Source of the DNA: Bradyrhizobium sp. 186
GTDB taxonomy: Bacteria > Pseudomonadota > Alphaproteobacteria > Rhizobiales > Xanthobacteraceae
DNA: 64,000 nucleotides
Reading direction: 5' to 3'
Assembly: GCF_023101685.1 (NCBI RefSeq)
Contig: NZ_CP082164.1
Coordinates: 3,472,001 to 3,536,000, forward strand
Positions 1 through 64,000 of this stretch are shown here, piece after piece (the stretch's first letter is position 1; each line of letters starts with the position of its first letter). The notes beneath the pieces were generated by a model. That model did not search any database. It was not told the DNA's origin and saw nothing but the letters and a program-made list of their open reading frames with translations. The position numbers and the translations under genes were made by a program.

Positions 1-493
1 CGACATCTTCGTCACCGCGACCGGCAACAAGGACATCATTACCATCGAGCACATGCGCGCGATGAAGGATCGTGCCATCGTCTGCAACATCGGTCACTTC
101 GACAACGAGATCCAGATCGCGTCCCTGCGCAATCTGAAGTGGACCAACATCAAGCCGCAGGTCGACGAGATCGAATTCCCCGACAAGCATCGCATCATCA
201 TGCTGTCGGAAGGCCGCCTCGTGAACCTCGGCAACGCCATGGGCCATCCGAGCTTCGTGATGTCGGCGTCCTTCACCAACCAGACGCTGGCGCAGATCGA
301 GCTCTGGGCCAACAACAAGGACGGCAAGTACGAGAAGAAGGTCTACGTGCTGCCGAAGACGCTCGACGAGAAGGTCGCGCGCCTGCACCTCGCCAAGATC
401 GGCGTCAAGCTCACCGAGCTGCGCAAGGACCAGGCCGACTACATCGGCGTCAAGCAGGAAGGTCCGTACAAGAGCGATCACTACCGCTACTGA
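1..493 (+). CDS. ahcY: Adenosylhomocysteinase, C-terminal part (partial at left edge)
   Basis: The reading frame is open from base 2 and encodes about the last 163 residues of S-adenosyl-L-homocysteine hydrolase, the cytosolic NAD-dependent enzyme that splits S-adenosylhomocysteine into adenosine and homocysteine. Visible family marks are the TGNKDI stretch at the very start, NIGHFDNE, the [16 protein letters not shown] segment and the invariant C-terminal DHYRY. The start lies outside the window. A hairpin terminator follows within 30 bases, so this ends its transcription unit. Confidence 0.97.
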
Positions 494-520
494 GACGCTG
501 ATCTCATCGATCATCGACGC

Positions 521-555
521 GAAGCCCCGGAGTGATCCGGGGCTTCGTTGTTTTG
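521..555 (+). terminator. Rho-independent terminator after ahcY
   Basis: A 10-bp perfect stem (521-530 with 537-546) closes a 6-base loop and is followed by a T-rich run (GTTGTTTT). It lies 27 bases after the ahcY stop. Confidence 0.9.
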
Positions 556-630
556 AAGATGGCGTGCGTTTCGTTCCGGTTGTGTCCGGAGCCAATTGCT
601 AGTTGACGGGGAACATCCGCAGGTGGACAA

Positions 631-2111
631 TTGTGCTCGGCGGAGGAAACCATACCACGAGAACATTTCGATGTGCTGATCGTCGGCGCCGGCCTGTCCG
701 GCATCGGCGCGGGCTATCATCTTCAGACCAAGTGCCCGGGCAAAAGCTACGTCATCCTTGAGGGACGCGACTGCATCGGCGGCACCTGGGACCTGTTCCG
801 CTATCCCGGCATCCGCTCCGACAGCGACATGTTCACGTTGGGCTATTCCTTCAAGCCGTGGACCGATCCGAATGCGATCGCCGACGGCCCGCAAATCCTC
901 GACTATGTGCGCGAGGCTGCCGCCGAGAACGGCATCGAGAAGCACATCCTCTTCCGCCACAGCGTCAAGCGCGCGGCATGGTCGACGAGTGAAGCGCGCT
1001 GGACGATCGAGGCCGAGCGTATCTCGGGTGAAGGCGCAACCGAGATCGGCGCTTCACCTGCAATTTCCTGTTCATGTGCCCGGGCTACTACAAATACGAG
1101 CAAGGCTATACGCCGGAGTTCAAGGGCGCAGCGGACTTCGCCGGCCGCATCGTGCATCCGCAGAAATGGACCGAGGACATCGACTACTCGGGCAAGCGCG
1201 TCGTCGTGATCGGCTCGGGCGCGACCGCGGTGACGCTGGTGCCGGAGCTCGCCAAGAAGGCGTCGCAGGTCACCATGCTCCAGCGCTCGCCGACTTACGT
1301 GGTGTCGCGTCCGGCGCAGGATCCGGTCGCCAACAAACTGCGCCGCAATCTGCCGACACGACTTGCCTATCATCTGATCCGCTGGCGCAACGTGATGTGG
1401 GGGATGTTCTTCTTCCAGCTCAGCCGGCGCCGGCCCGCGAAGGTGAAGGACCTGATCCTCAAGGGCGTGCAGATGGCGCTCGGTTCCAACTACGACGTCG
1501 CGACCCATTTCACGCCGCGCTACAATCCCTGGGATCAGCGGCTCTGTCTCGTGCCCGACGGCGACCTGTTCAAGGCGATCCGCGAGCAGCGCGCCGCCGT
1601 CGTCACCAACGAGATCGACACCTTTACACACGACGGCATCCGCTTGAGGGATGGCAGCGAGCTTGCCGCCGACATCATCGTGACGGCAACGGGGCTCGTG
1701 CTCCAGGTCGTTGGCGGCCTCGAAGTAAGCGTCGATGGCCGCGCCGTCGATTTCGCCAACACGCTGACCTACAAGGGCATGATGTATGCCGACGTGCCCA
1801 ACCTTGCCTCGGCCTTCGGCTACACCAACGCGTCCTGGACGCTGAAATGCGATCTCACCTGTGAATATGTCTGCCGGCTCATCAACTATATGGACCGGCA
1901 CAATTTCCGCCAGTGCGTGCCGCACAATGACGATCAGACAATCACGGCGCAGCCGTCGCTCGATTTCACATCGGGCTATGTCCAGTGCTCGGTCGCGCAG
2001 ATGCCGAAGCAAGGCTCGAAGCGCCCGTGGCGGCTCCACCAGAACTACGCCCTCGACATCGTCTCCCTGCGCTTCGGAAAAATCGACGACGGCGTGATGC
2101 AGTACTCCTGA
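631..2111 (+). pseudogene. FAD-dependent monooxygenase (EthA/Baeyer-Villiger type), frameshifted
   Basis: Two overlapping frames together spell one flavin monooxygenase of about 490 residues, the normal family length. The first frame (from a TTG at 631) holds the FAD-binding GAGLSGIGAG motif and the GGTWDLFRYPG segment. The second frame (to 2111) begins with FTCNFLFMCPGYY and carries the NADPH-binding GSGATA motif and the rest of the protein. The switch falls near 1045-1060 and fits loss of a single base. The family oxidises ketones or sulfur/nitrogen compounds with NADPH and oxygen. No ATG start is available in frame, and only a weak AGGTGG precedes the TTG. The break is either a real mutation or a sequencing error. 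Both halves are otherwise free of stops, so any inactivation is recent. Confidence 0.85.
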
Positions 2112-2216
2112 TCTTGCTACGTAAAGTTCCGGAGGAAGCTCACGATCACTTGAGACGAATCGCGACTTGCGGTAGTATTGTTACGTTGCAGGAAAGTTAT
2201 TTTCGACAACGTCTGA

Positions 2217-2253
2217 GTTCCGCGTCGTTGCAGTCTTGAGGAGAACGCGGAAC
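2217..2253 (+). promoter_or_regulatory. 9-bp inverted repeat around the parA ribosome binding site
   Basis: GTTCCGCGT (2217-2225) and ACGCGGAAC (2245-2253) are perfect inverted copies, and the second arm ends at the base before the parA ATG. The Shine-Dalgarno-like GAGGAG lies in the 19-base spacer. The arrangement is repeated exactly upstream of the broken second parA copy. It could be an operator bound by ParA or a partner, or an RNA hairpin that controls translation. Confidence 0.65.
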
Positions 2254-2916
2254 ATGTACGTCCTTGCTCTGGTCACGCAGAAAGGCGGAAGCGGTAAGAG
2301 TACGCTGTCCGTTGGATTGGCAGTGGCAGCGATGCAGCGTGGAGAACGTGTCGCTCTCGTTGAAGCGGACGCGCAAGGCACGATCTCGAAATGGAAAGAG
2401 CGGCGAGCTGCTCCCTATCCTCGCGTCGATTGCGTTGCCGATCCCGCCGAAGTCGAGCCGGTGATATCCCGCCTCCAGGCCGAAGGGGTCTGGCTCGCAA
2501 TCATCGACACAGCCGCCACGAACAATGCCTTGGCGACGCGCGCCATTGCCAGTGCCGATCTTTGTCTCATCCCGGCTCGTCCGAGCCCGGCCGATATCGA
2601 AGCCGCAATACCTACGCTGATCGCTATTCGCAGGCTCAATCGCCGGTTTGCCTTCATCCTCAATCAGACGCCCACGCGGGGTTGCCGGCTGGGCGAAGCT
2701 GCCACGTCGCTCAACTCGCTCGGCGTGCTTGCGCTCCCCTTCATTGGGCAGCGTAACGACCACCAGGATGCGCTCGGGGCAGGGCTGGGCGTGACCGAGT
2801 TCGCGCCGGAGGGAAAAGCCTCGGAGGAAATTGTGGCCCTGTGGGGTTGGATCTCGGAGCGCCTTATCGTGGAGTCGAATGATCATGGGCAAGCCACGCT
2901 CAAGACCGCCTGCTGA
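2254..2916 (+). CDS. Orphan ParA-family partition ATPase
   Basis: A 220-residue P-loop ATPase of the ParA/MinD superfamily. The deviant Walker A motif is KGGSGKST near residue 10, the A' motif is VEADAQGT near residue 41, and Walker B is LAIIDTA near residue 82. The small size and lack of an N-terminal helix-turn-helix resemble ParF/type Ib or cargo-positioning ParA proteins. Family members bind DNA non-specifically as ATP dimers and are driven off by a partner protein, which moves the partner's cargo. No ParB gene is nearby. The next gene starts inside parA (38-base overlap) and encodes a phasin-domain protein with a basic N-terminus, the likely partner. The ATG is preferred over an in-frame start at 2236 because GAGGAG sits 8 bases upstream. 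Confidence 0.9.
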   Translation: MYVLALVTQKGGSGKSTLSVGLAVAAMQRGERVALVEADAQGTISKWKERRAAPYPRVDCVADPAEVEPVISRLQAEGVWLAIIDTAATNNALATRAIASADLCLIPARPSPADIEAAIPTLIAIRRLNRRFAFILNQTPTRGCRLGEAATSLNSLGVLALPFIGQRNDHQDALGAGLGVTEFAPEGKASEEIVALWGWISERLIVESNDHGQATLKTAC

Positions 2917-3526
2917 CGTTGCCCGCACCAGGCGTCGCTCGCTGGTGCAGCTGACGGCGGACGTGGGCCGTGCCGTCGACGAGGGCTTGGCGATGCCCCC
3001 GGGCTCGGTCACCGTCTTCCTCCCAGATGCGCCGCAGATCGCGCAAGCAGCGCCTGCTCCGATGACCGTTCCGGCACAGGAAGCGGCCAGCGTCATCGTT
3101 GCAAGACCTGAACCTCCGAGCAGCACCACCACCGATCTCATCGTGGACATGGCCAAGGATTTTCAGGCCCGTGCTTTGGACGGCATGAAGGCTGGTGCTC
3201 ACGCTGCGCTGGATTATGCCAAGGACCTCGCCAAGCCACGGCCAGCCGGTGGGACATCGGAGGCCGGAGAAGCCGCCGCCGCGGACAGCCACCTCATCGA
3301 GGCGATTGGAACGGCAGCTGAGTGTCGCGCCGTCGTGCTCGAACTGATGAAAGTGAATGCGGGCGCCACCCTGGAGTATGCGCGGGAGTTGGGCTGTGCA
3401 AGAACGCTGGCGGAATTGGTTGAGCTGTCGAGCACGCATGCGCGAAAGCAATGTGAGTTGGTCCTGAAGCAAACCGAGTTGCTGAGATTGCTTGCTCAAA
3501 ACATGACAAAACCCGGTGCCAGGTAG
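2879..3526 (+). CDS. Phasin-domain protein, putative ParA partner
   Basis: A 215-residue protein in three parts. Residues 1-30 are basic (RTRRRS motif), residues ~35-75 are Pro/Ala-rich, and the remainder is helical. The C-terminal ~80 residues resemble the phasin family, which coats polyhydroxyalkanoate granules: an alternating Ala/Glu/Leu helix (ATLEYARELG) followed by a second helix (HARKQCELVLKQTELL). The start overlaps parA by 38 bases, which implies translational coupling. A second possible ATG lies at 2885. An Arg-rich N-terminus is typical of proteins that stimulate ParA ATPases (ParB, McdB). I infer that this protein links ParA to a granule or another phasin-coated cargo. The family assignment comes from sequence pattern only. 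Confidence 0.75.
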   Translation: MIMGKPRSRPPADVARTRRRSLVQLTADVGRAVDEGLAMPPGSVTVFLPDAPQIAQAAPAPMTVPAQEAASVIVARPEPPSSTTTDLIVDMAKDFQARALDGMKAGAHAALDYAKDLAKPRPAGGTSEAGEAAAADSHLIEAIGTAAECRAVVLELMKVNAGATLEYARELGCARTLAELVELSSTHARKQCELVLKQTELLRLLAQNMTKPGAR

Positions 3527-3551
3527 CGCCGCTCGCCTGCCGTCATCGCGC

Positions 3552-3686
3552 TCAGGATCTGCGCGGGACAATCAGGGTGAGTCCGAGATCGATCGCAAGC
3601 CCACCACCCCCGCGCCACCGCCGAGCCCGAACAGGATCAGATAGTCGCCGCCGCTCTGAGCGAACAGCCAGGAGAAGCCATAGGAG
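3552..3686 (-). pseudogene. Duplicated 3' tail of MFS transporter gene
   Basis: Matches the end of the complete MFS gene at 7902-8034 almost base for base, including the stop codon (TCA on the plus strand at 3552-3554). It lacks one base near 3600 and breaks off at about 3686, where the second parA upstream region begins. It is a by-product of the tandem duplication and cannot encode a protein. Confidence 0.85.
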
Positions 3687-3765
3687 GCTCACGATCGCTT
3701 TTGACTAATCGCGACTTACGTTAGTATTTTTGCGTTGCAGGAAAGTTATTCTCGACCACGTCTGA

Positions 3766-3802
3766 GTTCCGCGTCGCTGCAGTCTTCAGGAGAACGCGGA
3801 AC
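3766..3802 (+). promoter_or_regulatory. Second copy of the 9-bp inverted repeat before parA'
   Basis: GTTCCGCGT (3766-3774) and ACGCGGAAC (3794-3802) flank the same spacer length as in copy 1, directly before the ATG. Both arms are unchanged although the spacer and flanks have diverged. Confidence 0.6.
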
Positions 3803-4033
3803 ATGTATGTGCTTGCCCTGGTCACGCAGAGGGGCGGAAGCGGTAAGAGTACGCTGTCCGTTGGATTGGCAGTGGCAGTGGCAGCGTGCAGCGTGGAGAA
3901 CGTGTCGCTCTCGTTGAAGCGGACGCGCAAGGCATGAACTCGAAATGGAAAGAGCGGCGAGCTGGTCCCTATCCTCGCGTCGATTGTTGCCGATCCCGCC
4001 GAAGTCGAGCCGGTGACAATCCCGCCTCCAGGC
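3803..4033 (+). pseudogene. parA fragment (5' end, frameshifted)
   Basis: Begins like the intact parA (TQRGGSGKST Walker A). A 6-base expansion of GTGGCA plus a 1-base loss then shifts the frame after about 30 codons, and a further 2-base loss follows near 3985. The remaining two thirds of the gene are missing. No functional ATPase can be made. Confidence 0.88.
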
Positions 4034-4524
4034 GCCTTCGGAACACATTGAATATTGCAACGCTTGCGCGATGGCAACGTTAGCACAAGCGTCAGTGTGG
4101 ATGGTCGCGGAAGTGCCGATTGAACCACAACGGCAAGATATAGAATGTGCAGCACCAAATCGCTCTGATTTGGTTGGCGCGCCCGAGGTTGCGCCCGCGA
4201 AAAGAGCGCGGGCGCTTCTTGCGTCACTTCTTTCTATCCTGACCTTTCGTGCCTTTCAGCGGCAGGAGATCACTCGTCCCACAAATAGGGGCCGCGCACG
4301 GTGACGGTGAAACACCGTCGGCGAGAACCTCGGTGCAATTACCGCACACAATGTCGTGGCTTGGTGGAAGAGCAATTTAAGGCCGGCCCGGGGCCGACCC
4401 ATGCACAATCTCCCAAAATCTTCCCGCGCCCGTTATAGTCTCTTAAACTTCTGGTGGCAGTTTGGCGGTGATCCGCAGACCTGCCTGCCAGGCCGCGGAT
4501 TGGTCAAATTCGGGATCGTCGCAG
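4034..4524. other. Non-coding stretch before the GT87 gene
   Basis: No convincing gene was found here; the small open frames have no family features and no good ribosome sites. It is more AT-rich than its surroundings and contains one strong hairpin (4191-4215). The left edge is the breakpoint in the second parA copy. Confidence 0.6.
4191..4220. terminator. Terminator-like hairpin
   Basis: A stem of GCGCCCGCG with CGCGGGCGC closes an A-rich loop and is followed by TTCTT. No intact gene lies directly upstream, so it may be a remnant from the inserted segment. Confidence 0.5.
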
Positions 4525-5793
4525 ATGTTTGCCGAGACGCTGGAAGCGGTTCAATCCTCGCCGTCGAAGCGGACGATTTATGTCCGGTTCGTGCTGGCTG
4601 CGCTGGCCCTGATAGTCCTGTTCAAGACCTTGAGGTTTGGCCGCTGGGGCGCCTGGCAGGTCCGCGAGCTCTCGGATTTTGATGCCTTTTACATCATCGC
4701 GCAGCAGGTGTGGCGCGGCCAGCTCGATCTGGTCTACCGGTTCGAGACGCTGATCAAGCTTCAGGCCGAAGCATCCAATGGGGCAACGAGCTTCATGCCC
4801 TGGACCTACCCGCCGCAGTTCGACCTGCTGGTGGCACCGTTTGCGCTTCTGCCCGCCGGGTTCGCCTATCTCCTCTTTATCACAGCGACGTTGACCATCT
4901 ATCTCGTGACGCTTCGCGCCATCGCAGGCAAGAATTTCGCGCAGATCATGGTCGTCATGTTTCCTGCACTCGCGATCACGGTCGGCTGCGGGCAGAACGG
5001 CTTCCTCACAGGCGCACTGATCGGCCTGGCCTGCCTCAACGTGGAGCGGCGCCAGGTCCTCGCCGGTCTCGCGCTGGGCGCGATGGTGATCAAGCCGCAT
5101 CTGGCCATTGCCGCCGGCGTCTACATTCTGGCGACGCGCCGCTGGGTGGCGCTCGCGACCGCCACCATGGTCGTGCTGGCGAGCTCGCTCGTCTGCACGC
5201 TGGTGTTCGGATGGCAGATCTGGGCCGCGTGGCTCGGCGCTATCCGGGAATCGGCCATCTTCCTGGAGCACGGCCTTTATCCGCTGTTTCGCATGATCTC
5301 GGCCTACGCGGCCCTCGGCCGAGCCGGCTTTCCTCCGACCTTCGCTTTCTGGGCCCAAGCGATCGCCGCGTGCTTCGCGCTGTTCGCGGTCGTGCTCGCC
5401 GTCTGGCTTGGCGACGCGCGAAAAATGTCGTCCACATTCGCGCTCGGCATCACCGCCATGGTCTCGGTGATGATCAGCCCCTATGCCTATGACTACGACC
5501 TGCCGATGGTGGGGATTGGCCTAGCGTTGCTGCTTCCCGATATTGCCAAGGTTGCCAGCGCGCGCGAACGTAGCGTCATCTATGGGCTGATACTGCTCGC
5601 GGGCGCCTACGGAATGCTCCAGTCAGCGAGACTGGCGGCCCAATTCGGAAACGATGCCGATATGGACGAGAAGTTCGCGCCTGCCATCGGTGGTTTCGCG
5701 CTGATCTCGCTGCTCGTTCTGCTCCTGAGGCTGCTGTGGCGCGGAACGCAGCTTGTGACCGCCCTGCCGCAGGCCGCACAAGCCGCGGAATAG
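4525..5793 (+). CDS. GT87 (DUF2029) family membrane glycosyltransferase
   Basis: A 422-residue integral membrane protein with about ten hydrophobic helices. Early marks are SDFDAFY near residue 52 and a TYPPQFDLLVAPF loop near residue 95, the pattern of the GT87/DUF2029 family. Family members are GT-C enzymes that use polyprenyl-phosphate sugars, classically mannose, as donors on the outer face of the inner membrane. The Asp in SDFD is the likely catalytic region, while QNGF and MISPYAYDYD are other conserved spots. I chose the ATG at 4525; an upstream TTG at 4462 adds 21 non-conserved residues. It sits alone inside the segment that splits the second parA-phasin copy, so it probably arrived with that segment. 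The acceptor is unknown. Confidence 0.8.
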   Translation: MFAETLEAVQSSPSKRTIYVRFVLAALALIVLFKTLRFGRWGAWQVRELSDFDAFYIIAQQVWRGQLDLVYRFETLIKLQAEASNGATSFMPWTYPPQFDLLVAPFALLPAGFAYLLFITATLTIYLVTLRAIAGKNFAQIMVVMFPALAITVGCGQNGFLTGALIGLACLNVERRQVLAGLALGAMVIKPHLAIAAGVYILATRRWVALATATMVVLASSLVCTLVFGWQIWAAWLGAIRESAIFLEHGLYPLFRMISAYAALGRAGFPPTFAFWAQAIAACFALFAVVLAVWLGDARKMSSTFALGITAMVSVMISPYAYDYDLPMVGIGLALLLPDIAKVASARERSVIYGLILLAGAYGMLQSARLAAQFGNDADMDEKFAPAIGGFALISLLVLLLRLLWRGTQLVTALPQAAQAAE

Positions 5794-6148
5794 CGTCTCC
5801 AGATTCGCTGCAAAGCCAGCGCCACGCCGCCAAGCGCGGCGCGCGCCCAGCCTGAGGCAGAGAGACCGATCGTCTTGCCGCGCTGGCCGTATTCATGGAT
5901 AGCATCTGACAGGCGGACACAGCCTGCATTTCGGCAGGCGCATGCGGGTCATCGCGGAACCCGATGCGTTCGCATCGTTCTGATTGGAGAGCGCGCGCCT
6001 ATGAGCTGTGGGGACAGGCTGGACGCCCCGCGGGGAGAGATTTGGAGTTTTGGCTTGAGGCTGAGTAGGAAATCAGCGCGAGGACCGATCAGATCCGGGC
6101 TTAGACCACGCTCTTTCGCCGGCTCCGTCGGCTATCTCTCGAGGTCGG
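5794..6148. other. Stretch without a supported gene
   Basis: 355 bases between the GT87 gene and the ATPase remnant. A short minus-strand frame near 5800-5930 looks mildly protein-like but has no recognisable family, start or ribosome site. I see no repeat or RNA. Confidence 0.5.
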
Positions 6149-7434
6149 TCATGCCGCGTCACCCGTCAGGGCCGACTCCAGCCGGATTCCGGGGCCATTG
6201 ACTTCGACCAGGCCCGGGGATCGGAGCCGCGAGATGTAGGTGCTGAACGTGCCGCCGCCTGCGGCGAGACCGAGCTCTATTGCCAGCTCCTCGCGCGCGA
6301 TCGCGTTAGCGTAGTGCCCGGCGAGAACGTCGAGCATCGGTCCGACGCCGGAGAGCTTCGATTTCCAGAAGCCCACCAGCTCGGGCCCGGGCGGAGGAAG
6401 GACCGCGATCGGCGTGTCGCCGAGGGAGGAGACCATCCGCCGTCGCAAAATACTCGTCGCCGCGACGCTCGATGCAGCCGGCCGTGCGCAGTCGCGACAG
6501 GTAGGTGCTCCAGGTTCCACCCTTGCGCTTGAGGCCCGCCGCCACCGTCCATTGCGCCTCGGTCATGCCGGCGGGATGGACCGCGGCGAGGGTCGCCAAC
6601 GGCCGCCGCTCGGCGCCGAGCGAAGGAAATGTCACCGCCGCCAGCAGGCGCCGACGGTGACTTACGCGCGTTACCGTGAGAAACAGCCGGCTCGCGTTTC
6701 GGGGCATCCACGGCGGCTTGCTTCGCCGCCTGCTCGCCCGATGGGGTGAAATCGATCTTGAATGCGGACTTTTGCGCCTTGGCAGTCTTCGCCCCTTCGC
6801 CAAGATAGGTCATCAGCGGGCCGACGCGCTCGCCGATGCCGGCCAGCCAGGCCAGGGTGCGGCGGTGCAATTCGCGCTCCATTTCGGCCGTGAGCTTCTT
6901 CCGTGCCTGCTCGAAGCCGCGCAGCTCGGCCGCGGGGATCGCGCCGGGGTCCGCCGCCGGCGCCGGTGAGGCCTGCGCCTTCTTCAGCTGCTGCTCGAGC
7001 TAGGTGACACGCTTCTGCAGGATCTTCGGGTCCTGGCCTCGGCCTCGGTTTTGACGCGCGCGAACTTCTCCTGGAGCTGCTCGACGTCGATCGGCGACAG
7101 CCGCTTGGCTGTTCTGCCGGCGGCTAGCGGCTTGCTCGAGTCGTACGTCGCCGGCATCGGAAACTGGACGCGCTTGAGGAAGTGCGCCTCCGGAGACCAG
7201 CACCAGGCCTCGCCAGCCTTGAGCGAGGGCAGGGATGCGATGATGTCCTTTCCGGTTTCCTTGTCGGCCTGGTCGGCGATCCATTCCTCGATCGCCTTGC
7301 GGTCCTGTGCCGCAATCAGGCGCATGGCGATCAGCCTCTCGACTTGGGTGAGGGCTGTCCTCGTATAGCTTCGCCGGCCGCTGGCTATCAGCACTATATG
7401 CAGGCCGCAGGACCGGCCGAGGCTGATCAGGTTG
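6149..7434 (-). pseudogene. HerA-type ATPase, 3' part, multiply frameshifted
   Basis: Reading leftward from 7433, the translation begins GRSCGLHIVLIASGRRS and continues TQVERLIAMRL and DRKAIEEWI, which resembles the C-terminal ATPase segment of HerA/DUF87 proteins. The frame then changes at about 7025, meets an in-frame TAG at 7000-7002, and changes again near 6640 and 6430. Stitched together, it continues through a coiled region (LEQQLKKAQ) and two successive similar modules, GGTWSTYLSRLRTAG and GGTFSTYISRLRSPG, before the stop at 6149-6151. The 5' half with the Walker A motif is absent, because the right-hand breakpoint of the duplicated cassette cuts it at 7434. In the living family such ATPases pump or unwind DNA. 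This copy is dead. Confidence 0.65.
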
Positions 7435-7876
7435 GGCCAGCGTCATCGTTGCAAGACCTGAACCTCCGAGCAGCACCACCACCGATCTCATCGTGGACAT
7501 GGCCAAGGATTTTCAGGGCCGTGCTTTGGACGGCATGAAGGCTGGTGCTCACGCTGCGCTGGATTATGCCAAGGACCTCGCCAAGCCACGGCCAGCCGGT
7601 GGGACATCGGAGGCCGGAGGAGCCGCCGCCGCGGACAGCCACCTCATCGAGGCGATTGGAACGGCAGCTGAGTGTCGCGCCGTCGTGCTCGAACTGATGA
7701 AAGTGAATGCGGGCGCGACCCTGGAGTATGCGCGGGAGTTGGGCGGTGCGAGAACGCTGGCGGAATTGGTTGAGCTGTCGAGCACGCATGCGCGAAAGCA
7801 ATGTGAGTTGGTCCTGAAGCAAACCGAGTTGCTGAGATTGCTTGCTCAAAACATGACAAAACCCGGTGCCAGGTAG
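7435..7876 (+). pseudogene. Phasin-domain gene fragment (5' truncated, domain frame intact)
   Basis: The last ~147 codons of the phasin-domain gene, including the whole helical domain, are preserved in frame to the stop at 7874-7876. The basic N-terminus and Pro/Ala linker are gone. Differences from copy 1 are substitutions only. A GTG at 7493 and an ATG at 7499 could start a ~126-residue domain-only protein, but no clear ribosome site precedes them. It is either a recent remnant or a small phasin without the ParA-facing tail. Confidence 0.75.
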
Positions 7877-8034
7877 CGCCGCTCGCCTGCCGTCATCGCG
7901 CTCAGGATCGGCGCGGGACAATCAGGGTGAGCCCGAGATCGATCGCAAGCGCCACCACCCCCGCGCCACCGCCGAGCCCGAACAGGATCAGATAGTCGCC
8001 GCCGCTCTGAGCGAACAACCAGGAGAAGCCATAG
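7435..8034 (+). repeat. Duplication unit, copy 2, right piece
   Basis: Matches 3085-3686 with few substitutions. There is no length change through the phasin part (441 bases to the stop in both copies) and a 1-base difference in the MFS tail. It begins abruptly at GGCCAGCG. Confidence 0.9.
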
Positions 8035-9134
8035 GCGGCGGCCGCCTGGAACAGCGCGAAGCTGGTGGTGGCGTGGCTCCAGGTGGCGCGCTGCTCGATG
8101 CTGTGTGGGACGAGCTCGTGGATGCGTCCGAGCACCAGCGGCACGACGCCGGGGGTGAAGCCGCCGACGACCACGCTGGACACGATCAGCGAAGCCGGTG
8201 CGGTGCTCACGGTGGGCAGCAGCACGGCAGCCGCCTCGATCAGGAAGGCCGCGCGTAACGCCGGTCCAAATCCGGCGCGATCGCCGAAATGGCCGGTGAC
8301 GAGCGGGCCGACGATTGCGCCGAGGCCGTACAGCACCCAGTAGCGCGATCCCGCGGCGATGCCCTGGCCGAGGCCGCGCGCGACGAAATCGACGATGAAG
8401 ACCATGTGCGGCACCAGCGCCACCGCATTGAGGCCGTACTGGATCAGCAGCGCGCTGATCGCCTTCGACGCATGACCGTGTTGCGCGCGATGGGGTGTAG
8501 GCGCGACATCACCCTTCGCGTCCGCAGGCCAGTTCCACCAGCTCGCCAGCGTCAGCAGACCGGCGAGAACGCCGAGGCCGTACCAGCTTTGCTGCAAGCC
8601 CTGTTGCAGCAGCAGCGGCACCAGCGTGCCCGATGCCGCGACGCCGAGACCGACGCCCGCAAAGATCACGCCGCCGATGATGCCGCGCTTGGCGGGCGAG
8701 GTGTACGGCAGCACGACGGACGCCGCCAGCACCATGATGATTCCGCCGGTAAGGCCGGCGATGAAGCGCCATGCAAAGAACCAGCCGAAGGATACGGGGG
8801 CTGAGCTGGCGAAGAAGGAGAGGGTCGCGAGCAGCATCATCGCGCGCAACGAGTAGACCGTGCCGATGTGGGCCGCCACGGCCCGCGCGGCGAGCGCCCC
8901 GGCGAGATAGCCGGCCAGGTTCGCAGCGCCGAGATAAACGACGTCGGATGCACTGAACCACTTGGCCGCAATCAACGCCGGGATCAGCGGCGTGTAGGAA
9001 AAGCGGGCAAGGCCGAGTCCGACAAGCGATGCCGACAATCCCGCCACCGCATACCGCCAGGTCGATTGTGAAGTCGATCCCGGCCGCTGACGCGGCCGGG
9101 CGTGGTGCTTGGCATCTGCATTGAGTTCGGTCAT
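7902..9134 (-). CDS. YbfB/YjiJ-family MFS transporter
   Basis: A 410-residue inner-membrane protein with about twelve hydrophobic helices and the GLGLARFSYTPLIPAL opening typical of the YbfB/YjiJ (UPF0226) group of the major facilitator superfamily. The substrate is unknown for this group. The ATG at 9134 was chosen because the upstream part of the frame is shadow of the next gene. It lies 19 bases after the SDR gene on the same strand and probably shares its transcript, opposite a divergent LysR gene. Its 3' 130 bases are also present at 3552-3686 as part of the duplicated unit. Confidence 0.85.
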   Translation of the reverse strand: MTELNADAKHHARPRQRPGSTSQSTWRYAVAGLSASLVGLGLARFSYTPLIPALIAAKWFSASDVVYLGAANLAGYLAGALAARAVAAHIGTVYSLRAMMLLATLSFFASSAPVSFGWFFAWRFIAGLTGGIIMVLAASVVLPYTSPAKRGIIGGVIFAGVGLGVAASGTLVPLLLQQGLQQSWYGLGVLAGLLTLASWWNWPADAKGDVAPTPHRAQHGHASKAISALLIQYGLNAVALVPHMVFIVDFVARGLGQGIAAGSRYWVLYGLGAIVGPLVTGHFGDRAGFGPALRAAFLIEAAAVLLPTVSTAPASLIVSSVVVGGFTPGVVPLVLGRIHELVPHSIEQRATWSHATTSFALFQAAAAYGFSWLFAQSGGDYLILFGLGGGAGVVALAIDLGLTLIVPRRS

Positions 9135-9153
9135 GTCGTACTCCAGCGCGGGC

Positions 9154-9864
9154 TCAGTGGCCGGCGCTCTGGCCGCCGTCGACGTGCAGGATCTCGCCGG
9201 TGACGAAGCCGGCCTGCTCGAGATAGAGTACGGCATCGACGATGTCGGACATCTCGCCCATGTGCCCCATGGGGTGCAGCGCGCCGAGCTGGGCATGCGT
9301 TGCGGCCGGATGCATCGGCGACTTGATAATGCCGGGCGAAACCGCATTCACGCGGATGCCGCGCTTGGCATATTCGATCGCGAGCGACTTGGTGGCGGCG
9401 TTGAGCCCACCCTTGCTCAGCGACGCCAGCACCGACGGCACGTTCGAATTGGCCTGATCGACCAGGCTGGTCGTGATCTGCACGACATGGCCCGAGCCCT
9501 GCTTTTCCATCTCGGCGATGGCGAGCTGCGTGATGCGGAAGAAGCCTGCGGCGTTGGTGCCCATCACCGCGGCGTAGTCTTCGGCCGTGTACTGCGTGAA
9601 CGGTTTTGCGACGAAGATGCCGGCATTATTGACCAGCGTATCGACGCGGCCGAACCGGGCAACGGCTTCCGAGACCACGCGCTCGGCGGTGTTCCAGTCG
9701 GCGATGTCGCCGGGTACGGTGAGAACGTCGTCGTCGCTTGACGGCTTGATGGAGCGCGCCGTTGCTACCACGCGGTAGTTGCGATCACGAAAACCCTGGA
9801 CCAGGGCGGCGCCGATGCCCTGCGAAGCACCGGTGACAATGGCGACCTTCTGCTCGATACCCAT
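9154..9864 (-). CDS. SDR-family oxidoreductase lacking the usual catalytic tyrosine
   Basis: A 236-residue short-chain dehydrogenase/reductase fold. The nucleotide-binding TGASQGIG lies at residues ~11-18, NNAG follows near residue 88, and the tail VTGEILHVDGGQSAGH is typical of classical SDRs. At the active site the usual YxxxK reads ASLSK, so the catalytic Tyr is Ala while Lys is kept. ITTS supplies a Ser/Thr. The protein may therefore use another mechanism or be a binding protein. The gene heads a probable two-gene operon with the MFS transporter and is divergent from a LysR regulator. The substrate is unknown. Confidence 0.85.
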   Translation of the reverse strand: MGIEQKVAIVTGASQGIGAALVQGFRDRNYRVVATARSIKPSSDDDVLTVPGDIADWNTAERVVSEAVARFGRVDTLVNNAGIFVAKPFTQYTAEDYAAVMGTNAAGFFRITQLAIAEMEKQGSGHVVQITTSLVDQANSNVPSVLASLSKGGLNAATKSLAIEYAKRGIRVNAVSPGIIKSPMHPAATHAQLGALHPMGHMGEMSDIVDAVLYLEQAGFVTGEILHVDGGQSAGH

Positions 9865-10088
9865 GGTGGGCTCCTGTTGTTGGCTTGAGAAACTGTGCCG
9901 GTCGGCTGCGATGCAGCAGCTGGCTTGCCCGCTGAGCTACGCCGCGGCGGCTCGGCTGCGAAGACACGCCGTCCGGCAGACACTGTTTCGTGCCGCGAAC
10001 GAATGCCGGTCAGGCAGCCGGATCGGTTGTCTGGGCGCGGGCGACGCCCTAGTTTGCAGAACAGGAGCTCAAGGGGTTGGCCGGGGGC
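9865..10088. promoter_or_regulatory. Divergent promoter region, SDR-MFS operon versus lysR
   Basis: A 224-base gap between divergent starts must contain both promoters and, by LysR-family habit, the regulator's binding site. A small palindrome (CTGCGATGCAG, 9906-9916) lies close to the SDR side. I cannot assign an operator with confidence. Confidence 0.45.
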
Positions 10089-11012
10089 ATGGATCGTCTC
10101 GACGCAATGAAGGTTTTCGTCGTCGCAGTGGACGAGGGGAGCCTCGCGGCCGCGGGGCGCAAGCTCGGCCGCTCGCCGGCGGCCGTGAGCCGCGCCGTTG
10201 CCTTCCTGGAGGGGCAAGTCGGCGCCGAGCTGCTGCACCGGACAACGCGCTCGATCAAGCTCAGCGAGGAGGGCGAGCGCTATGCCGCGATCTGCCGCCG
10301 CGTGCTCACCGAGCTCGAAGAGGCCGATGACATCGCGGCAGGACCGCGCACTGCGCCCCGCGGCCTGCTCTCGATCACAGCCCCGGTGGTGTCAGGCGAG
10401 ATGGTCCTGCGGCCGATCCTCGATGCGTTCCTGGACGCCTACCCGACGGTGTCGGCAAAGCTCCTGCTGTTCGACCGCGCGGTCAATCTGATCGAGGAGG
10501 GCGTCGACGTCGCGCTTCGCATCGGCCACCTTGCGGATTCGGCGATGGTCGCGATGCGGGTCGGCGAGATAAGCCGCGTCGTGGTGGCGGCGCCGCGCTA
10601 TCTGAAGCAGCATCCGCGCATCGATGAGCCCGGAGATCTCGCGAAACACCAGATCGTGGCGATGGCCCATCTCCCCAATTCCTGGACGTTTGCGCCACAG
10701 GCAGGCTCGTCAGTACCGCGTACGGTCCAGTTCACGCCGCGGCTCGTCGTCAACAGCACCTATGCAGCCGTGGCTTCCGCCGTCTCGGGGCGCGGCGTCG
10801 CGCGAATGTATTCGTACCAGGTGGCCGAGCAGGTCGCGCGCGGCGATCTCACGATCGTGCTGGCCGGTGACGAGGATCCGGAGATGCCGGCACACCTGAT
10901 CTGTCCGCAAGGCCGGCTCTCGGTGCCTAAGGTGCGCGCCTTCACCGACTTTGCCGTGCCCCGGCTGAAGAAGCACTTTGCGCTTCTGAAGAAAGCTATC
11001 GACTCTCGCTGA
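10089..11012 (+). CDS. LysR-family transcriptional regulator
   Basis: A 307-residue protein with the N-terminal winged helix-turn-helix of LysR proteins (residues ~1-60: FVVAVDEGSLAAAG, LGRSPAAVSRAV, LEGQVGAELLHRTTRS) and a C-terminal periplasmic-binding-like effector domain. The ATG at 10089 gives the standard MDRLDAMKVF opening. It is transcribed away from the SDR-MFS pair across 224 bases, so that pair is its most likely target. The inducer is unknown. Confidence 0.92.
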   Translation: MDRLDAMKVFVVAVDEGSLAAAGRKLGRSPAAVSRAVAFLEGQVGAELLHRTTRSIKLSEEGERYAAICRRVLTELEEADDIAAGPRTAPRGLLSITAPVVSGEMVLRPILDAFLDAYPTVSAKLLLFDRAVNLIEEGVDVALRIGHLADSAMVAMRVGEISRVVVAAPRYLKQHPRIDEPGDLAKHQIVAMAHLPNSWTFAPQAGSSVPRTVQFTPRLVVNSTYAAVASAVSGRGVARMYSYQVAEQVARGDLTIVLAGDEDPEMPAHLICPQGRLSVPKVRAFTDFAVPRLKKHFALLKKAIDSR

Positions 11013-11142
11013 ATTATGAAGCGTTCGCCGCGCGGAAGAGTGTTTATCGCAGGCTGGCCATTCGCCGCCGTCTCGATTGCGCTAGATGTGTGGCGATAGA
11101 GCGGCCTGTCGGCTGCATTGCGCGCCTTCGAAAATGCACGAG

Positions 11143-12198
11143 ATGAATATGTCAGAAGAAATAAACGACGATCGCCGCCGCTTCATCACGACGGCCGCGA
11201 TCGGCATCGCTGCTCCCCTGGTTTTCAGTAACGCGGTTGCGGCGCAAACCAGCGAGGTGGGAGCGGCAAGCCTGCCCGCGATCAAGCCGGGCGCGAATAC
11301 GGGCTTTGGCGCGCTCAAGCAGATCGATGCCGGCGTTCTCACGGTCGGATATGCCGAGGCGGGGCCGGCCGACGGTCCCCTGGTGATCCTGCTGCACGGC
11401 TGGCCCTATGACATCCACAGCTTCGTGGACGTCGTACCTGCTCTCGCGCGGGCTGGCTATCGCGTCATCGTTCCGCATCTGCGCGGCTATGGCACGACGC
11501 GCTTCCTTTCGGCCGAGACGATGCGCAACGGCGAGCCGGCGGCGCTGGCCGTCGACATCGTCGCGCTGATGGATGCGCTCGCGATCAAGCAGGCGACGCT
11601 CGCCGGCTATGATTGGGGGGCGCGGACCGCCAATATCGTCGCGGCACTCTGGCCTGAGCGCGTCAAGGCGATGGTCTCGGTCAGCGGCTATCTGATCTCG
11701 AGCCAGGCGGCAGGCAAGATGCCGTTGCCGCCGAGCGCCGAGCTGCAATGGTGGTATCAATACTATTTCGCCACCGAGCGTGGCCGTGAAGGCTACGCCA
11801 AGAACCGGCACGACTTTGCCAAGCTGATCTGGAAGCTCGCCTCGCCCAAGTGGAATTTCGACGATGCCACCTATGACCGCAGCGCAGCCTCGCTCGATAA
11901 TCCCGATCATGTCGACATCACGATCCACAATTATCGCTGGCGCCTTGGTCTCGCCGAGGGTGAAGCGAAATATGCCGAGCTTGAGCAGCGGCTGGCGAGC
12001 CTGCCGGTGATCACCGTGCCGACCATCACCATGGAGGGCGATACCAACGGCGCACCGCATCCGGAGCCCGCTGCCTACGCCCAGAAGTTTTCGGGCAAAT
12101 ACGAGCACCGGACGGTCAGCGGCGGCATCGGGCACAACCTGCCCCAGGAGGCCCCGCAGGCCTTCGCGCAGGCGGTCGCTGATATCGCCGGGAGTTGA
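11143..12198 (+). CDS. Tat-exported alpha/beta hydrolase (epoxide hydrolase/dehalogenase-like)
   Basis: About 351 residues. A twin-arginine signal (DRRRFITTA, followed by a hydrophobic stretch and a VAAQ cleavage site) indicates folded export to the periplasm. The hydrolase core has the oxyanion-hole HGWPYD near residue 90, the nucleophile elbow GYDWGAR (Asp) near residue 160 and the catalytic His in GIGHNLPQEAP near the end. An Asp nucleophile with a WP motif points to epoxide hydrolases or haloalkane dehalogenases rather than esterases. Starts at 11134, 11143 and 11149 are all possible and none has a strong ribosome site; all keep the Tat signal. No operon partners. Confidence 0.85.
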   Translation: MNMSEEINDDRRRFITTAAIGIAAPLVFSNAVAAQTSEVGAASLPAIKPGANTGFGALKQIDAGVLTVGYAEAGPADGPLVILLHGWPYDIHSFVDVVPALARAGYRVIVPHLRGYGTTRFLSAETMRNGEPAALAVDIVALMDALAIKQATLAGYDWGARTANIVAALWPERVKAMVSVSGYLISSQAAGKMPLPPSAELQWWYQYYFATERGREGYAKNRHDFAKLIWKLASPKWNFDDATYDRSAASLDNPDHVDITIHNYRWRLGLAEGEAKYAELEQRLASLPVITVPTITMEGDTNGAPHPEPAAYAQKFSGKYEHRTVSGGIGHNLPQEAPQAFAQAVADIAGS

Positions 12199-12205
12199 AG
12201 GCGCG

Positions 12206-12229
12206 GGCGGCCGGCGCCTGCCGGCCGCC
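12206..12229 (+). terminator. GC-rich hairpin after the hydrolase gene
   Basis: A perfect 10-bp stem (GGCGGCCGGC with GCCGGCCGCC) closes a 4-base loop 8 bases past the stop. There is no clear T-run, so it may be a processing or stalling hairpin rather than a classical terminator. Confidence 0.55.
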
Positions 12230-12366
12230 GAACCCGCGCCAATGCGTTGTTTTGCGTATTCGGACGCCGGACTGAATCGGCCATCCTGCCCAAACGGTTA
12301 ACGCCGGATTAACCGGTGAGTCCTAGCCTGTCTCGGCCGGGTTACTCGCAGGCCGAGGTGAGCCCA

Positions 12367-12522
12367 ATGGAAGCCCAGAAGATCGCGGTCGACGCCGTCG
12401 TCGCGCTGACCGATTGCGACCGCGACGCCGTCATCGCCTTCATCCGCCGGCTCTATCTCGCCGGCGTCACCGATCCCAAGCGCCTGACCTTCAAGGGTCT
12501 CCAGGCGCTGTCCCGGGCTTGA
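12367..12522 (+). CDS. Small conserved-looking hypothetical protein, 51 residues
   Basis: A 51-residue soluble protein beginning MEAQKIAVDAVV. GAGGTGAG lies about 6 bases before the ATG, an unusually good ribosome site for this region. It has no Cys pair, signal or membrane helix and appears as two or three short helices. I do not recognise the family. It stands alone between the exported hydrolase and lpxO. Confidence 0.6.
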   Translation: MEAQKIAVDAVVALTDCDRDAVIAFIRRLYLAGVTDPKRLTFKGLQALSRA

Positions 12523-12659
12523 TTGGGCTCGTTTCGGCGCCAACTTCCGGTCCCATCGCCGCCCACTGAATGACCGCTACCCCGACGGCGAATATCTTGC
12601 CGCTCGCGCCGGGTCGGAGTAGATGACGTCCCCAGCTGTATCACTGGGGAACGGGGGAT

Positions 12660-13589
12660 ATGCTGAAACAGCTTTTTGCGCCGCAGCTTGTCATTCTCTA
12701 TGTGCTTGCGGCATCGACGATTTACGTGCACTTCCGGGGCAAGCAGCGACTGCGCTTCGCGCGCCAGCTCGGCGATCACTCAACCTATTTCGCGCCCTAC
12801 AACGTGCTGATGTATGCGGGCTCGGCCGTGCCGAACAAGCCGGTGATCTCGGTCGATCAGTTTCCCGAGCTCAAGCCGCTCAGCGAAAATTGGGAAACCA
12901 TCCGCGACGAGGCCGTGCGCCTGTTCGACGAAGGCTTCATTCGCGCGGCGGCCAAGAACAACGATTGGGGTTTCTACTCGTTCTTCAAGAGCGGCTGGAA
13001 GCGCTTTTACCTGAAATGGTACGACGACTTCCTGCCCTCGGCGCGCACGCTGTGCCCGAAGACGGTGGAGCTGCTGAACTCGATCCCGAGCGTCCATGGT
13101 GCGATGTTCGCGATGCTGCCGCCGGGCGGCAAGCTTGGCGCGCACCGCGATCCCTTCGCGGGCTCGCTGCGCTATCACCTCGGCCTCGTCACGCCGAACT
13201 CGAACAAGTGCCGCATCCTCGTCGATGGCGTCGAATGCGTCTGGCGCGACGGCGAGGCCTTCATGTTCGACGAGACCTTCATCCACAGCGCGGAGAATGC
13301 GACCGACGTCAACCGCATCATCCTGTTCTGCGACGTCGAGCGCCCGATGAAGTACGGCTTCATGACCGCGATCAACCGCTGGGTCAGCCATCACATCGTC
13401 AAGGCGTCGGCGACCCAGAACGTCGACGGCGAGAGCGTCGGCGTGCTCAACAAGGTGTTCGGCAAGCTCTACGAGATCCACCTTGGAAGCCGCAAGGTCA
13501 AGGAATGGAACCGCAACGTCTACTACACGCTGAAATATTCGCTGACGGCGCTGATCCTCGGCCTGCTCGTGATGTCGGCGTTGGGGTGA
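12660..13589 (+). CDS. lpxO: Lipid A fatty-acid 2-hydroxylase LpxO
   Basis: 309 residues with a membrane anchor at each end (residues ~5-25 and ~288-306). The cytosolic domain belongs to the Asp/Asn beta-hydroxylase family of Fe(II)/2-oxoglutarate dioxygenases. The segments HFRGKQRL, FAPYNVLMY, FFKSGWKRFYLKWYD, AHRDPFAGSLRYHLGL and DGEAFMFDETFIH match my memory of Salmonella LpxO closely. His and Asp of HRDPF and the later His are the metal ligands. LpxO hydroxylates the 3'-secondary acyl chain of lipid A at the inner membrane. A GGGGG run lies 3 bases before the ATG. Confidence 0.85.
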   Translation: MLKQLFAPQLVILYVLAASTIYVHFRGKQRLRFARQLGDHSTYFAPYNVLMYAGSAVPNKPVISVDQFPELKPLSENWETIRDEAVRLFDEGFIRAAAKNNDWGFYSFFKSGWKRFYLKWYDDFLPSARTLCPKTVELLNSIPSVHGAMFAMLPPGGKLGAHRDPFAGSLRYHLGLVTPNSNKCRILVDGVECVWRDGEAFMFDETFIHSAENATDVNRIILFCDVERPMKYGFMTAINRWVSHHIVKASATQNVDGESVGVLNKVFGKLYEIHLGSRKVKEWNRNVYYTLKYSLTALILGLLVMSALG

Positions 13590-13621
13590 TCGGAGCAGTC
13601 GCGCCCAACATGGAGCAGGCA

Positions 13622-14080
13622 ATGGCCCCCTTGCCGACCGCGAATACGGAAATCGCGCAGTTCTTCCACCAATGGCTGGAAACCTTCGCAGGCTATGTCC
13701 GTGAAGTCGATTACGCCTCTGCGAGGCCGCTCTTCCATCCGGATGTGCTTGCCTTCGGCACGCATAACGATGTCATCCCTGGCCTGGATCAATGGGTCGC
13801 GACGCAATGGGATAACGTCTGGCCAAAGACGACCGACTTCCGTTTTGTCCTCGAGGAGACTGCGATTCTGGCGTCCCCCGACGGCGCGATGGCGACCGTG
13901 ATCGCGCCGTGGACGAGCACGGGCTATCACCCCGATGGCAGCCCGTTTCCGCGGCCTGGCCGGGCCACCATGGTGTTCTCCAGGAGTGCCGACGGTTGGC
14001 TGTGTGTGCATTCCCACATGTCGCTCAACCGCGGCGTGCCGCAGGTGAGCCACGCCAATCGACCGGTGAAGGCCTGGTAG
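13622..14080 (+). CDS. SnoaL/NTF2-like protein
   Basis: A 152-residue single-domain protein of the SnoaL-like/NTF2 fold, usually described as a calcium/calmodulin-dependent kinase II association-type domain (FFHQWLETF opening, W-rich middle, GRATMVFSRS and WLCVHSHMSLN near the end). These serve as small enzymes or ligand-binding domains. The ATG at 13622 has GGAG six bases upstream; an alternative ATG at 13610 adds four residues. It follows lpxO by 32 bases and may be co-transcribed, with no known functional link. Confidence 0.7.
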   Translation: MAPLPTANTEIAQFFHQWLETFAGYVREVDYASARPLFHPDVLAFGTHNDVIPGLDQWVATQWDNVWPKTTDFRFVLEETAILASPDGAMATVIAPWTSTGYHPDGSPFPRPGRATMVFSRSADGWLCVHSHMSLNRGVPQVSHANRPVKAW

Positions 14081-14122
14081 ATCGAATCCATCCAGCATTT
14101 CGCGTCGGGCGATCCTAATACA

Positions 14123-14149
14123 AAAGGCCCCGGAAATCTCCGGGCCTTT
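14123..14149. terminator. Bidirectional terminator between SnoaL-like and FAH genes
   Basis: AAAGGCCCCGG and CCGGGCCTTT pair around a 6-base loop (one bulged C). A-rich on the left and T-rich on the right, it sits between convergent genes and can serve both. Confidence 0.8.
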
Positions 14150-14172
14150 CGATGTCCTGATGCCGCGCAGCT

Positions 14173-14874
14173 TTATTCCGGCTGGCCGATCGAGACCTTC
14201 AGCGAGCCGACGCCGTCGACGCCGCATTCGAGCTTGTCGCCGGGCTGGAGCTGCGACACGCCGGCCGGCGTGCCCGTCATGATGATGTCGCCGGCGGCGA
14301 GCTTCACCTGCTGCGAGAGCTGCCAGATGATTTCAGGCACGTTCCAGATCAACTCGGTGAGGTCGCCCTTCTGCGCTTCCTTGCCGTTGACCGTGAGCCA
14401 GATCTTGCCCTCGGCGGGATGGCCGATCTTCGCGGCCGGCTGCACCGCGGAGCAGGGCGCGGAATAGTCGAACGACTTGCCGATCTCCCAGGGACGCTCC
14501 TTCTTGCGCGAGGCGAGCTGAAGGTCGCGGCGGGTGAGATCGATGCCGACGGCATAGCCGTAGACATGGTCGAGCGCCTTGTCGGCGGGGATGTTGAGGC
14601 CGCCGCTCTTCATCGCGACGATCAGCTCGACCTCGTGATGCAGGTCCTTGGTCAGCGGCGGATAGGGAATGGTGGCGCCATCGGGGACCAGCATGTCGGC
14701 ATGCTTGGCGAAGAAGAACGGCGGCGCGCGCTCGTCATTGCCCATCTCGCGGATGTGCTCGAGATAGTTGCGGCCGACGCACCAGATGCGGCGCACCGGG
14801 TAACGGCCGCTTTCGCCAACGACCGGAAGCGAAGCCTGGGGCGGAAGCGGGATGACGTAGGAGGCGGCGTTCAT
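14173..14874 (-). CDS. Fumarylacetoacetate hydrolase family protein
   Basis: 233 residues of the FAH catalytic fold. IWCVGRNYLEH lies near residue 30, the metal-binding E-x-E pattern is in LHHEVELIVAM, and GYAVGIDLTRRDLQ plus IIMTGTPAGVSQLQPGD are conserved family stretches. The length and sequence fit the acylpyruvate/fumarylpyruvate hydrolases that end aromatic degradation by cleaving a C-C bond. The ATG at 14874 gives the standard size. The gene lies 46 bases after the ABC exporter on the same strand; no aromatic-degradation genes are nearby. Confidence 0.9.
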   Translation of the reverse strand: MNAASYVIPLPPQASLPVVGESGRYPVRRIWCVGRNYLEHIREMGNDERAPPFFFAKHADMLVPDGATIPYPPLTKDLHHEVELIVAMKSGGLNIPADKALDHVYGYAVGIDLTRRDLQLASRKKERPWEIGKSFDYSAPCSAVQPAAKIGHPAEGKIWLTVNGKEAQKGDLTELIWNVPEIIWQLSQQVKLAAGDIIMTGTPAGVSQLQPGDKLECGVDGVGSLKVSIGQPE

Positions 14875-14920
14875 GAGGCGGTCTCGCTGCTCTTGAGGTG
14901 ATCTTGGGGTGAATACGATT

Positions 14921-16729
14921 CTATGCAGTTGCGCTGACCGGCGCCAGCGCCAAGGCGCCGATGTCGTGATGTTGCAATCGGAAGAACGAGGCGTAGCGGC
15001 CCGAGCGGCGGAGCAGCTCGTCGTGCCGGCCCTGCTCGACGATCTCGCCGCCCTCGACCACCAGGATGGCATCGGCATGCATGATGGTGTGCAGGCGATG
15101 CGCGATCACGATGGTGGTGCGGTTCTGGCAGAGATGCTCGATCGCCTCCTGCACCTGCTTCTCGGATTCGGAATCGAGCGCGGCGGTGGCCTCGTCGAGC
15201 AGAATGACCGGCGCGTTCTTGATCAGCGCGCGTGCAACCGCGATGCGCTGGCGCTGGCCGCCCGACAGCTGCGTGCCGTGCTCGCCGACCGGCGTGTCGT
15301 AGCCGAGCGGGAAGCCCATGATGAAATCATGCGCGCAGGCCGCCTTGGCGGCGTCGATGATCTGCTCTTCGGTCGCGCCCGGCCTGCCGAAGGCGATGTT
15401 GCTGCGGATGGTGTCGCGGAACAAATAGACGTCCTGGCCGACATAGGCGGTCTGCGCGCGCAGCGACTTTCGCGAAATCGAGCCGATCGACTGGCCGTCG
15501 ATCACGATGTCGCCCTGCCTCACCTCGTAGAAGCGCAGCAGCAGCGACAGCACCGTCGACTTGCCGCCGCCGGACGGCCCGACCAATGCGGTGACCTTGC
15601 CGGGCTCGGCCGTGAAGCTTATGCGGTTGAGCACGGTCTCGCCAGTGCGATAGGCGAAGCTGACATCGCGCAGCTCGATCTTCGCTTCGGAGAGCTTCAG
15701 CGCCGGCTTGTCGTCGTCGGAATGTTCGCTCGCCGGGCTGTCGACGACTTCGAGCAGCATGCGCGCGCCGACGAGCTGGCTGTTGAGGTCGATGTTGAGC
15801 CGCGCCAGCCGCTTGGCCGGCTCGGTCGCCATCAGGAACGCTGTCATGAAGGAGAAGAACTGGCCGGGCGTGGCGCCGAGCGCGACCACGCTGTAGCCGC
15901 CATAGAGCAGGCAGCCGGCGACCGCGAAGCCGCCGAGCATCTCCATCAGCGGGTTGGAGCGGTTGGCGACGCGAGCCATCTTATTGGCGTTGCGCTCGAC
16001 GATCGCGATGTTCTCGTCGATGCGGTTCTGCATCGCGTCTTCGAGCGTGAACGCCTTCACGGTGCGGATGCCCTGCAGCGACTCCTGCATCGTCTCCAGG
16101 ATGTCGGCGGTGCCGGTGAACTGGTTGTAGGCGAGGCCCTTGATGCGCTTGACCAGCTTGCGCAGCACCAGCATGGCCGGCGGCACCGCGACGAGGCCGA
16201 TGAACGACATCAGCGGATCCTGCCACACCATCACGCCGATCATGGCGAGCAGCATCATGAGGTCGCGCCCGACGGCGTTGACCAGCATGTTGAGCACGTC
16301 GGTGATGGACTTTGCGCCGGCCGTCAGCCGCGCCAAAAATTCCGAGGAATGCCGTTCGGAGAAGAAGCCGACGCTCTCGCGCATCAGCTTGGCGAAGAGC
16401 TGGCGCTGGTTGGTGGCGAGGATGGCGTTGCTGATCTTGGTCAGGATCACCATGTGGCCATAGGTCGCCACGCCCTTGATGAAGAGCAGGATCACCGTCA
16501 CCCCCGAGAGCATCGCGATGCCCGGGATGTTCTTGTCGACATAGGCCTGGTTGATGACCTGGCCGAGGACGTAGGTCGCGGCCGCGGTCGACCCGGCGGC
16601 AAGCGCCATCAGCGCGAAGGCGACGAGGTAGCGCCGCCAGTAGATGACCCCCTGTTCCGTGACGAGGCGGCGAATCAGGACCGCTGCCGCATAGGGATCG
16701 TCGGTGATTTTCTTTGGAAACTGGGCCAT
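14921..16729 (-). CDS. MsbA-like ABC exporter (fused membrane and ATPase domains)
   Basis: A 602-residue half-transporter. The N-terminal ~330 residues carry six membrane helices of the exporter type, and the C-terminal ~240 residues are the ATPase with Walker A GPSGGGKST, signature LSGGQRQR, Walker B VILLDEATAALD and the H-loop IVIAHRLHT. The closest general family is MsbA/lipid exporters, which flip lipid A-core or related lipids. The envelope genes that follow on this strand and beyond support a lipid or polysaccharide substrate, but the sequence alone cannot prove it. The ATG at 16729 yields MAQFPKKI. Confidence 0.85.
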   Translation of the reverse strand: MAQFPKKITDDPYAAAVLIRRLVTEQGVIYWRRYLVAFALMALAAGSTAAATYVLGQVINQAYVDKNIPGIAMLSGVTVILLFIKGVATYGHMVILTKISNAILATNQRQLFAKLMRESVGFFSERHSSEFLARLTAGAKSITDVLNMLVNAVGRDLMMLLAMIGVMVWQDPLMSFIGLVAVPPAMLVLRKLVKRIKGLAYNQFTGTADILETMQESLQGIRTVKAFTLEDAMQNRIDENIAIVERNANKMARVANRSNPLMEMLGGFAVAGCLLYGGYSVVALGATPGQFFSFMTAFLMATEPAKRLARLNIDLNSQLVGARMLLEVVDSPASEHSDDDKPALKLSEAKIELRDVSFAYRTGETVLNRISFTAEPGKVTALVGPSGGGKSTVLSLLLRFYEVRQGDIVIDGQSIGSISRKSLRAQTAYVGQDVYLFRDTIRSNIAFGRPGATEEQIIDAAKAACAHDFIMGFPLGYDTPVGEHGTQLSGGQRQRIAVARALIKNAPVILLDEATAALDSESEKQVQEAIEHLCQNRTTIVIAHRLHTIMHADAILVVEGGEIVEQGRHDELLRRSGRYASFFRLQHHDIGALALAPVSATA

Positions 16730-16847
16730 CCGTAGTCCATTGACGGCGCAGGGAAAAGCCTGCCCGCACGTCAGGGATCGAAGGGCCTCTGTGCCCGCTA
16801 AAGCGGGGCTTTTCAAGCCCAATTAAGGGCTTGCGCTTGGATGGAAT

Positions 16848-17861
16848 CTAGGCCGAGACGGCGTGGCGGAGCTCGCCATGGCGCTCGCGGAACAGCTTGT
16901 CCTCCCAGGCCAGCGCGTGCGCCGCGATGGTCTCGAGGTCGTCGTATTGCGGCTTCCAGTCGAGCAGGCCGCGGATGCGGCTGGTGTCGGCGACCATGGT
17001 CATGATGTCGCCGGGTCGGCGCGGCGCGTATTGCACGGCGAAGCTGCGGCCGGAAACCCGCCGCACGGCATCGATGGTCTCCAGCACCGAATAGCCGCGG
17101 CCATAGCCGCAATTCAGCGTGGTCGAGGCGCCGCCATTGCGCAAATAGGCGAGCGCCGAGCGATGGGCCTGCGAAAGATCCGTAACGTGGATGAAGTCGC
17201 GGATGCAGCTGCCGTCCTGGGTCGGATAATCGGTGCCGAACACGTCGATCTTGGCGCGCTGGCCGGTGGCGGCCTCGACCGCGATCTTGAGCAGATGCGT
17301 GGCGCCGACTGTGGCAAGCCCGATGCGGGCCTGCGGATCGGCGCCGGCGACGTTGAAATAGCGCAAGGTCACATATTGCATGCCGTAGGCGGAGCCGACG
17401 TCGTGCAGCATGATCTCGGTCATCAGCTTCGACGAGCCGTAGGGCGACAGCGGCCGCGTCGGCGCGTGCTCGGGCACGGGCACCTGGTCCGGATTGCCGT
17501 AGACGGCGGCGGTCGAGGAGAAGATGAAGCGGTTGATGCCGCGCTTGACTGCGACGTTGAGCAGGTTGCGCGCGGTCATGAAGTTGTTGCGGTAATAGCC
17601 GAGCGGATCGCGCATCGAATCCGGCACCACGACGGAGCCGGCGAAATGGATGATGCTCTCGATGTTGTGCTGGGTGATCACGCCTTCGAGCAGGTTCTCG
17701 TCGCCGGCATCGCCAATGAACAGCGGCACGCCTTCCGGCAGATAGGTGGAGAAACCGGTGGAGAGATCGTCGATCACGACCACGTCCTCGCCGGCTTCCG
17801 CCAGCGCCAGAACCGTGTGACTTCCGATATAACCGGCGCCGCCGGTGACTAGCACAGTCAT
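16848..17861 (-). CDS. galE: UDP-glucose 4-epimerase
   Basis: A 337-residue extended SDR. NAD binding is by TGGAGYIGSH at residues 6-15, the catalytic Ser is in FSSTAAVYG and the Tyr/Lys in YGSSK. SCIRDFIHVTDL and TLNCGYGRGYSVLE are typical GalE segments. It interconverts UDP-glucose and UDP-galactose (the exoB role in rhizobia), feeding LPS and exopolysaccharide synthesis. It lies 118 bases upstream of the ABC exporter on the same strand and is divergent from the GT4 gene. Confidence 0.94.
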   Translation of the reverse strand: MTVLVTGGAGYIGSHTVLALAEAGEDVVVIDDLSTGFSTYLPEGVPLFIGDAGDENLLEGVITQHNIESIIHFAGSVVVPDSMRDPLGYYRNNFMTARNLLNVAVKRGINRFIFSSTAAVYGNPDQVPVPEHAPTRPLSPYGSSKLMTEIMLHDVGSAYGMQYVTLRYFNVAGADPQARIGLATVGATHLLKIAVEAATGQRAKIDVFGTDYPTQDGSCIRDFIHVTDLSQAHRSALAYLRNGGASTTLNCGYGRGYSVLETIDAVRRVSGRSFAVQYAPRRPGDIMTMVADTSRIRGLLDWKPQYDDLETIAAHALAWEDKLFRERHGELRHAVSA

Positions 17862-17987
17862 GATCTCACCCGTCTTCGATCAACGCTCGAAGCTAACGTT
17901 TCCGCGGTGAAGAGGGGGTTTCGGCGCGGCTGAACTGGTCACTATGCTTAATGTTGCGTATAGGGACTCCGCGAAACGGAGCGTGAC

Positions 17988-19025
17988 GTGGCGAATTTCC
18001 CCGGCGATCTCGAAGTGATCGTGCCAAATCTGCACAGGCGCTATTCCGGGGTCACCGCGACCAACCGGATGGTGGCGCCGCGGCTGGCAAAACTGTTTCG
18101 CGCCGCATGGTTCGGCTCCGACGCGCCGGAGGAGATTGCACGGCTCAGTGTTGCCGATTTCCTGAAATTGTGGCGGCGCCGCGCGCCGCTGATCTGGCAT
18201 GCGCGGCGCAACAACGAGATGATCGCGAGCGTCCTGCTGCGCGCGCTGGGCTGGCCGCTCAAGCTCGTCTTCACCTCGGCGGCGCAGCGGCACCATAGCT
18301 GGATCACGCGCTGGCTGATCCGGCGCATGGACGCGATCATCGCGACATCAGATATCTCGGCCTCGTTCCTGAAAGTGAAGGCGACGGTGATCCCGCATGG
18401 CGTCGACACCGACGTCTATGCGCCGCCGCTCGATCGCGCCGCGGCCTTCGCCGAATGCGGTTTGCCCGGCCGCTATGCGATCGGCTGCTTCGGACGCGTG
18501 CGTGCGCAGAAAGGCACGGATGTGTTCGTCGACGCGATGTGCCGGTTATTGCCGCGCTATCCGGATTTCACTGCCGTTATCGTCGGCCAGGTCACGCCCG
18601 AGCAGCTTCCCTTCGCGAACGACCTGAAAAAGCGGATCGAAGCTGCCGGCCTGCAATCGCGCATCGTCATCACCGACGAACTGCCGATTGAGGAGGTGCA
18701 GCGGTGGTACCGGCGGCTGACGATCTATGCTTTCACCTCGCGCAACGAAGGTTTTGGTTTGACGCTGATCGAGGCGATGGCGGCCGGCAGCGCGCTCGTC
18801 GCCTCACGCGCGGGCGCGGCCGAGCTTGTCGTCGAGGACGGCGTGACTGGTGTGCTGATTCCGAATGGCGATGTGGAGGCGCTGGTCGCCGCGCTCGAGC
18901 CGCTGATGCGGGATGTGGACGCCGCCACCGCGATGGGTGAGCGCGGGCGCGAGCGCGTGTTGGCAAAATTCAGCCTCGATGCGGAGGCCGCCAGGATCGG
19001 AGACGTCTATCGTCCGCTGCTTTGA
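17988..19025 (+). CDS. GT4-family glycosyltransferase, LPS core type (LpcC-like)
   Basis: 345 residues of a GT-B fold glycosyltransferase. The donor-binding E-x7-E pattern is SRNEGFGLTLIEAMAAG near residue 255; other marks are VIPHGVDTDVY near residue 130 and FGRVRAQKGTDVF near residue 165. It resembles the rhizobial core mannosyltransferase LpcC group, though the exact sugar cannot be read from sequence. The start is a GTG with GGAG six bases upstream. It is divergent from galE in the envelope cluster. Confidence 0.82.
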   Translation: MANFPGDLEVIVPNLHRRYSGVTATNRMVAPRLAKLFRAAWFGSDAPEEIARLSVADFLKLWRRRAPLIWHARRNNEMIASVLLRALGWPLKLVFTSAAQRHHSWITRWLIRRMDAIIATSDISASFLKVKATVIPHGVDTDVYAPPLDRAAAFAECGLPGRYAIGCFGRVRAQKGTDVFVDAMCRLLPRYPDFTAVIVGQVTPEQLPFANDLKKRIEAAGLQSRIVITDELPIEEVQRWYRRLTIYAFTSRNEGFGLTLIEAMAAGSALVASRAGAAELVVEDGVTGVLIPNGDVEALVAALEPLMRDVDAATAMGERGRERVLAKFSLDAEAARIGDVYRPLL

Positions 19026-19228
19026 ACCACCGATTTCGTGGTCGCGGACAAAAAACTCGAAAACAACCCCATGCACAGTAGCCGGTGACAGCTGAATCAA
19101 TGGCTTGGCGGTCGGTGCGGTGCCTTGCGGATTTTACGAAGCCGTTTGACCCGTCGGGCAAAACACCTGTAAACAGGCATCATCGCAGAAATCGTCGAGC
19201 CCGCACTGTCACCGTTCGCGGCTTTGTT

Positions 19229-19248
19229 GTTCCCGTTTGCTCGGGAAC
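19229..19248. terminator. Small palindromic hairpin
   Basis: GTTCCCG and CGGGAAC pair across 6 bases, between the convergent GT4 gene and the zinc-ribbon-like gene. No strong T-run follows, so terminator function is uncertain. The surrounding 252-base gap holds nothing else I can identify. Confidence 0.4.
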
Positions 19249-19277
19249 GCCAGGGCGACACGTTCATTAAACAGCAA

Positions 19278-19757
19278 TCACCCTCGGTAGGGCGTAGGTC
19301 GCAGGCCTTTGTGGGCTGGGTCGGCTGAGCCATGCTCATAGGCGAACCAACCACAACCATGGCAAACGATCATCTCACATCGACCAGGATTCCACGTTTC
19401 GCGCTTCAGGAGAGACTTGAAACCGGTATCATAGCAGGCAGTACAGAGATGATGCTGTGGTTCTCCGTTTGCCATTCCTTCTTTCAGCGAATAGGCGAAA
19501 ATGCCAGGAGCGAGTTCGGCAAGCTGGTAGCGCTGCTTGTCTGCATCCCATGCTTCAAGGCTAGTCACTTCTTTTTCAAGCTTGCCTACACGTTCCAGCA
19601 ACGCAAATTGCACCGCTTGTGCCGCGAGAATTTCCTTCTGGAGATCTATGATCGCCCGGTCACGAGCGACGGTCTCGTGGATGTTCTCCAAAGCCTTGGC
19701 CATATCAAACGCGGTCTTGACAGCGCCGAGACCACTTATCGCTTCCGCAATAACCAT
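19278..19757 (-). CDS. Hypothetical protein with coiled coil and C-terminal zinc-finger-like cysteines
   Basis: 159 residues. The N-terminal half is helical and probably coiled (AKALENIHETVARDRAIIDLQ), the middle has LERVGKLEKEVTSLEAW and RYQLAELAPGIFAY, and the C-terminal third has CTACYDTG and CHGCGWFAY, a CxxC-x(n)-CxxC zinc-ribbon arrangement. This layout is that of a widespread short bacterial protein of unknown role that I recall from accessory loci. GAGGG lies 6 bases upstream of the ATG at 19757. Composition is less GC-rich than the neighbours. The IS element begins 46 bases upstream and probably separates the gene from its original promoter or partner. Confidence 0.75.
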   Translation of the reverse strand: MVIAEAISGLGAVKTAFDMAKALENIHETVARDRAIIDLQKEILAAQAVQFALLERVGKLEKEVTSLEAWDADKQRYQLAELAPGIFAYSLKEGMANGEPQHHLCTACYDTGFKSLLKRETWNPGRCEMIVCHGCGWFAYEHGSADPAHKGLRPTPYRG

Positions 19758-19797
19758 GCTAACCCTCATCCCGTATCGCGAGTACCCTAGCGATTTC

Positions 19798-19802
19798 ACT
19801 AG
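19798..19802. repeat. Target-site duplication, left (ACTAG)
   Basis: ACTAG immediately left of the IS end, repeated at 21740-21744. Confidence 0.75.
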
Positions 19803-19803
19803 A

Positions 19804-19816
19804 CCGAACTTCCCCT
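19804..19816 (+). repeat. IS left terminal inverted repeat
   Basis: CCGAACTTCCCCT, the inverted match of the right end at 21727-21739. Confidence 0.85.
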
Positions 19817-19934
19817 CGGGATTTTTGTTAGAGCGTTGAGAGGATTTGAGAAGTTTGGATCGGGCTGATTTTGTAGGCATGTAAATGATGATTTTTGGCT
19901 TGCGAATGGCAGGTTTCCGTGATTCGATTCCGGC

Positions 19935-21659
19935 ATGTTCGTCGCCCGCATTCCCAACCGCAACTCACCGCCCGCGATCCTGTTGCGCGAGAGCTATCGC
20001 GAGGGCGACAAGATCAAGTCGCGCACGCTGGCCAACCTGTCGCATTGGCCGGATGAGAAGATCGATGCGCTGCGCCGCGTCCTGAAAGGCGAGGAGCTGG
20101 TCTCGCCGGCCGAGCAACTGCGGATCGAGCGCTCGCTGCCGCACGGCCACGTGGCCGCGGTGCTCGGCATGGCGCGCCAGCTCGGACTGCATCGCCTTGT
20201 CCCGGACAAGCCCAGACGGTTGGCCAGGCTGGCTTTGGCCTTGATCGTGGCACGGGTGATCGAACCGGCCGCCAAGCTGGCCACGGCGCGCCAGCTCAGC
20301 GAGGCGACGGCGGCGCATTCGCTGGGCGAACTGCTCGATCTCAGCGCCGTCGACGAGGACGAGCTTTACGAAGCGCTCGACCTGCTCGGCACGGCCCAAC
20401 CGGGGATCGAGGCGACGCTCGCCAAGCGCCATCTGCATGACGGCTCGCTGGTGCTCTACGATCTCACCTCCAGCTATCTGGAGGGGCGACATTGCGAATT
20501 GGCGCGGCATGGTTACAGCCGCGACGGTCGTTCCGACAAGCTGCAGATCGTGTTCGGCTTGCTGTGCGCCGCCGACGGCTGCCCGGTGGCGGTGGAGGTG
20601 TTCGAAGGTAACACCGCCGACCCGAGCACGCTGGCCGCGCAAGTCGACAAACTGAAGGCCCGCTTCAAGCTGTCGCGTGTGGTACTGGTCGGCGATCGCG
20701 GCATGATCACCAGCGCCCGTATCGAAGCCGATCTGATGCCGGCCGGGCTCGATTGGATCACCGCTCTGCGGGCGCCGGCGATCCGCAAGCTCGCCGAGGA
20801 CGGCGGCCCGCTGCAATTGTCGCTGTTCGACGATCGCGATATGGCCGAGATCACGTCCCCCGACTTCCCCGGCGAGCGCCTGATCGTGTGCCGCAACCCG
20901 GATCTGGCCGACGAGCGTCGGCGCAAGCGCGGCGAGTTGCTGGCGGCGACCGAGAAGGATCTCGCCCGCGTCAAGGCCGCCGTGCAGCGTCAGCGCAACC
21001 CCTTGCGCGGCGAGGATGAGATCGGTCTGAAGGTCGGCGCCGTGCTGGGCAAGCGTAAGATGGCCAAGCACTTCCACCTCGCCATCACCGACACTTCGTT
21101 CGACTTCAGTCGGATCGAGGATGCCATCGCCAACGAAGCGTCGCTCGACGGCTTCTATGTGCTACGGACCAACGTGCCGGCCGAGAACCTCGACACCGCC
21201 GCCACGGTGCGTGCCTACAAGAGCCTGGCCCAGGTCGAACGCGCCTTCCGCACCATCAAGACCGTCGAACTGGAGGTGCGCCCGATCCACCATCGCCTCG
21301 CTGGCCGCGTGCGCGCCCACGTCTTCCTCTGCATGCTCGCTTATTACATCGTCTGGCACATGCGCCGCGCGCTGGCCCCGATCCTGTTCGACGATCACGA
21401 CCGCGAGGCCGCCGACGCCGCGCGCGTCTCGCCCGTCGCCAAGGCCAGAGTCTCGGCCGCGGCCAGAACCAAGGCTAATCGCAAGCACACCCACGATGGC
21501 CGGCCCGTGCACAGCTTTCGAACGCTGTTGCAGGATCTCGCCACGCTCACACGCAACATCGTTCGCATCGGTCAGGACGCCCCGGCCGCTATGCTCACAA
21601 GTCCAACCCCACTACAACAAGACGTCTTCAATCGGCTCGGCATTCCTATCGCCCCATAA
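19935..21659 (+). CDS. IS1634-family DDE transposase
   Basis: 574 residues, uninterrupted. Catalytic acidic residues are seen in LYDLTSSYLEG (D), VLVGDRGMI (D) and LAQVERAFRTIK (E, in the Y(2)R(3)E(6)K-type signature of IS4-superfamily enzymes). HRLAGRVRAHVFLCMLAYY follows as in IS1634 relatives. The opening MFVARIPNRNSPPAILLRES is also typical. It cuts and pastes the surrounding element. Confidence 0.95.
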   Translation: MFVARIPNRNSPPAILLRESYREGDKIKSRTLANLSHWPDEKIDALRRVLKGEELVSPAEQLRIERSLPHGHVAAVLGMARQLGLHRLVPDKPRRLARLALALIVARVIEPAAKLATARQLSEATAAHSLGELLDLSAVDEDELYEALDLLGTAQPGIEATLAKRHLHDGSLVLYDLTSSYLEGRHCELARHGYSRDGRSDKLQIVFGLLCAADGCPVAVEVFEGNTADPSTLAAQVDKLKARFKLSRVVLVGDRGMITSARIEADLMPAGLDWITALRAPAIRKLAEDGGPLQLSLFDDRDMAEITSPDFPGERLIVCRNPDLADERRRKRGELLAATEKDLARVKAAVQRQRNPLRGEDEIGLKVGAVLGKRKMAKHFHLAITDTSFDFSRIEDAIANEASLDGFYVLRTNVPAENLDTAATVRAYKSLAQVERAFRTIKTVELEVRPIHHRLAGRVRAHVFLCMLAYYIVWHMRRALAPILFDDHDREAADAARVSPVAKARVSAAARTKANRKHTHDGRPVHSFRTLLQDLATLTRNIVRIGQDAPAAMLTSPTPLQQDVFNRLGIPIAP

Positions 21660-21726
21660 TGTAGGCAGACGCGCCGTCACGCCCGCTGGAATTACACGCC
21701 AGCTCAAATGCTTACGTCGCTACTCA

Positions 21727-21739
21727 AGGGGAAGTTCGG
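21727..21739 (-). repeat. IS right terminal inverted repeat
   Basis: AGGGGAAGTTCGG, the inverted match of the left end. Confidence 0.85.
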
Positions 21740-21744
21740 ACTAG
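21740..21744. repeat. Target-site duplication, right (ACTAG)
   Basis: ACTAG directly after the right IS end, a copy of 19798-19802. Confidence 0.75.
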
Positions 21745-21825
21745 CGTTTGGCGAATTGACCTTTGGGTTCTTCAACGGAATCTTTTTTGCACCAGCGATA
21801 GAGGCTGCTGAGCGAGACAGATCAC
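21743..21825 (-). pseudogene. Possible remnant of a helix-turn-helix protein
   Basis: A short minus-strand frame ends in SLSSLYRWCKKD and then GQFAKR with a TAG formed at the IS insertion site. The first motif looks like the recognition helix of small excisionase/AlpA-like or transposase DNA-binding proteins. A TGA precedes it and no start codon is available, so only a fragment remains. Before the IS arrived it would have ended about 30 bases before the zinc-ribbon gene. This is a weak call. Confidence 0.35.
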
Positions 21826-21882
21826 GCTAGGTGAGCGGGCGCGACTGCAAGTATGTCAGGCAATCAGAGGTCTGATGCCGGC

Positions 21883-22953
21883 TCAGGTCATCGCCCGCGT
21901 CCCGGCCTCCCTCAGCACCCGCTGCGCAATCGCAACGACCTCTGACGCCGCGATATCGCGCATGCAGTGGTGGTCGTTCATCCGGCAGATCGTGCTTTGG
22001 CAGGGCTGGCAGGACAGCACGCTCTTGTCCTGAACCACGGTCGCGGCAAGGCCGTTGAGGGGGGCCCAGAGGTAAGGGCTGGTCGGGCCAAAAATGCCCA
22101 TGGTCGGTGTCCCCAAGGCGGCCGCGATGTGCATCAGCCCGGAATCGTTGGAGATCGCGACGCTGGCGGCCGCCATGGCCAGGACGCCGTTGCGCAGGTC
22201 GGTCCCGGTCAGGTCCCGCACCCCCGGCCCGCCCGCGGCGACGATCTCCTCGGCGAGGCCCTTTTCCCCGGGGCCGCCAACCACCCAAACTTCCAGCCCC
22301 CGCTCGGCCAGCAGCCGGGCAGCTTCCGGATAGTAGGTCCAGCGCTTTGAGACGCCGACCGAGCCCGGGGCGAGCGCCACGGCGGCACCCGCGCTCAGGC
22401 CGTTGGCCTGCCGCCAGCGGACGATGTCTTCGGCCGGAACCCGCAATTGCGGCACCGGCCATTCCGGGGGCAGCGGTGCGTCATCGGGCCGGGCCAGGGC
22501 GGCGTTCTTGTCGATGAAGCGAGGGAGCCGCTTTTCGCCCCAGCGCCAGCGGTTGAGCAGGCCGAACCGGAACTCCCCGACAAAGCCGACCCGCTCGGGG
22601 ATGCCCGCCAGTGCCGGGGCGATGGCGGCTTTCCAGGTCCGGGGCAGCACCAGGGCGGTCCCGTAGTTCCGCTCATGCAGGAGCTTCGCCAGGCCGAGCT
22701 GGCGGCCCACGGCGAGGCGACGGCGCGGCAGGTCCCAGACGATCCCCTGGCGCACGCCGGGCATATAATCGACCAGCGGCGCGCACAGGGACGTGGTCAG
22801 GAGATCGACCGGCCGATTCGGCCAGCGCTCGTTCAGGACCCGCACGACGGTGTGATTCCGGACGAAATCGCCGATCCACATATAGGGGACGATCAGGATC
22901 GGGCGCGTGTCGCTCCGATCGTCATTTCCGCTAAATTGCGAATCTTTATTCAT
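21883..22953 (-). CDS. waaF: ADP-heptose--LPS heptosyltransferase II
   Basis: 356 residues of the GT9 family. VPYMWIGDFVRNHTVVRVL near residue 23, LAPGSVGVSKRWTYYPEAARLL in the middle, and SNDSGLMHIAAALGTPTMGIFGPTSP in the C-terminal domain are the heptosyltransferase donor-site stretches, and CxxC-type residues follow (SCQPCQ, CRMNDHHCM) as in WaaF. It adds a heptose to the inner LPS core using ADP-heptose at the cytosolic membrane face. It is divergent from hldD and hldE, which make that donor. Confidence 0.88.
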   Translation of the reverse strand: MNKDSQFSGNDDRSDTRPILIVPYMWIGDFVRNHTVVRVLNERWPNRPVDLLTTSLCAPLVDYMPGVRQGIVWDLPRRRLAVGRQLGLAKLLHERNYGTALVLPRTWKAAIAPALAGIPERVGFVGEFRFGLLNRWRWGEKRLPRFIDKNAALARPDDAPLPPEWPVPQLRVPAEDIVRWRQANGLSAGAAVALAPGSVGVSKRWTYYPEAARLLAERGLEVWVVGGPGEKGLAEEIVAAGGPGVRDLTGTDLRNGVLAMAAASVAISNDSGLMHIAAALGTPTMGIFGPTSPYLWAPLNGLAATVVQDKSVLSCQPCQSTICRMNDHHCMRDIAASEVVAIAQRVLREAGTRAMT

Positions 22954-23110
22954 TGTTTAAGATGGCCGCCGGCGCTGATGTCGCGGTTCGGTTAGCCGCT
23001 CCGAGACGGAACGTAAAGCCGGCTGAGGACCGATCCCGAAACCGCTTACACTTTGGCGGATCATGCGCTACGGCAGGACCGGGCCGCAAAATTCGGGCAG
23101 GGATTTTGGA

Positions 23111-24088
23111 ATGTTGCTGGTGACCGGCGGGGCCGGTTTTATCGGATCGAATGTCGTCGCCGCGCTGAACGAGGCCGGTCGCAGCGTCGTGGTCTGTGAT
23201 CACCTCGGCACCGACGGCAAGTGGCGCAACCTCGCCAAGCGGCAGCTTGTGGATATCGTCCCCCCGGCCGAGCTGCTCGAATGGCTGAACGGCCGCAAGC
23301 TCGACGCCGTGATCCATCTCGGGGCGATCTCGGAGACCACGGCGACCGACGGCGATCTCGTGATCGAAACCAATTTCCGCCTGTCGATGCGCCTGCTCGA
23401 CTGGTGCACGGCGAATGCGGTGCCGTTGATCTATGCGTCCTCGGCGGCGACCTACGGCGACGGCACGGAAGGCTTTGGCGACGACGCCTCGCTGGCCGCG
23501 CTGAAGAAGCTGCGGCCCATGAACCTCTACGGCTGGAGCAAGCAGCTGTTCGATCTCGCCGTCGCCGAGCGCGCGACGCGCGGCGAAAAGCTGCCGCCGC
23601 AATGGGCGGGCTTGAAGTTCTTCAACGTGTTCGGCCCGAACGAGTACCACAAGGGCTCGATGATGAGCGTGCTGGCGCGCCGCTTCGACGACGTCAAAGC
23701 GGGCCGCGTCGTGCAATTGTTCAAGTCGCATCGCGACGGTATCGCCGATGGCGATCAGCGCCGCGATTTCATCTATGTCGACGACGTCGTGCGGGTGATC
23801 ATGTGGCTGCTGGCGACGCCATCGGTGTCCGGCATCTTCAATGTCGGTACCGGCAAGGCGCGCAGCTTCAAGGACCTGATGCTCGCGGCCTATGCGGCGC
23901 TCGGCACCAGGCCCAACATCGAATACATCGACATGCCCGAGGCGATCCGCGGCAGCTATCAATACTTCACCCAGAGCGAGGTCGATCGTCTCCACCGTGC
24001 CGGCTATAACGGCGGCTTCACGACGCTGGAGAATGCGGTGAAGGCCTATGTCGGGGATTATCTCGACCGGCCCGATCGCTTTCGCTGA
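23111..24088 (+). CDS. hldD: ADP-L-glycero-D-manno-heptose 6-epimerase
   Basis: 325-residue extended SDR. NAD(P) binding is by TGGAGFIGSN at residues 5-14; HLGAISETTATDGD, YASSAATYGDG (Ser), and NLYGWSKQLFD (Tyr/Lys) are HldD-specific stretches, as is GLKFFNVFGPNEYHKG. It inverts C6 of ADP-D-glycero-manno-heptose, the last step of the heptose donor pathway. The ATG at 23111 begins MLLVTGG; the preceding 48 bases in frame are not conserved. hldE follows 12 bases downstream. Confidence 0.95.
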   Translation: MLLVTGGAGFIGSNVVAALNEAGRSVVVCDHLGTDGKWRNLAKRQLVDIVPPAELLEWLNGRKLDAVIHLGAISETTATDGDLVIETNFRLSMRLLDWCTANAVPLIYASSAATYGDGTEGFGDDASLAALKKLRPMNLYGWSKQLFDLAVAERATRGEKLPPQWAGLKFFNVFGPNEYHKGSMMSVLARRFDDVKAGRVVQLFKSHRDGIADGDQRRDFIYVDDVVRVIMWLLATPSVSGIFNVGTGKARSFKDLMLAAYAALGTRPNIEYIDMPEAIRGSYQYFTQSEVDRLHRAGYNGGFTTLENAVKAYVGDYLDRPDRFR

Positions 24089-24100
24089 GGCCCTTTGACC

Positions 24101-25585
24101 ATGCCGACGCCCATTCTCGATTTCGATGCCCTCGCGCAAGCCATCAGCGGCCGCACGGTGCTGTGCATCGGCGACATCATGCTGGACGAGTTCGTCTATG
24201 GCGAGGTGTCGCGGATCTCGCCGGAAGCGCCGGCGCCGGTGATTGCCGCCCAGCGCAGCGAGATCCATATCGGCGGCGCCGGCAACGTCGCGCGCAATGT
24301 CGCGTCCCTCGGCGCGCGCTGCATCTTCGTCGGCCTCGTCGGCCAGGACGATGCCGGCAAGCGGCTCGCGGTCGCACTTTCAGAGCAGGCCGGCATCGAA
24401 AGCGTGCTGGTGTGCGATCCGTCGCGGCCGACCACGCGAAAAGTCCGCTTCGTCTCGGAACATTTCTCCACCCATATGCTGCGCGCGGATTGGGAGCAGG
24501 CGTCGCCGGCTTCCGACGAGATCGAGACCAGGCTGATCGAGGCGATCCTGCCGCAGATCTCCCGCGCCGACATCGTGCTGATCTCCGACTACGCCAAGGG
24601 CGTCCTGACCGCCCGCGTGATCCGCCACACCATCGATGCCGCGCGAAAACTCGGCAAGCCCGTGATCGTCGATCCCAAGAGCCTCAACTGGGCGATCTAT
24701 CGCGGCGCCACCTTGCTCACGCCCAACCGCAAGGAATTCGCGGAAGCCACCCGCAGCCGCGCCGACACGGCGCAAAGCATTGTCGATGCCTCCGAGGATG
24801 TGATGCGGCTCGCCCATTGCGAGGCGATCCTGGTCACGCAAGGCGAGCAGGGCATGACGCTGGTGCCGCGCAATGGCGATCCCGTTCATGTTCCAGCTTT
24901 CCCCGTGAAAGTGCGCGACGTCTCCGGCGCCGGCGACACCGTCGCCGCGGCGCTCGCGGTGTCGCTCGCGGCTGGCGCGGACTGGGATACCGCTTTGCGC
25001 ATCGCCAATGCGGCAGCCGCTGTCGCCGTCGGCAAGCAGGGCACGGCCAGCGTGAGCGCGGGCGAGCTGCGGCAAAAAATCTTGCCGCATGCCTATCTCG
25101 CTGCCGAAGAAAAAATCGTGCTCGATCCGAGCGCACTCGATGCCCAGCTCGCCGAATGGCGCCGGCAAGGACAGCGCGTGGGCTTCACCAATGGCTGTTT
25201 CGATATCCTGCATCCCGGTCACGTCAAGGTGCTGACCGCAGCGCGCGCCGCCTGCGATCGCCTGATCGTGGGTCTCAACAGCGACGCCTCGGTGCGGCGA
25301 CTGAAGGGCGCGGAGCGTCCGGTCCAGGACGAGCGCGCGCGCGCCGAAGTGCTGGCTGCGCTCGAAGCCGTCGATCTCGTCGTCATTTTCGAAGAGGACA
25401 CGCCGATCGACCTGATCACCCGCATCAAGCCGAACGCGCTGGTGAAGGGCGGCGACTACACCCGCGAGCAGGTGGTCGGCTACGAAGTCGTCGAGGCCGC
25501 CGGCGGAATGGTCGTGCTGGTCGACATCCTGCAAGGCTTCAGCACAACGGCGCTGGTCCATCGTGCACGGGGAGGGGGCAAGTGA
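24101..25585 (+). CDS. hldE: Bifunctional heptose-7-phosphate kinase / heptose-1-phosphate adenylyltransferase
   Basis: 494 residues in two domains. Residues ~1-325 are a ribokinase-type kinase ([24 protein letters not shown] opening, [17 protein letters not shown] with the catalytic Asp). Residues ~350-494 are a cytidylyltransferase-like domain ([18 protein letters not shown] with the HxGH motif, [27 protein letters not shown]). It phosphorylates heptose-7-phosphate and later makes ADP-heptose. The ATG at 24101 is preferred to a TTG at 24095. The stop overlaps the start of the next gene (GTGA). gmhA and gmhB, needed for the other steps, are not in this window. Confidence 0.96.
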
Positions 25586-26865
25586 CGGCGCTTGCCCGCG
25601 AAACCACCGGCGTGATGCTGTGGCGGCGCCTGCGCAGCCCGGCGGCCTGGCGCGAGACGGTCGATCTGTTCGCGATCCTGACCGTGGCCTCGCTGCCATG
25701 GTCGACGTCGCTCGCGGCGATCTTCAACGCCGCGCTGTTACTCTGCATGGTGCCGTTTCTCGACGTCAAGGCATTCCTGCAATCGCTGAAGCGTCCGATC
25801 TGCGCGGCGCCGATCGCGCTGGTCCTGCTCGCGCTGTTGGGGACGCTGTGGTCCGATGCGCCCTGGGGCGCGCGGCTCTATGCGGTCAATCCGACGGTGA
25901 AGCTGCTGGTGCTTCCGGTTCTGCTCTACCATTTCGAACGATCCTCGCGCGGGCATTGGGTGTTCGTCGCCTTTCTCGTCTCCTGCGCGCTGTTGTCGGT
26001 GATGTCCTGGCTTGTGGCGTTCTACCCGAACCTCTCGATCAAGCCGGACAACGTCGAGCGCGGCATCTTCGTCAAGAACTACATCGACCAAAGCCAGGAA
26101 TTCACGTTGTGCGCGGTCGCGCTCGCCTATCCGATCGTGATGCTGCTGCGGGAGAAGCGGTACTGGCTCGCCGGGTTGCTGACGGCGCTGGCGCTGAGCT
26201 TCTTCGTCAACATGGCCTACGTGGTGGTGTCGCGCACCGCGCTCGTCACCGTTCCGATCATGCTCGGCGTGTTCGCGCTGCTGCACCTGAAGTGGCGCAG
26301 CATCGCAATCATCTCCGCTGCCCTGCTCGTCGGCGCCGCTCTCGCCTGGCAGGCCTCGCCGCAATTGCGCAAGACCGTAGACACCTTTTCCAGCGACTAT
26401 CGGCTCTACACGCAGGAGAACGTTCCGACGTCGATCGGCGAGCGCCTCGAATATTGGCAGAAATCAATTCAGTTTTTCCGGCAGGCTCCACTCGCGGGGA
26501 ATGGGACGGGCTCCATGTTCGGTCTGTTCGACAAGGTCTCCAGGAGCGCCGAATGGGTCCATGGCGTCAGGGTCTTTCCGAATCCTCACAACCAGACCCT
26601 GGCCGTAGCCGTGCAATGGGGCATCATCGGCGTCGTCGTTCTCTACGCGATGTGGATCCTGCATCTCCTGTTGTTCCGCGGCGACGGACTTGCCAACTGG
26701 GTCGGCCTCCTGGTCGTGGTGCAGAACGTTTTCACCTCGCTGTTCAACTCCCACCTGTTCGATTTCCACGAGGGCTGGATGTACGTCATCGGCGTCGGCG
26801 TTGCCGGCGGCATGGTCCTCGGCGCGGGCCGCGCGGAGCCGAAGGTCGGGGAAGCCGGTTCCTGA
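25582..26865 (+). CDS. O-antigen ligase (WaaL)-like membrane protein
   Basis: 427 residues with about ten to twelve hydrophobic helices and a large periplasmic loop. Near the end of that loop comes [21 protein letters not shown], where the His-containing HNQ stretch is the conserved Wzy_C/O-antigen ligase site. Such proteins join undecaprenyl-linked O-chain to lipid A-core in the periplasm. Translation starts at a GTG that overlaps the hldE stop, with GGAGGGGG just upstream, so expression is coupled to hldE. A polymerase (Wzy) role cannot be excluded. Confidence 0.8.
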
Positions 26866-26881
26866 GCGGCCGCGCGGCTTG

Positions 26882-26925
26882 TGCTAGCAAGTCTTCTGCT
26901 AGCGAGTCTTGAGCTAGCAAGTCTT
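26882..26925 (+). repeat. Three tandem copies of a 13-base GCTAGC motif
   Basis: GCTAGCAAGTCTT (26882-26894), GCTAGCGAGTCTT (26898-26910) and GCTAGCAAGTCTT (26913-26925) repeat with a 15-16 base period between the ligase-like gene and the WbpM-like gene. CTAG is otherwise rare in this sequence. Function unknown; it could be a slippage product or binding-site array. Confidence 0.8.
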
Positions 26926-26985
26926 GCCGAGATGGGCTATCAGCGCGGTCAGGTTGCATCTAACTGGATTTTTATCGGTCGGCGG

Positions 26986-28899
26986 ATGACGCGTCTTTCG
27001 CATCTCACCTTGCGCAATTTCCTGATCGCGCTCCACGACCTCCTGGCGACCACGGCGGCGCTGTTCGCCGCGTTCTACCTGCGTTTCGAGGGCGGCGACG
27101 GCTTCTTCGACCGCTTGCCGCTGCTGTTCCAGATTCTGCCCTACTTCCTCGCCTTCAGCGTGGTCGTATTCTTCATCTTCAATCTGACCACGACGAAATG
27201 GCGGTTCATCTCGCTGCCCGACGCACTGAATATCATCCGCGTCGCGACCGTGCTGACGGTGACGCTGCTCGCGCTCGACTATATCTTCGTCGCTCCCAAC
27301 GTCCGCGGTGCCTTCTTCCTCGGCAAGGTGACGATCGTCCTCTACTGGTTCCTTGAGATATCCTTCCTCAGCGCGTCGCGCATGGCTTATCGCTACTTCC
27401 GCTATACGCGGGTGCGGCGTCACGCCCGAACCGAGGACGCCGCGCCGACACTGCTGATCGGCCGCGCCGCAGATGCCGAGGTACTGTTGCGCGGCATCGA
27501 GAGCGGGGCGATCAAGCGCATCTGGCCGGTCGGCGTGCTGTCGCCGTCGAGAGCCGATCGTGGCCAGTTCATCCGCAACGTGCCGGTGCTGGGCGACATC
27601 GACGACATCGAAGAGGTCATCGCCGACTTCGCCAAGCGCGACAAGCCGATCGGGCGCCTGGTGATGACGCCGTCCGCGTTCGAGCCGGACGCTCGTCCGG
27701 AAGCGATCCTGATGCGGGCGCGAAAGCTCGGCGTGATCGTCAACCGCATGCCCTCGCTCGAGAGCGGCGATACGCCGCGGCTGACTGCCGTCGCGGTCGA
27801 GGACCTGCTGCTGCGGCCGAGCGAGCAGATCGACTATGCGCGGCTGGAATCCTTGATCAGGGGCAAGGCGGTGATCGTCACCGGCGGAGGCGGCTCGATC
27901 GGCTCCGAGATTTGCGAACGCATCGTCGCCTTCGGTGCTGCGCGCCTCCTGATCCTGGAAAATTCCGAGCCGGCGCTCTACGCGGTCACGGAAGCGATCG
28001 CGGCGCACGGCACCGGGGCCGCCATCGAGGGGCGGATCGCCGACATCCGCGACCGCGAGCGCATCGTGCGCCTGATGGCCGAGTTCAAGCCGGACATCGT
28101 GTTCCATGCCGCGGCGCTCAAGCACGTGCCGATCCTCGAGCGCGACTGGAGCGAGGGCGTCAAGACCAACATCTTCGGCTCCATCAACGTTGCGGACGCG
28201 GCGCTCAGCGCCGGCGCCGAAGCGATGGTGATGATCTCCACCGACAAGGCGATCGAGCCGGTGTCGATGCTCGGCCTGACCAAGCGCTTCGCGGAGATGT
28301 ATTGCCAGGCGCTGGATCACGACCTCGCGGCCGGGGCCGGCCGCGCCAAGCCTCCAATGCGCCTGATCTCGGTCCGGTTCGGCAACGTGCTGGCCTCGAA
28401 CGGCTCGGTGGTGCCGAAGTTCAAGGCCCAGATCGAGGCCGGCGGCCCGGTGACGGTCACGCATCCCGACATGGTCCGCTACTTCATGACCATCCGCGAG
28501 GCCTGCGACCTCGTCATCACGGCGGCGACGCATGCACTCGGAACCGTGCGTTCGGACGTGTCGGTCTACGTCCTCAACATGGGCCAGCCGGTCAAGATCG
28601 TCGATCTCGCCGAACGCATGATCCGCCTGTCCGGCCTTCAGCCCGGCTACGACATCGAGGTCGTTTTCACAGGAATGCGGCCGGGTGAGCGCTTGCATGA
28701 GATCCTGTTCGCGTCCGAGGAGCCGACAGTCGAGATCGGCGTCGCCGGCATCATGGCCGCGCAGCCGAATGAGCCGCCGATGCAAACCCTGCGCAAATGG
28801 ATCACGGCACTCGAGCAGGCGATCGCGCGGGACGATCGGGCCACCATCAGGACCATCCTGAAGGATGCGGTGCCGGAATTCGGATCGACCGCGGCCTGA
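26986..28899 (+). CDS. WbpM/CapD-like nucleotide-sugar 4,6-dehydratase, membrane type
   Basis: 637 residues. Four membrane helices occupy residues ~10-145, a first Rossmann-like domain follows (TLLIGRAADAEVLL), and the catalytic SDR domain begins with VTGGGGSIGSEIC near residue 298. STDKAIEP carries the catalytic Ser/Thr region. The family converts UDP-GlcNAc to a UDP-4-keto-6-deoxy sugar, the entry to QuiNAc and FucNAc. In WbpM the usual Tyr is Met; here the stretch reads MLGLTKR, and by my alignment the position is Leu. The ATG at 26986 excludes an unconserved leader containing the GCTAGC repeats. GT4 and reductase genes follow with 2-base spacing and a 4-base overlap. Confidence 0.88.
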   Translation: MTRLSHLTLRNFLIALHDLLATTAALFAAFYLRFEGGDGFFDRLPLLFQILPYFLAFSVVVFFIFNLTTTKWRFISLPDALNIIRVATVLTVTLLALDYIFVAPNVRGAFFLGKVTIVLYWFLEISFLSASRMAYRYFRYTRVRRHARTEDAAPTLLIGRAADAEVLLRGIESGAIKRIWPVGVLSPSRADRGQFIRNVPVLGDIDDIEEVIADFAKRDKPIGRLVMTPSAFEPDARPEAILMRARKLGVIVNRMPSLESGDTPRLTAVAVEDLLLRPSEQIDYARLESLIRGKAVIVTGGGGSIGSEICERIVAFGAARLLILENSEPALYAVTEAIAAHGTGAAIEGRIADIRDRERIVRLMAEFKPDIVFHAAALKHVPILERDWSEGVKTNIFGSINVADAALSAGAEAMVMISTDKAIEPVSMLGLTKRFAEMYCQALDHDLAAGAGRAKPPMRLISVRFGNVLASNGSVVPKFKAQIEAGGPVTVTHPDMVRYFMTIREACDLVITAATHALGTVRSDVSVYVLNMGQPVKIVDLAERMIRLSGLQPGYDIEVVFTGMRPGERLHEILFASEEPTVEIGVAGIMAAQPNEPPMQTLRKWITALEQAIARDDRATIRTILKDAVPEFGSTAA

Positions 28900-28901
28900 C
28901 C

Positions 28902-30122
28902 ATGCAGCCTTCCGGCAAGATCGTCGTCGCGAGCCAGCATTATCCGCCGGATCCGAGCACAACAGCGGCGATCATGGCGGAAATTGCCTGCCGCCTCGCC
29001 GTGGATCACGAGGTCGTCGTGCTGTCGGGATCGACCGGCGCGCTGCCCGCCTCGCAAACCGGACCGGGCAAGCCGCGCGTCGTTGCCGTCAAGAACCGGA
29101 TGACGGGGAAGGCCGCGCTGGCGCGGCGCGCCGCCGCCGAGATCCTGTTCGTGGTGCGCACCTTCGTCGCGCTGATACGGGAGCTGCGGCAGGGCGACGT
29201 GGTGCTGACCGTGACCGCGCCGTTCATGCTGCCTTACGCGGTTGCGGCGGCGGCGAAGCTCAAGCGTGCGCGGTCCGCTCTGATCTTGCACGATCTCTTC
29301 CCCGACGTGCTCGTGATGGCGGGCCTCCTGAAGCCCGGTTCGCTCGTGGCCAAGATGATGCGCGCCGCAAATGCCTTGATGTTCCGGGCGCTCAATGCCG
29401 TCATCACGATCGGCCGCGATGCGGAACGGCCGCTGCTGAGCTATCGGGGCATGACGCGGAACAAGATCCGCTTCATCCCGAACTGGACGACGCTCGTGCC
29501 CGCGCCACGGCCGGTGACACCGGACAATCCGTTTCGCAAGGCGCTGTCGGCCCGCTTCGTCGTCGGCCTCTCGGGCAATCTCGGCTTCACCCATGATCCG
29601 GAGATCGTGTTCGAGGCGGCGCGCCTGCTGAAGGACGATCCGGACATTCACTTCCTGCTCTCCGGCTGGGGCATCGGCTTCGAGCGGTTGAAGCAGTTGC
29701 AGGCGGTCTCGAACCTGCCCAATATCGGCTTGGTGGCGCGCGTCGAGGATGCGGAGCTCGAGGCGTTCCTGACCTCTGCCGACCTCTGGATCATCCCGTA
29801 CCGGAAGGACGTTGCCGGGGTGTCGGTGCCGAGCCGGTTCTACAATCTGCTGGCGGTCGGGCGTCCCGTCGTGCTGGTCTCCGAGCCAGAAGCCGAAGCC
29901 GCGCTGACGGTGGTGGAAAACGGGCTCGGCTGGGTCGTGACGCCGGGCCGTGCCGATCAACTGGCCGAGGCGATCCGCAACGCGTCTCGCTCCGACCGTG
30001 ACGCCATGACGGAGCGGGCGGTAAAGGCGGCATCGAAGTTCGATCGCGCCACCGCGATGAACGCCTATGCCGCCCTGGTCGACGAATTGTTGCGCAACCC
30101 CGAATTGGCGGAGCAGCGATGA
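28902..30122 (+). CDS. GT4-family glycosyltransferase (WbuB-like)
   Basis: 406 residues, GT-B fold. The N-terminal domain has VVASQHYPPDPSTTAAIMAE, and the middle has LILHDLFPDVLVMAG and IRFIPNWTT, typical of WbuB/WcaI-type transferases that add amino sugars such as FucNAc or related residues. The C-terminal donor domain has GLSGNLGFTHDPE and VPSRFYNLLAVGRPVV. It sits between the 4,6-dehydratase and the 4-reductase, so a deoxy-amino sugar donor made by those two is a reasonable guess. The stop overlaps the next ATG (ATGA). Confidence 0.82.
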   Translation: MQPSGKIVVASQHYPPDPSTTAAIMAEIACRLAVDHEVVVLSGSTGALPASQTGPGKPRVVAVKNRMTGKAALARRAAAEILFVVRTFVALIRELRQGDVVLTVTAPFMLPYAVAAAAKLKRARSALILHDLFPDVLVMAGLLKPGSLVAKMMRAANALMFRALNAVITIGRDAERPLLSYRGMTRNKIRFIPNWTTLVPAPRPVTPDNPFRKALSARFVVGLSGNLGFTHDPEIVFEAARLLKDDPDIHFLLSGWGIGFERLKQLQAVSNLPNIGLVARVEDAELEAFLTSADLWIIPYRKDVAGVSVPSRFYNLLAVGRPVVLVSEPEAEAALTVVENGLGWVVTPGRADQLAEAIRNASRSDRDAMTERAVKAASKFDRATAMNAYAALVDELLRNPELAEQR

Positions 30123-31057
30123 GCGAGGGTAAACCGGTCGTGCTGGTGACGGGAGCGAGCGGCTTCGTCGGCCGTCATGTCGTGCCCGCGCTGGCGCGCG
30201 AGGGATGGTCGGTCCGCCGCGCGGTGCGCAGCGCGGAAGGCATCGACGATGAGGTCGTCATTGAAACGATCGGCCCCGAAACCGACTGGCAGGCCGCGCT
30301 CGAAGGCGTCGATGCCGTGGTTCATCTCGCCGCCCGCGTGCATCACAAGCACGAGGAGCACGCGGTCCAGCTCTACCGCAACGTCAACATCGCCGGCACG
30401 CTGCACCTGGCGCGCAGCGCGGCGACGGCCGGCGTACGCCAGTTCATCTTCGTCAGCACGGTCCTCGTGCATGGCCGCAGCAATGAGGGCCGGGCGCCGT
30501 TCAGCGAGGACGACATCCTCACGCCGCGCGGCCTCTATGGCATGTCCAAGGCGGCGGCCGAAGCGGGGCTGAGAACGCTGGCGCGCGACAGCGCCGTAAA
30601 GATCTCGGTGATCAGGCCGCCGCTGGTCTATGGTGCGGGCGCCAAGGGCAATTTTGCGCTGCTGACGCGTGCGGTGAATCTGGGACTGCCGTTGCCCTTT
30701 GCCGCGATCCGCAATCATCGCGCTTTCCTCGCGGTGCAGAATCTCTCGTCGTTCATCCTGCGCCGGCTCTCCCATCCCGACCCCGCGAGCAATTTCGAGA
30801 TCTTTCTGGTGGCCGACAGGGAGCAAGTCTCGACGCCCGAATTCATCGAGCGCCTGGCCATGGCGTCCGGCAAGAGCCCGCGGCTGTTCGGCGTGCCGCC
30901 GGAGCTGCTCAGCACGCTTCTCAGCGTGATCGGCCAGCAGGATACGCGTGATAGCCTGATCGGCTCGCTCGAGCTCAACGTCTCGAAGGCGATCGAGACC
31001 GGCTGGCAGCCGCAGGTCACTCTCGACGAGGGCTTGCGGCTTGCACTGTCGGCTTAG
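30119..31057 (+). CDS. NAD-dependent 4-reductase/epimerase, WbpV-like
   Basis: 312-residue extended SDR with TGASGFVGRH near residue 11, FVSTVLVHG (Ser/Thr) and GLYGMSKAAAE (Tyr and Lys). Its closest pattern is the WbpV/WreQ group, which reduces the UDP-4-keto-6-deoxy-GlcNAc made by WbpM-type enzymes to UDP-QuiNAc or UDP-FucNAc. It starts inside the GT4 stop (ATGA). Its own stop overlaps the stop of the convergent WecA-like gene (TTAG at 31054-31057). Confidence 0.82.
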   Translation: MSEGKPVVLVTGASGFVGRHVVPALAREGWSVRRAVRSAEGIDDEVVIETIGPETDWQAALEGVDAVVHLAARVHHKHEEHAVQLYRNVNIAGTLHLARSAATAGVRQFIFVSTVLVHGRSNEGRAPFSEDDILTPRGLYGMSKAAAEAGLRTLARDSAVKISVIRPPLVYGAGAKGNFALLTRAVNLGLPLPFAAIRNHRAFLAVQNLSSFILRRLSHPDPASNFEIFLVADREQVSTPEFIERLAMASGKSPRLFGVPPELLSTLLSVIGQQDTRDSLIGSLELNVSKAIETGWQPQVTLDEGLRLALSA

Positions 31058-32073
31058 GACGCCTGAGCGCGCGAGAACCGCCGCAGCACCAATCCAACCG
31101 CGATCGCGCCCGCCAGCAGCGCGAGCGCCGTGATCGCCGTCGAACCGGCGCGAATGGTGAGGATGGCAAGCCCTGCGAGTACCAGGTTGAGCAGGAAGAC
31201 CTCGCCGATCACCCGCGAGACCTCGAAGCCGTTGTCGGTGGCGCGCTGGTAGAAGTGCGTGCGGTGCGCCGACCAGAACGGTTCGCGCCGCGCGATGCGC
31301 CGAAACAGCGTGAGGGTGGAATCCGCGAGGTAGTAGGCCGCCAGCAACAGCGCCGCGGCCGGCTGCCCGTGCCAGGCGAGTTCGAGCAGGCACCATCCGA
31401 GCAGGAGGCCGATCGGCAGGCTGCCGACATCGCCCAGGAACACCTTTGCGATCGGACGGTTGAACGGCGCGAAGCCGAGCATGCCGCCGCACAGCGTCGC
31501 GGCGATCAGCGCGGCCGGCCATGACACCTCACCGAGCCATCCGAGCAGCAGCAGCGCCGCGGTGACCGGTACCACCTCCACCACCGTCATCAGGTCGAGC
31601 CCGTCCATGAAGTTGACGAGGTTCACGAACCAGACGCCGGCGAGCAGGATGAGGCCGCGCTCCAGCGCGAGCGGCAGCGCAGGCACGATACGCGCGGTCT
31701 CGGGCGCGGTGAACACGACGGCGCCGACGGCGGCGGCCTGCAGCACGAGCCGCACGAGCACCGGCAGCGACATGATGTCGTCGGCAAGGCCGACCAATGC
31801 GATCAGCACCGTCGCGCCCAACAGCGCGGAAGGGATCGCGACGTTCGCCCACGCCGCCCAGATCGAAGCAACCAGCAGCGTCGCGGCGATCACCGCGATG
31901 CCCGCACCCTGCGGGGTCGGGATGCGATGCGAGGAACGCGCATTCGGCCGCGCCAGTGCGTAGCGTTGGAGCAGGGGACGGCTGATCCAGGTGACGAGGG
32001 CCGAAATCAGCGCGGCGATCGCGACGGCAAGCAGCGACGGCGCGGCTGCGAGAGCATCGGTGGCCGGGTTCAC
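31054..32073 (-). CDS. WbpL/WecA-like UDP-sugar:undecaprenyl-phosphate sugar-1-P transferase
   Basis: 339 residues, about ten membrane helices, MraY/WecA superfamily. The Mg-binding Asp pair is LADDIMSLP, the second acidic site is NLVNFMDGLDLM, GDVGSLPIG is a third, and the cytosolic loop HRTHFYQRATD is the substrate-recognition part. Short relatives of this kind (WbpL, WreU) start O-chains by moving QuiNAc-1-P, FucNAc-1-P or GlcNAc-1-P to the lipid carrier. The start is a GTG overlapping the preceding gene's stop (GTGA). It converges with the WbpV-like gene, completing a dehydratase-reductase-initiator set. Confidence 0.88.
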   Translation of the reverse strand: MNPATDALAAAPSLLAVAIAALISALVTWISRPLLQRYALARPNARSSHRIPTPQGAGIAVIAATLLVASIWAAWANVAIPSALLGATVLIALVGLADDIMSLPVLVRLVLQAAAVGAVVFTAPETARIVPALPLALERGLILLAGVWFVNLVNFMDGLDLMTVVEVVPVTAALLLLGWLGEVSWPAALIAATLCGGMLGFAPFNRPIAKVFLGDVGSLPIGLLLGWCLLELAWHGQPAAALLLAAYYLADSTLTLFRRIARREPFWSAHRTHFYQRATDNGFEVSRVIGEVFLLNLVLAGLAILTIRAGSTAITALALLAGAIAVGLVLRRFSRAQAS

Positions 32074-33029
32074 TCCGGTACCCCGAGCGGCGCCGACCCT
32101 TGTGCGGCTTTCTCCGCGCTGAGGATCCAGACGAGGCCGCCGAACGCGCCGACGATGAACGAGACCGCACCGAACAGCAGCGAGACGTTGACGCCTTCGT
32201 TGGCGGCAAGCCCGGCGAAGCCGAAGGCCAAGCCCATGGTCGCCTCGCGCACGCCCCAGCCGGCGATCGAGATCGGCATCAAGGTGATCAGCATGACCGG
32301 CGGGACGAGCAGGAAGACCTGGGCGAAGCTGACAGGTGCGGAGATCGACTGCACCACGCACCAGGCGATAACGACGGCGAGCACGTGAATGGCGAGCGAC
32401 AGGATCGCGATCGTCGGTCCGCGCGAGCGGCTGAAGATCACGCGGTTCGCGATCACGGCGCAGGCGTGAATGTGATGCGTGGCCCACCAGGTTTTCAGCC
32501 AGGGCCATTTCAGCGCGCCGAAAATCAGGAAGCCGAGGCCGCCCGCGAGCGCCGCAAGATCGACAAGCAGCAGTGCCGAGCGCCCGTGCGGATCGGTGAT
32601 GAGATTGTAGCTCCAGGGCAGGCTCGCGACGATGATGATCGCAAGCGCGATCAAACCAATCGCGCGGTCGACGAAGATCGAGTAGGTCGCAGCGCGCCAT
32701 CCGGCGCCGGCGCGCGCGACGAGCCACAGCCGGACCGCATCGCCGCCGATCGCCGACGGCAGTGTCTGGTTGAAGAATGCGCCGATCACGTTGTAGCGCA
32801 TGGCCCGGCGAAGCTCGAGCGGTGCGCCGCATTCGGCGCTGATCTCGCGCCAGCGCAGCACGCCGACGAAGATTTGCAGGAAGGTGATCGCGATCGCCGT
32901 GCCGATCCAGAACAGGCTGGTCACGGTGAAACGCGAAAACAGTTCGGACAGATCGACCTTGCGCAGCGCCAGATAGAGCAGTGCCGCGGAAATCAGGATT
33001 TTGGCCGTCGACAGCAGGATTCGGCGCAT
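32070..33029 (-). CDS. UPF0104 / lysylphosphatidylglycerol synthase-type membrane protein
   Basis: About 319 residues with seven to eight hydrophobic helices and the conserved LRWREIS, NQTLPSAIGGDAVRLWLV and ISIAGWGVREATMGLAFG stretches of the AglD/UPF0104 family. Relatives lie beside polysaccharide and glycolipid genes and are suspected lipid flippases or transferases; the role is not settled. It is translationally coupled to the WecA-like transferase downstream (GTGA). I use the ATG at 33029; a start at 33083 would add 18 residues. Confidence 0.8.
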   Translation of the reverse strand: MRRILLSTAKILISAALLYLALRKVDLSELFSRFTVTSLFWIGTAIAITFLQIFVGVLRWREISAECGAPLELRRAMRYNVIGAFFNQTLPSAIGGDAVRLWLVARAGAGWRAATYSIFVDRAIGLIALAIIIVASLPWSYNLITDPHGRSALLLVDLAALAGGLGFLIFGALKWPWLKTWWATHHIHACAVIANRVIFSRSRGPTIAILSLAIHVLAVVIAWCVVQSISAPVSFAQVFLLVPPVMLITLMPISIAGWGVREATMGLAFGFAGLAANEGVNVSLLFGAVSFIVGAFGGLVWILSAEKAAQGSAPLGVPE

Positions 33030-33233
33030 CTCGCCCGCATGAACAGGGTTTGCGAAGATTTGTGGCAACCCGGCGCGTGGCACCGAATTCGGCCGCTTTG
33101 GTATGGTTTTGGCGCCGATCTTGCAATAGCTGTCGTGAAGAGAGCTGGCATCATAATGGGGCTATTGCGGCCCCCTCGACGCGGCGGCTAAACAGGTGCC
33201 GCGGGCTGAGGCGAAGGATCGCTCGGGAACAGG

Positions 33234-34223
33234 ATGATGGATCAGGCGATTTTGGTCACGGGTGCCGCCGGCTTCATCGGCTTTCACGTCGCCCGGCAGC
33301 TCCTGGCTGAAGGCCGGCCCGTCATCGGGCTTGACAATCTCAACAACTATTACGATCCGGCACTGAAACAGGCGCGTCTGGAGCTATTGCGAAACGATCC
33401 CCGCTTCTCCTTCGTGCAGGCCGATCTCGCCGACCGTGAGACGATCGCGGCGCTGTTTGCGCGACATGAATTTGCCAAAGTCGTGCATCTCGCGGCGCAG
33501 GCGGGCGTGCGCTACTCGATCGACCATCCGCACGCCTACGCCGATTCCAACCTCCAGGGCTTTCTCAACGTGCTCGAGGGCTGCCGGAATAATGGCTGTC
33601 GTCATCTCGTCTACGCTTCGTCATCCTCCGTTTATGGCGCCAACACCAAACTGCCATTTGCCGTGCAGGACCGGACCGATCATCCCGTGAGCTTCTACGC
33701 CGCGACCAAGAAGGCGAATGAGCTGATGGCGCAGTCCTACAGCCATCTCTACCGGCTGCCGGTCACGGGCCTGCGCTTCTTCACCATCTACGGCCCGTGG
33801 GGACGGCCCGATATGGCCATGTTTCTGTTCGTGAACGCCATCATGGCGGGCAGGGCGATCCGGCTCTTTAACCATGGCAGGATGCGTCGCGACTTCACCT
33901 ATATTGACGACGTGACCCGTGTAGTATCCAAGCTGATTGATCGCCTGCCCGCGGATGATCCGGCAGCCGCAAATGCGCCGTCCAAGATCTACAATGTCGG
34001 CAACCACCGCCCCGAGGAACTGATGCATGTCGTCGCTCTTCTGGAGCGGGAGCTGGGCCTGACGGCGAACAGAGAGCTGCTGCCAATGCAGCCTGGAGAC
34101 GTGCTGGAAACGTTCGCGGATGTCGAGGATTTGATGCGCGACACCGGCTTTGCGCCGTCAACGCCGATCGAGCACGGAGTCCGTAATTTTGTCACCTGGT
34201 ATCGGGACTACTTCAAGGTTTGA
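33234..34223 (+). CDS. lpsL: UDP-glucuronate 4-epimerase (LpsL-like)
   Basis: 329-residue extended SDR. TGAAGFIGFHVARQLL near residue 9, DNLNNYYDPALKQARL, HLAAQAGVRYSIDHPHAY, YASSSSVYG and FYAATKKANE (Tyr/Lys) are the signature series of UDP-GlcA 4-epimerases, and RFFTIYGPWGRPDMA confirms it. It makes UDP-galacturonic acid, a residue used in rhizobial LPS core and lipid A. It lies 1 base before manC, so they are probably co-transcribed. An ATG at 33237 is an equal alternative start. Confidence 0.9.
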   Translation: MMDQAILVTGAAGFIGFHVARQLLAEGRPVIGLDNLNNYYDPALKQARLELLRNDPRFSFVQADLADRETIAALFARHEFAKVVHLAAQAGVRYSIDHPHAYADSNLQGFLNVLEGCRNNGCRHLVYASSSSVYGANTKLPFAVQDRTDHPVSFYAATKKANELMAQSYSHLYRLPVTGLRFFTIYGPWGRPDMAMFLFVNAIMAGRAIRLFNHGRMRRDFTYIDDVTRVVSKLIDRLPADDPAAANAPSKIYNVGNHRPEELMHVVALLERELGLTANRELLPMQPGDVLETFADVEDLMRDTGFAPSTPIEHGVRNFVTWYRDYFKV

Positions 34224-34224
34224 G

Positions 34225-35643
34225 ATGACGATGGACAAACGCATTATCCCCCTGATCATGTGCGGCGGTGCCGGCACACGGCTGTGGCCGGCCTCGCGCG
34301 AGGTGCGGCCCAAGCAATTCCTGCCGCTGTTCGGCACCCGCTCGACCTTCCAGGACACGCTGCTGCGCGTCTCGGATAGCGCGCTGTTCGATCGTCCGAT
34401 CGTCATCACCAATGCATCCTACCGTTTCATGGTGCTGGAGCAGCTGGCCGAGATCGGCATCGAGGCCGACGTGATCCTCGAACCGATGCGGCGCGACTCC
34501 GGGCCCGCGATCGCTGCGGGCGCGGTGTTCGCGCAGAACCGCGCCGCCGACGCGATCGTGCTCGCGCTCGCCGCCGACCATGTGGTGCAGGACAATGCCG
34601 CCTTCGTCGCCGCCTGCCGCGAAGGCCTCACGGCCGCGAGTGCCGGGCGCATCGTCACCTTCGGCGTTAAGCCGGAGCGGCCGGCAACCGAATACGGCTA
34701 TATCAGCCCGGGCGAGGTGATCACCGGTGAGGTGCATGCGGTCGCGCGCTTCGTCGAGAAGCCTGACGCCGTGAAGGCTGCCGACTACGTCAACTCCGGC
34801 TATCTCTGGAACAGCGGCAACTTCATGTTCCCGGCCGCATTGCTGCTCGACGAATATCGCAGGGTCGACGCGGCGAGCGTGGATGCGGTCGCCAATGCGG
34901 TCACCCATGCCGGCCGCGATCTCGGCTTCGTGACGCTGGAGCCGCAGGCGTTCGGCTCGGCCAAGGCGATCTCGATCGACTATGCGGTGATGGAGAAGAC
35001 CTCGCGCGCCGCGGTGGTGCCGGTGGCTTGCGGCTGGTCCGATGTCGGCTCCTGGCTTGCGGTGTGGGAGCTGTCGGAGAAGGACGCGCAAGGCAACGCC
35101 GCGCACGGCGCCGCGGTGTTCGAAGACTCCCGCAACTGCAACGTCACCACCGATTCCGCGCTGGTCGCGCTCGAAGGCGTCGACGATCTCGTCGTGGTCG
35201 CGACTGCGGACGCGGTGCTGGTCTCGCGCCAGAAGGATGCCAACGGCCTGAAGCGCCTGGTGACCAAGCTCAAGGCGGTCGCACCGAAGGTTACCGAGGA
35301 GCATCTCAAGGTGCACCGGCCCTGGGGCAGCTACCAGTCGGTCGACAATGGCGAGCGCCATCAGGTCAAGCGCATCGTGGTCAAGCCCGGCGGGCGGCTG
35401 TCGCTCCAGAAGCACCATCATCGGGCCGAGCACTGGATCGTGGTCCGCGGCGCTGCCCGGGTCACCGTCAACGAGACCGTGAAGACGGTGCACGAGAACG
35501 AGTCGATCTACATCCCGATGGGCGCGGTGCACCGGATGGAGAACCCCGGCAAGATCATGCTGGAGCTGATCGAGGTCCAGACCGGCAGCTATCTCGGGGA
35601 AGACGACATCATCCGGATTGAAGACGACTATCAAAGGTCGTAA
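34225..35643 (+). CDS. manC: Mannose-1-phosphate guanylyltransferase / mannose-6-phosphate isomerase
   Basis: 472 residues in two parts. Residues ~5-340 are a nucleotidyltransferase with CGGAGTRLWPASREVRPKQFLPL at the start and RFVEKPD in the middle. Residues ~360-472 are a type II cupin isomerase with RPWGSYQSVD, LSLQKHHHRAEHWIVV and SIYIPMGAVHRMENPG. Together they make mannose-6-phosphate and GDP-mannose, supplying mannose, fucose or rhamnose residues of LPS. The ATG at 34225 is the conserved start (MTMDKRIIPLIM). Confidence 0.96.
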   Translation: MTMDKRIIPLIMCGGAGTRLWPASREVRPKQFLPLFGTRSTFQDTLLRVSDSALFDRPIVITNASYRFMVLEQLAEIGIEADVILEPMRRDSGPAIAAGAVFAQNRAADAIVLALAADHVVQDNAAFVAACREGLTAASAGRIVTFGVKPERPATEYGYISPGEVITGEVHAVARFVEKPDAVKAADYVNSGYLWNSGNFMFPAALLLDEYRRVDAASVDAVANAVTHAGRDLGFVTLEPQAFGSAKAISIDYAVMEKTSRAAVVPVACGWSDVGSWLAVWELSEKDAQGNAAHGAAVFEDSRNCNVTTDSALVALEGVDDLVVVATADAVLVSRQKDANGLKRLVTKLKAVAPKVTEEHLKVHRPWGSYQSVDNGERHQVKRIVVKPGGRLSLQKHHHRAEHWIVVRGAARVTVNETVKTVHENESIYIPMGAVHRMENPGKIMLELIEVQTGSYLGEDDIIRIEDDYQRS

Positions 35644-35666
35644 CCAGCACACTCCGAATCACGCGG

Positions 35667-35708
35667 CCCGGGCCGAAAAGGCGCTGTCTTTTGGCGCTAA
35701 GGCCCGGG
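35667..35708 (+). terminator. Nested hairpin between manC and the GnnA-like gene
   Basis: CCCGGGCC (35667-35674) pairs with GGCCCGGG (35701-35708), and inside lies AAAAG-7-CTTTT. A TTTTTG tract begins 12 bases on. It most likely ends the lpsL-manC transcript. Confidence 0.65.
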
Positions 35709-35825
35709 GAACGTGTAACTTTTTGAATCAAATCGTGTCCGGCCCGCTATCTCGGTATTCGCCACAAATGTGGCGTCCGTGCTAGGAGTGGCCCGGGGTT
35801 TTGCGTTGAATCGGGGTTCGATCAG

Positions 35826-36833
35826 ATGAGTTCCAGAGAGTCTGCACCTGCAAAAGCGGGCTTGCGCGTCGGCGTCATCGGCGCGGGCGTGATGGGTAGC
35901 AACCACGCGCGCGTGCTCGCGGGGCTTCCCGGCGTCAGCCTGGTCGGTGTGGTCGATCCCTCGCCGGCGCACCGGACCCGCACCACCGAGCTTGCCAACT
36001 GCCAGGGTTTCGAGACGCTCGATCAGCTCCTCGCCACGGGCGTCGATGCAGTCACGATCGCGGCGCCGACCCACCTGCATCACGAGGTCGCGCTCGCCTG
36101 CATCGCCAATAACATCCACGTGCTGGTCGAGAAGCCGATCGCCTCCACGGTTGCGGAAGGGCGCGAGATCGTCGCCGCCGCACAAAAGGCCGGCGTCACG
36201 CTGATGGTCGGCCATGTCGAGCGCTTCAATCCGGCGGTCGCCGCGGTCAAGCAGGCGATCGCGGGCGAGGACATCCTGTCGATCGCGATCACGCGTGTCG
36301 GCCCGTTCCCGCCGCGCATGTCCAATGTCGGCGTCGTGATCGATCTCGCCGTGCACGACATCGATCTGATCCGCTGGTTCACCGAATCCGACATCGTCGA
36401 GGTGCAGCCGCAATTGTCGAGCGCGATTGCCGAGCGCGAGGACATCGCGCTGCTCCAGTTCCGCACCGCCTCCGGCGTGCTCGCCCATATCAACACCAAC
36501 TGGCTGACGCCGTTCAAGGCGCGCAGCGTCACGGTCGCGACCCGCGGCAAATACGTGATGGGCGATCTGTTGACGCGCCAGGTCACCGAATGTTTCGGCT
36601 TCAAGCCGGACGGCAGCTATTCGATGCGGCATTTGCCGGTCGGCCATGACGAGCCGTTGCGCGCCGAGCTGATCGCGTTCCTCAGGGCCGTGCGCCACGG
36701 CGAGACGCCGGCGGTGACCGGCGACGAGGGCGTCGCCAGCCTCGAAATCGCCACGCAGTGCCTCGAAACGCCATCGCGGCCCGCAGCCACGTCGTCGCCA
36801 GCCCGCACGGGCCCGCGCCGCGTCGCCGGCTGA
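35826..36833 (+). CDS. Gfo/Idh/MocA oxidoreductase, GnnA/WlbA-like
   Basis: 335 residues. An N-terminal Rossmann domain (GVIGAGVMGSNHARVL at residues ~16-31) and the EKPIA stretch place it in the Gfo/Idh/MocA family. VGHVERFNPAV and DLAVHDIDLIRW with the conserved His are shared with UDP-GlcNAc 3-dehydrogenases. With the aminotransferase 10 bases downstream it matches the GnnA-GnnB pair that makes UDP-GlcNAc3N for lipid A, or the WlbA-WlbC pair for diamino-uronic acids. Bradyrhizobium lipid A is known to contain 2,3-diamino-2,3-dideoxyglucose, which favours GnnA. The last ~20 residues (Ser/Pro/Arg-rich) look less conserved. Confidence 0.78.
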   Translation: MSSRESAPAKAGLRVGVIGAGVMGSNHARVLAGLPGVSLVGVVDPSPAHRTRTTELANCQGFETLDQLLATGVDAVTIAAPTHLHHEVALACIANNIHVLVEKPIASTVAEGREIVAAAQKAGVTLMVGHVERFNPAVAAVKQAIAGEDILSIAITRVGPFPPRMSNVGVVIDLAVHDIDLIRWFTESDIVEVQPQLSSAIAEREDIALLQFRTASGVLAHINTNWLTPFKARSVTVATRGKYVMGDLLTRQVTECFGFKPDGSYSMRHLPVGHDEPLRAELIAFLRAVRHGETPAVTGDEGVASLEIATQCLETPSRPAATSSPARTGPRRVAG

Positions 36834-36843
36834 TCCTCTTCCC

Positions 36844-38037
36844 ATGTCGACCGCTCAAACCTCGCAAGACAATCGGCAAGGCACCATGAACCAGCATCTG
36901 CGTTCCGATCCGATTCCCTTCATCGATGTCGGCTCGCAGCGCCGCCGGCTCGGCGCCTCGCTCGATGCGGCCGTTAAGCGCGTTCTCGACCATTGCCAGT
37001 TCGTCAATGGCCCGGAGGTCGCCGAGCTCGAGGCACAGCTTGCGGCCTATTGCGGCGCCAAGCACGTGATCTGCTGCGCCAGCGGCACTGATGCGCTTCT
37101 GATGGTGCTGATGGCGAAGAATGTCGGGCCCGGCGATGCCGTGCTGTGTCCGTCGTTCACCTTCATTGCGACCGCTTCGCCGGCGGCGCGGACCGGCGCG
37201 ACGCCGGTCTACGTCGATGTCGACGAAGCGACCTTCAACATGAGCCCCGAGTCGTTGAAGCGCGGCATTGCGACCGCCCGGAAGGCCGGCTTGAAGCCCG
37301 TCGCGGTCATCCCTGTCGACCTGTTCGGACAGCCTGCCGATCACGATGCCATCGCCGAGATCGCCAAGGCCGAGGGCCTGTTCGTGCTCGATGACGCCGC
37401 GCAGGGGTTTGGCGCGAGCTACAAGGGCCGCAAGCTCGGCACCCTGGCGCTCGCCACCACGACCAGCTTCTTCCCGGCAAAGCCGCTCGGCTGCTTCGGT
37501 GACGGCGGCGCAATCTTCACGGATGATGACGAACTCGCCGCCACGCTGCGCAGCATCCGCGTGCACGGGCAGGGCGTGGACAAATACGACAACGTCCGGC
37601 TCGGCCTGACCGGCCGGCTCGACACCATGCAGGCCGCGATCCTGATCGAGAAGCTGACAATTTTCGACGACGAGATCGCCGCCCGCAACAAGGTCGCGGA
37701 ACGCTATGCGCGCGGCCTGTCCAACGTCGTCACCGTGCCGCGGCTTGCGCCCGGCTGCACCTCGGTCTGGGCGCAATATACCATCCGCCTGCCCAAAGGC
37801 ACCGACCGGGACGGCTTTGCCGCTGCGCTGAAGGCTCAGGGCGTGCCGACCGCGATCTATTATGCGAAGTCGATGCATCAGCAGACCGCCTACAAGCAGT
37901 ATCCGGTCGCGGACGGGGGCCTTCCTGCCTGCGAAAGTCTGTCGGAGGACGTCATCAGCCTGCCGATGCACCCCTATCTCGACGAGGCCGCCCAGGAGCG
38001 AATCATCGCGGCAGTGCGCGGCGCGCTTTCAACCTGA
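36844..38037 (+). CDS. DegT/DnrJ/EryC1 aminotransferase, GnnB/WlbC-like
   Basis: 397 residues of the PLP-dependent sugar aminotransferase family. The substrate entry is IPFIDVGSQRRRLG, phosphate binding is SGTDALLM, the PLP-contacting Asp is in LDDAAQGFGA, and the lysine forming the Schiff base is in TTSFFPAKPLGCFGDGGA. The C-terminal YYAKSMHQQTAY and SEDVISLPMHPYL are typical. It would transaminate the 3-keto product of the preceding dehydrogenase. The start may be 36844 or 36886 (MNQHLRSD); the first is used here. Tight spacing indicates an operon with the GnnA-like gene. Confidence 0.82.
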   Translation: MSTAQTSQDNRQGTMNQHLRSDPIPFIDVGSQRRRLGASLDAAVKRVLDHCQFVNGPEVAELEAQLAAYCGAKHVICCASGTDALLMVLMAKNVGPGDAVLCPSFTFIATASPAARTGATPVYVDVDEATFNMSPESLKRGIATARKAGLKPVAVIPVDLFGQPADHDAIAEIAKAEGLFVLDDAAQGFGASYKGRKLGTLALATTTSFFPAKPLGCFGDGGAIFTDDDELAATLRSIRVHGQGVDKYDNVRLGLTGRLDTMQAAILIEKLTIFDDEIAARNKVAERYARGLSNVVTVPRLAPGCTSVWAQYTIRLPKGTDRDGFAAALKAQGVPTAIYYAKSMHQQTAYKQYPVADGGLPACESLSEDVISLPMHPYLDEAAQERIIAAVRGALST

Positions 38038-38080
38038 TTTCGCCGTTTTGCTGCGCCGCCTCTTGCTCTAGAAGAGACGC

Positions 38081-39610
38081 ATGCTCGGACGGATCTTCAC
38101 GGTTGGCGGCTATACGCTGCTCTCGCGGCTGACGGGATTTGCCCGCGACATCATGCTCGCGGCGATCCTGGGCGCCGGCCCCGTGGCCGACGCCTTCTTC
38201 GTGGCGCTCCGACTGCCCAATCACTTCCGCGCGATCTTTGCCGAGGGCGCCTTCAACGCCGCCTGGGTGCCCGCCTATGCCCACGTCCACGGCGAGCGCG
38301 GGGAGGCGACCGCAAGACTGTTCGCCGACCGCATCTTCACGCTGCTGCTCGCCTCGCAAGTCGTGCTGCTGGTCGTCGCCTGGCTGTTCATGCCGCAGGC
38401 CATGAGCATCCTGGCGCCCGGCTTCAGCGAGGACGCCGAGCAGCGCAGGCTCGCGATCGAGCTGACCCGGATCACCTTTCCCTATCTGCTGCTGATCACG
38501 CTGGTCACGCTCTACGGCGGCATGCTCAACGTGATGCAGCGCTTTGCCAGCGCCGCGGCCGCGTCAATCTTCCTCAACATCTCGATGATGATGACGCTGG
38601 CGCTGGCCGCCTGGTTTCCCAATGCGGGGCACGCCGCGGCCTGGGGCGTCCTGATCTCCGGTTTCCTACAATATTTCCTGCTCGCCGGCGATCTCGCGCG
38701 CCATGGCGGCCTGCCGCGCTTTGCACCGCTTAGGCTGGACGAGGACGTCCGGAGTTTCTTTAGGGCGCTCGGGCCTGCGACGCTGGGCTCGATGGGCACG
38801 CAGGTCGCGCTGTTCGCCGACACCATTATCGCGACGTTCCTGCCGGTGGGCGCGTTGTCCGCGCTTTATTACGCGGACCGCCTTAACCAGTTGCCAATCG
38901 GCGTCATCGGCATTGCCATCGGCACGGTGCTGCTGCCAGAGATGTCGCGGCGGATCACGGCCAACGATCATGACGGCGCGATGAAGTCGCAGCGGCGCGC
39001 TTTCGACTTCACGCTGCTGTTCTCAGTGCCGTTCGTGGCTGCCTTCACAACCGTGCCCGATGTCATTGTGCGCGCGATGTTTGCGCGCGGGGCCTTCTCC
39101 AAGGCCGATGCCGCCGCTGCTGCCGCAACCCTGGCGGCCTACGCCGTTGGTCTGATCCCATTCGTGATGATCCGGAGCGCAGTGGCGACCTTCTATGCCC
39201 GCAAGGATACAGCGACACCGGTCCGGGCCATGCTGAGCGGCGTTGCAATCAATGTCGCCTTGAAACTTGCGTTGATGGGGACGCTTGCCCAAATCGGACT
39301 TGCGCTGGCGACTGCCGCTGGCCAGTGGACCAATCTGCTGCTGTTGTTCGCTTTTGCGGTGCGGCGAGGCTACCTCGAATTCGACAAGGCGCTGACCTCT
39401 TCGCTCGCCAAATTCGCCGTGACCGGCCTGATCCTCGCCGCCGGCCTGTGGCTGACCGCGCATTTTGGCGCAATCTATTTCTCGACCATGCCAAGCTTCC
39501 GGGACGAAATGACGCTGGCGCTGCTGATAATCACCGGCACCTTCATCTACGCCTTCTGTATCCTCGTCCTGTTCGGGCGGGGCTGGCTGTTCTCGCTGGT
39601 GCGCAACTAG
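38081..39610 (+). CDS. murJ: Lipid II flippase MurJ
   Basis: 509 residues with fourteen predicted membrane helices and the MurJ/MviN opening GGYTLLSRLTGFARDIMLAAILGAGPVADAF. LPNHFRAIFAEGAFNAAWVP and ALYYADRLNQLPIGVIGIAIGTVLLPEMSR are MurJ-specific, including the conserved Arg residues of the central cavity. It flips lipid II for peptidoglycan synthesis across the inner membrane. It follows the GnnB-like gene by 43 bases. Confidence 0.96.
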   Translation: MLGRIFTVGGYTLLSRLTGFARDIMLAAILGAGPVADAFFVALRLPNHFRAIFAEGAFNAAWVPAYAHVHGERGEATARLFADRIFTLLLASQVVLLVVAWLFMPQAMSILAPGFSEDAEQRRLAIELTRITFPYLLLITLVTLYGGMLNVMQRFASAAAASIFLNISMMMTLALAAWFPNAGHAAAWGVLISGFLQYFLLAGDLARHGGLPRFAPLRLDEDVRSFFRALGPATLGSMGTQVALFADTIIATFLPVGALSALYYADRLNQLPIGVIGIAIGTVLLPEMSRRITANDHDGAMKSQRRAFDFTLLFSVPFVAAFTTVPDVIVRAMFARGAFSKADAAAAAATLAAYAVGLIPFVMIRSAVATFYARKDTATPVRAMLSGVAINVALKLALMGTLAQIGLALATAAGQWTNLLLLFAFAVRRGYLEFDKALTSSLAKFAVTGLILAAGLWLTAHFGAIYFSTMPSFRDEMTLALLIITGTFIYAFCILVLFGRGWLFSLVRN

Positions 39611-39684
39611 TTTTTGTCGTCAAGCCGTTTGCCTTGCCACTTTTTCCACGGCAATATGCGGCAAAACAACCACGGGAAGATAAA

Positions 39685-41994
39685 ATGGCTGCTCCCATCA
39701 AGTTCGGCGTTGGCCAAAGCGTGCTGCGCAAGGAGGATGACGCACTCATCCGCGGCAAGGGCCGCTATACCGACGATTACGCGCCGCAGGCCGCACTTCG
39801 CTGCCTGATGCTGCGTTCGCCGCATGCGCATGCCAAGTACACCATCGATGCGAGCCGCGCCCGCACGCTGCCAGGGGTCGCGCTGATCCTGACCGCCGAC
39901 GACGTCGGGGATCTCGGCAATCTGCCCTGCCTGTTCAATCTCGAGACCGATCCGTTCACCGGCCCGCCTTACCCCATCCTCGCCAAGGACGAGGTGCGCC
40001 ATGTCGGCGATTCCATCGCCTTCGTCGTCGCCGAGACCATCGACCAGGCCCGCGACGCGATCGAGGCGATCGAGGTCAAATGGAGCCCGCTGCCGGCGGT
40101 GACCGGCGTCGTCAACGCCGTGAAAAAGGGCGCGCCGCAAGTCTGGTCGGACAAACCCGGCAATGCGCTGTTCGACGTCTCGATCGGCGACAAGGCCGCG
40201 ACCGAAGCCGTCTTCGCGAAAGCGCATGCGGTCGCCGAGATCTCGATCGTCAATCCGCGCGTGGTTGCGAGCTTCATGGAGACCCGCGCGGCGGTCTGCG
40301 AATACGACGCGAAGAACGATCATCTGACGCTGACGGTCGGCAGCCAGGGCAGCCACCGTCTGCGCGATATCCTCTGCCAGAACGTGCTCAATATCCCAAC
40401 CGACAAGATGCGGGTGATCTGCCCCGACGTCGGCGGCGGCTTTGGCACAAAACTGTTTCCGTACCGCGAATACGCCTTGCTGGCGGTCGCCGCGCGCAAA
40501 TTGAAGAAGGCGGTGAAATGGGCCGCCGACCGCACCGAGCATTTCATGGGTGACGCGCAGGGCCGCGACAACGTCACCACCGCGAAGATGGCGCTCGCCG
40601 AGGACGGCAAATTCCTCGCCATGGATTGCGACCTGATGGGCGACATGGGCGCGTATCTATCGACCTTCGGGCCCTACATTCCCCATGGCGGCGCCGGCAT
40701 GCTGCCGGGCCTCTACGACATCCAGGCCTTCCATTGCCGGGTGCGCACGATCTTTACCAACAGCGTTCCCGTCGACGCCTATCGCGGTGCGGGCCGGCCC
40801 GAGGCCGCCTATGTCATCGAGCGTCTGGTCGATGCCTGCGCGCGCAAGCTCGACATGACGCCTGACGCCATCCGCCGCAAAAACTTCATCCAGCCGAAGG
40901 CGCTGCCCTACAAGACCGCGACCGGCAAGGTCTACGATTCCGGTGACTTCGCAGCGCATCTGAAGCGGGCGATGGAGATCGGCGAGTGGAAGGAGTTTCC
41001 CAAGCGCGCCAAGCTCGCCAGGAAGAACGGCCTGATCCGCGGCATTGGCTTGGCGAGCTATGTCGAGGTCTGCGGCGTGATGGGGGAAGAGACCGCCAAC
41101 GTCAGGCTCGATCCCAACGGCGACGTCACCGTCCTGATCGGGACGCAGTCGAGCGGGCAAGGTCACCAGACCGCTTACGCCCAGATCGTTGCAGAGCAAT
41201 TCGGCCTGCCGCCCGAGCGCGTGCATGTCCGCCAGGGCGATACCGCCGAGATCGCGACCGGTCTCGGCACCGGCGGCTCGGCCTCGATCCCGACAGGCGG
41301 CGTCTGCGTGGAGCGTGCCACGGGCGAGCTGGGCAAGAAGCTGAAGGAAATCGCGGCGCAGGCACTGGAGGCCAGCGCCGGCGACCTCGAGATTTCGGGC
41401 GCCGCAATCCGCATCGCGGGCACCGACCGCTCGATCTCGTTTGCCGATCTCGCCAAGCGCCCCGGGGCTGATCCGTCGAAGATGAACGGCAGCGCAACCT
41501 TCGCCAGCGCCGACGGCACCTATCCCAACGGCACACATCTGGCGGAGGTCGAGATCGATCCGGCCACCGGCATCATCAAGATCGTCAACTATGTGATCGT
41601 CGATGATTTCGGCAAGACGCTCAATCCGCTGCTGTTGGCTGGGCAAGTGCATGGCGGCGCCATGCAGGGCATCGGCCAGGCGCTGATGGAGCAGGTGGTC
41701 TACGGCCCGAGTGACGGGCAGCTCATCACCGCCACCTACATGGACTATGCGCTGCCGCGGGCGGCCGACGGTCCGTCCTTCGTGTTCGAGACCGCCAACG
41801 TCCCCTGCAAGACCAATCCGCTGGGGGTGAAGGGGGCGGGCGAAGCCGGCGCGATCGGCTCCTGTCCGGCCGTCGTCAACGCCATCGTCGACGGGCTCTG
41901 GCGCGAGTACAAGATCGACCACATCGACATGCCGGCAACGCCGGAGCGGGTGTGGATCGCCATCAACGAGCACCATCGCCGTCACAGCCTCTAA
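39685..41994 (+). CDS. Molybdenum hydroxylase large subunit (xanthine/CO dehydrogenase family, form II type), orphan
   Basis: 769 residues of the CoxL/XdhB molybdopterin-cytosine-dinucleotide-binding family. VGQSVLRKEDDALIRGKGRYTDDY opens it, PDVGGGFGTK is the cofactor-binding stretch, and VKGAGEAGAIGS near the end contains the catalytic Glu. The active-site loop reads AYRGAGRPEA, the form II/aldehyde-oxidising type, without the Cys-Ser-Phe-Arg of true CO dehydrogenase. Such enzymes need FAD and 2Fe-2S subunits; neither is adjacent. GGAAGA lies 4 bases before the ATG. It is followed 94 bases on by a cytochrome c gene, which might accept its electrons. The substrate is unknown. Confidence 0.9.
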   Translation: MAAPIKFGVGQSVLRKEDDALIRGKGRYTDDYAPQAALRCLMLRSPHAHAKYTIDASRARTLPGVALILTADDVGDLGNLPCLFNLETDPFTGPPYPILAKDEVRHVGDSIAFVVAETIDQARDAIEAIEVKWSPLPAVTGVVNAVKKGAPQVWSDKPGNALFDVSIGDKAATEAVFAKAHAVAEISIVNPRVVASFMETRAAVCEYDAKNDHLTLTVGSQGSHRLRDILCQNVLNIPTDKMRVICPDVGGGFGTKLFPYREYALLAVAARKLKKAVKWAADRTEHFMGDAQGRDNVTTAKMALAEDGKFLAMDCDLMGDMGAYLSTFGPYIPHGGAGMLPGLYDIQAFHCRVRTIFTNSVPVDAYRGAGRPEAAYVIERLVDACARKLDMTPDAIRRKNFIQPKALPYKTATGKVYDSGDFAAHLKRAMEIGEWKEFPKRAKLARKNGLIRGIGLASYVEVCGVMGEETANVRLDPNGDVTVLIGTQSSGQGHQTAYAQIVAEQFGLPPERVHVRQGDTAEIATGLGTGGSASIPTGGVCVERATGELGKKLKEIAAQALEASAGDLEISGAAIRIAGTDRSISFADLAKRPGADPSKMNGSATFASADGTYPNGTHLAEVEIDPATGIIKIVNYVIVDDFGKTLNPLLLAGQVHGGAMQGIGQALMEQVVYGPSDGQLITATYMDYALPRAADGPSFVFETANVPCKTNPLGVKGAGEAGAIGSCPAVVNAIVDGLWREYKIDHIDMPATPERVWIAINEHHRRHSL

Positions 41995-42088
41995 GCCGCG
42001 ATCTCCGCGGCGGGAATAAACGCCCGCCGCCGGGTTCTATCCTTGGATGGCCCACCCCCAGACCTCTGCGAGCCGGAGAAACTAGCCG

Positions 42089-42538
42089 ATGAAACGGACG
42101 ATGATTGTCGTGAGCACCCTCTTGCTGGGTGCGGGCGCCGTGATGGCGCAGCAGGAGATTGCGGTTCAGCAGGACAATCTGATGCGCTCCCAGGCCAAGA
42201 GCCTGTACACGATCATCCTCAAGATGACCAAGGGCGATATCCCCTATAACCAGAAGGTCGTCGACGAGGCGATCGCCAATCTGGAGGCCGATGTGGCCAA
42301 GATCGCCAAGACCTTCGAGGTCAATCCCAAGCAGGACGTGGTGAACGCCACCTACGGCGCGTCACCAAAAGTCTGGCAGAGCAAGGCCGATTTCGACTCC
42401 AAGATCCCGCCGGTGCAGAAGGCGATCGCCGACGTCAAAGGCAAGATCACGGATCTCGCGAGCCTCAAGGTCGCCTATACCGCGATGAACGACCGTTGCA
42501 CCGACTGCCACGAGACGTATCGCCTCAAGCTGAAGTAG
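42089..42538 (+). CDS. Class II cytochrome c (c556/c' type), periplasmic
   Basis: 149 residues. A signal peptide (residues 1-20, cleavage in VMAQQ) leads into a four-helix bundle, and the haem site CTDCHETYR lies near the C-terminus, the hallmark of class II cytochromes. Met in NLMRSQAK near residue 32 is a likely axial ligand, which favours c556 over five-coordinate c'. It is a periplasmic electron carrier, downstream of the molybdenum hydroxylase. Confidence 0.88.
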   Translation: MKRTMIVVSTLLLGAGAVMAQQEIAVQQDNLMRSQAKSLYTIILKMTKGDIPYNQKVVDEAIANLEADVAKIAKTFEVNPKQDVVNATYGASPKVWQSKADFDSKIPPVQKAIADVKGKITDLASLKVAYTAMNDRCTDCHETYRLKLK

Positions 42539-42564
42539 CGGCACGCACGACACCACAAGTTCAG

Positions 42565-42732
42565 CGTCATCGCCCGCGAAAGCGGGCGATCCAGTACGCC
42601 GTGGCAGTGCAGGGACCGTTTGACGTCTCTGGAATACTGGATTCCCCGCTTGCCGCCTTCGCTAAAGCTTCGGCGCCCCGAGACCGCAAGCCCCAGCGTA
42701 GCCTTGGCGTAGCCGGGTCGCGGGGAATGACA
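42565..42732. repeat. Palindromic dispersed repeat (REP-like)
   Basis: GTCATCGCCCGCGAAAGCGG starts the element, which reads on through a GGCGATCCAGTA half, and a second half has ACTGGATTCCCCGC with CGGGGAATGACAG at the far end. This composite of two facing palindromes is a familiar intergenic repeat in Bradyrhizobium and relatives. It fills most of the 385-base gap between the cytochrome and PLP-enzyme genes. Confidence 0.75.
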
Positions 42733-42923
42733 GCCATGGAACAGGCAGCAGCAAATTCTATTTGCAAGGCCTGACGGATCGCTGTCAGAGCGGCTATCTT
42801 CGATTCCAGCCGCCGCGTTGATGCGAGCTGTCGAATGCGGGCGCATCTCGCTCCTGACTGCCTCACGACGTTCGGAGTTCCAACGCACGGCGAGGATCTG
42901 CATCAAGAACAGCGAGACAGGCC

Positions 42924-44207
42924 ATGGCAAAACCGTTTCCGTCGAAGACCCACATCGGCAACCATATGCTGCATCCCGAAACGCTGATGCTGACCTATGG
43001 CTATGATCCGCAACTGTCGGAAGGCGCCATCAAGCCGCCGGTCTTCCTGACTTCGACCTTTGTGTTTAAAACGGCGGAAGACGGACAGGACTTCTTCGAT
43101 TTCGTCTCCGGCCGTCGCGAGCCGCCGGAAGGGATGGGCGCCGGCCTCGTCTATTCGCGCTTCAATCACCCCAACAGCGAAATTGTCGAGGACAGGCTCT
43201 CGATCTACGAACGCACCGAGAGCTGTGCGTTGTTCTCATCCGGCATGGCGGCCATCGCGACCACGATCCTGGCTTTCGTCCGCCCTGGCGATGTCATTCT
43301 GCACTCCCAGCCGCTCTATGGCGGGACGGAAACTTTGCTGACGAACACGCTTGCACGTCTCTCGATCGGCGCCGTCGGCTTCGCCGATGGTGTCGACGAG
43401 GCCGTGGTCAGGCAGGCCTCGGAGGAGGCCGTGCGGAAGGGCCGGGTCGCGATGATTCTGATCGAAACCCCCGCCAATCCGACCAACGGCCTGGTCGACA
43501 TCGCGATGATCCGCCGTGTTGCCGAGGACATCGGAAAGACCCAGGGACACATTCCGATCATCGCCTGCGACAATACGCTGCTCGGACCGGTGTTTCAGCG
43601 GCCGATCGAGCACGGCGCGGACCTTTCGCTGTATTCGCTGACCAAATATGTGGGCGGTCATTCCGACCTGATCGCGGGCGCCGCGCTCGGTTCGAAGGCG
43701 ATGATGAAAGGCATCAAGGCGCTCCGGGGCGCCATCGGCACCCAGCTCGATCCGCACTCCTGCTGGATGATCAACCGGTCGCTCGAGACGCTGAGCCTTC
43801 GTATGGAAAAAGCCGATGTGAACGCGCGCCTCGTGGCGGACTATTTGCGCGATCACCCCAAGGTAGCCAAGGTTCATTACCTTGGTCATCACGAGGAGGC
43901 TTCGCCGGCCGGACGTGTGTTCGCGAGGCAATGCCTCGGCGCGGGATCGACGTTCTCGTTTGACATCGTCGGCGGCAAGGAGGCGGCGTTCAAATTCCTC
44001 AACGCGCTGCAGATCCTCAAGCTGGCGGTGAGCCTTGGCGGCACGGAATCGCTTGCGAGCCTGCCCGCAACCATGACCCATTCCGGTGTTCCCGCCGACA
44101 TCAGACAGAAAATCGGCGTCCTCGATTCCACGATCCGGCTGTCGATCGGCATCGAGCACCCGTCGGATCTGATCGCGGACCTCGCGCAGGCGTTGAACGC
44201 GGCTTAA
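42924..44207 (+). CDS. Cystathionine gamma-synthase / methionine gamma-lyase family PLP enzyme
   Basis: 427 residues. The PLP lysine is in [18 protein letters not shown], the Tyr/Arg pair that binds phosphate from the neighbouring subunit is in [22 protein letters not shown] is the phosphate cradle, and [18 protein letters not shown] closes the active site. Members split or form C-S bonds of methionine-pathway amino acids; cystathionine synthase, sulfhydrylase and methionine lyase cannot be told apart here. An insertion around residue 65 (RREPPEGMG) is typical of one alphaproteobacterial subgroup. The gene is isolated, with no clear operon. Confidence 0.88.
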
Positions 44208-44330
44208 GCGCGCGGCGGTTGCTCCGAGATTGGGGCAGACGCGGGGGCTCGTCGGGCGTTAATGTCGGCCTTTGACCCAAAGCGATCGCCCGATCATCGG
44301 CGCCGTCGCGCAGCCAAGGTCCGGCCTCTG

Positions 44331-44954
44331 ATGAGCGACCCCTCTGCCCGACTGACGCAACTTCGCGCGCGGGTCATCGAGCTGGCGCGGGCCCAGGACC
44401 CATACGCTCGCATCTTTGCGGGCAAGGACTTTCGGCGCGACTACGTGGCCGCTCGCACGGTCGCTTGGAGCATGCTGTTCGAGGATATGCGCGATACGAC
44501 CAGCCGGGTGCTCGAGATCGGCTCCAAGGAGGGGCGATCTGCCGTGTTCTGGCTCGAGTTCTTCGCCGGCGCAGACCTCACCTGCGTCGACCTCTTCGAC
44601 GAGGAATATACCGACCGATTCGACCGTAACCTTGCCGCCTATGGCACGCGCCTCCGCAAGATCGCGGGCACCTCGATCAAGGCGCTCGGCACCCTGCGCG
44701 AAGAGAAGGCGGTGTTCGATTTCATCTATGTCGACGGCAGCCATCAGCGCGACGACGTGATGATCGATTGCCTCGGTGCCTGGCGCCTGCTGCGCGATGG
44801 CGGCGTGATGTTGATGGACGACTACACCTGGATGCCGGACAATCCCGAAGCACAACGTGTCGCGCCCGCGGTCGACACCTTCCTCGCCTGGCACCCCGAT
44901 GCCGAAGTGATCCTCAAGAGCCACCAGGTCGCAGTGCGGAAGCGTCCCGTCTGA
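44331..44954 (+). CDS. Class I SAM-dependent methyltransferase
   Basis: 207 residues. Motif I is VLEIGSKEGRSAVFW near residue 57, the acidic residue binding SAM ribose follows in TCVDLFDEEY, and FDFIYVDGSHQRDDVMID with GVMLMDDYTW completes the Methyltransf_24-type fold, often found on sugars or small molecules. I use the ATG at 44331. The longer start at 44262 would place the first residues in a dispersed repeat (CCTTTGACCCAAAGCG). No partner genes; substrate unknown. Confidence 0.8.
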   Translation: MSDPSARLTQLRARVIELARAQDPYARIFAGKDFRRDYVAARTVAWSMLFEDMRDTTSRVLEIGSKEGRSAVFWLEFFAGADLTCVDLFDEEYTDRFDRNLAAYGTRLRKIAGTSIKALGTLREEKAVFDFIYVDGSHQRDDVMIDCLGAWRLLRDGGVMLMDDYTWMPDNPEAQRVAPAVDTFLAWHPDAEVILKSHQVAVRKRPV

Positions 44955-45006
44955 GACTTTGCGCCATCCGGGCTATTGGGCGCACATTGCACCAGCCCGG
45001 AATCGA

Positions 45007-45040
45007 AAAGGCCAGGCGCCCCCTCCAGCGCCCGGCCTTT
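45007..45040. terminator. Bidirectional terminator
   Basis: AAAGGCC-A-GGCGC pairs with GCGCC-C-GGCCTTT around an 8-base loop, between the convergent methyltransferase and CHRD genes. Confidence 0.88.
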
Positions 45041-45062
45041 CCGCGAGGAAGCAGTTGGTCGC

Positions 45063-45482
45063 TTACTTGGTCACCTGACCGCGGATCTCGCCGCCCGGAT
45101 TGGCCGCGGTGTGGATGTTGACGTAGAGCTTGCCGGCGAGGAGATCGGCGGCCTGCGCATCGGTCAGCGTCGCGCTGCCCTCGACCGGGCTCGAGGTGGC
45201 ATTGGGGATTGCAACCGCGACGCCGGCGTTCTTGCCGGTCTCGGCGGGGCCGTGGAAGTGGGCGGCGGTGGCGGGGCCGGAGAGTCCCGAATAGGTCACC
45301 TTCCAGGAGAGTTTCTTGCTGGCGGCGTCATAGTCCAGATCGGCCGTGCCGGTGCCGCTGGTGGTCGTGGCAGGCACTTCGGCCTTGCCGTCAAGCGTCG
45401 CCTTCAATTTCTCCGCGCAGGCCGGACCGGCAAAAGCGATGGCCGCTCCGAGTGCAAGCGTGACAAAAACGGGCTTGTTCAT
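45063..45482 (-). CDS. CHRD-domain secreted protein
   Basis: 139 residues. A signal peptide (residues 1-23, ending ACAEK) precedes one CHRD domain, a beta-rich unit first noted in chordin, with LDGKAEVPATTTSGTGTADL, HFHGPAETGKNAGVAV and LYVNIHTAANPGGEIRGQV. The metal-site-like His residues are kept. Bacterial versions are exported and of unknown function. The ATG at 45482 starts MNKPVFVTLAL. Confidence 0.88.
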   Translation of the reverse strand: MNKPVFVTLALGAAIAFAGPACAEKLKATLDGKAEVPATTTSGTGTADLDYDAASKKLSWKVTYSGLSGPATAAHFHGPAETGKNAGVAVAIPNATSSPVEGSATLTDAQAADLLAGKLYVNIHTAANPGGEIRGQVTK

Positions 45483-45635
45483 GGTCGTCTCCCTGTTGAC
45501 GTCTGATGGTGTCAATCTGCAAACAGTGCGGGTTTGATTTTATTCCCGCCGACGGATCAAGCCATCTAAATTATTCGTGGCTGGAGCGGCCGCGAACTGA
45601 CCCGTAAATTGGTTTGATCTGGATGGAATGCCTCA

Positions 45636-46562
45636 ATGCTGCGACGAACACTGCTTGCCGCCCTCCTTGCCGCCGTCGCGGCATTCGGCGCCTATTGGTG
45701 GCTGACGGCGCCGGCTGCGCTGGCGGTCCCGCTGCCGTCCCGCGCGCCTGATCTTGCCAACGGGCAGGAGATATTCAACGTCGGCGGCTGCTCGTCCTGC
45801 CATGCCGTGCCCAACCAGCCCGACCGTCTGCGGCTCGGCGGCGGCCTGCCGCTCGGCTCGCCGTTCGGGACGTTTTACGCTCCCAACATTTCCCCTGATC
45901 CAACCGACGGCATCGGGCGCTGGCGCGAGGCCGATTTCGTCAGCGCCGTGATGCGGGGCGTTTCGCCGGAGGGAACGCATTACTTCCCGGCACTTCCCTA
46001 CGCGTCCTATCATATCGCGAAGCTGGACGACGTTCGGGATCTCTTCGCCTATCTGAAGACCTTGCCGGCCGTGCCGGGCAGGGTGCGCGATAACGACCTG
46101 CCGTTTCCTTTCAACATCCGCCGCAATGTCGGCATCTGGAAATTGCTGTTCATGGACGGCAAGCCGTTCGTGCCGGATGCAACGCGCTCGCCGCAATGGA
46201 ATCGCGGCGCCTATCTCGTCAATAGCTTCGGCCATTGCGCGGAATGCCACAGCCCGCGCAATGTCCTCGGCGGCATCATCACCGCGCAGCGCTTTGCCGG
46301 CGGCCCCAATCCGGAAGGCGAGGGTTGGGTGCCCAACATCACGCAAAAGGGCATCGGGGAATGGAGCGAGAAAGAGATCGCTGATTTTCTCGAAACCGGC
46401 GAGATGCCCGAAGGCGACAGCGCGTCAGGCGCGATGCGGCCGGTCATCAAGAATCTGGCGCAGCTCACGGCGCAGGATCGCGCCGCGATGGCGGCCTATC
46501 TGAAGTCGCTGCCGCCGGTCGATGGGCCGACGCCGCCAAAACGCAAGCAAGGTGGCGCCTGA
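45636..46562 (+). CDS. Dihaem cytochrome c, membrane-anchored
   Basis: 308 residues. A hydrophobic N-terminus (residues 4-30) without an obvious cleavage site is probably an anchor. Two class I haem domains follow: CSSCH at residues 52-56 and CAECH near residue 207, each with a later Met or His candidate (GVSPEGTHYFPALPY, GEMPEGDSASG). The pattern matches the cytochrome subunits of periplasmic sugar or alcohol dehydrogenases (FDH/ADH type). No dehydrogenase gene is adjacent, so the partner must be elsewhere. Confidence 0.88.
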   Translation: MLRRTLLAALLAAVAAFGAYWWLTAPAALAVPLPSRAPDLANGQEIFNVGGCSSCHAVPNQPDRLRLGGGLPLGSPFGTFYAPNISPDPTDGIGRWREADFVSAVMRGVSPEGTHYFPALPYASYHIAKLDDVRDLFAYLKTLPAVPGRVRDNDLPFPFNIRRNVGIWKLLFMDGKPFVPDATRSPQWNRGAYLVNSFGHCAECHSPRNVLGGIITAQRFAGGPNPEGEGWVPNITQKGIGEWSEKEIADFLETGEMPEGDSASGAMRPVIKNLAQLTAQDRAAMAAYLKSLPPVDGPTPPKRKQGGA

Positions 46563-46739
46563 GGCCGGACCTTGCCGATTGACACGAGGTGGTTGCACCC
46601 CCATCCTTGCTGCCGAACGGGAATTGGAATTGCGTGACGATGGGGTGTCGAGTCTTTGCGCGATTGCGGCTGATCGTTTCGACGCGTGATTTCGCCGGGC
46701 CCGACGGCACGCGACTCGCGGCTCAACCGTTCGGTTGAG

Positions 46740-48335
46740 ATGGCGCGTCCGCCAAAACTCCCGACGGTGCTGGATCTGCGTTTTCTGACGCTCTTCAGGG
46801 CCGCTCTTGGTGAGGAGCCGGCGGCGATCGACGCCTATCGCGCCTGGCGCGCGTCCGAGCCGCTCGATGCGGCCGACGAAGTGGTTTACCGGACCATGCC
46901 GCTCCTCGTGGCCACGGCCGACCGGGCCGGAATCGCGGATGCCGACACCAAACGGATGCGCGGCGTCGTCAAGCATGTGTGGTTGTCGAACGCGACGCGG
47001 GTCCGCGATCTCGTCGAGGCCAATACGGCGCTCGAAAACGCCGGCATCGCGGCGCTGCTGATCAAGGGCGGTGCGCTGTTTGCGCGCGACGAGAGCTACA
47101 TGGCGAAGCGCATGACGGGCGATTACGATCTCCTGGTTCGCCGCAAGGATGCGGCCCGCGCGATCGAGGTGCTGCGGCAGGCGTCGTTTCGCAGCTATGG
47201 CATGAAAGTCGAGCTGTTCTCGGAATCCGACTTCGATCGCGACATCCATGCCGTCGCGATGTCGCGGGCCGGGTTCGGCCGCGCGATCGATCTGCACTGG
47301 CGTGCGATTTTCTGGCTCGATGACGACAGCTTCACCGAGGAGCTGTTCACGACCGCCGAACCAGCGACGTTGCTGACGCATGATCTGCTGATCCCGGGTC
47401 TGGCCGAACATCTGGCGATCGCCGCCATGCGGCCTGAACCCGAGGACCAGAAGGAGATCGTCTTCCGCGCGCTCGAGATCGTGCATGTGCTGCAAAATTA
47501 CGGCGGCAAGGTCGATTGGGAGCGGTTTCGCGCGCTCGTCACACGGTATGGCGGCAGCCTGTTTGCCGCCCAGTTGCTGGATGTCGTCGCGCGGGAAACG
47601 CAGGGTCTCGTGCCGGCAGGACTGGTTGCGCAGCTCTGGAGCTATAGCCCGCCGCGAAGCGCGATCGAGATCTCCGTTCGGAAGGTGCCGGCGGGGCAGC
47701 GCTCGTCGTGGCAGCATTTCCTGGTCGCGTTCTTCGCCGCGCTGCGTGCGCAATTCAAGGCGCCATTTCTGCGAAGCGATTGGCCAAGGCTTCCCGGCGC
47801 CGCCGTCGCGGCGCTCGATGCTAGTGCTGCGCATTTTCCCGTCTTCAAGGGCGCGGTCCTCGCGCGGCTGTGGCGGCAGGCGGCCGCACCGGTCCATCCA
47901 TTGCAGGGCGCGGACGTCTGGTTCGGACACGGCTTTTCCATTCCGGAGGAGGAGGGACGGTGGACGGACCGCGGGTTCGCCACGATCGAGGCGAGCGTCG
48001 ATGCGCCGGCCCAAACCTCCGTGATCGTGGAGCTTGCGGTCGTGCCGTTCCTGCCCCCGGATAACGAGCCGTTCCGCTTCGAGGCCTACGCCGGTACCGG
48101 CGGCAAGCTGCAGGTAAGAGCAGGACGTGAAGACCCTATGCCGTTCAGATTTTCACTGAACGCGAAGGTGGTCGGCTCGGCGCCGCGGAAAATCATCGTC
48201 GCGCTGCGGATGCGCGACGCCAAGCGGCCGAGCGACATCGGTCATTCGATCGATCCTCGCCTGCTCGGGCTGTTCGTGAAATCGGTCTCGATCAACGGCG
48301 CGCCGGTCTTCACTCCGGCGGGCGCCGCGCCTTGA
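46740..48335 (+). CDS. Nucleotidyltransferase-family protein of an HPr-rel-A type cluster
   Basis: 531 residues. The nucleotidyltransferase-5 part lies in the first ~260 residues: LIKGGALFARDESYMAKRMTGDYDLLV gives a GG and a D-x-D pattern typical of nucleotidyltransferases, and FGRAIDLHWRAIFW a third acidic site. The remainder is unlike known domains. Genes of this type accompany HprK-related kinase A and PqqD-like proteins in the system I recall as HPr-rel-A. Here those partners are convergent to it on the minus strand. The ATG at 46740 begins MARPPKLP; a GTG at 46686 is possible. The substrate is unknown. Confidence 0.75.
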   Translation: MARPPKLPTVLDLRFLTLFRAALGEEPAAIDAYRAWRASEPLDAADEVVYRTMPLLVATADRAGIADADTKRMRGVVKHVWLSNATRVRDLVEANTALENAGIAALLIKGGALFARDESYMAKRMTGDYDLLVRRKDAARAIEVLRQASFRSYGMKVELFSESDFDRDIHAVAMSRAGFGRAIDLHWRAIFWLDDDSFTEELFTTAEPATLLTHDLLIPGLAEHLAIAAMRPEPEDQKEIVFRALEIVHVLQNYGGKVDWERFRALVTRYGGSLFAAQLLDVVARETQGLVPAGLVAQLWSYSPPRSAIEISVRKVPAGQRSSWQHFLVAFFAALRAQFKAPFLRSDWPRLPGAAVAALDASAAHFPVFKGAVLARLWRQAAAPVHPLQGADVWFGHGFSIPEEEGRWTDRGFATIEASVDAPAQTSVIVELAVVPFLPPDNEPFRFEAYAGTGGKLQVRAGREDPMPFRFSLNAKVVGSAPRKIIVALRMRDAKRPSDIGHSIDPRLLGLFVKSVSINGAPVFTPAGAAP

Positions 48336-48353
48336 TGGCCTTGCGCAGCGCCA

Positions 48354-48989
48354 TCAGTGCTCGAGATCTTGCGCCTCGGTATTGGTGCGGCCGCCATTGC
48401 CGAGCTGGAGCCGGCGCCGGACGACGATATCGTCGACATGCGCGGTTTTGAGGCCGCTCTGCTTGGCGCGGCCGAGCCACGCGATGAAGAACGTCGCGGG
48501 CAGCGTCTCATCGAATGCATCGATCCGGTCGAGCGCGGCGCGGCGGATCAGCATGCATTGCTTGAGCTCGCCCGGCATGATCTCGAGGGCCGGCATGAGG
48601 CGCTGGCGTTGGTCTTCCGGTACGTCGGGGCTGACGAACTGCTGCACCTTGCCGAACACGGCCTCGACGTCGCTGTGATGTTCGAGCAGTGCCGATTGCA
48701 GCTCCAGCTTGCGCGGAGTCCAGAGGTCGTCCGCATCGCAGAACCCGATGAGCTCGCCGCGCGCCATCGCCAGGGCCCTGTTGACGGCAATGGCCTGGCC
48801 GCTGTTGTTCTGGGCGAGCGCGACGATGCGGTCGCCGAACCGGTCGAGAATGCCGCGCGTGCCGTCGATCGACCCGTCGTCGATGACGATGACCTCGCCG
48901 GGCGGGACTGTCTGGCCGAGCACGCTCTCGATCGCCTCGGCAATGTAGGCCTCGGCGTTGTAGGCGGCGATCACCACGGAGACCTGCAT
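48354..48989 (-). CDS. GT2-family glycosyltransferase
   Basis: 211 residues, GT-A fold. SVVIAAYNAEAYIAEAIESVL opens it, VIVIDDGSIDGT contains the first Asp group and GFCDADDLWTPRKLEL the D-x-D metal site. The length is short, with a compact C-terminal part. It follows the HprK-like gene by 12 bases on the same strand, so it appears to belong to that cluster, where it would glycosylate or otherwise modify an unknown product. Confidence 0.82.
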   Translation of the reverse strand: MQVSVVIAAYNAEAYIAEAIESVLGQTVPPGEVIVIDDGSIDGTRGILDRFGDRIVALAQNNSGQAIAVNRALAMARGELIGFCDADDLWTPRKLELQSALLEHHSDVEAVFGKVQQFVSPDVPEDQRQRLMPALEIMPGELKQCMLIRRAALDRIDAFDETLPATFFIAWLGRAKQSGLKTAHVDDIVVRRRLQLGNGGRTNTEAQDLEH

Positions 48990-49001
48990 GTCGGCGTAGC
49001 C

Positions 49002-49994
49002 TCAGAGCCGTTCCAGTTGGCGGGCGAAGGCGGAGGGAATGTCCATCGGCGCGGTGCCGGTGTCGGCGAAGAACACCGGTGCGAGGCCTGCGATCCGCGC
49101 GACCTTGTCGGCGATCACGTTGGGCCATCCCGGCAATTCGTAGGCCGTGGTCGGCAGCAGCGCGCGAAACGCGTCCGACTGCCGGGCCGGCGCGAATTGG
49201 GGCGATGCCGCGCCGCGCCTGCGGGGGATGAAGATCGCGCGCAGCCGGCCGCCGCCGATCCGGTTCCCGAGATCGGCAAGGCTCAGCTCGTGGCGCGGCT
49301 CGCCGTTGAAGTCCGAGACCGGCGTGGTCTCGCCGATGAAGCTTTGAAACGTGTCGACCAGGGCAGGGCGCAGCCGCGCGGAGCAGAACAGCGGTTCGAT
49401 CTGTCCGGTCTCGCTGTCGACCGCGACAAAATCGTCGCCCGCATAGTGCCAGCCGGCCTTCGCGCAGGAGAGCGTCGCGGTGGTCTTGCCGCTGTGGCCT
49501 TCGCCGGCCAGCAGCGTGAACCCCGCCGTGCTTCCGACCGCCGCGGCGTGAACGGCACACCAGGGCGTATCGTGCATCATGGCATGGATCAGCGAGATCG
49601 CCGGACGGCTGCGGATCCAGGGCGGTGCCTCGCCCTTGGGCAGCCACGCGATGCCGTGCCGTGCGACCAGGTCGATCGCGAACAGCACGGGAATGACGGC
49701 CGGCTGCCATACCGAATAGATCCCGTCCTCGATCAACAGGCGCGGGCGCTCGGCGGCTTCCGGCACCAGCGCGGAGAGATCATGGTCGGCGGCGGTGATG
49801 AAGCGCAGGTCGAGATCGAAATTGCCTGGTGCGCGCAGGATGTAAGCGGGCAGGAACGTGCCGGCCAAATCCTGCGAGGCAAATTCGAGACGCAAGCCGA
49901 ACGGGCCGCAGCGGGCGTAGGCTTCGATCGGCTCCGATGCCGCTCTGGCGAAAACCGCCGTGATCTGCTGCCGGATGAGACCGCTAGCCTTCAT
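49002..49994 (-). CDS. HprK-related kinase A
   Basis: 330 residues. The C-terminal half resembles the HPr Ser kinase/phosphatase domain, with HAAAVG before the P-loop GEGHSGKTT (residues 164-172) and the HprK-type GDDFVAVD 15 residues on. The N-terminal half is specific to the group. True HprK phosphorylates the carrier HPr; these relatives occur with PqqD-like proteins and no known HPr target. The ATG at 49994 overlaps the PqqD-like stop by 11 bases, indicating coupled translation. A start at 50033 would overlap further. Part of a three-gene minus-strand operon. Confidence 0.82.
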   Translation of the reverse strand: MKASGLIRQQITAVFARAASEPIEAYARCGPFGLRLEFASQDLAGTFLPAYILRAPGNFDLDLRFITAADHDLSALVPEAAERPRLLIEDGIYSVWQPAVIPVLFAIDLVARHGIAWLPKGEAPPWIRSRPAISLIHAMMHDTPWCAVHAAAVGSTAGFTLLAGEGHSGKTTATLSCAKAGWHYAGDDFVAVDSETGQIEPLFCSARLRPALVDTFQSFIGETTPVSDFNGEPRHELSLADLGNRIGGGRLRAIFIPRRRGAASPQFAPARQSDAFRALLPTTAYELPGWPNVIADKVARIAGLAPVFFADTGTAPMDIPSAFARQLERL

Positions 49995-50424
49995 GGGGCT
50001 CGCGGAGCGGCCAGCCTTCGTCGCCGGCGTCATGCACGGGATCCATCAGCAAGAGCTCCCGCAGATTGTCGAAGCGCTGGAATTCCGGGGCGGCGAATTC
50101 GTCCTTGAGCACCGGCGACCATCTCTCGGCGCGCGGATCGGCCTCGCCATTCGCGATGAGGCCTTCCGCCAGCATGCTGTCGATGAAGGCTTGCACCTGC
50201 TGCGCAATGGAGGCGGGATCGCCGCCGGTCGCGGCGGCACATGCGCTCGCGATCTCCTCAACCGTTCGGCCGGCCTTGATGCCGAGCCAGACCTGGGCGG
50301 CGCTGCCGTCGAGGTTGTAGTAGACGCCGTTCTGATAGTTGGCCAACACCACTTCACTATCAAACTGCTGGCTGATCAGCAGCGGCACCGAAACGGTGAG
50401 GGCCATGACTTGCTCAGTACTCAC
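49984..50424 (-). CDS. PqqD-family protein (HPr-rel-A system) with a distinctive C-terminal tail
   Basis: 146 residues. Residues ~10-90 are the PqqD-like winged helix that binds leader peptides in RiPP pathways (VVLANYQNGVYYNLDGSAAQVW, then an alpha-helical part). Residues ~105-146 form an extra tail with FQRFDNLRELLLMDPVHDAGDEGWPL, a stretch I recall as conserved in this subgroup. PqqD proteins present peptide substrates to modifying enzymes, but no precursor gene is obvious next to it. The start is a GTG at 50424; an ATG at 50406 is an alternative. It is followed by the overlapping HprK-like gene. Confidence 0.8.
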   Translation of the reverse strand: MSTEQVMALTVSVPLLISQQFDSEVVLANYQNGVYYNLDGSAAQVWLGIKAGRTVEEIASACAAATGGDPASIAQQVQAFIDSMLAEGLIANGEADPRAERWSPVLKDEFAAPEFQRFDNLRELLLMDPVHDAGDEGWPLREPHEG

Positions 50425-50514
50425 TTCAATTCCAAGAACCGCAATTCCAAGGGCCGCACGCTAGCATAGGCGTTCGGCTGCGAGAACTGCGCCAATTGCG
50501 ACAATTCCGGGCAG

Positions 50515-50760
50515 CTAGACCGCCCCGAACGCCTTGAAGGTGATGATGGTGAGGGTGTCCTGGATGCCGGGCAGCACCTGCACCTTCTCGTTGATGAAGT
50601 GGCCGATGTCGGTGTCCTTGTCGACGTAGAACTTCACCAGCAAGTCGTAATGGCCGGCCGTGGAGTAGATCTCGGAAGCGATCTCGGCCTCGGCAAGCGC
50701 ATTCGCGACCGTATAGGACTGGCCGAGCTTGCATTTGATCTGGACGAAAAAGGGAACCAT
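50515..50760 (-). CDS. Standalone Lrp/AsnC ligand-binding (RAM) domain
   Basis: 81 residues with the RAM-domain pattern (VPFFVQIKCKLGQSYTVAN, STAGHYDLLVKFYV, LPGIQDTLTIITFKAF) but no helix-turn-helix. Such short proteins form the effector-binding half of Lrp-type regulators and may modulate a full-length regulator or bind amino acids on their own. The ATG at 50760 fits; a longer start lacks support. Confidence 0.88.
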   Translation of the reverse strand: MVPFFVQIKCKLGQSYTVANALAEAEIASEIYSTAGHYDLLVKFYVDKDTDIGHFINEKVQVLPGIQDTLTIITFKAFGAV

Positions 50761-50817
50761 TGCAGTCACTCCGAAGTCATATCTGGCGGGCTAATAGGCC
50801 AAAATCGGCCGGATTTA

Positions 50818-50867
50818 GCAAGCGAACTTGCTGCCTCCGGGCGCAAGCAAACTTGCTGCCTCCCGGC
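50818..50867. repeat. 25-base direct tandem repeat (two copies)
   Basis: GCAAGCGAACTTGCTGCCTC and five more bases (50818-50842) are followed without gap by a copy with two changes (50843-50867). It sits between the RAM-domain gene and thiD; each copy holds an AGCNAACTTGCT semi-palindrome. Confidence 0.8.
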
Positions 50868-50915
50868 ATGCGCGGTAGGACGGATCATGGCCCCGAACCA
50901 GCGGAAAATCGCCCC

Positions 50916-51716
50916 ATGACGACGCCCGTGGCGCTCACCATCGCCGGCTCCGATTCGAGCGGTGGCGCCGGTATCCAGGCGGATCTGAAGACCTTTGCCG
51001 CGCTCGGCGTCTACGGCGCCTCTGTCATCACGGCACTGACGGCGCAGAACACAAAAGGCGTCACCGGCATTCACGCGGTGCCGGCCGATTTCGTCACCGC
51101 ACAGATCGATGCCGTGTTCTCCGATCTCGACGTCGGCGCGGTGAAGATCGGCATGGTGGCGCAGGCCGCCAGCATCGATGCGATCGCAGCCGCGCTGTCG
51201 CGCTGGGCACCCCGCCACGTCGTGCTCGATCCCGTCATGGTCGCAACCTCCGGCGATCGCCTGCTGGCGTCCGACGCCGTCGACGCCCTGCGCACGAAGT
51301 TGATGCCGCTGGCTTCGGTGATCACACCCAACCTGCCGGAGGCTGCCGCTCTGCTCGACGAACCCGTCGCGCGAACCGAGGCCGACATCGAAGGCCAGGG
51401 GCGCCGCCTGCTGGCGCTCGGCTGTCGCGCGGTGCTGATCAAGGGCGGCCACGGCGAGGGCGCCGAGAGCACCGACTATCTCGTCAGCGCCGAAGGAACG
51501 ATCGCGCTCGCCGCGCCACGCGTCGCCACCCAAAACACCCATGGCACCGGCTGCTCGCTGTCCTCAGCGGTCGCGGCGGGGCTTGCCAAGGGCGAGGATC
51601 TCGAGGGCGCCGTGCGCAACGCCAAGGCCTGGATCAGCGCGGCGATTGCGGCCGCCGACCGCTTCAGCGTCGGCCACGGCCACGGGCCGATCCATCATTT
51701 CCACAGGTTTTACTGA
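50916..51716 (+). CDS. thiD: Hydroxymethylpyrimidine (phosphate) kinase
   Basis: 266 residues of the ribokinase fold. [29 protein letters not shown] opens the protein exactly as ThiD, and [19 protein letters not shown] near the end contains the anion hole and catalytic Cys of that family. It phosphorylates HMP and HMP-phosphate for thiamine pyrophosphate synthesis in the cytosol. The ATG at 50916 gives the family length. No other thiamine gene is here. Confidence 0.96.
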
Positions 51717-51932
51717 CGTCGGCTTCGCGCGCTGCGTCGGCTCCCGTCGTTAACCAGTAAGGCCATGTCCCTCCGGGTTTTGCGGAGGCCTGTGCGGCGC
51801 CATGTCGCCTGATTGTCGCATGCGACTGATATTCGCGGGGAGAGCGAGGCGAGGTTTGATTCGTTATCTGAGGGTGCCTCAAAGGTTCAATCGGTCATCC
51901 CCCTGTCACGGGATATTGTTACAGGCTGTCGC

Positions 51933-52745
51933 ATGGGAAGTTACGATGTGAGTGACGAGAGCCCTGAAAGGCGCTTTCGCACCTTGTTCATCTCCGACGT
52001 TCATCTCGGAGCCCGCGGTTCGCAAGCCGACCTTCTGCTGGACTTCCTGCGCTTCCACGACGCCGATACCATCTATCTCGTCGGCGACATCGTCGACGGC
52101 TGGGCGCTGAAATCGAGCTGGCACTGGCCACAATCGCATAACGACCTGGTTCAGAAGCTTTTGCGCAAGGCGCGCAAGGGTGCCAAGGTCATCTACATCC
52201 CCGGCAATCACGACGAATTCCTGCGCAACTATTACGGCACGCATTTCGGCGGGATCGACGTCGTCGAGAACACCGTCCACACCGGAGTGGACGGCAAGCG
52301 CTATCTCGTCATCCACGGCGACATCTTCGACCTCGTGGTGCAGAACGCGCGCTGGCTCGCCCATCTCGGCGACAAGGCCTACGACTTCGCGATCCAGATG
52401 AATCGCTTCGTCAACTTCTTCCGGCGCATGTTCAAAGTGCCGTACTGGTCGCTGTCGCAATGGGCCAAGCAGAAGGTCAAGAACGCCGTCAACTATATCG
52501 GCGCGTTCGAGCAGGCGCTCGCCGCCGAGGCGCGCCGCCACGACGCCCACGGCGTGATCTGCGGCCACATCCACTACGCCGTGATCCGCGACGAGGGCGG
52601 TATCCGCTACATGAACTGCGGCGATTGGGTCGAGAGCTGCACGGCGCTGGTCGAGCACGACGACGGCCGTTTCGAGATCATCACCTGGGCGGATCAGTTG
52701 CAGAAGGCGGTCCCGGTCGTGCCCGTGGCGGCAAGGGCAGCTTGA
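51933..52745 (+). CDS. LpxH-like metallophosphoesterase
   Basis: 270 residues of the calcineurin-type phosphatase fold with all metal motifs: ISDVHLGA, GDIVDGW, GNHDEF, HGDIFD and GHIHY. It belongs to the UDP-2,3-diacylglucosamine diphosphatase (LpxH)-like family, but most alphaproteobacteria use LpxI for that lipid A step, so another lipid or sugar phosphate is possible. The ATG at 51933 begins MGSYDVSD. The stop overlaps the following GT4 start (TGATG), linking the two. Confidence 0.82.
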   Translation: MGSYDVSDESPERRFRTLFISDVHLGARGSQADLLLDFLRFHDADTIYLVGDIVDGWALKSSWHWPQSHNDLVQKLLRKARKGAKVIYIPGNHDEFLRNYYGTHFGGIDVVENTVHTGVDGKRYLVIHGDIFDLVVQNARWLAHLGDKAYDFAIQMNRFVNFFRRMFKVPYWSLSQWAKQKVKNAVNYIGAFEQALAAEARRHDAHGVICGHIHYAVIRDEGGIRYMNCGDWVESCTALVEHDDGRFEIITWADQLQKAVPVVPVAARAA

Positions 52746-53785
52746 TGCGCATCCTGGTCGCGACCGACGCCTGGCACCCGCAAGTCAACGGTGTGGTTCG
52801 GACGCTGACCAAGCTCGCTGACGCCGCCGAGGCGCTTGGCGTCGCGTTCACGTTCCTGACGCCGCAATCGTTCCGCACCTTCGCGATGCCGAGCTATCGC
52901 GACGTGCGTCTTGCGATGCCGCGGCCGGCGAAGATCGCGAAGCTGATCGAAGAGGCCCGTCCCGACAGCATCCATATCGCCACCGAAGGGCCGATCGGCT
53001 TAATGGTCCGCCGCTATTGTCGCCAGCGCAAGCTGCCGTTCACGACCAGCTTCCACACCCGCTTTCCCGAATATGTCCGTGCCAGGATGCCGGTTCCGGA
53101 ATCCCTGATCTGGCGGGCGCTGCGCCGTTTCCACAGCAGCAGCCGGGCCGTGATGGCCGCAACGCCGGCGCTCGCCTGTGAACTCGGCGAGCGCGGCTTT
53201 ACCAATGTCGTGTTGTGGCCGCGCGGCGTCGATACCAGCCTGTTCCACCCCCGCGCCATCGATCTCTGCCTGCCGGTGCCGGTGTTCCCGGTCGGCCGGG
53301 TCGCGGTGGAGAAGAATCTGGAGGCCTTCCTCGACCTCGATCTGCCCGGCACCAAGGTGATCGTCGGCGATGGGCCGGCGCGTGTCGCGCTCGAAGAGGC
53401 TTATCCGGATGCGATCTTCCTCGGCGAAAAGCACGGCGAGGAACTGGCGGACATCTACGCGGCGGCCGATGTCTTCGTGTTTCCGAGCAGGACCGACACG
53501 TTCGGCCTGGTCCTGCTGGAAGCGCTGGCGAGCGGCCTGCCGGTCGCGGCCTTCCCGGTGAAGGGGCCCCGCGACGTGATCGGCGATGCGCCGGTCGGCG
53601 CGCTGGATCACGATCTGCGCAGCGCTTGCTTCGCCGCACTCGACGTTTCAAGGCAGGCCTGTGTCGAATTCGCCGCCGATTATACCTGGGAGGCCTCGGC
53701 CCGGGCCTTCGTCGACAGCATTTTGGCGGTCGGCGCGGTGCTGCCCGGCCGGAACGGGGCGGATCTGGCGCGCTTCGTCGCCTGA
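52745..53785 (+). CDS. GT4-family glycosyltransferase (glycolipid type)
   Basis: 346 residues. MRILVATDAWHPQVNGVVRTL opens a GT-B fold like that of SqdX/MgtA-type enzymes that place a sugar on a lipid such as diacylglycerol. TTSFHTRFPEYVRAR lies near residue 98, WPRGVDTSLFHP near residue 158, and FPSRTDTFGLVLLEALASGLPV contains the donor-binding site. It is translationally coupled to the LpxH-like phosphatase, suggesting successive steps on one lipid precursor. Confidence 0.83.
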   Translation: MRILVATDAWHPQVNGVVRTLTKLADAAEALGVAFTFLTPQSFRTFAMPSYRDVRLAMPRPAKIAKLIEEARPDSIHIATEGPIGLMVRRYCRQRKLPFTTSFHTRFPEYVRARMPVPESLIWRALRRFHSSSRAVMAATPALACELGERGFTNVVLWPRGVDTSLFHPRAIDLCLPVPVFPVGRVAVEKNLEAFLDLDLPGTKVIVGDGPARVALEEAYPDAIFLGEKHGEELADIYAAADVFVFPSRTDTFGLVLLEALASGLPVAAFPVKGPRDVIGDAPVGALDHDLRSACFAALDVSRQACVEFAADYTWEASARAFVDSILAVGAVLPGRNGADLARFVA

Positions 53786-53848
53786 CGGGACAAAATCCTC
53801 TCGCTGAGGTGTCTTGCCCGCGCCTCATCAGCCGCGATAACATCGGCT

Positions 53849-54832
53849 ATGACCGAACAGCCCCTTCCGATCGGCCCCGCCGATATCGACGCCGCAGCGC
53901 GCGTGATCGCGCCCTTCGCCATCCGCACCCCCCTGTTGTCCTTTCCCGTGCTCAATGAGCGCGTCGGCGCAAAGGTCTTCCTGAAGCCGGAGATGCTCCA
54001 GCGCACCGGCTCCTTCAAGTTCCGCGGAGCCTTCAACAAGGTGGCCTCGATCCCGCAGGACAAGCGCGCAGGCGGTGTCGTCGCGTTCTCCTCCGGCAAC
54101 CACGCCCAGGGCGTGGCAGCGGCGGCGAAGATTCTCGACATGCAGGCGACCATCGTGATGCCTGCGGATGCGCCGCTCTCCAAGCGTGAGCGCACCAAAT
54201 CCTACGGCGCCGAGGTCGTGCTGTATGACCGTGACCGCGACGACCGCGAGGCGATCTCGCGCGGCATCGCCGAGAAGCGCGGCGCGACGCTGGTCAGACC
54301 TTATGACGATCCGTTTGTGATCGCCGGCCAGGGCACCGCCGGCCGTGAGATCGCCGAGGACATGGCGAGCCTCGGCATTGCGCCTGACATCGTGGTGGCA
54401 CCAGCCTCCGGCGGCGGCCTGATCGCGGGCGTCGCGACCGCGGTGAAGGCGCGTTATCCGCTGGCCCAGATCGTGGTGGCCGAACCGGAGGCGTTCGACG
54501 ACCACAGCCTTTCGCTGACGGCAGGCCATCGCGAGCCGCATGCGCCCGCGGGCCGCACCATCTGCGACGCGCTGATGGCGCTGATCCCCGGCGAGATGAC
54601 GTTTGCGATCAACAGCAAGCTCTTGGCGCGCGGCGTGACCGCATCGGACAAGGAAGTCGGCGCCGCCGTCGCCTTTGCCTATCGCGAGCTGAAGCTCGTG
54701 GTCGAGCCCGGCGGCGCCGTCGGACTCGCCGCGCTGCTTGCGGGGCGTCTCGACGTCGCCGGCAAGAACGTGGTCATCGTGCTCTCCGGCGGCAATGTCG
54801 ACGCCGATTTGTTCGCCGAGCTTGTTGCGTGA
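53849..54832 (+). CDS. Threonine/serine dehydratase (serine racemase-like)
   Basis: 327 residues, fold type II PLP enzyme without an ACT domain. The Schiff-base Lys is in GSFKFRGA near residue 54, SSGNHAQGVA follows, the phosphate-binding loop is ASGGGLIAGVAT, and LSGGNVDADL holds the C-terminal Ser site. It deaminates L-threonine or serine to keto acids, or racemises serine; these cannot be separated by sequence alone. Lacking the regulatory domain, it is the catabolic-type enzyme. It ends at a bidirectional terminator. Confidence 0.9.
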   Translation: MTEQPLPIGPADIDAAARVIAPFAIRTPLLSFPVLNERVGAKVFLKPEMLQRTGSFKFRGAFNKVASIPQDKRAGGVVAFSSGNHAQGVAAAAKILDMQATIVMPADAPLSKRERTKSYGAEVVLYDRDRDDREAISRGIAEKRGATLVRPYDDPFVIAGQGTAGREIAEDMASLGIAPDIVVAPASGGGLIAGVATAVKARYPLAQIVVAEPEAFDDHSLSLTAGHREPHAPAGRTICDALMALIPGEMTFAINSKLLARGVTASDKEVGAAVAFAYRELKLVVEPGGAVGLAALLAGRLDVAGKNVVIVLSGGNVDADLFAELVA

Positions 54833-54847
54833 TTTTCTGAGATGAAG

Positions 54848-54878
54848 AAGGGGCAGAGCGTCGCCGCTCTGCCCCTTT
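54848..54878. terminator. Bidirectional terminator
   Basis: AAGGGGCAGAGCG pairs perfectly with CGCTCTGCCCCTT across 4 bases and is flanked by A- and T-rich ends, between convergent dehydratase and caspase-like genes. Confidence 0.92.
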
Positions 54879-54900
54879 ATCGTGTGCGCTCAGGGCGCGA

Positions 54901-56697
54901 TCAGTGCATGAAGCCGCCACGGCGATTGTTGCCGCTGTTCATGCTCGGCGCCTGATTCATCGACTGCCGGAAGTTGTTGCCGCCGCCGTTATCGATCCGG
55001 TTGGTCGTGTTGAACTGCGGACGGTTGTTCTGCTGGCTGTTTTGGACCTGCACCTTGTTCACCAGGTCGTTGTTGAGCTTGACGCCGTTGTTGATGCGGA
55101 TCGGATTGCTCTGCGTCTGAACGTTGATCGGCTTCACGTCGATGTTCGAGCCAACCTTACCGATATTCACCGGCATGCTCACGATCTTGCCCGGGTTTCC
55201 GTTGGCATTGCCGGCATTGGGCGTGGTGTTGGTCGCCGGCAGCGTCACGATCTTGCCGATGCCGCCATTGTTCGTCGTGGTGTTGGTCGGCGCGGGCAGG
55301 GTCAAGATCTTGCCCGGGGTCTGCGACGGCGTGCCGTTCTGCTGGTTGCCCGCCGGCAGGTTGACGATCTGGCCGCCATTGCCGAGCTTGCCGATGACGT
55401 TGTTGTCGATCGGCTTCTGCACGACCGGCAGGTTGCCGTTCATCGTGCCGCCATTGCCCTGCTGCGTCAGCGGCATGTACTTGGGCTGGCCGAGATTGCC
55501 GATCTTGAAGGTCGGGTCGATATTCTGCGGGGCCAAAAACTTGGTCGCCTGCATCAGCGGGATCAGCTTCGGCTGCGTCTGAAGCTTCAGCGCGACTTGC
55601 GCATAGGGGCTGTTGCCGTAGCTGTCATAGAAGCTCTTGTAGCCGAGCGGCGAGTTTGCAAGCACCGCCTTGTGCCAAGCCTGGGAGAGCAGGAGGTTGG
55701 ACAGCAGCCAGCGGATGTGATCGCACAGCGGGTCGTGCGGATACATCTGGATGAACTCCTGATAGTATTCGGGGCGACCTTCGGACAGCACATAGTCATA
55801 GGCCTGACGCGTGGAGCGGCTCGGCAAATTGGAGGCCATCTGCACCACCGGCGCGTTCACCGGCGCACGGTTGGCGGCGACAGCCGTGTCGCCGAAGAAA
55901 GTGAAGTCCGAGGTCAGCGACGAGCTCTCCCACGGGATCTGCGCGCCGCTGGTGGTCTGGTTGACCTCGAGACGCACGCGCTTGAACAGCTGCTCGATCG
56001 GCACATTGGGCTCGCGCGCGACGTTGAGGAAGGCCTGCGTATAGGGGCTATGGCCGCCGGTGCCGTCCTGCGCTTCCGCGCCCGGCGCTGTCGAATAGCC
56101 CACGATCGAGCCGTTCGGCGCATCGACAATGGCGAGGCCGCGGCCGGCGTCGTTGACGGTCGGGAACGGGTTGTTGCGGCAGGCATCGAGGATGACGATG
56201 CGCATGCGGCTCGGGATCGTCTCCAGCGTCGACATCACGTCGACGAGGCGAACCGAGTTGTTGATGAGCTCGGTCGGGCTGGAAACCTTCGCATCGACGG
56301 GAACGAGATAGTTCTCGCCGGCGAGCTGCACGCCGTGACCGGCGTAGTAGACCATCGCCACCGTGTTCGGACCACGCGCGGAAACCTTGGCCGAGAAGTC
56401 CTGCACCACGCGGAGCATGTCGTTCTGGGTCAGGTCGGTCGCGGCGACCACCTCGAAGCCGGCCGAGTTCAAAAAATGCGCCATCGACTGCGCGTCGTTA
56501 TCGGGGTTGGCGAGCTGCGGCGCGTTCTGGTAGTTCGAATTGCCGATCACCAGCGCAACCCGCTGCTCCGGACCTTGCAGTGCGGTCGGGGCGGCCGGTT
56601 CGACCGGGGCAACTTGCGCGGAAACAGGGCCGCAGGCGAAGCCGACCAGGCTCCCCAGCAGGCCCGCATACATCAGGAAAGGCTTTAGGCGGAACAT
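54901..56697 (-). CDS. Exported caspase-family (C14) protein with Asn-rich repeat tail
   Basis: 598 residues. A signal peptide (residues ~1-28) leads to the caspase-like domain: ALVIGNSNYQN at its start, catalytic His in VYYAGHGVQ near residue 118 and catalytic Cys in ILDACRNNPF near residue 168. A helical middle follows. Residues ~390-598 are rich in Asn, Gln and Gly and contain spaced copies of a GKI(V/L)xLP unit (GKILTLPAPTN, GKIVTLPATNT, GKIVSMPVN, GQIVNLPAG), ending in GNNRRGGFMH. AAGGAG precedes the ATG at 56697. Bacterial caspase-like proteins cleave after basic residues; the target here is unknown and export suggests a periplasmic or surface role. Confidence 0.9.
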   Translation of the reverse strand: MFRLKPFLMYAGLLGSLVGFACGPVSAQVAPVEPAAPTALQGPEQRVALVIGNSNYQNAPQLANPDNDAQSMAHFLNSAGFEVVAATDLTQNDMLRVVQDFSAKVSARGPNTVAMVYYAGHGVQLAGENYLVPVDAKVSSPTELINNSVRLVDVMSTLETIPSRMRIVILDACRNNPFPTVNDAGRGLAIVDAPNGSIVGYSTAPGAEAQDGTGGHSPYTQAFLNVAREPNVPIEQLFKRVRLEVNQTTSGAQIPWESSSLTSDFTFFGDTAVAANRAPVNAPVVQMASNLPSRSTRQAYDYVLSEGRPEYYQEFIQMYPHDPLCDHIRWLLSNLLLSQAWHKAVLANSPLGYKSFYDSYGNSPYAQVALKLQTQPKLIPLMQATKFLAPQNIDPTFKIGNLGQPKYMPLTQQGNGGTMNGNLPVVQKPIDNNVIGKLGNGGQIVNLPAGNQQNGTPSQTPGKILTLPAPTNTTTNNGGIGKIVTLPATNTTPNAGNANGNPGKIVSMPVNIGKVGSNIDVKPINVQTQSNPIRINNGVKLNNDLVNKVQVQNSQQNNRPQFNTTNRIDNGGGNNFRQSMNQAPSMNSGNNRRGGFMH

Positions 56698-56898
56698 GGC
56701 GTGCTCCTTTGGCACTCATCTCGATACGAGATTGGTTGCGAGGAAGCTTGGCCGCGTTCGAGCCCTGGGTCCGTGATCGCGATCACCATGGTATGCTGCG
56801 TGATCTGAATCACGCTGGAACCAGCTATGGTTAAGCGCTCGCTTGCCGACTGCGCCGGTTTCGCCGGCGAAAGACACGTTTGGGGGATAGCTCGTCAC

Positions 56899-57342
56899 AT
56901 GCTGAAATCGATCGATCCGATCCTCACGCCCGATCTGCTCTGGCTGCTGGCCTCCATGGGTCATGGCGATGACCTCGTGGTCGTCGACGCCAATCACCCG
57001 GCAACGCACATCGCCCGAACGACGTCGTCGCAACGCCTGATCCAGTTGCCGGGCATGAGCATGGAGACCGCCGTCCGCGCCATCATGACGCTCTATCCGC
57101 TCGACGATTTCGATCCGGATCCGGTGCGCGTGATGATGCCCGTCGACGATCCCGACCGCGTCCCCGACGTGCAGCGCGCCGTGATGGCAGAGATCGAACG
57201 CTCCGTGGGCCGCCCGGTCGGCCGCGGCAAGCTTTCGAGACCGGATTTTTATCGCGCGGCCGCTGCGAGTTTTGGTGTCGTGCAGGTGGGGGACAGTCGC
57301 GGGTATGGATGCTTCCTGATCCGCAAGGGCGTGATCAGCTAG
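56899..57342 (+). CDS. RbsD/FucU-family sugar mutarotase
   Basis: 147 residues. LKSIDPILTPDLLWLLASMGHGDDLVVVDANHP is the family opening, with the catalytic His in MGHGD. PGMSMETAVRAIMTLYPLDDF and GYGCFLIRKGVI close the fold. FucU equilibrates alpha and beta anomers of L-fucose, RbsD those of ribose; the length fits FucU. The ATG at 56899 is used; an earlier start at 56827 lacks conserved sequence. Stands alone. Confidence 0.88.
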   Translation: MLKSIDPILTPDLLWLLASMGHGDDLVVVDANHPATHIARTTSSQRLIQLPGMSMETAVRAIMTLYPLDDFDPDPVRVMMPVDDPDRVPDVQRAVMAEIERSVGRPVGRGKLSRPDFYRAAAASFGVVQVGDSRGYGCFLIRKGVIS

Positions 57343-57439
57343 GGCAAGTTCCGGACGATTCGATTGGTCCGTGATCCCGCAATCGCTTTGCACTCGAATT
57401 TGAATGGCCTTCTCCTACTCGACTGTCTATCGTCAACTC

Positions 57440-57799
57440 ATGTCCCGCCTTGTGTGTCTATCTGTTGCTATCATTCTGTCGCTGCTGTCGGTCGCAGCAT
57501 CAGCTGCGCCAATCACGAAACGGCCGGCAGCGGCCTGGCATGGCTACGGCTTCCTGCCGGGCTATCGCCAGCCGCTCAGCAACAGCATTCCGCTCTATAA
57601 GCAGAAGGACGCGATGCGGCGCCTTTCGCGCAACGACCGCCGCCACTGGTACATTGACCCGGTCCCCCAATATTACGGCTGGGATGGCGAGTGGCGCTAT
57701 TTCGGCCGTCCCGGCTTTGGCGGTGGCCGCTACAATGGCGGCAGCTTCGGTCCGTGCTGGACACGGACCCCGATCGGCGCGGTCTGGAATTGCGGGTGA
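57440..57799 (+). CDS. Small secreted hypothetical protein
   Basis: 119 residues with a signal peptide (residues ~1-22, cleavage near ASAAP). The mature part is Tyr/Trp/Arg-rich with YYGWDGEWRYFGRPGFGGGRYNGG and two Cys near the end (GPCWTRTPIG, WNCG) that could form a disulfide. I do not recognise a function, although small exported proteins of this make-up are common in Bradyrhizobium. The ATG at 57440 (MSRLVCLSV) is preferred over one at 57404. Confidence 0.72.
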   Translation: MSRLVCLSVAIILSLLSVAASAAPITKRPAAAWHGYGFLPGYRQPLSNSIPLYKQKDAMRRLSRNDRRHWYIDPVPQYYGWDGEWRYFGRPGFGGGRYNGGSFGPCWTRTPIGAVWNCG

Positions 57800-57910
57800 T
57801 CGGCTGATCTTCATATATCGGTCAAAACGAGCTTAGGATCCTTCGACGCGCTATAGGCGTCGCAGCATGCCCGGGACACGAGAGTGAGCGGAGCTGTTGC
57901 CCCACACTCC

Positions 57911-57988
57911 GTCATTGCGAGCGCAGCGAAGCAATCCAGACCGCCGCCGCGGAAAGATTCTGGATCGCTTCGCTGCGCTCGCAATGAC
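57911..57988. repeat. Long inverted repeat (30-base arms), dispersed family
   Basis: Arms 57911-57940 and 57959-57988 (starting GTCATTGCGAGCGCAGCGAA) pair with a single mismatch around an 18-base centre. Such elements are multi-copy in Bradyrhizobium chromosomes. It lies in the 386-base gap after the small secreted protein. Confidence 0.88.
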
Positions 57989-58016
57989 GAGATCAGCAGC
58001 GCGCTTCCATCTATCG

Positions 58017-58164
58017 CCGTCACCCTGAGGTACGCGCCCTGCGGCGCAAGCGCGCGGCAGGGCAAGCCTCGAAGGGCGGCGGCCCGGCAGCATCTCGGCC
58101 GTTCATCCTTCGAGGCTCGGCTTGCAATGCGTTCGCATCGCAAGCCTCGCGCCTCAGGATGACG
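58017..58164. repeat. Second dispersed palindromic repeat
   Basis: Begins CGTCACCCTGAGGTACGCG and ends GCGCCTCAGGATGACGG, with internal facing halves (AAGCCTCGAAGG and CCTTCGAGGCT). It is a different repeat family from its left neighbour, 28 bases away. Confidence 0.82.
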
Positions 58165-58185
58165 GAACTGGGAGTTGCGCTCGCC

Positions 58186-59481
58186 TTACGAGAAGAACGC
58201 GATCTTTTCCGCTTGGGTCATGCGGCGGAGCGGTGCCAGGGGATCGTTGGCGGGGGCGCGGGGCTTTTGCAGGATGCCGCTGGCGAGGATGGTCGCGCCG
58301 AGCGAGGCCTCGGAAAGGGGTGACGGCATCGGCAGCGTTGCGGTCGGTGCCATCTCCGGCGCCGGATGCTCCATCACCTCGGCGGCGGCCGCTGCGATGG
58401 CATCGGTGAGGCGCGCGAGCGATTCCATCGCGATCGGCGTCTCGGCTGCCTGCGGCTCTTCCGCGATCGGCTCCGGCGCGATCGGCTCCGGGATCTCGAC
58501 GGCGATCGGCGCTGCGACCTCCGCGACAATCGGCTCCGGAATTGCGGCAGCCATCTCGACGGGCTCGACGATCTCGTCGAAGTCCGGATCGGGCGCGGCC
58601 ATCTCCATTGCGATCTGCTCGAGCACCGCTTCGTCCTCGGCCTCCGCAGCCGCATCGAACGGAAGCTCTTCGGCCGTCTCCGCAAAGGCGGTAGGCTCGG
58701 CGAAGCTTGCTTCAATCGCAATGCCGCCCTCTTCAACCGCCGCATGGCTTTCGGCGACGATCTCCGGCTCGACGGCGACGTCCATCGCTGTAGCAACGGA
58801 CATCGCTTCAACGACCCCGGCGGCTTCAACGGTGGTTTCAGGCTCAGGAGCCGCGGCGATGTCTTGCGGAGCCTCCGCCACCCACGGCGCTTCCTGCACC
58901 GGCGCCGGGGAGGGACGCGCCGCCGCCTGCGGCGCTGCGTCGCCGTCCGCGTCGGTCTGCTCGACCCGGTCCTTCAACAGATCGAATGCGGCCTTGAGGT
59001 CGGCGCGGGGGTCGATGGTCGAAACCTGCGCGCAGGCCGCCTCGATGGCTGAGAGCTGCGAATCAATCAGGTCGCAGATTCGCCCGTCGGCGCCGATCTC
59101 GCGCCAGCGCCAGGAGATCTCCTTGATGATGCGGATGCCGCGCTGGATCGGCGCGAGGCCCTGCTCGATCGCCGCTTGGTCGAAGGCTGAGATCGCGATG
59201 GTCTCGGCCTCCCGGATGGCGCGGCGGATCTCGACCAGCGCCTCGGGCAGGCGGTCCTCGACGACCGGTTGTCGCTGTGCCGCAAGGGTTTCCTCGATTT
59301 TCGCGACCGCATCGAGCACCATGCGGGTATCCGCATTGCGGTTACGCTTGGCATATTCGCCGAGGAACCAGCGGCCGCGCGCGGTCTCCAGGAAGGCTTC
59401 GCGGATCGCGTCGTAATCCTGCTCGTTCGGCTCGGCCGCACGGGCAGACATAGGCGAGAGGGCGAATGCTTCAGAGGCCAT
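58186..59481 (-). CDS. Hypothetical protein with helical head and acidic Pro/Glu/Ala repeat tail
   Basis: 431 residues. The N-terminal ~200 are helical, with YDAIREAFLETARGRWFLGEY and NADTRMVLDAVAKIEETL, a head I recall as conserved in alphaproteobacteria. Residues ~200-400 are low-complexity, very acidic and Pro-rich (EPIAPEPIAEEP, VEIPEPI), and the protein ends LRRMTQAEKIAFFS. No signal or membrane helix, so probably a cytosolic scaffold or regulator; function unknown. The ATG at 59481 starts MASEAFAL. Confidence 0.78.
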   Translation of the reverse strand: MASEAFALSPMSARAAEPNEQDYDAIREAFLETARGRWFLGEYAKRNRNADTRMVLDAVAKIEETLAAQRQPVVEDRLPEALVEIRRAIREAETIAISAFDQAAIEQGLAPIQRGIRIIKEISWRWREIGADGRICDLIDSQLSAIEAACAQVSTIDPRADLKAAFDLLKDRVEQTDADGDAAPQAAARPSPAPVQEAPWVAEAPQDIAAAPEPETTVEAAGVVEAMSVATAMDVAVEPEIVAESHAAVEEGGIAIEASFAEPTAFAETAEELPFDAAAEAEDEAVLEQIAMEMAAPDPDFDEIVEPVEMAAAIPEPIVAEVAAPIAVEIPEPIAPEPIAEEPQAAETPIAMESLARLTDAIAAAAAEVMEHPAPEMAPTATLPMPSPLSEASLGATILASGILQKPRAPANDPLAPLRRMTQAEKIAFFS

Positions 59482-59556
59482 GTCAATCTCGTCGCGCAAA
59501 TCACGGCGCGTTAAGCTAACGATCATCACGATATCGACCGAATCGCAATTGGTTTG

Positions 59557-60753
59557 ATGGCAGGCGAATCACAAATCCCCATCGCAGCGTCCGAAAAGCA
59601 GCGATTCGCCGTGCGGCTGGCGCTGTTCTATTCGGCGGTGTTCGCGGTCTCGGGCACGCATCTGCCGTTCTTTCCGGTCTGGCTGAAGGCGATCGGCATC
59701 GACGCCGCATGGATCGGCGTCATCAACGCGCTGCCGGCGATCACGCGCTTCACCACGCTGCCTTATGCAACCGCATTTGCCGAAAAGAGGCATGCCATTC
59801 GCGCCGGCATGATGGTTTCGGTGCTCGCGACGGCGGTGGGCTTTGCAGCGGTCGGCTTGCAGCAGCAGCCGCTGGCGCTGTTCCTGATCTATGTGCTGAC
59901 CTGCATGATGTGGACGCCGACGATCCCGCTGACCGACGCCTATGCGCTGCGCGGCGTCGCCCGTTACGGCCTCGACTACGGGCCGGTGCGGCTGTGGGGC
60001 TCGGCGGCCTTCGCCGCCGGCTCGCTCGCCTGCGGCTATCTCGTCGACCGCATCGCTGCGCGCGAGCTGATCTGGATCATCGTCGCATGGGCTGTCGTTG
60101 CGGGGCTCGCCGGCCTGTTGCTCCAGCCGCTGGACGATGTGCGGCGAAGGACCGTGGAGACGTATGCCAGCAAGGCGCTGCTGCGCGATGGCGGGTTCTG
60201 GGCCATCATCGTCTCGGCGGCGCTGATCCAGGGCAGTCACGTCGCCTATTACACGTTCTCGGCCATCAACTGGCAGGCCCACGGCCTCGGTGGGCTGACG
60301 ATCGCGGGCCTCTGGACGCTGGGCGTGATCGCCGAAATCCTCGTCTTCGCGCTGTCGCCGCGTTTTTCACTGCATCCGTCCTCGCTCATGGCGATCGGTG
60401 GCGCGAGTGCCGTCGTGCGCTGGATCATTACCGCCAACGAGCCGCCGCTCGCGCTGCTCGCGATCGCGCAACTTGGCCACGGCCTGAGCTTCGGGATGAC
60501 CGTCCTCGGCACCATGAATCTCCTGGTGCAGCGCGTGCCGTCGCATCAGATCGCGCGGGGGCAGGGCTACTATGCCGCGTGCATCGGGCTGTTGGGCGCA
60601 ACGACCTCGATCGCCTCGGGCGCGATCTACGCCCGCATCGGCGATAGCCTGTATTACGTCATGGCCGCGATGGCGGGTGCCGGCGCGCTTTTGATCTGGT
60701 CGGCGCGGCACCGGCTCAAGGCTCATCCCCAGAGCGAGGAGTCCGGCGGATAG
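59557..60753 (+). CDS. MFS transporter (HcaT/LacY-like group)
   Basis: 398 residues with twelve predicted membrane helices. FPVWLKAIGIDAAWIGVINALPAI, DAYALRGVARYGLDYGPVRLWGSAAFA and GLSFGMTVLGTMNLLVQRVPSHQ match the 3-phenylpropionate/LacY-like group of the major facilitator superfamily. The substrate is unknown. The ATG at 59557 is preferred to a TTG just before. Its 3' end overlaps that of the convergent dipeptide epimerase by 31 bases. Confidence 0.85.
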   Translation: MAGESQIPIAASEKQRFAVRLALFYSAVFAVSGTHLPFFPVWLKAIGIDAAWIGVINALPAITRFTTLPYATAFAEKRHAIRAGMMVSVLATAVGFAAVGLQQQPLALFLIYVLTCMMWTPTIPLTDAYALRGVARYGLDYGPVRLWGSAAFAAGSLACGYLVDRIAARELIWIIVAWAVVAGLAGLLLQPLDDVRRRTVETYASKALLRDGGFWAIIVSAALIQGSHVAYYTFSAINWQAHGLGGLTIAGLWTLGVIAEILVFALSPRFSLHPSSLMAIGGASAVVRWIITANEPPLALLAIAQLGHGLSFGMTVLGTMNLLVQRVPSHQIARGQGYYAACIGLLGATTSIASGAIYARIGDSLYYVMAAMAGAGALLIWSARHRLKAHPQSEESGG

Positions 60754-61718
60754 ATCAGGCTATCGTCATACCGCAGCCCGTGCTCGCGGTCGCGCGCCAG
60801 CAGCAGGGGACCGTCGAGATCGACGAAGCGCGCCTGCGGCGTCACCAGCATCGCCGGTGCCATCGACAGCGAGGTTGCGACCATGCAGCCGATCATGATC
60901 TCGAAGCCGAGCGCCTGCGCCGCATCCGCCATGGCGAGCGCCTCGGTGAGGCCGCCAGTCTTGTCGAGCTTGATGTTCACGGCGTCATAGCGCTCGCGCA
61001 GCGGTGCGAGCGAGTTGCGATCGTGCACGCTCTCGTCGGCGCAGACCGCGAGCGGGCGCCGGATCCGTGCCAGCGCGTCGTCCTTGCCGGCCGGCAGCGG
61101 CTGCTCCACCAGGGTCACGCCGACCGCGTCGCAGGCGGCGAGATTGTGTTCCAGGTTGGCCTCGGTCCAGGCCTCGTTGGCATCAACGATCAGCTCCGAC
61201 TCGGGGGCAGCCTTGCGCACAGCCGCGATCCTGGCGTCATCGCCTTCTCCGCCGAGCTTGATCTTGAGCAGCGGCCGGTGCGCCGCCCTGGCGGTCGCCG
61301 CCGCCATGGCTTCGGGTGTGCCCAGCGAGATGGTGTAGGCCGTGGTGCGCTCGCCCGGCAGCGGGCGGTCGAGCAGGTTCCAGGCTCGCAAGCCCGCCAC
61401 CTTGGCCTCGAGGTCGATCAGGGCGCAATCCAGCGCGTTGCGGGCAGCTCCTGGCCGCATGGCGGCTTGCAGGGCCTGGCGGGTGAGGCCGCCTGCGACG
61501 GCGTCCTGCATGGCCTGGATGGCCGCAAGCGTCGCCTCGGGCGTCTCGCCATAGCGGGGATAGGGTACGCACTCGCCGCGACCGGTCAGGCCGTCCCGGC
61601 GGACCTCGGCGACGACAGTCACGGCCTCGGTCTTGGCGCCCCGGCTGATCGTGAAGCTGCCGGCGATCGGGAAGCGCTCGATTCGCGCAACCAGGGCCGG
61701 AACTTTGCTGGAAGTCAT
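60723..61718 (-). CDS. Dipeptide (L-Ala-D/L-Glu) epimerase, enolase superfamily
   Basis: 331 residues, with an N-terminal capping domain and a barrel. The catalytic K-x-K is LLKIKLGG near residue 150; metal ligands are in VDANEAW, VEQPLPAG and CADESVHD; the second catalytic Lys is in NIKLDKTGG. This ligand order is that of muconate-lactonising-type enzymes that epimerise dipeptides from peptidoglycan recycling. The specificity is inferred, not shown. It overlaps the convergent MFS gene by 31 bases. Confidence 0.86.
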   Translation of the reverse strand: MTSSKVPALVARIERFPIAGSFTISRGAKTEAVTVVAEVRRDGLTGRGECVPYPRYGETPEATLAAIQAMQDAVAGGLTRQALQAAMRPGAARNALDCALIDLEAKVAGLRAWNLLDRPLPGERTTAYTISLGTPEAMAAATARAAHRPLLKIKLGGEGDDARIAAVRKAAPESELIVDANEAWTEANLEHNLAACDAVGVTLVEQPLPAGKDDALARIRRPLAVCADESVHDRNSLAPLRERYDAVNIKLDKTGGLTEALAMADAAQALGFEIMIGCMVATSLSMAPAMLVTPQARFVDLDGPLLLARDREHGLRYDDSLIYPPDSSLWG

Positions 61719-61851
61719 TTTGAACTCTGGCGAAATCTGAACCTGCTAGTTACCTGTTGCAACTAACAATGGCCAGCTGGGGTACCTTCTCTAGGTAAGG
61801 GCGCGTGCGCAACCATCACTTTTCCTCCGACCCGGCACGGGAGCGGACATC

Positions 61852-62985
61852 TTGAGCGGCGATCCGAAGCTGGAACGGATTGCCAAAGGCAATGCGCTGG
61901 CGCTCTGCGCCACCGGAACCTGGACCGCGAGCTTCGCGCCGGTCCTGGAGCGGATGGTGGCCGACGCCGAGAAGCTCGCCGGCGGTTCGCAAAGCATCTT
62001 CATCGACGTCTCCGAGGTCGCCAAGCTTGACACCTTTGGTGCCTGGCTGATCGAGCGGTTGCGCCGGAGCCTTACCCAGGGCGCCGTCGAGGCGCAGATC
62101 GCAGGGCTCTCCGCGAACTATTCGAGCCTCGTCGACGAGGTGAGGCGGGTCAGGGCGACGCCCGTGATCGACACCAGTGCGGTGACCATCACCGGTATGC
62201 TGGAGCAGATCGGCCGGGCCGTGGCCGGTGTTGCCGGCACGGTCGCGGGCCTGATCGACATGCTCGGCGCGGTGCTCGCGGCGGGCGCGCGCGTGCTGAT
62301 CCATCCGCGCTCGCTCCGCCTGACCTCGACCGTGCATCACCTCGAGCAGGTCTGCTGGCGCGCGGTGCCGATCGTCGTGCTGATCACCTTCCTGATCGGA
62401 TGCATCATCGCCCAGCAGGGCATCTTCCATTTCCGCAGGTTCGGCGCCGACATCTTCGTCGTCGACATGCTGGGCGTGCTGGTGCTGCGCGAGATCGGCG
62501 TCTTGCTGGTCGCGATCATGGTCGCCGGCCGTTCCGGTAGCGCCTACACCGCCGAGCTCGGCTCGATGAAGATGCGCGAGGAGATCGACGCGCTGCGCAC
62601 CATGGGTTTCGACCCGATCGAGGTCCTGGTGCTGCCGCGCATGCTGGCACTGGTGATGGCGCTGCCGATTCTGGCCTTCCTCGGCGCCATGGCCGCGCTC
62701 TATGGCGGCGGTCTCGTCGCCTGGCTCTATGGCGGCGTCGATCCCGAAGCCTTCTTGCTGCGCCTGCGCGACGCCATCTCGATCGATCATTTCATCGTCG
62801 GCATGGTGAAAGCACCGGTCATGGCCGCCGTGATCGGCATCGTCGCCTGCGTCGAAGGGCTGGCCGTACAGGGCAGTGCGGAATCGCTGGGGCAGCACAC
62901 GACGTCGTCGGTGGTGAAGGGCATCTTCTTCGTCATCGTCATGGACGGCGTGTTCGCGATCTTCTTCGCCTCGATCGGGATGTGA
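61852..62985 (+). CDS. MlaE-family ABC permease with N-terminal STAS-like domain
   Basis: 377 residues. Residues ~1-105 resemble a STAS domain ([22 protein letters not shown]). The remaining part has five membrane helices and the MlaE signature ([45 protein letters not shown] shared region, [18 protein letters not shown]). It is the inner-membrane part of a lipid transporter that moves phospholipids between the two membranes. The start is a TTG with GGGAG 8 bases upstream; no nearer ATG would keep the STAS domain. The following ATPase overlaps the stop. Confidence 0.9.
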   Translation: [377 protein letters not shown]

Positions 62986-63758
62986 TGATGGCAGGCGAGA
63001 TCCAAAACCCCATCATCCGCGTCCGCGACATCACCGTGCAGTTCGGCACGACGCGCGTGCTCGACGGCCTCAACCTCGACGTCAAGCGCGGCGAGATCCT
63101 CGGCTTCGTCGGCCCTTCGGGCGCCGGCAAGTCGGTGCTGACGCGCACCATCATCGGCCTCGTGCCGAAGGTCGCAGGCCACATCGAGGTGTTCGGCGTC
63201 GATCTGGATTCCTCCAACACATCGCAGCGCCGCAACGTGGAGCGGCGCTGGGGCGTGCTGTTCCAGCAGGGCGCGCTGTTCTCCTCGCTGACCGTCAGGC
63301 AGAATATCCAGTTTCCGATGCGCGAATATCTCAGGGTGTCGCAGCGGCTGATGGACGAGATCACCATCGCCAAGCTCACCATGGTCGGCCTCAAGCCCGA
63401 AGTGGCCGAGCGCTTTCCGTCCGAACTGTCCGGCGGCATGATCAAGCGCGTCGCGCTGGCGCGCGCGCTGTCGCTCGATCCGGACCTCGTCTTCCTCGAC
63501 GAGCCGACCTCCGGCCTCGATCCGATCGGCGCCGGCGACTTCGACGAACTGGTCAGGACGCTCCAGCGTACTTTGGGGCTGACCGTTTTCATGGTAACGC
63601 ACGACCTCGACAGCCTTTACACAGCTTGCGACCGCATCGCCGTTTTAGGGAACGGTAAGATCATTGCGGCAGGGTCGATCGCCGACATGCAGGCCTCGCA
63701 GCATCCCTGGCTGAGGCAATATTTCCATGGCAAGCGCGCTCGCGCGGTGATGGGCTGA
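62985..63758 (+). CDS. MlaF-family ABC ATPase
   Basis: 257 residues. Walker A is GPSGAGKSV, the signature reads LSGGMIKRVALARAL (the M-I form of MlaF), and Walker B is LVFLDEPTSGLDP. MVTHDLDSLYTACDRI holds the H-loop. It powers MlaE-mediated lipid movement. The ATG overlaps the mlaE stop (TGATG); alternatives lie at 62982 (GTG) and 62988. Confidence 0.94.
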   Translation: MMAGEIQNPIIRVRDITVQFGTTRVLDGLNLDVKRGEILGFVGPSGAGKSVLTRTIIGLVPKVAGHIEVFGVDLDSSNTSQRRNVERRWGVLFQQGALFSSLTVRQNIQFPMREYLRVSQRLMDEITIAKLTMVGLKPEVAERFPSELSGGMIKRVALARALSLDPDLVFLDEPTSGLDPIGAGDFDELVRTLQRTLGLTVFMVTHDLDSLYTACDRIAVLGNGKIIAAGSIADMQASQHPWLRQYFHGKRARAVMG

Positions 63759-63774
63759 GGTGCCGGAGTAGCTG

Positions 63775-64000
63775 ATGGAAACGCGGGCAAATTACGTATT
63801 GATCGGATCGTTCACGCTGGCGGTGATCGCCGCGGCGATCGGCTTCGTGCTGTGGTTCCAGTCGCTGCACACCACCAAGCAGCGCAGCCCCCTGCGCGTT
63901 GTGTTCGAGGGCCCCGCCGCGGGTCTGCGCAACGGCGGCAGCGTCAATTTCAACGGTATCCGGGTGGGCGAAGTGGTCTCGGTAAAGCTCGACAACCCGC
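63775..64000 (+). CDS. MlaD-family substrate-binding protein (partial at right edge)
   Basis: The first 75 residues: a membrane anchor (YVLIGSFTLAVIAAAIGFVLWF) and the start of the MCE domain (GLRNGGSVNFNGIRVGEVVSVKLD). MlaD proteins form periplasmic hexameric rings that carry lipids to MlaE. Translation starts 16 bases after the mlaF-like stop, with GGAG nearby. The rest lies outside the window. Confidence 0.9.
   Translation, partial: METRANYVLIGSFTLAVIAAAIGFVLWFQSLHTTKQRSPLRVVFEGPAAGLRNGGSVNFNGIRVGEVVSVKLDNP

Follow-up and report, generated by a model that had tools for sequence, protein, structure and literature searches.

The locus described here raises the question of why a ParA-type ATPase should be encoded in one overlapping unit with a protein that ends in a phasin-like domain, and what such a pair would do in the cell. 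The two genes lie near the beginning of the window, which is the whole stretch of 64,000 nucleotides from Bradyrhizobium sp. 186 that was analyzed. A sequence-only reading had proposed that they form a granule-positioning system. Our best reading of the sequences, which we regard as on balance probable, is that they make up a module of two genes that positions a cargo in the manner of ParA/MinD systems, the cargo being PHB granules. The features on which the argument depends are listed below.

2150..2178, + strand: promoter-like element, TTGAGA, 17 bases, TAGTAT (from the sequence; pattern shared with the main-clade loci)
2182..2190, + strand: place of a PhaR-operator-like core, where the window reads TACGTTGCA, one half-site base off TGCN3GCA
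2254..2916, + strand: parA-type ATPase gene, 220 aa, P0001, from ATG 2254 to stop 2916 (profile matches; alignment of 75 relatives)
2885..3526, + strand: partner gene, 213 aa from ATG 2885 (215 aa from ATG 2879), overlapping parA by 32 (38) bases
2912..2992, + strand: basic N-terminal helix with RRSLVQLT, the proposed ParA-facing tag (alignments A1 and A3; predicted helices)
3326..3484, + strand: Phasin_2 match, residues 148-200 counted from ATG 2885, the proposed granule-binding domain (Pfam; profile comparison)
3682..4033, + strand: 5' part of a broken second copy (promoter and start of parA), 91.0% identical to 2133-2480
7435..8039, + strand: 3' part of the broken second copy (phasin half and tail of the neighboring MFS gene), 98.3% identical to 3085-3688

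The ATPase and its partner

The product of the first gene had been described from its sequence as a small ParA, and this description holds. The 220-residue protein contains the deviant Walker A motif with the signature lysine, KGGxGK[S/T], in the form KGGSGKST, and each residue of this motif is kept in at least 95% of the 75 aligned ParA rows, which include the broken genes L089 and L126. P0001 scores above the Pfam cut-offs for the VirC1, CbiA, AAA_31, MipZ, and ParA models, and it misses the equivalog cut-off of the NCBIfam model ParA_partition (NF041546), with 136.9 bits against 180. The nearest solved chains are 5u1g (named ParA, E 1.4e-13) and 4dzz (ParF, E 1.8e-13). A second, remoter ParA (~52% identity) is found at G000:C1:175004-175639 (L072 4897-5697, minus strand), near genes read as mutM, ubiE, and ubiB and with no tag-bearing partner adjoining. 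ParA genes like this remote one are frequent in the match list for the genus.

The partner may begin at either of two ATG codons. ATG 2885 is kept in 52 of 74 partners versus 23 of 74 for ATG 2879, and it is preferred as the start because it is better kept among the relatives. The 38-base overlap originally given for the two genes is correct when counted from ATG 2879, and the better-kept start reduces it to 32 bases. The arginine-rich N-terminus, also pointed out in the sequence-only reading, is real and conserved. R17, R18, and S19 occur without exception in the 33 rows of A1 and in the 16 rows of A3, which covers both partner types. These residues come after the stretch shared with parA, and the overlap therefore does not account for their conservation.

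The AlphaFold2 model of the window partner is weak overall (mean pLDDT 62.7). It places helices at residues 10-17 and 20-36, where residues 21-30 reach a mean pLDDT of 85, followed by a low-confidence stretch at residues 39-77 that is taken to be a linker, and a helical C-terminal half. A fold search with the model of the phasin-type partner returned helical bundles, none of them at E 0.001. When the window's own genome was searched for other tag-bearing proteins, the best remaining match had an E value of 0.19. In five phasin-type partners (L059, L062, L063, L094, and L095) the linker contains basic repeats of the ARKTPA type, which presumably resemble histone H1-like tails. When the A1 members were compared with NCBIfam at E 0.01, 4 of the 33 matched the Rv3852 family, which we take to be histone-like, and 1 of the 33 matched the Hc2 family (H1-like).

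The C-terminal domain had been called phasin-like, and the comparison of whole families bears this out. Alignment A1 consists of the 33 of 44 phasin-type partners that were scanned for Phasin_2, and all 33 match both Phasin_2 (best E 3.9e-8) and the NCBIfam phasin model TIGR01985 (best E 1.2e-13) at E 0.01. A profile built from 16 phasins of three Bradyrhizobium genomes aligns with A1 at 98% probability and E 1.5e-13 over residues 142-211, with 14% identity. Direct matches between single sequences were obtained with PhaP2 (40%, E 6e-9) and PhaP4 (33%, E 1e-8) of USDA110; of these, PhaP4 has been reported to have the highest affinity for PHB in vitro (PMC6201568). The curated cut-offs give a divided answer to the HMM search that had been suggested as a check on the phasin assignment. 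The window partner barely passes the cut-off of Pfam Phasin_2 (PF09361), with 25.0 bits against 24.9, and it is far below the equivalog cut-off of TIGR01985, with 43.9 bits against 99.7. The translated genome search gives the same Phasin_2 copy 23.3 bits, under the cut-off, and three of the four other phasin-type proteins that were scored individually also fall below the gathering cut-off. The only DNA-binding Pfam match among the A1 members is to HC2, in 1 of 33.

Conservation of the pair and exchange of the C-terminus

The ParA-partner pair is conserved in Bradyrhizobium. Among 265 genomes of the genus there are at least 76 close ParA loci in 64 genomes, these being the matches listed at 73% identity or above, from which fragments may be missing. 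All 76 loci were read. A partner frame follows parA in 74 of them; in the other two (L125 and L126) parA is truncated and no partner is present. In 70 of the 74, the partner's ATG falls within the last part of parA. The characters by which McdAB-like systems are recognized are adjacency of the ATPase and its partner and a basic N-terminal tag on the latter; the adjacency was found at 74 of the 76 loci, and 73 of the 74 partners have the motif RRS[LI] among their first 60 residues. One partner at the start of a contig and without its ParA (L097) was left out of these counts.

The partners are of two types. Forty-four, in 44 genomes, are phasin-type, which is defined here as a partner without the long-type end and includes one frameshifted gene (L101) and one cut by a contig end (L096). 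The other 30, in 29 genomes, are long-type, and nine genomes have both. Purifying selection was found in the 10 pairs that were computed (nine phasin-type and one long-type), with dN/dS values of 0.08-0.34 for parA and 0.32-0.55 for the partner. An FMO gene precedes parA in all five of the loci that were read in a wide window (the present one included) and in 13 of a further 15 phasin-type loci, with one genome belonging to both sets. It was not found at the three long-type loci and the one divergent phasin-type locus that were also examined. The distribution is patchy. Since the phasin-type pair occurs in only 44 of the 265 genomes among the matches listed, the genus does not need it.

The long-type partners (for example L079, L113, and L099) keep the RRSL tag and end in a domain of ~166 residues. 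This C-terminus is 93-99% identical among the 120 listed of its 221 relatives, and it has no match to a Pfam family. Alignment A2 contains 15 of the 30 long-type partners, and the structure prediction for this type was unusable (mean pLDDT 35.7). In a maximum-likelihood tree of 68 ParA rows, from which L089, L126, and identical rows were left out and in which two more distant paralogues served as the outgroup, the long type forms one clade with support of 97/85 inside the phasin type. This nesting indicates a single exchange of the C-terminus in which the tag was kept. We propose from these sequences that the partner is built like an adaptor, one end being a tag that faces ParA and the other an exchangeable cargo end.

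The two genes had also been said to be duplicated together. A duplication is seen in the window, and its second copy is broken, so that one whole pair is left. The two parts of the broken copy are separated by ~3.4 kb of other DNA that includes a GT87 gene, and the simplest reading of the arrangement is a tandem duplication of about 2133-3688. The broken copy retains an intact operator core, TGCGTTGCA at 3731-3739, unlike the working copy with its TACGTTGCA, and the Phasin_2 domain of the 3' part (7435..8039) scores 30.7 bits. The parts differ in their identity to the first copy (91.0% versus 98.3%), and they may accordingly differ in age, or one may have been overwritten by the first copy.

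A survey of genomes for conserved adjacency of parA and the phasin gene had been suggested as a further check. Within Bradyrhizobium the adjacency stands at 74 of the 76 loci, and all other occurrences that the searches detected are in MAGs of the same family, one of which (G099; L013/L158) belongs to another genus. Profile A3 of the N-terminal tag matched 14 of 297 genomes of the order at E 0.01; the three strong matches come from Bradyrhizobium, and no ParA lies within 1.5 kb of any of the 12 weak loci, which are in the remaining 11 genomes. At E 1e-8, A1 matched two of 190 genomes of the class, the window's own and one in which the match (query 93-223) is without the tag part. The profile searches of order, class, and genus scored the best 11-25 candidates per genome, and the absence beyond the genus is for this reason not strong.

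The same question was approached from the phasin side. Of 62 phasin-match loci examined with flanks of 1.5 kb, five have a ParA, and all five belong to the ParA-partner clade described here. In another genus of the same family, the flanking 1.5 kb of phasin genes with a long upstream frame contain no ParA. Phasin_2 matches were present in 41 of 67 genomes of the class, and the 29 new loci returned were scanned with the profile of the ParA clade, giving one match. This lone match was read as MipZ, divergent from the phasin gene, and is held to be unrelated. At that locus (L229 2-1839) it is the phasin gene that is followed by frames read as clpS and clpA.

The upstream region and the USDA110 counterpart

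A promoter-like pattern, TTGA[GC]-N18-TAG, lies upstream of parA in 35 of 35 main-clade phasin-type loci, a set that was chosen after the alignment had been viewed and that leaves out L126 and nine divergent phasin-type loci. In USDA110, PhaR has been reported to repress phasin genes through sites with the consensus TGCRNYGCASMA (PMC6201568). The core TGCN3GCA was found in 25 of the 44 phasin-type loci, all 25 of them among the 35 main-clade loci and none among the phasin-type loci outside that clade. It is located at -56 to -73, 2-4 bases behind the -10-like hexamer, and it is the commonest of the 64 palindromes of that form in the 35 loci, the runner-up being present in 14 of 35. Its frequency in the 64-kb window is 0.073 per 130 bases. 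Among the long-type loci it occurs in 0 of 30 within 130 bases and in 10 of 30 within 250 bases, at -183 to -249. One upstream set of 45 phasin-side loci includes L126. L056 and L058 are examples of loci whose promoters carry an almost perfect operator.

The bases of the core are 80-97% conserved and two of the three spacer bases 51%, and the flanks are also well conserved in places. Since the flanks are partly conserved and the loci are related, the enrichment of TGCN3GCA is support rather than proof. A scan of the USDA110 promoters found the core in phaP1 (two sites), phaP4, and phaP5, and did not find it at phaP2, phaP3, or phaP6. The gene phaP6 is reported to be repressed by PhaR and yet is without the core, and TGCN3GCA is therefore no sure predictor. 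PhaR is encoded in the genome of the window, and the operator-like sites are a possible additional, independent link of the pair to PHB.

The published work on USDA110 can be applied to the pair through genome G174. Seven of the nine Phasin_2 matches in this genome fit the seven published USDA110 phasin tags by order and strand, with two weak ones left over, and by this fit the USDA110 partner is bll5940, the predicted phasin PhaP7. The six other mapped phasins have no ParA within 1.5 kb. According to the accessible text of one study (PMC10888616), phaP1, phaP4, phaP5, and phaP6 are repressed by PhaR in microoxic cells and phaP7 is not among them; phaP7 is moderately transcribed, with low signal, in microoxic culture; and isolated granules contained PhaP1-3 and not PhaP7. 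The 2018 PhaR study (PMC6201568) mentions neither bll5940 nor bll5941 in its main text, and a 2013 study, in its accessible text, set aside three of seven Phasin_2 genes as less reliable (PMC4029623). The published USDA110 work gives no support for an association of PhaP7 with granules or for its repression by PhaR.

The statement that no described two-gene module of ParA and a phasin was known agrees with our search of the literature, which found no description, with most subscription papers and supplements outside its reach. The whole word ParA is missing from the main text of PMC10888616, which contains bll5940, and from the main texts of PMC5658603 (a phasin review), PMC3783465 (a granule proteome), and PMC9049629 (a review). 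In the accessible text of PMC6414705, ParA is treated for chromosomes, and PHB granules are described as excluded by PopZ.

Proposed function and related systems

In the proposed mechanism, the ParA dimer with bound ATP would bind to the nucleoid, and the partner would sit on PHB granules by means of its C-terminal phasin domain. The basic N-terminal helix of the partner would then touch ParA, stimulating the hydrolysis of ATP and the release of ParA. The granules would follow the resulting ParA gradient, be spread over the nucleoid, and be shared at division. At the loci that bear the core, PHB would draw the repressor PhaR off the promoter site, and the operon would thus be expressed at times of PHB formation. 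It has been reported that partners of ParA/MinD ATPases contact the ATPase by a charged N-terminus while the remainder serves the cargo (PMC10241942, PMC12204374). The more detailed picture, a dedicated, energy-driven positioning of PHB granules by ParA and a PHB-induced phasin adaptor that kept its tag and exchanged its cargo domain once for that of another cargo, is plausible, if a little short of probable.

The pair could instead position a cargo other than PHB, such as a protein cluster or another inclusion, with the phasin-like helices acting as an oligomerizing or surface-binding module. The long type, in which the N-terminal tag is followed by another C-terminus, presumably for a cargo of its own, is in keeping with this, as are the weakness of the phasin match by curated cut-offs and the report that PhaP7 was not found on granules (PMC10888616, in its accessible text). 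The profile match to Bradyrhizobium phasins and the restriction of promoter-near operator cores to phasin-type loci argue for PHB, however, and we consider another cargo unlikely. It is also conceivable that the partner acts chiefly as a phasin, controlling granule size or tying granules to DNA, and that ParA serves it as a switch or anchor without active positioning. PhaF, PhaM, and PhaH are reported to tether granules to DNA without ParA (PMC13052382), and the linker repeats of the five partners, together with the matches to Rv3852 (4 of 33) and Hc2 (1 of 33), would suit such a function. A mere anchor would hardly need the Walker A motif that is kept in at least 95% of 75 ParA rows, and we regard this second alternative as distinctly improbable.

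The unit might, finally, be left over from the partition system of a plasmid or island, in which case the partner would be a centromere-binding protein and its likeness to phasins would be due to chance. A relic would fit with the presence of plasmid ParF among the closest solved chains of ParA, with the broken state of the second copy, and with the patchy distribution of the unit in the genus. The chromosomal neighborhood is nevertheless the same in relatives, as judged by the FMO gene (all five wide loci and 13 of the 15 further phasin-type ones), and Phasin_2 is matched by 33 of 33 partners whereas the sole DNA-binding Pfam match, HC2, is found in 1 of 33. We regard such an origin as very improbable.

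The reading that we prefer, a module that positions PHB granules, can be compared with several known systems. The ParF-ParG system of plasmid TP228 is similar in that ParF (4dzz) is among the nearest solved chains to the window ParA. ParG has a flexible basic N-terminus and binds the plasmid centromere; in the partner, a phasin domain stands in place of the centromere-binding part. The McdA-McdB system for carboxysome positioning likewise pairs an ATPase of the ParA type with a protein whose N-terminus is basic and whose other part binds the cargo, and in H. neapolitanus the first 20 residues of McdB have been reported to suffice for contact with McdA (PMC12204374, preprint). The likeness is one of form, and the cargo end of the present module is a phasin, with the PHB granule as the expected cargo. 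PhaM, PhaF, and PhaH are also granule-bound proteins that are linked to the nucleoid, but they are reported to bind DNA themselves and to have no homology to ParA (PMC13052382), whereas the link in the module would run through ParA. Within Bradyrhizobium, PhaP7 (bll5940) is, judged by gene order and strand, the USDA110 member of the partner family and is in this respect set apart from the six other mapped PhaP phasins.

A 2025 review left open whether the localization of PHB granules needs energy, as the positioning of carboxysomes does, and considered an analogous system possible (PMC13052382, in its accessible text). The module described here is a concrete candidate for energy-driven granule positioning in USDA110, an organism in which PHB, phasins, and PhaR have already been studied. 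The long-type partner, in which the tag is joined to a different C-terminus, suggests that there is a further cargo and may be used as a natural tag-swap system.
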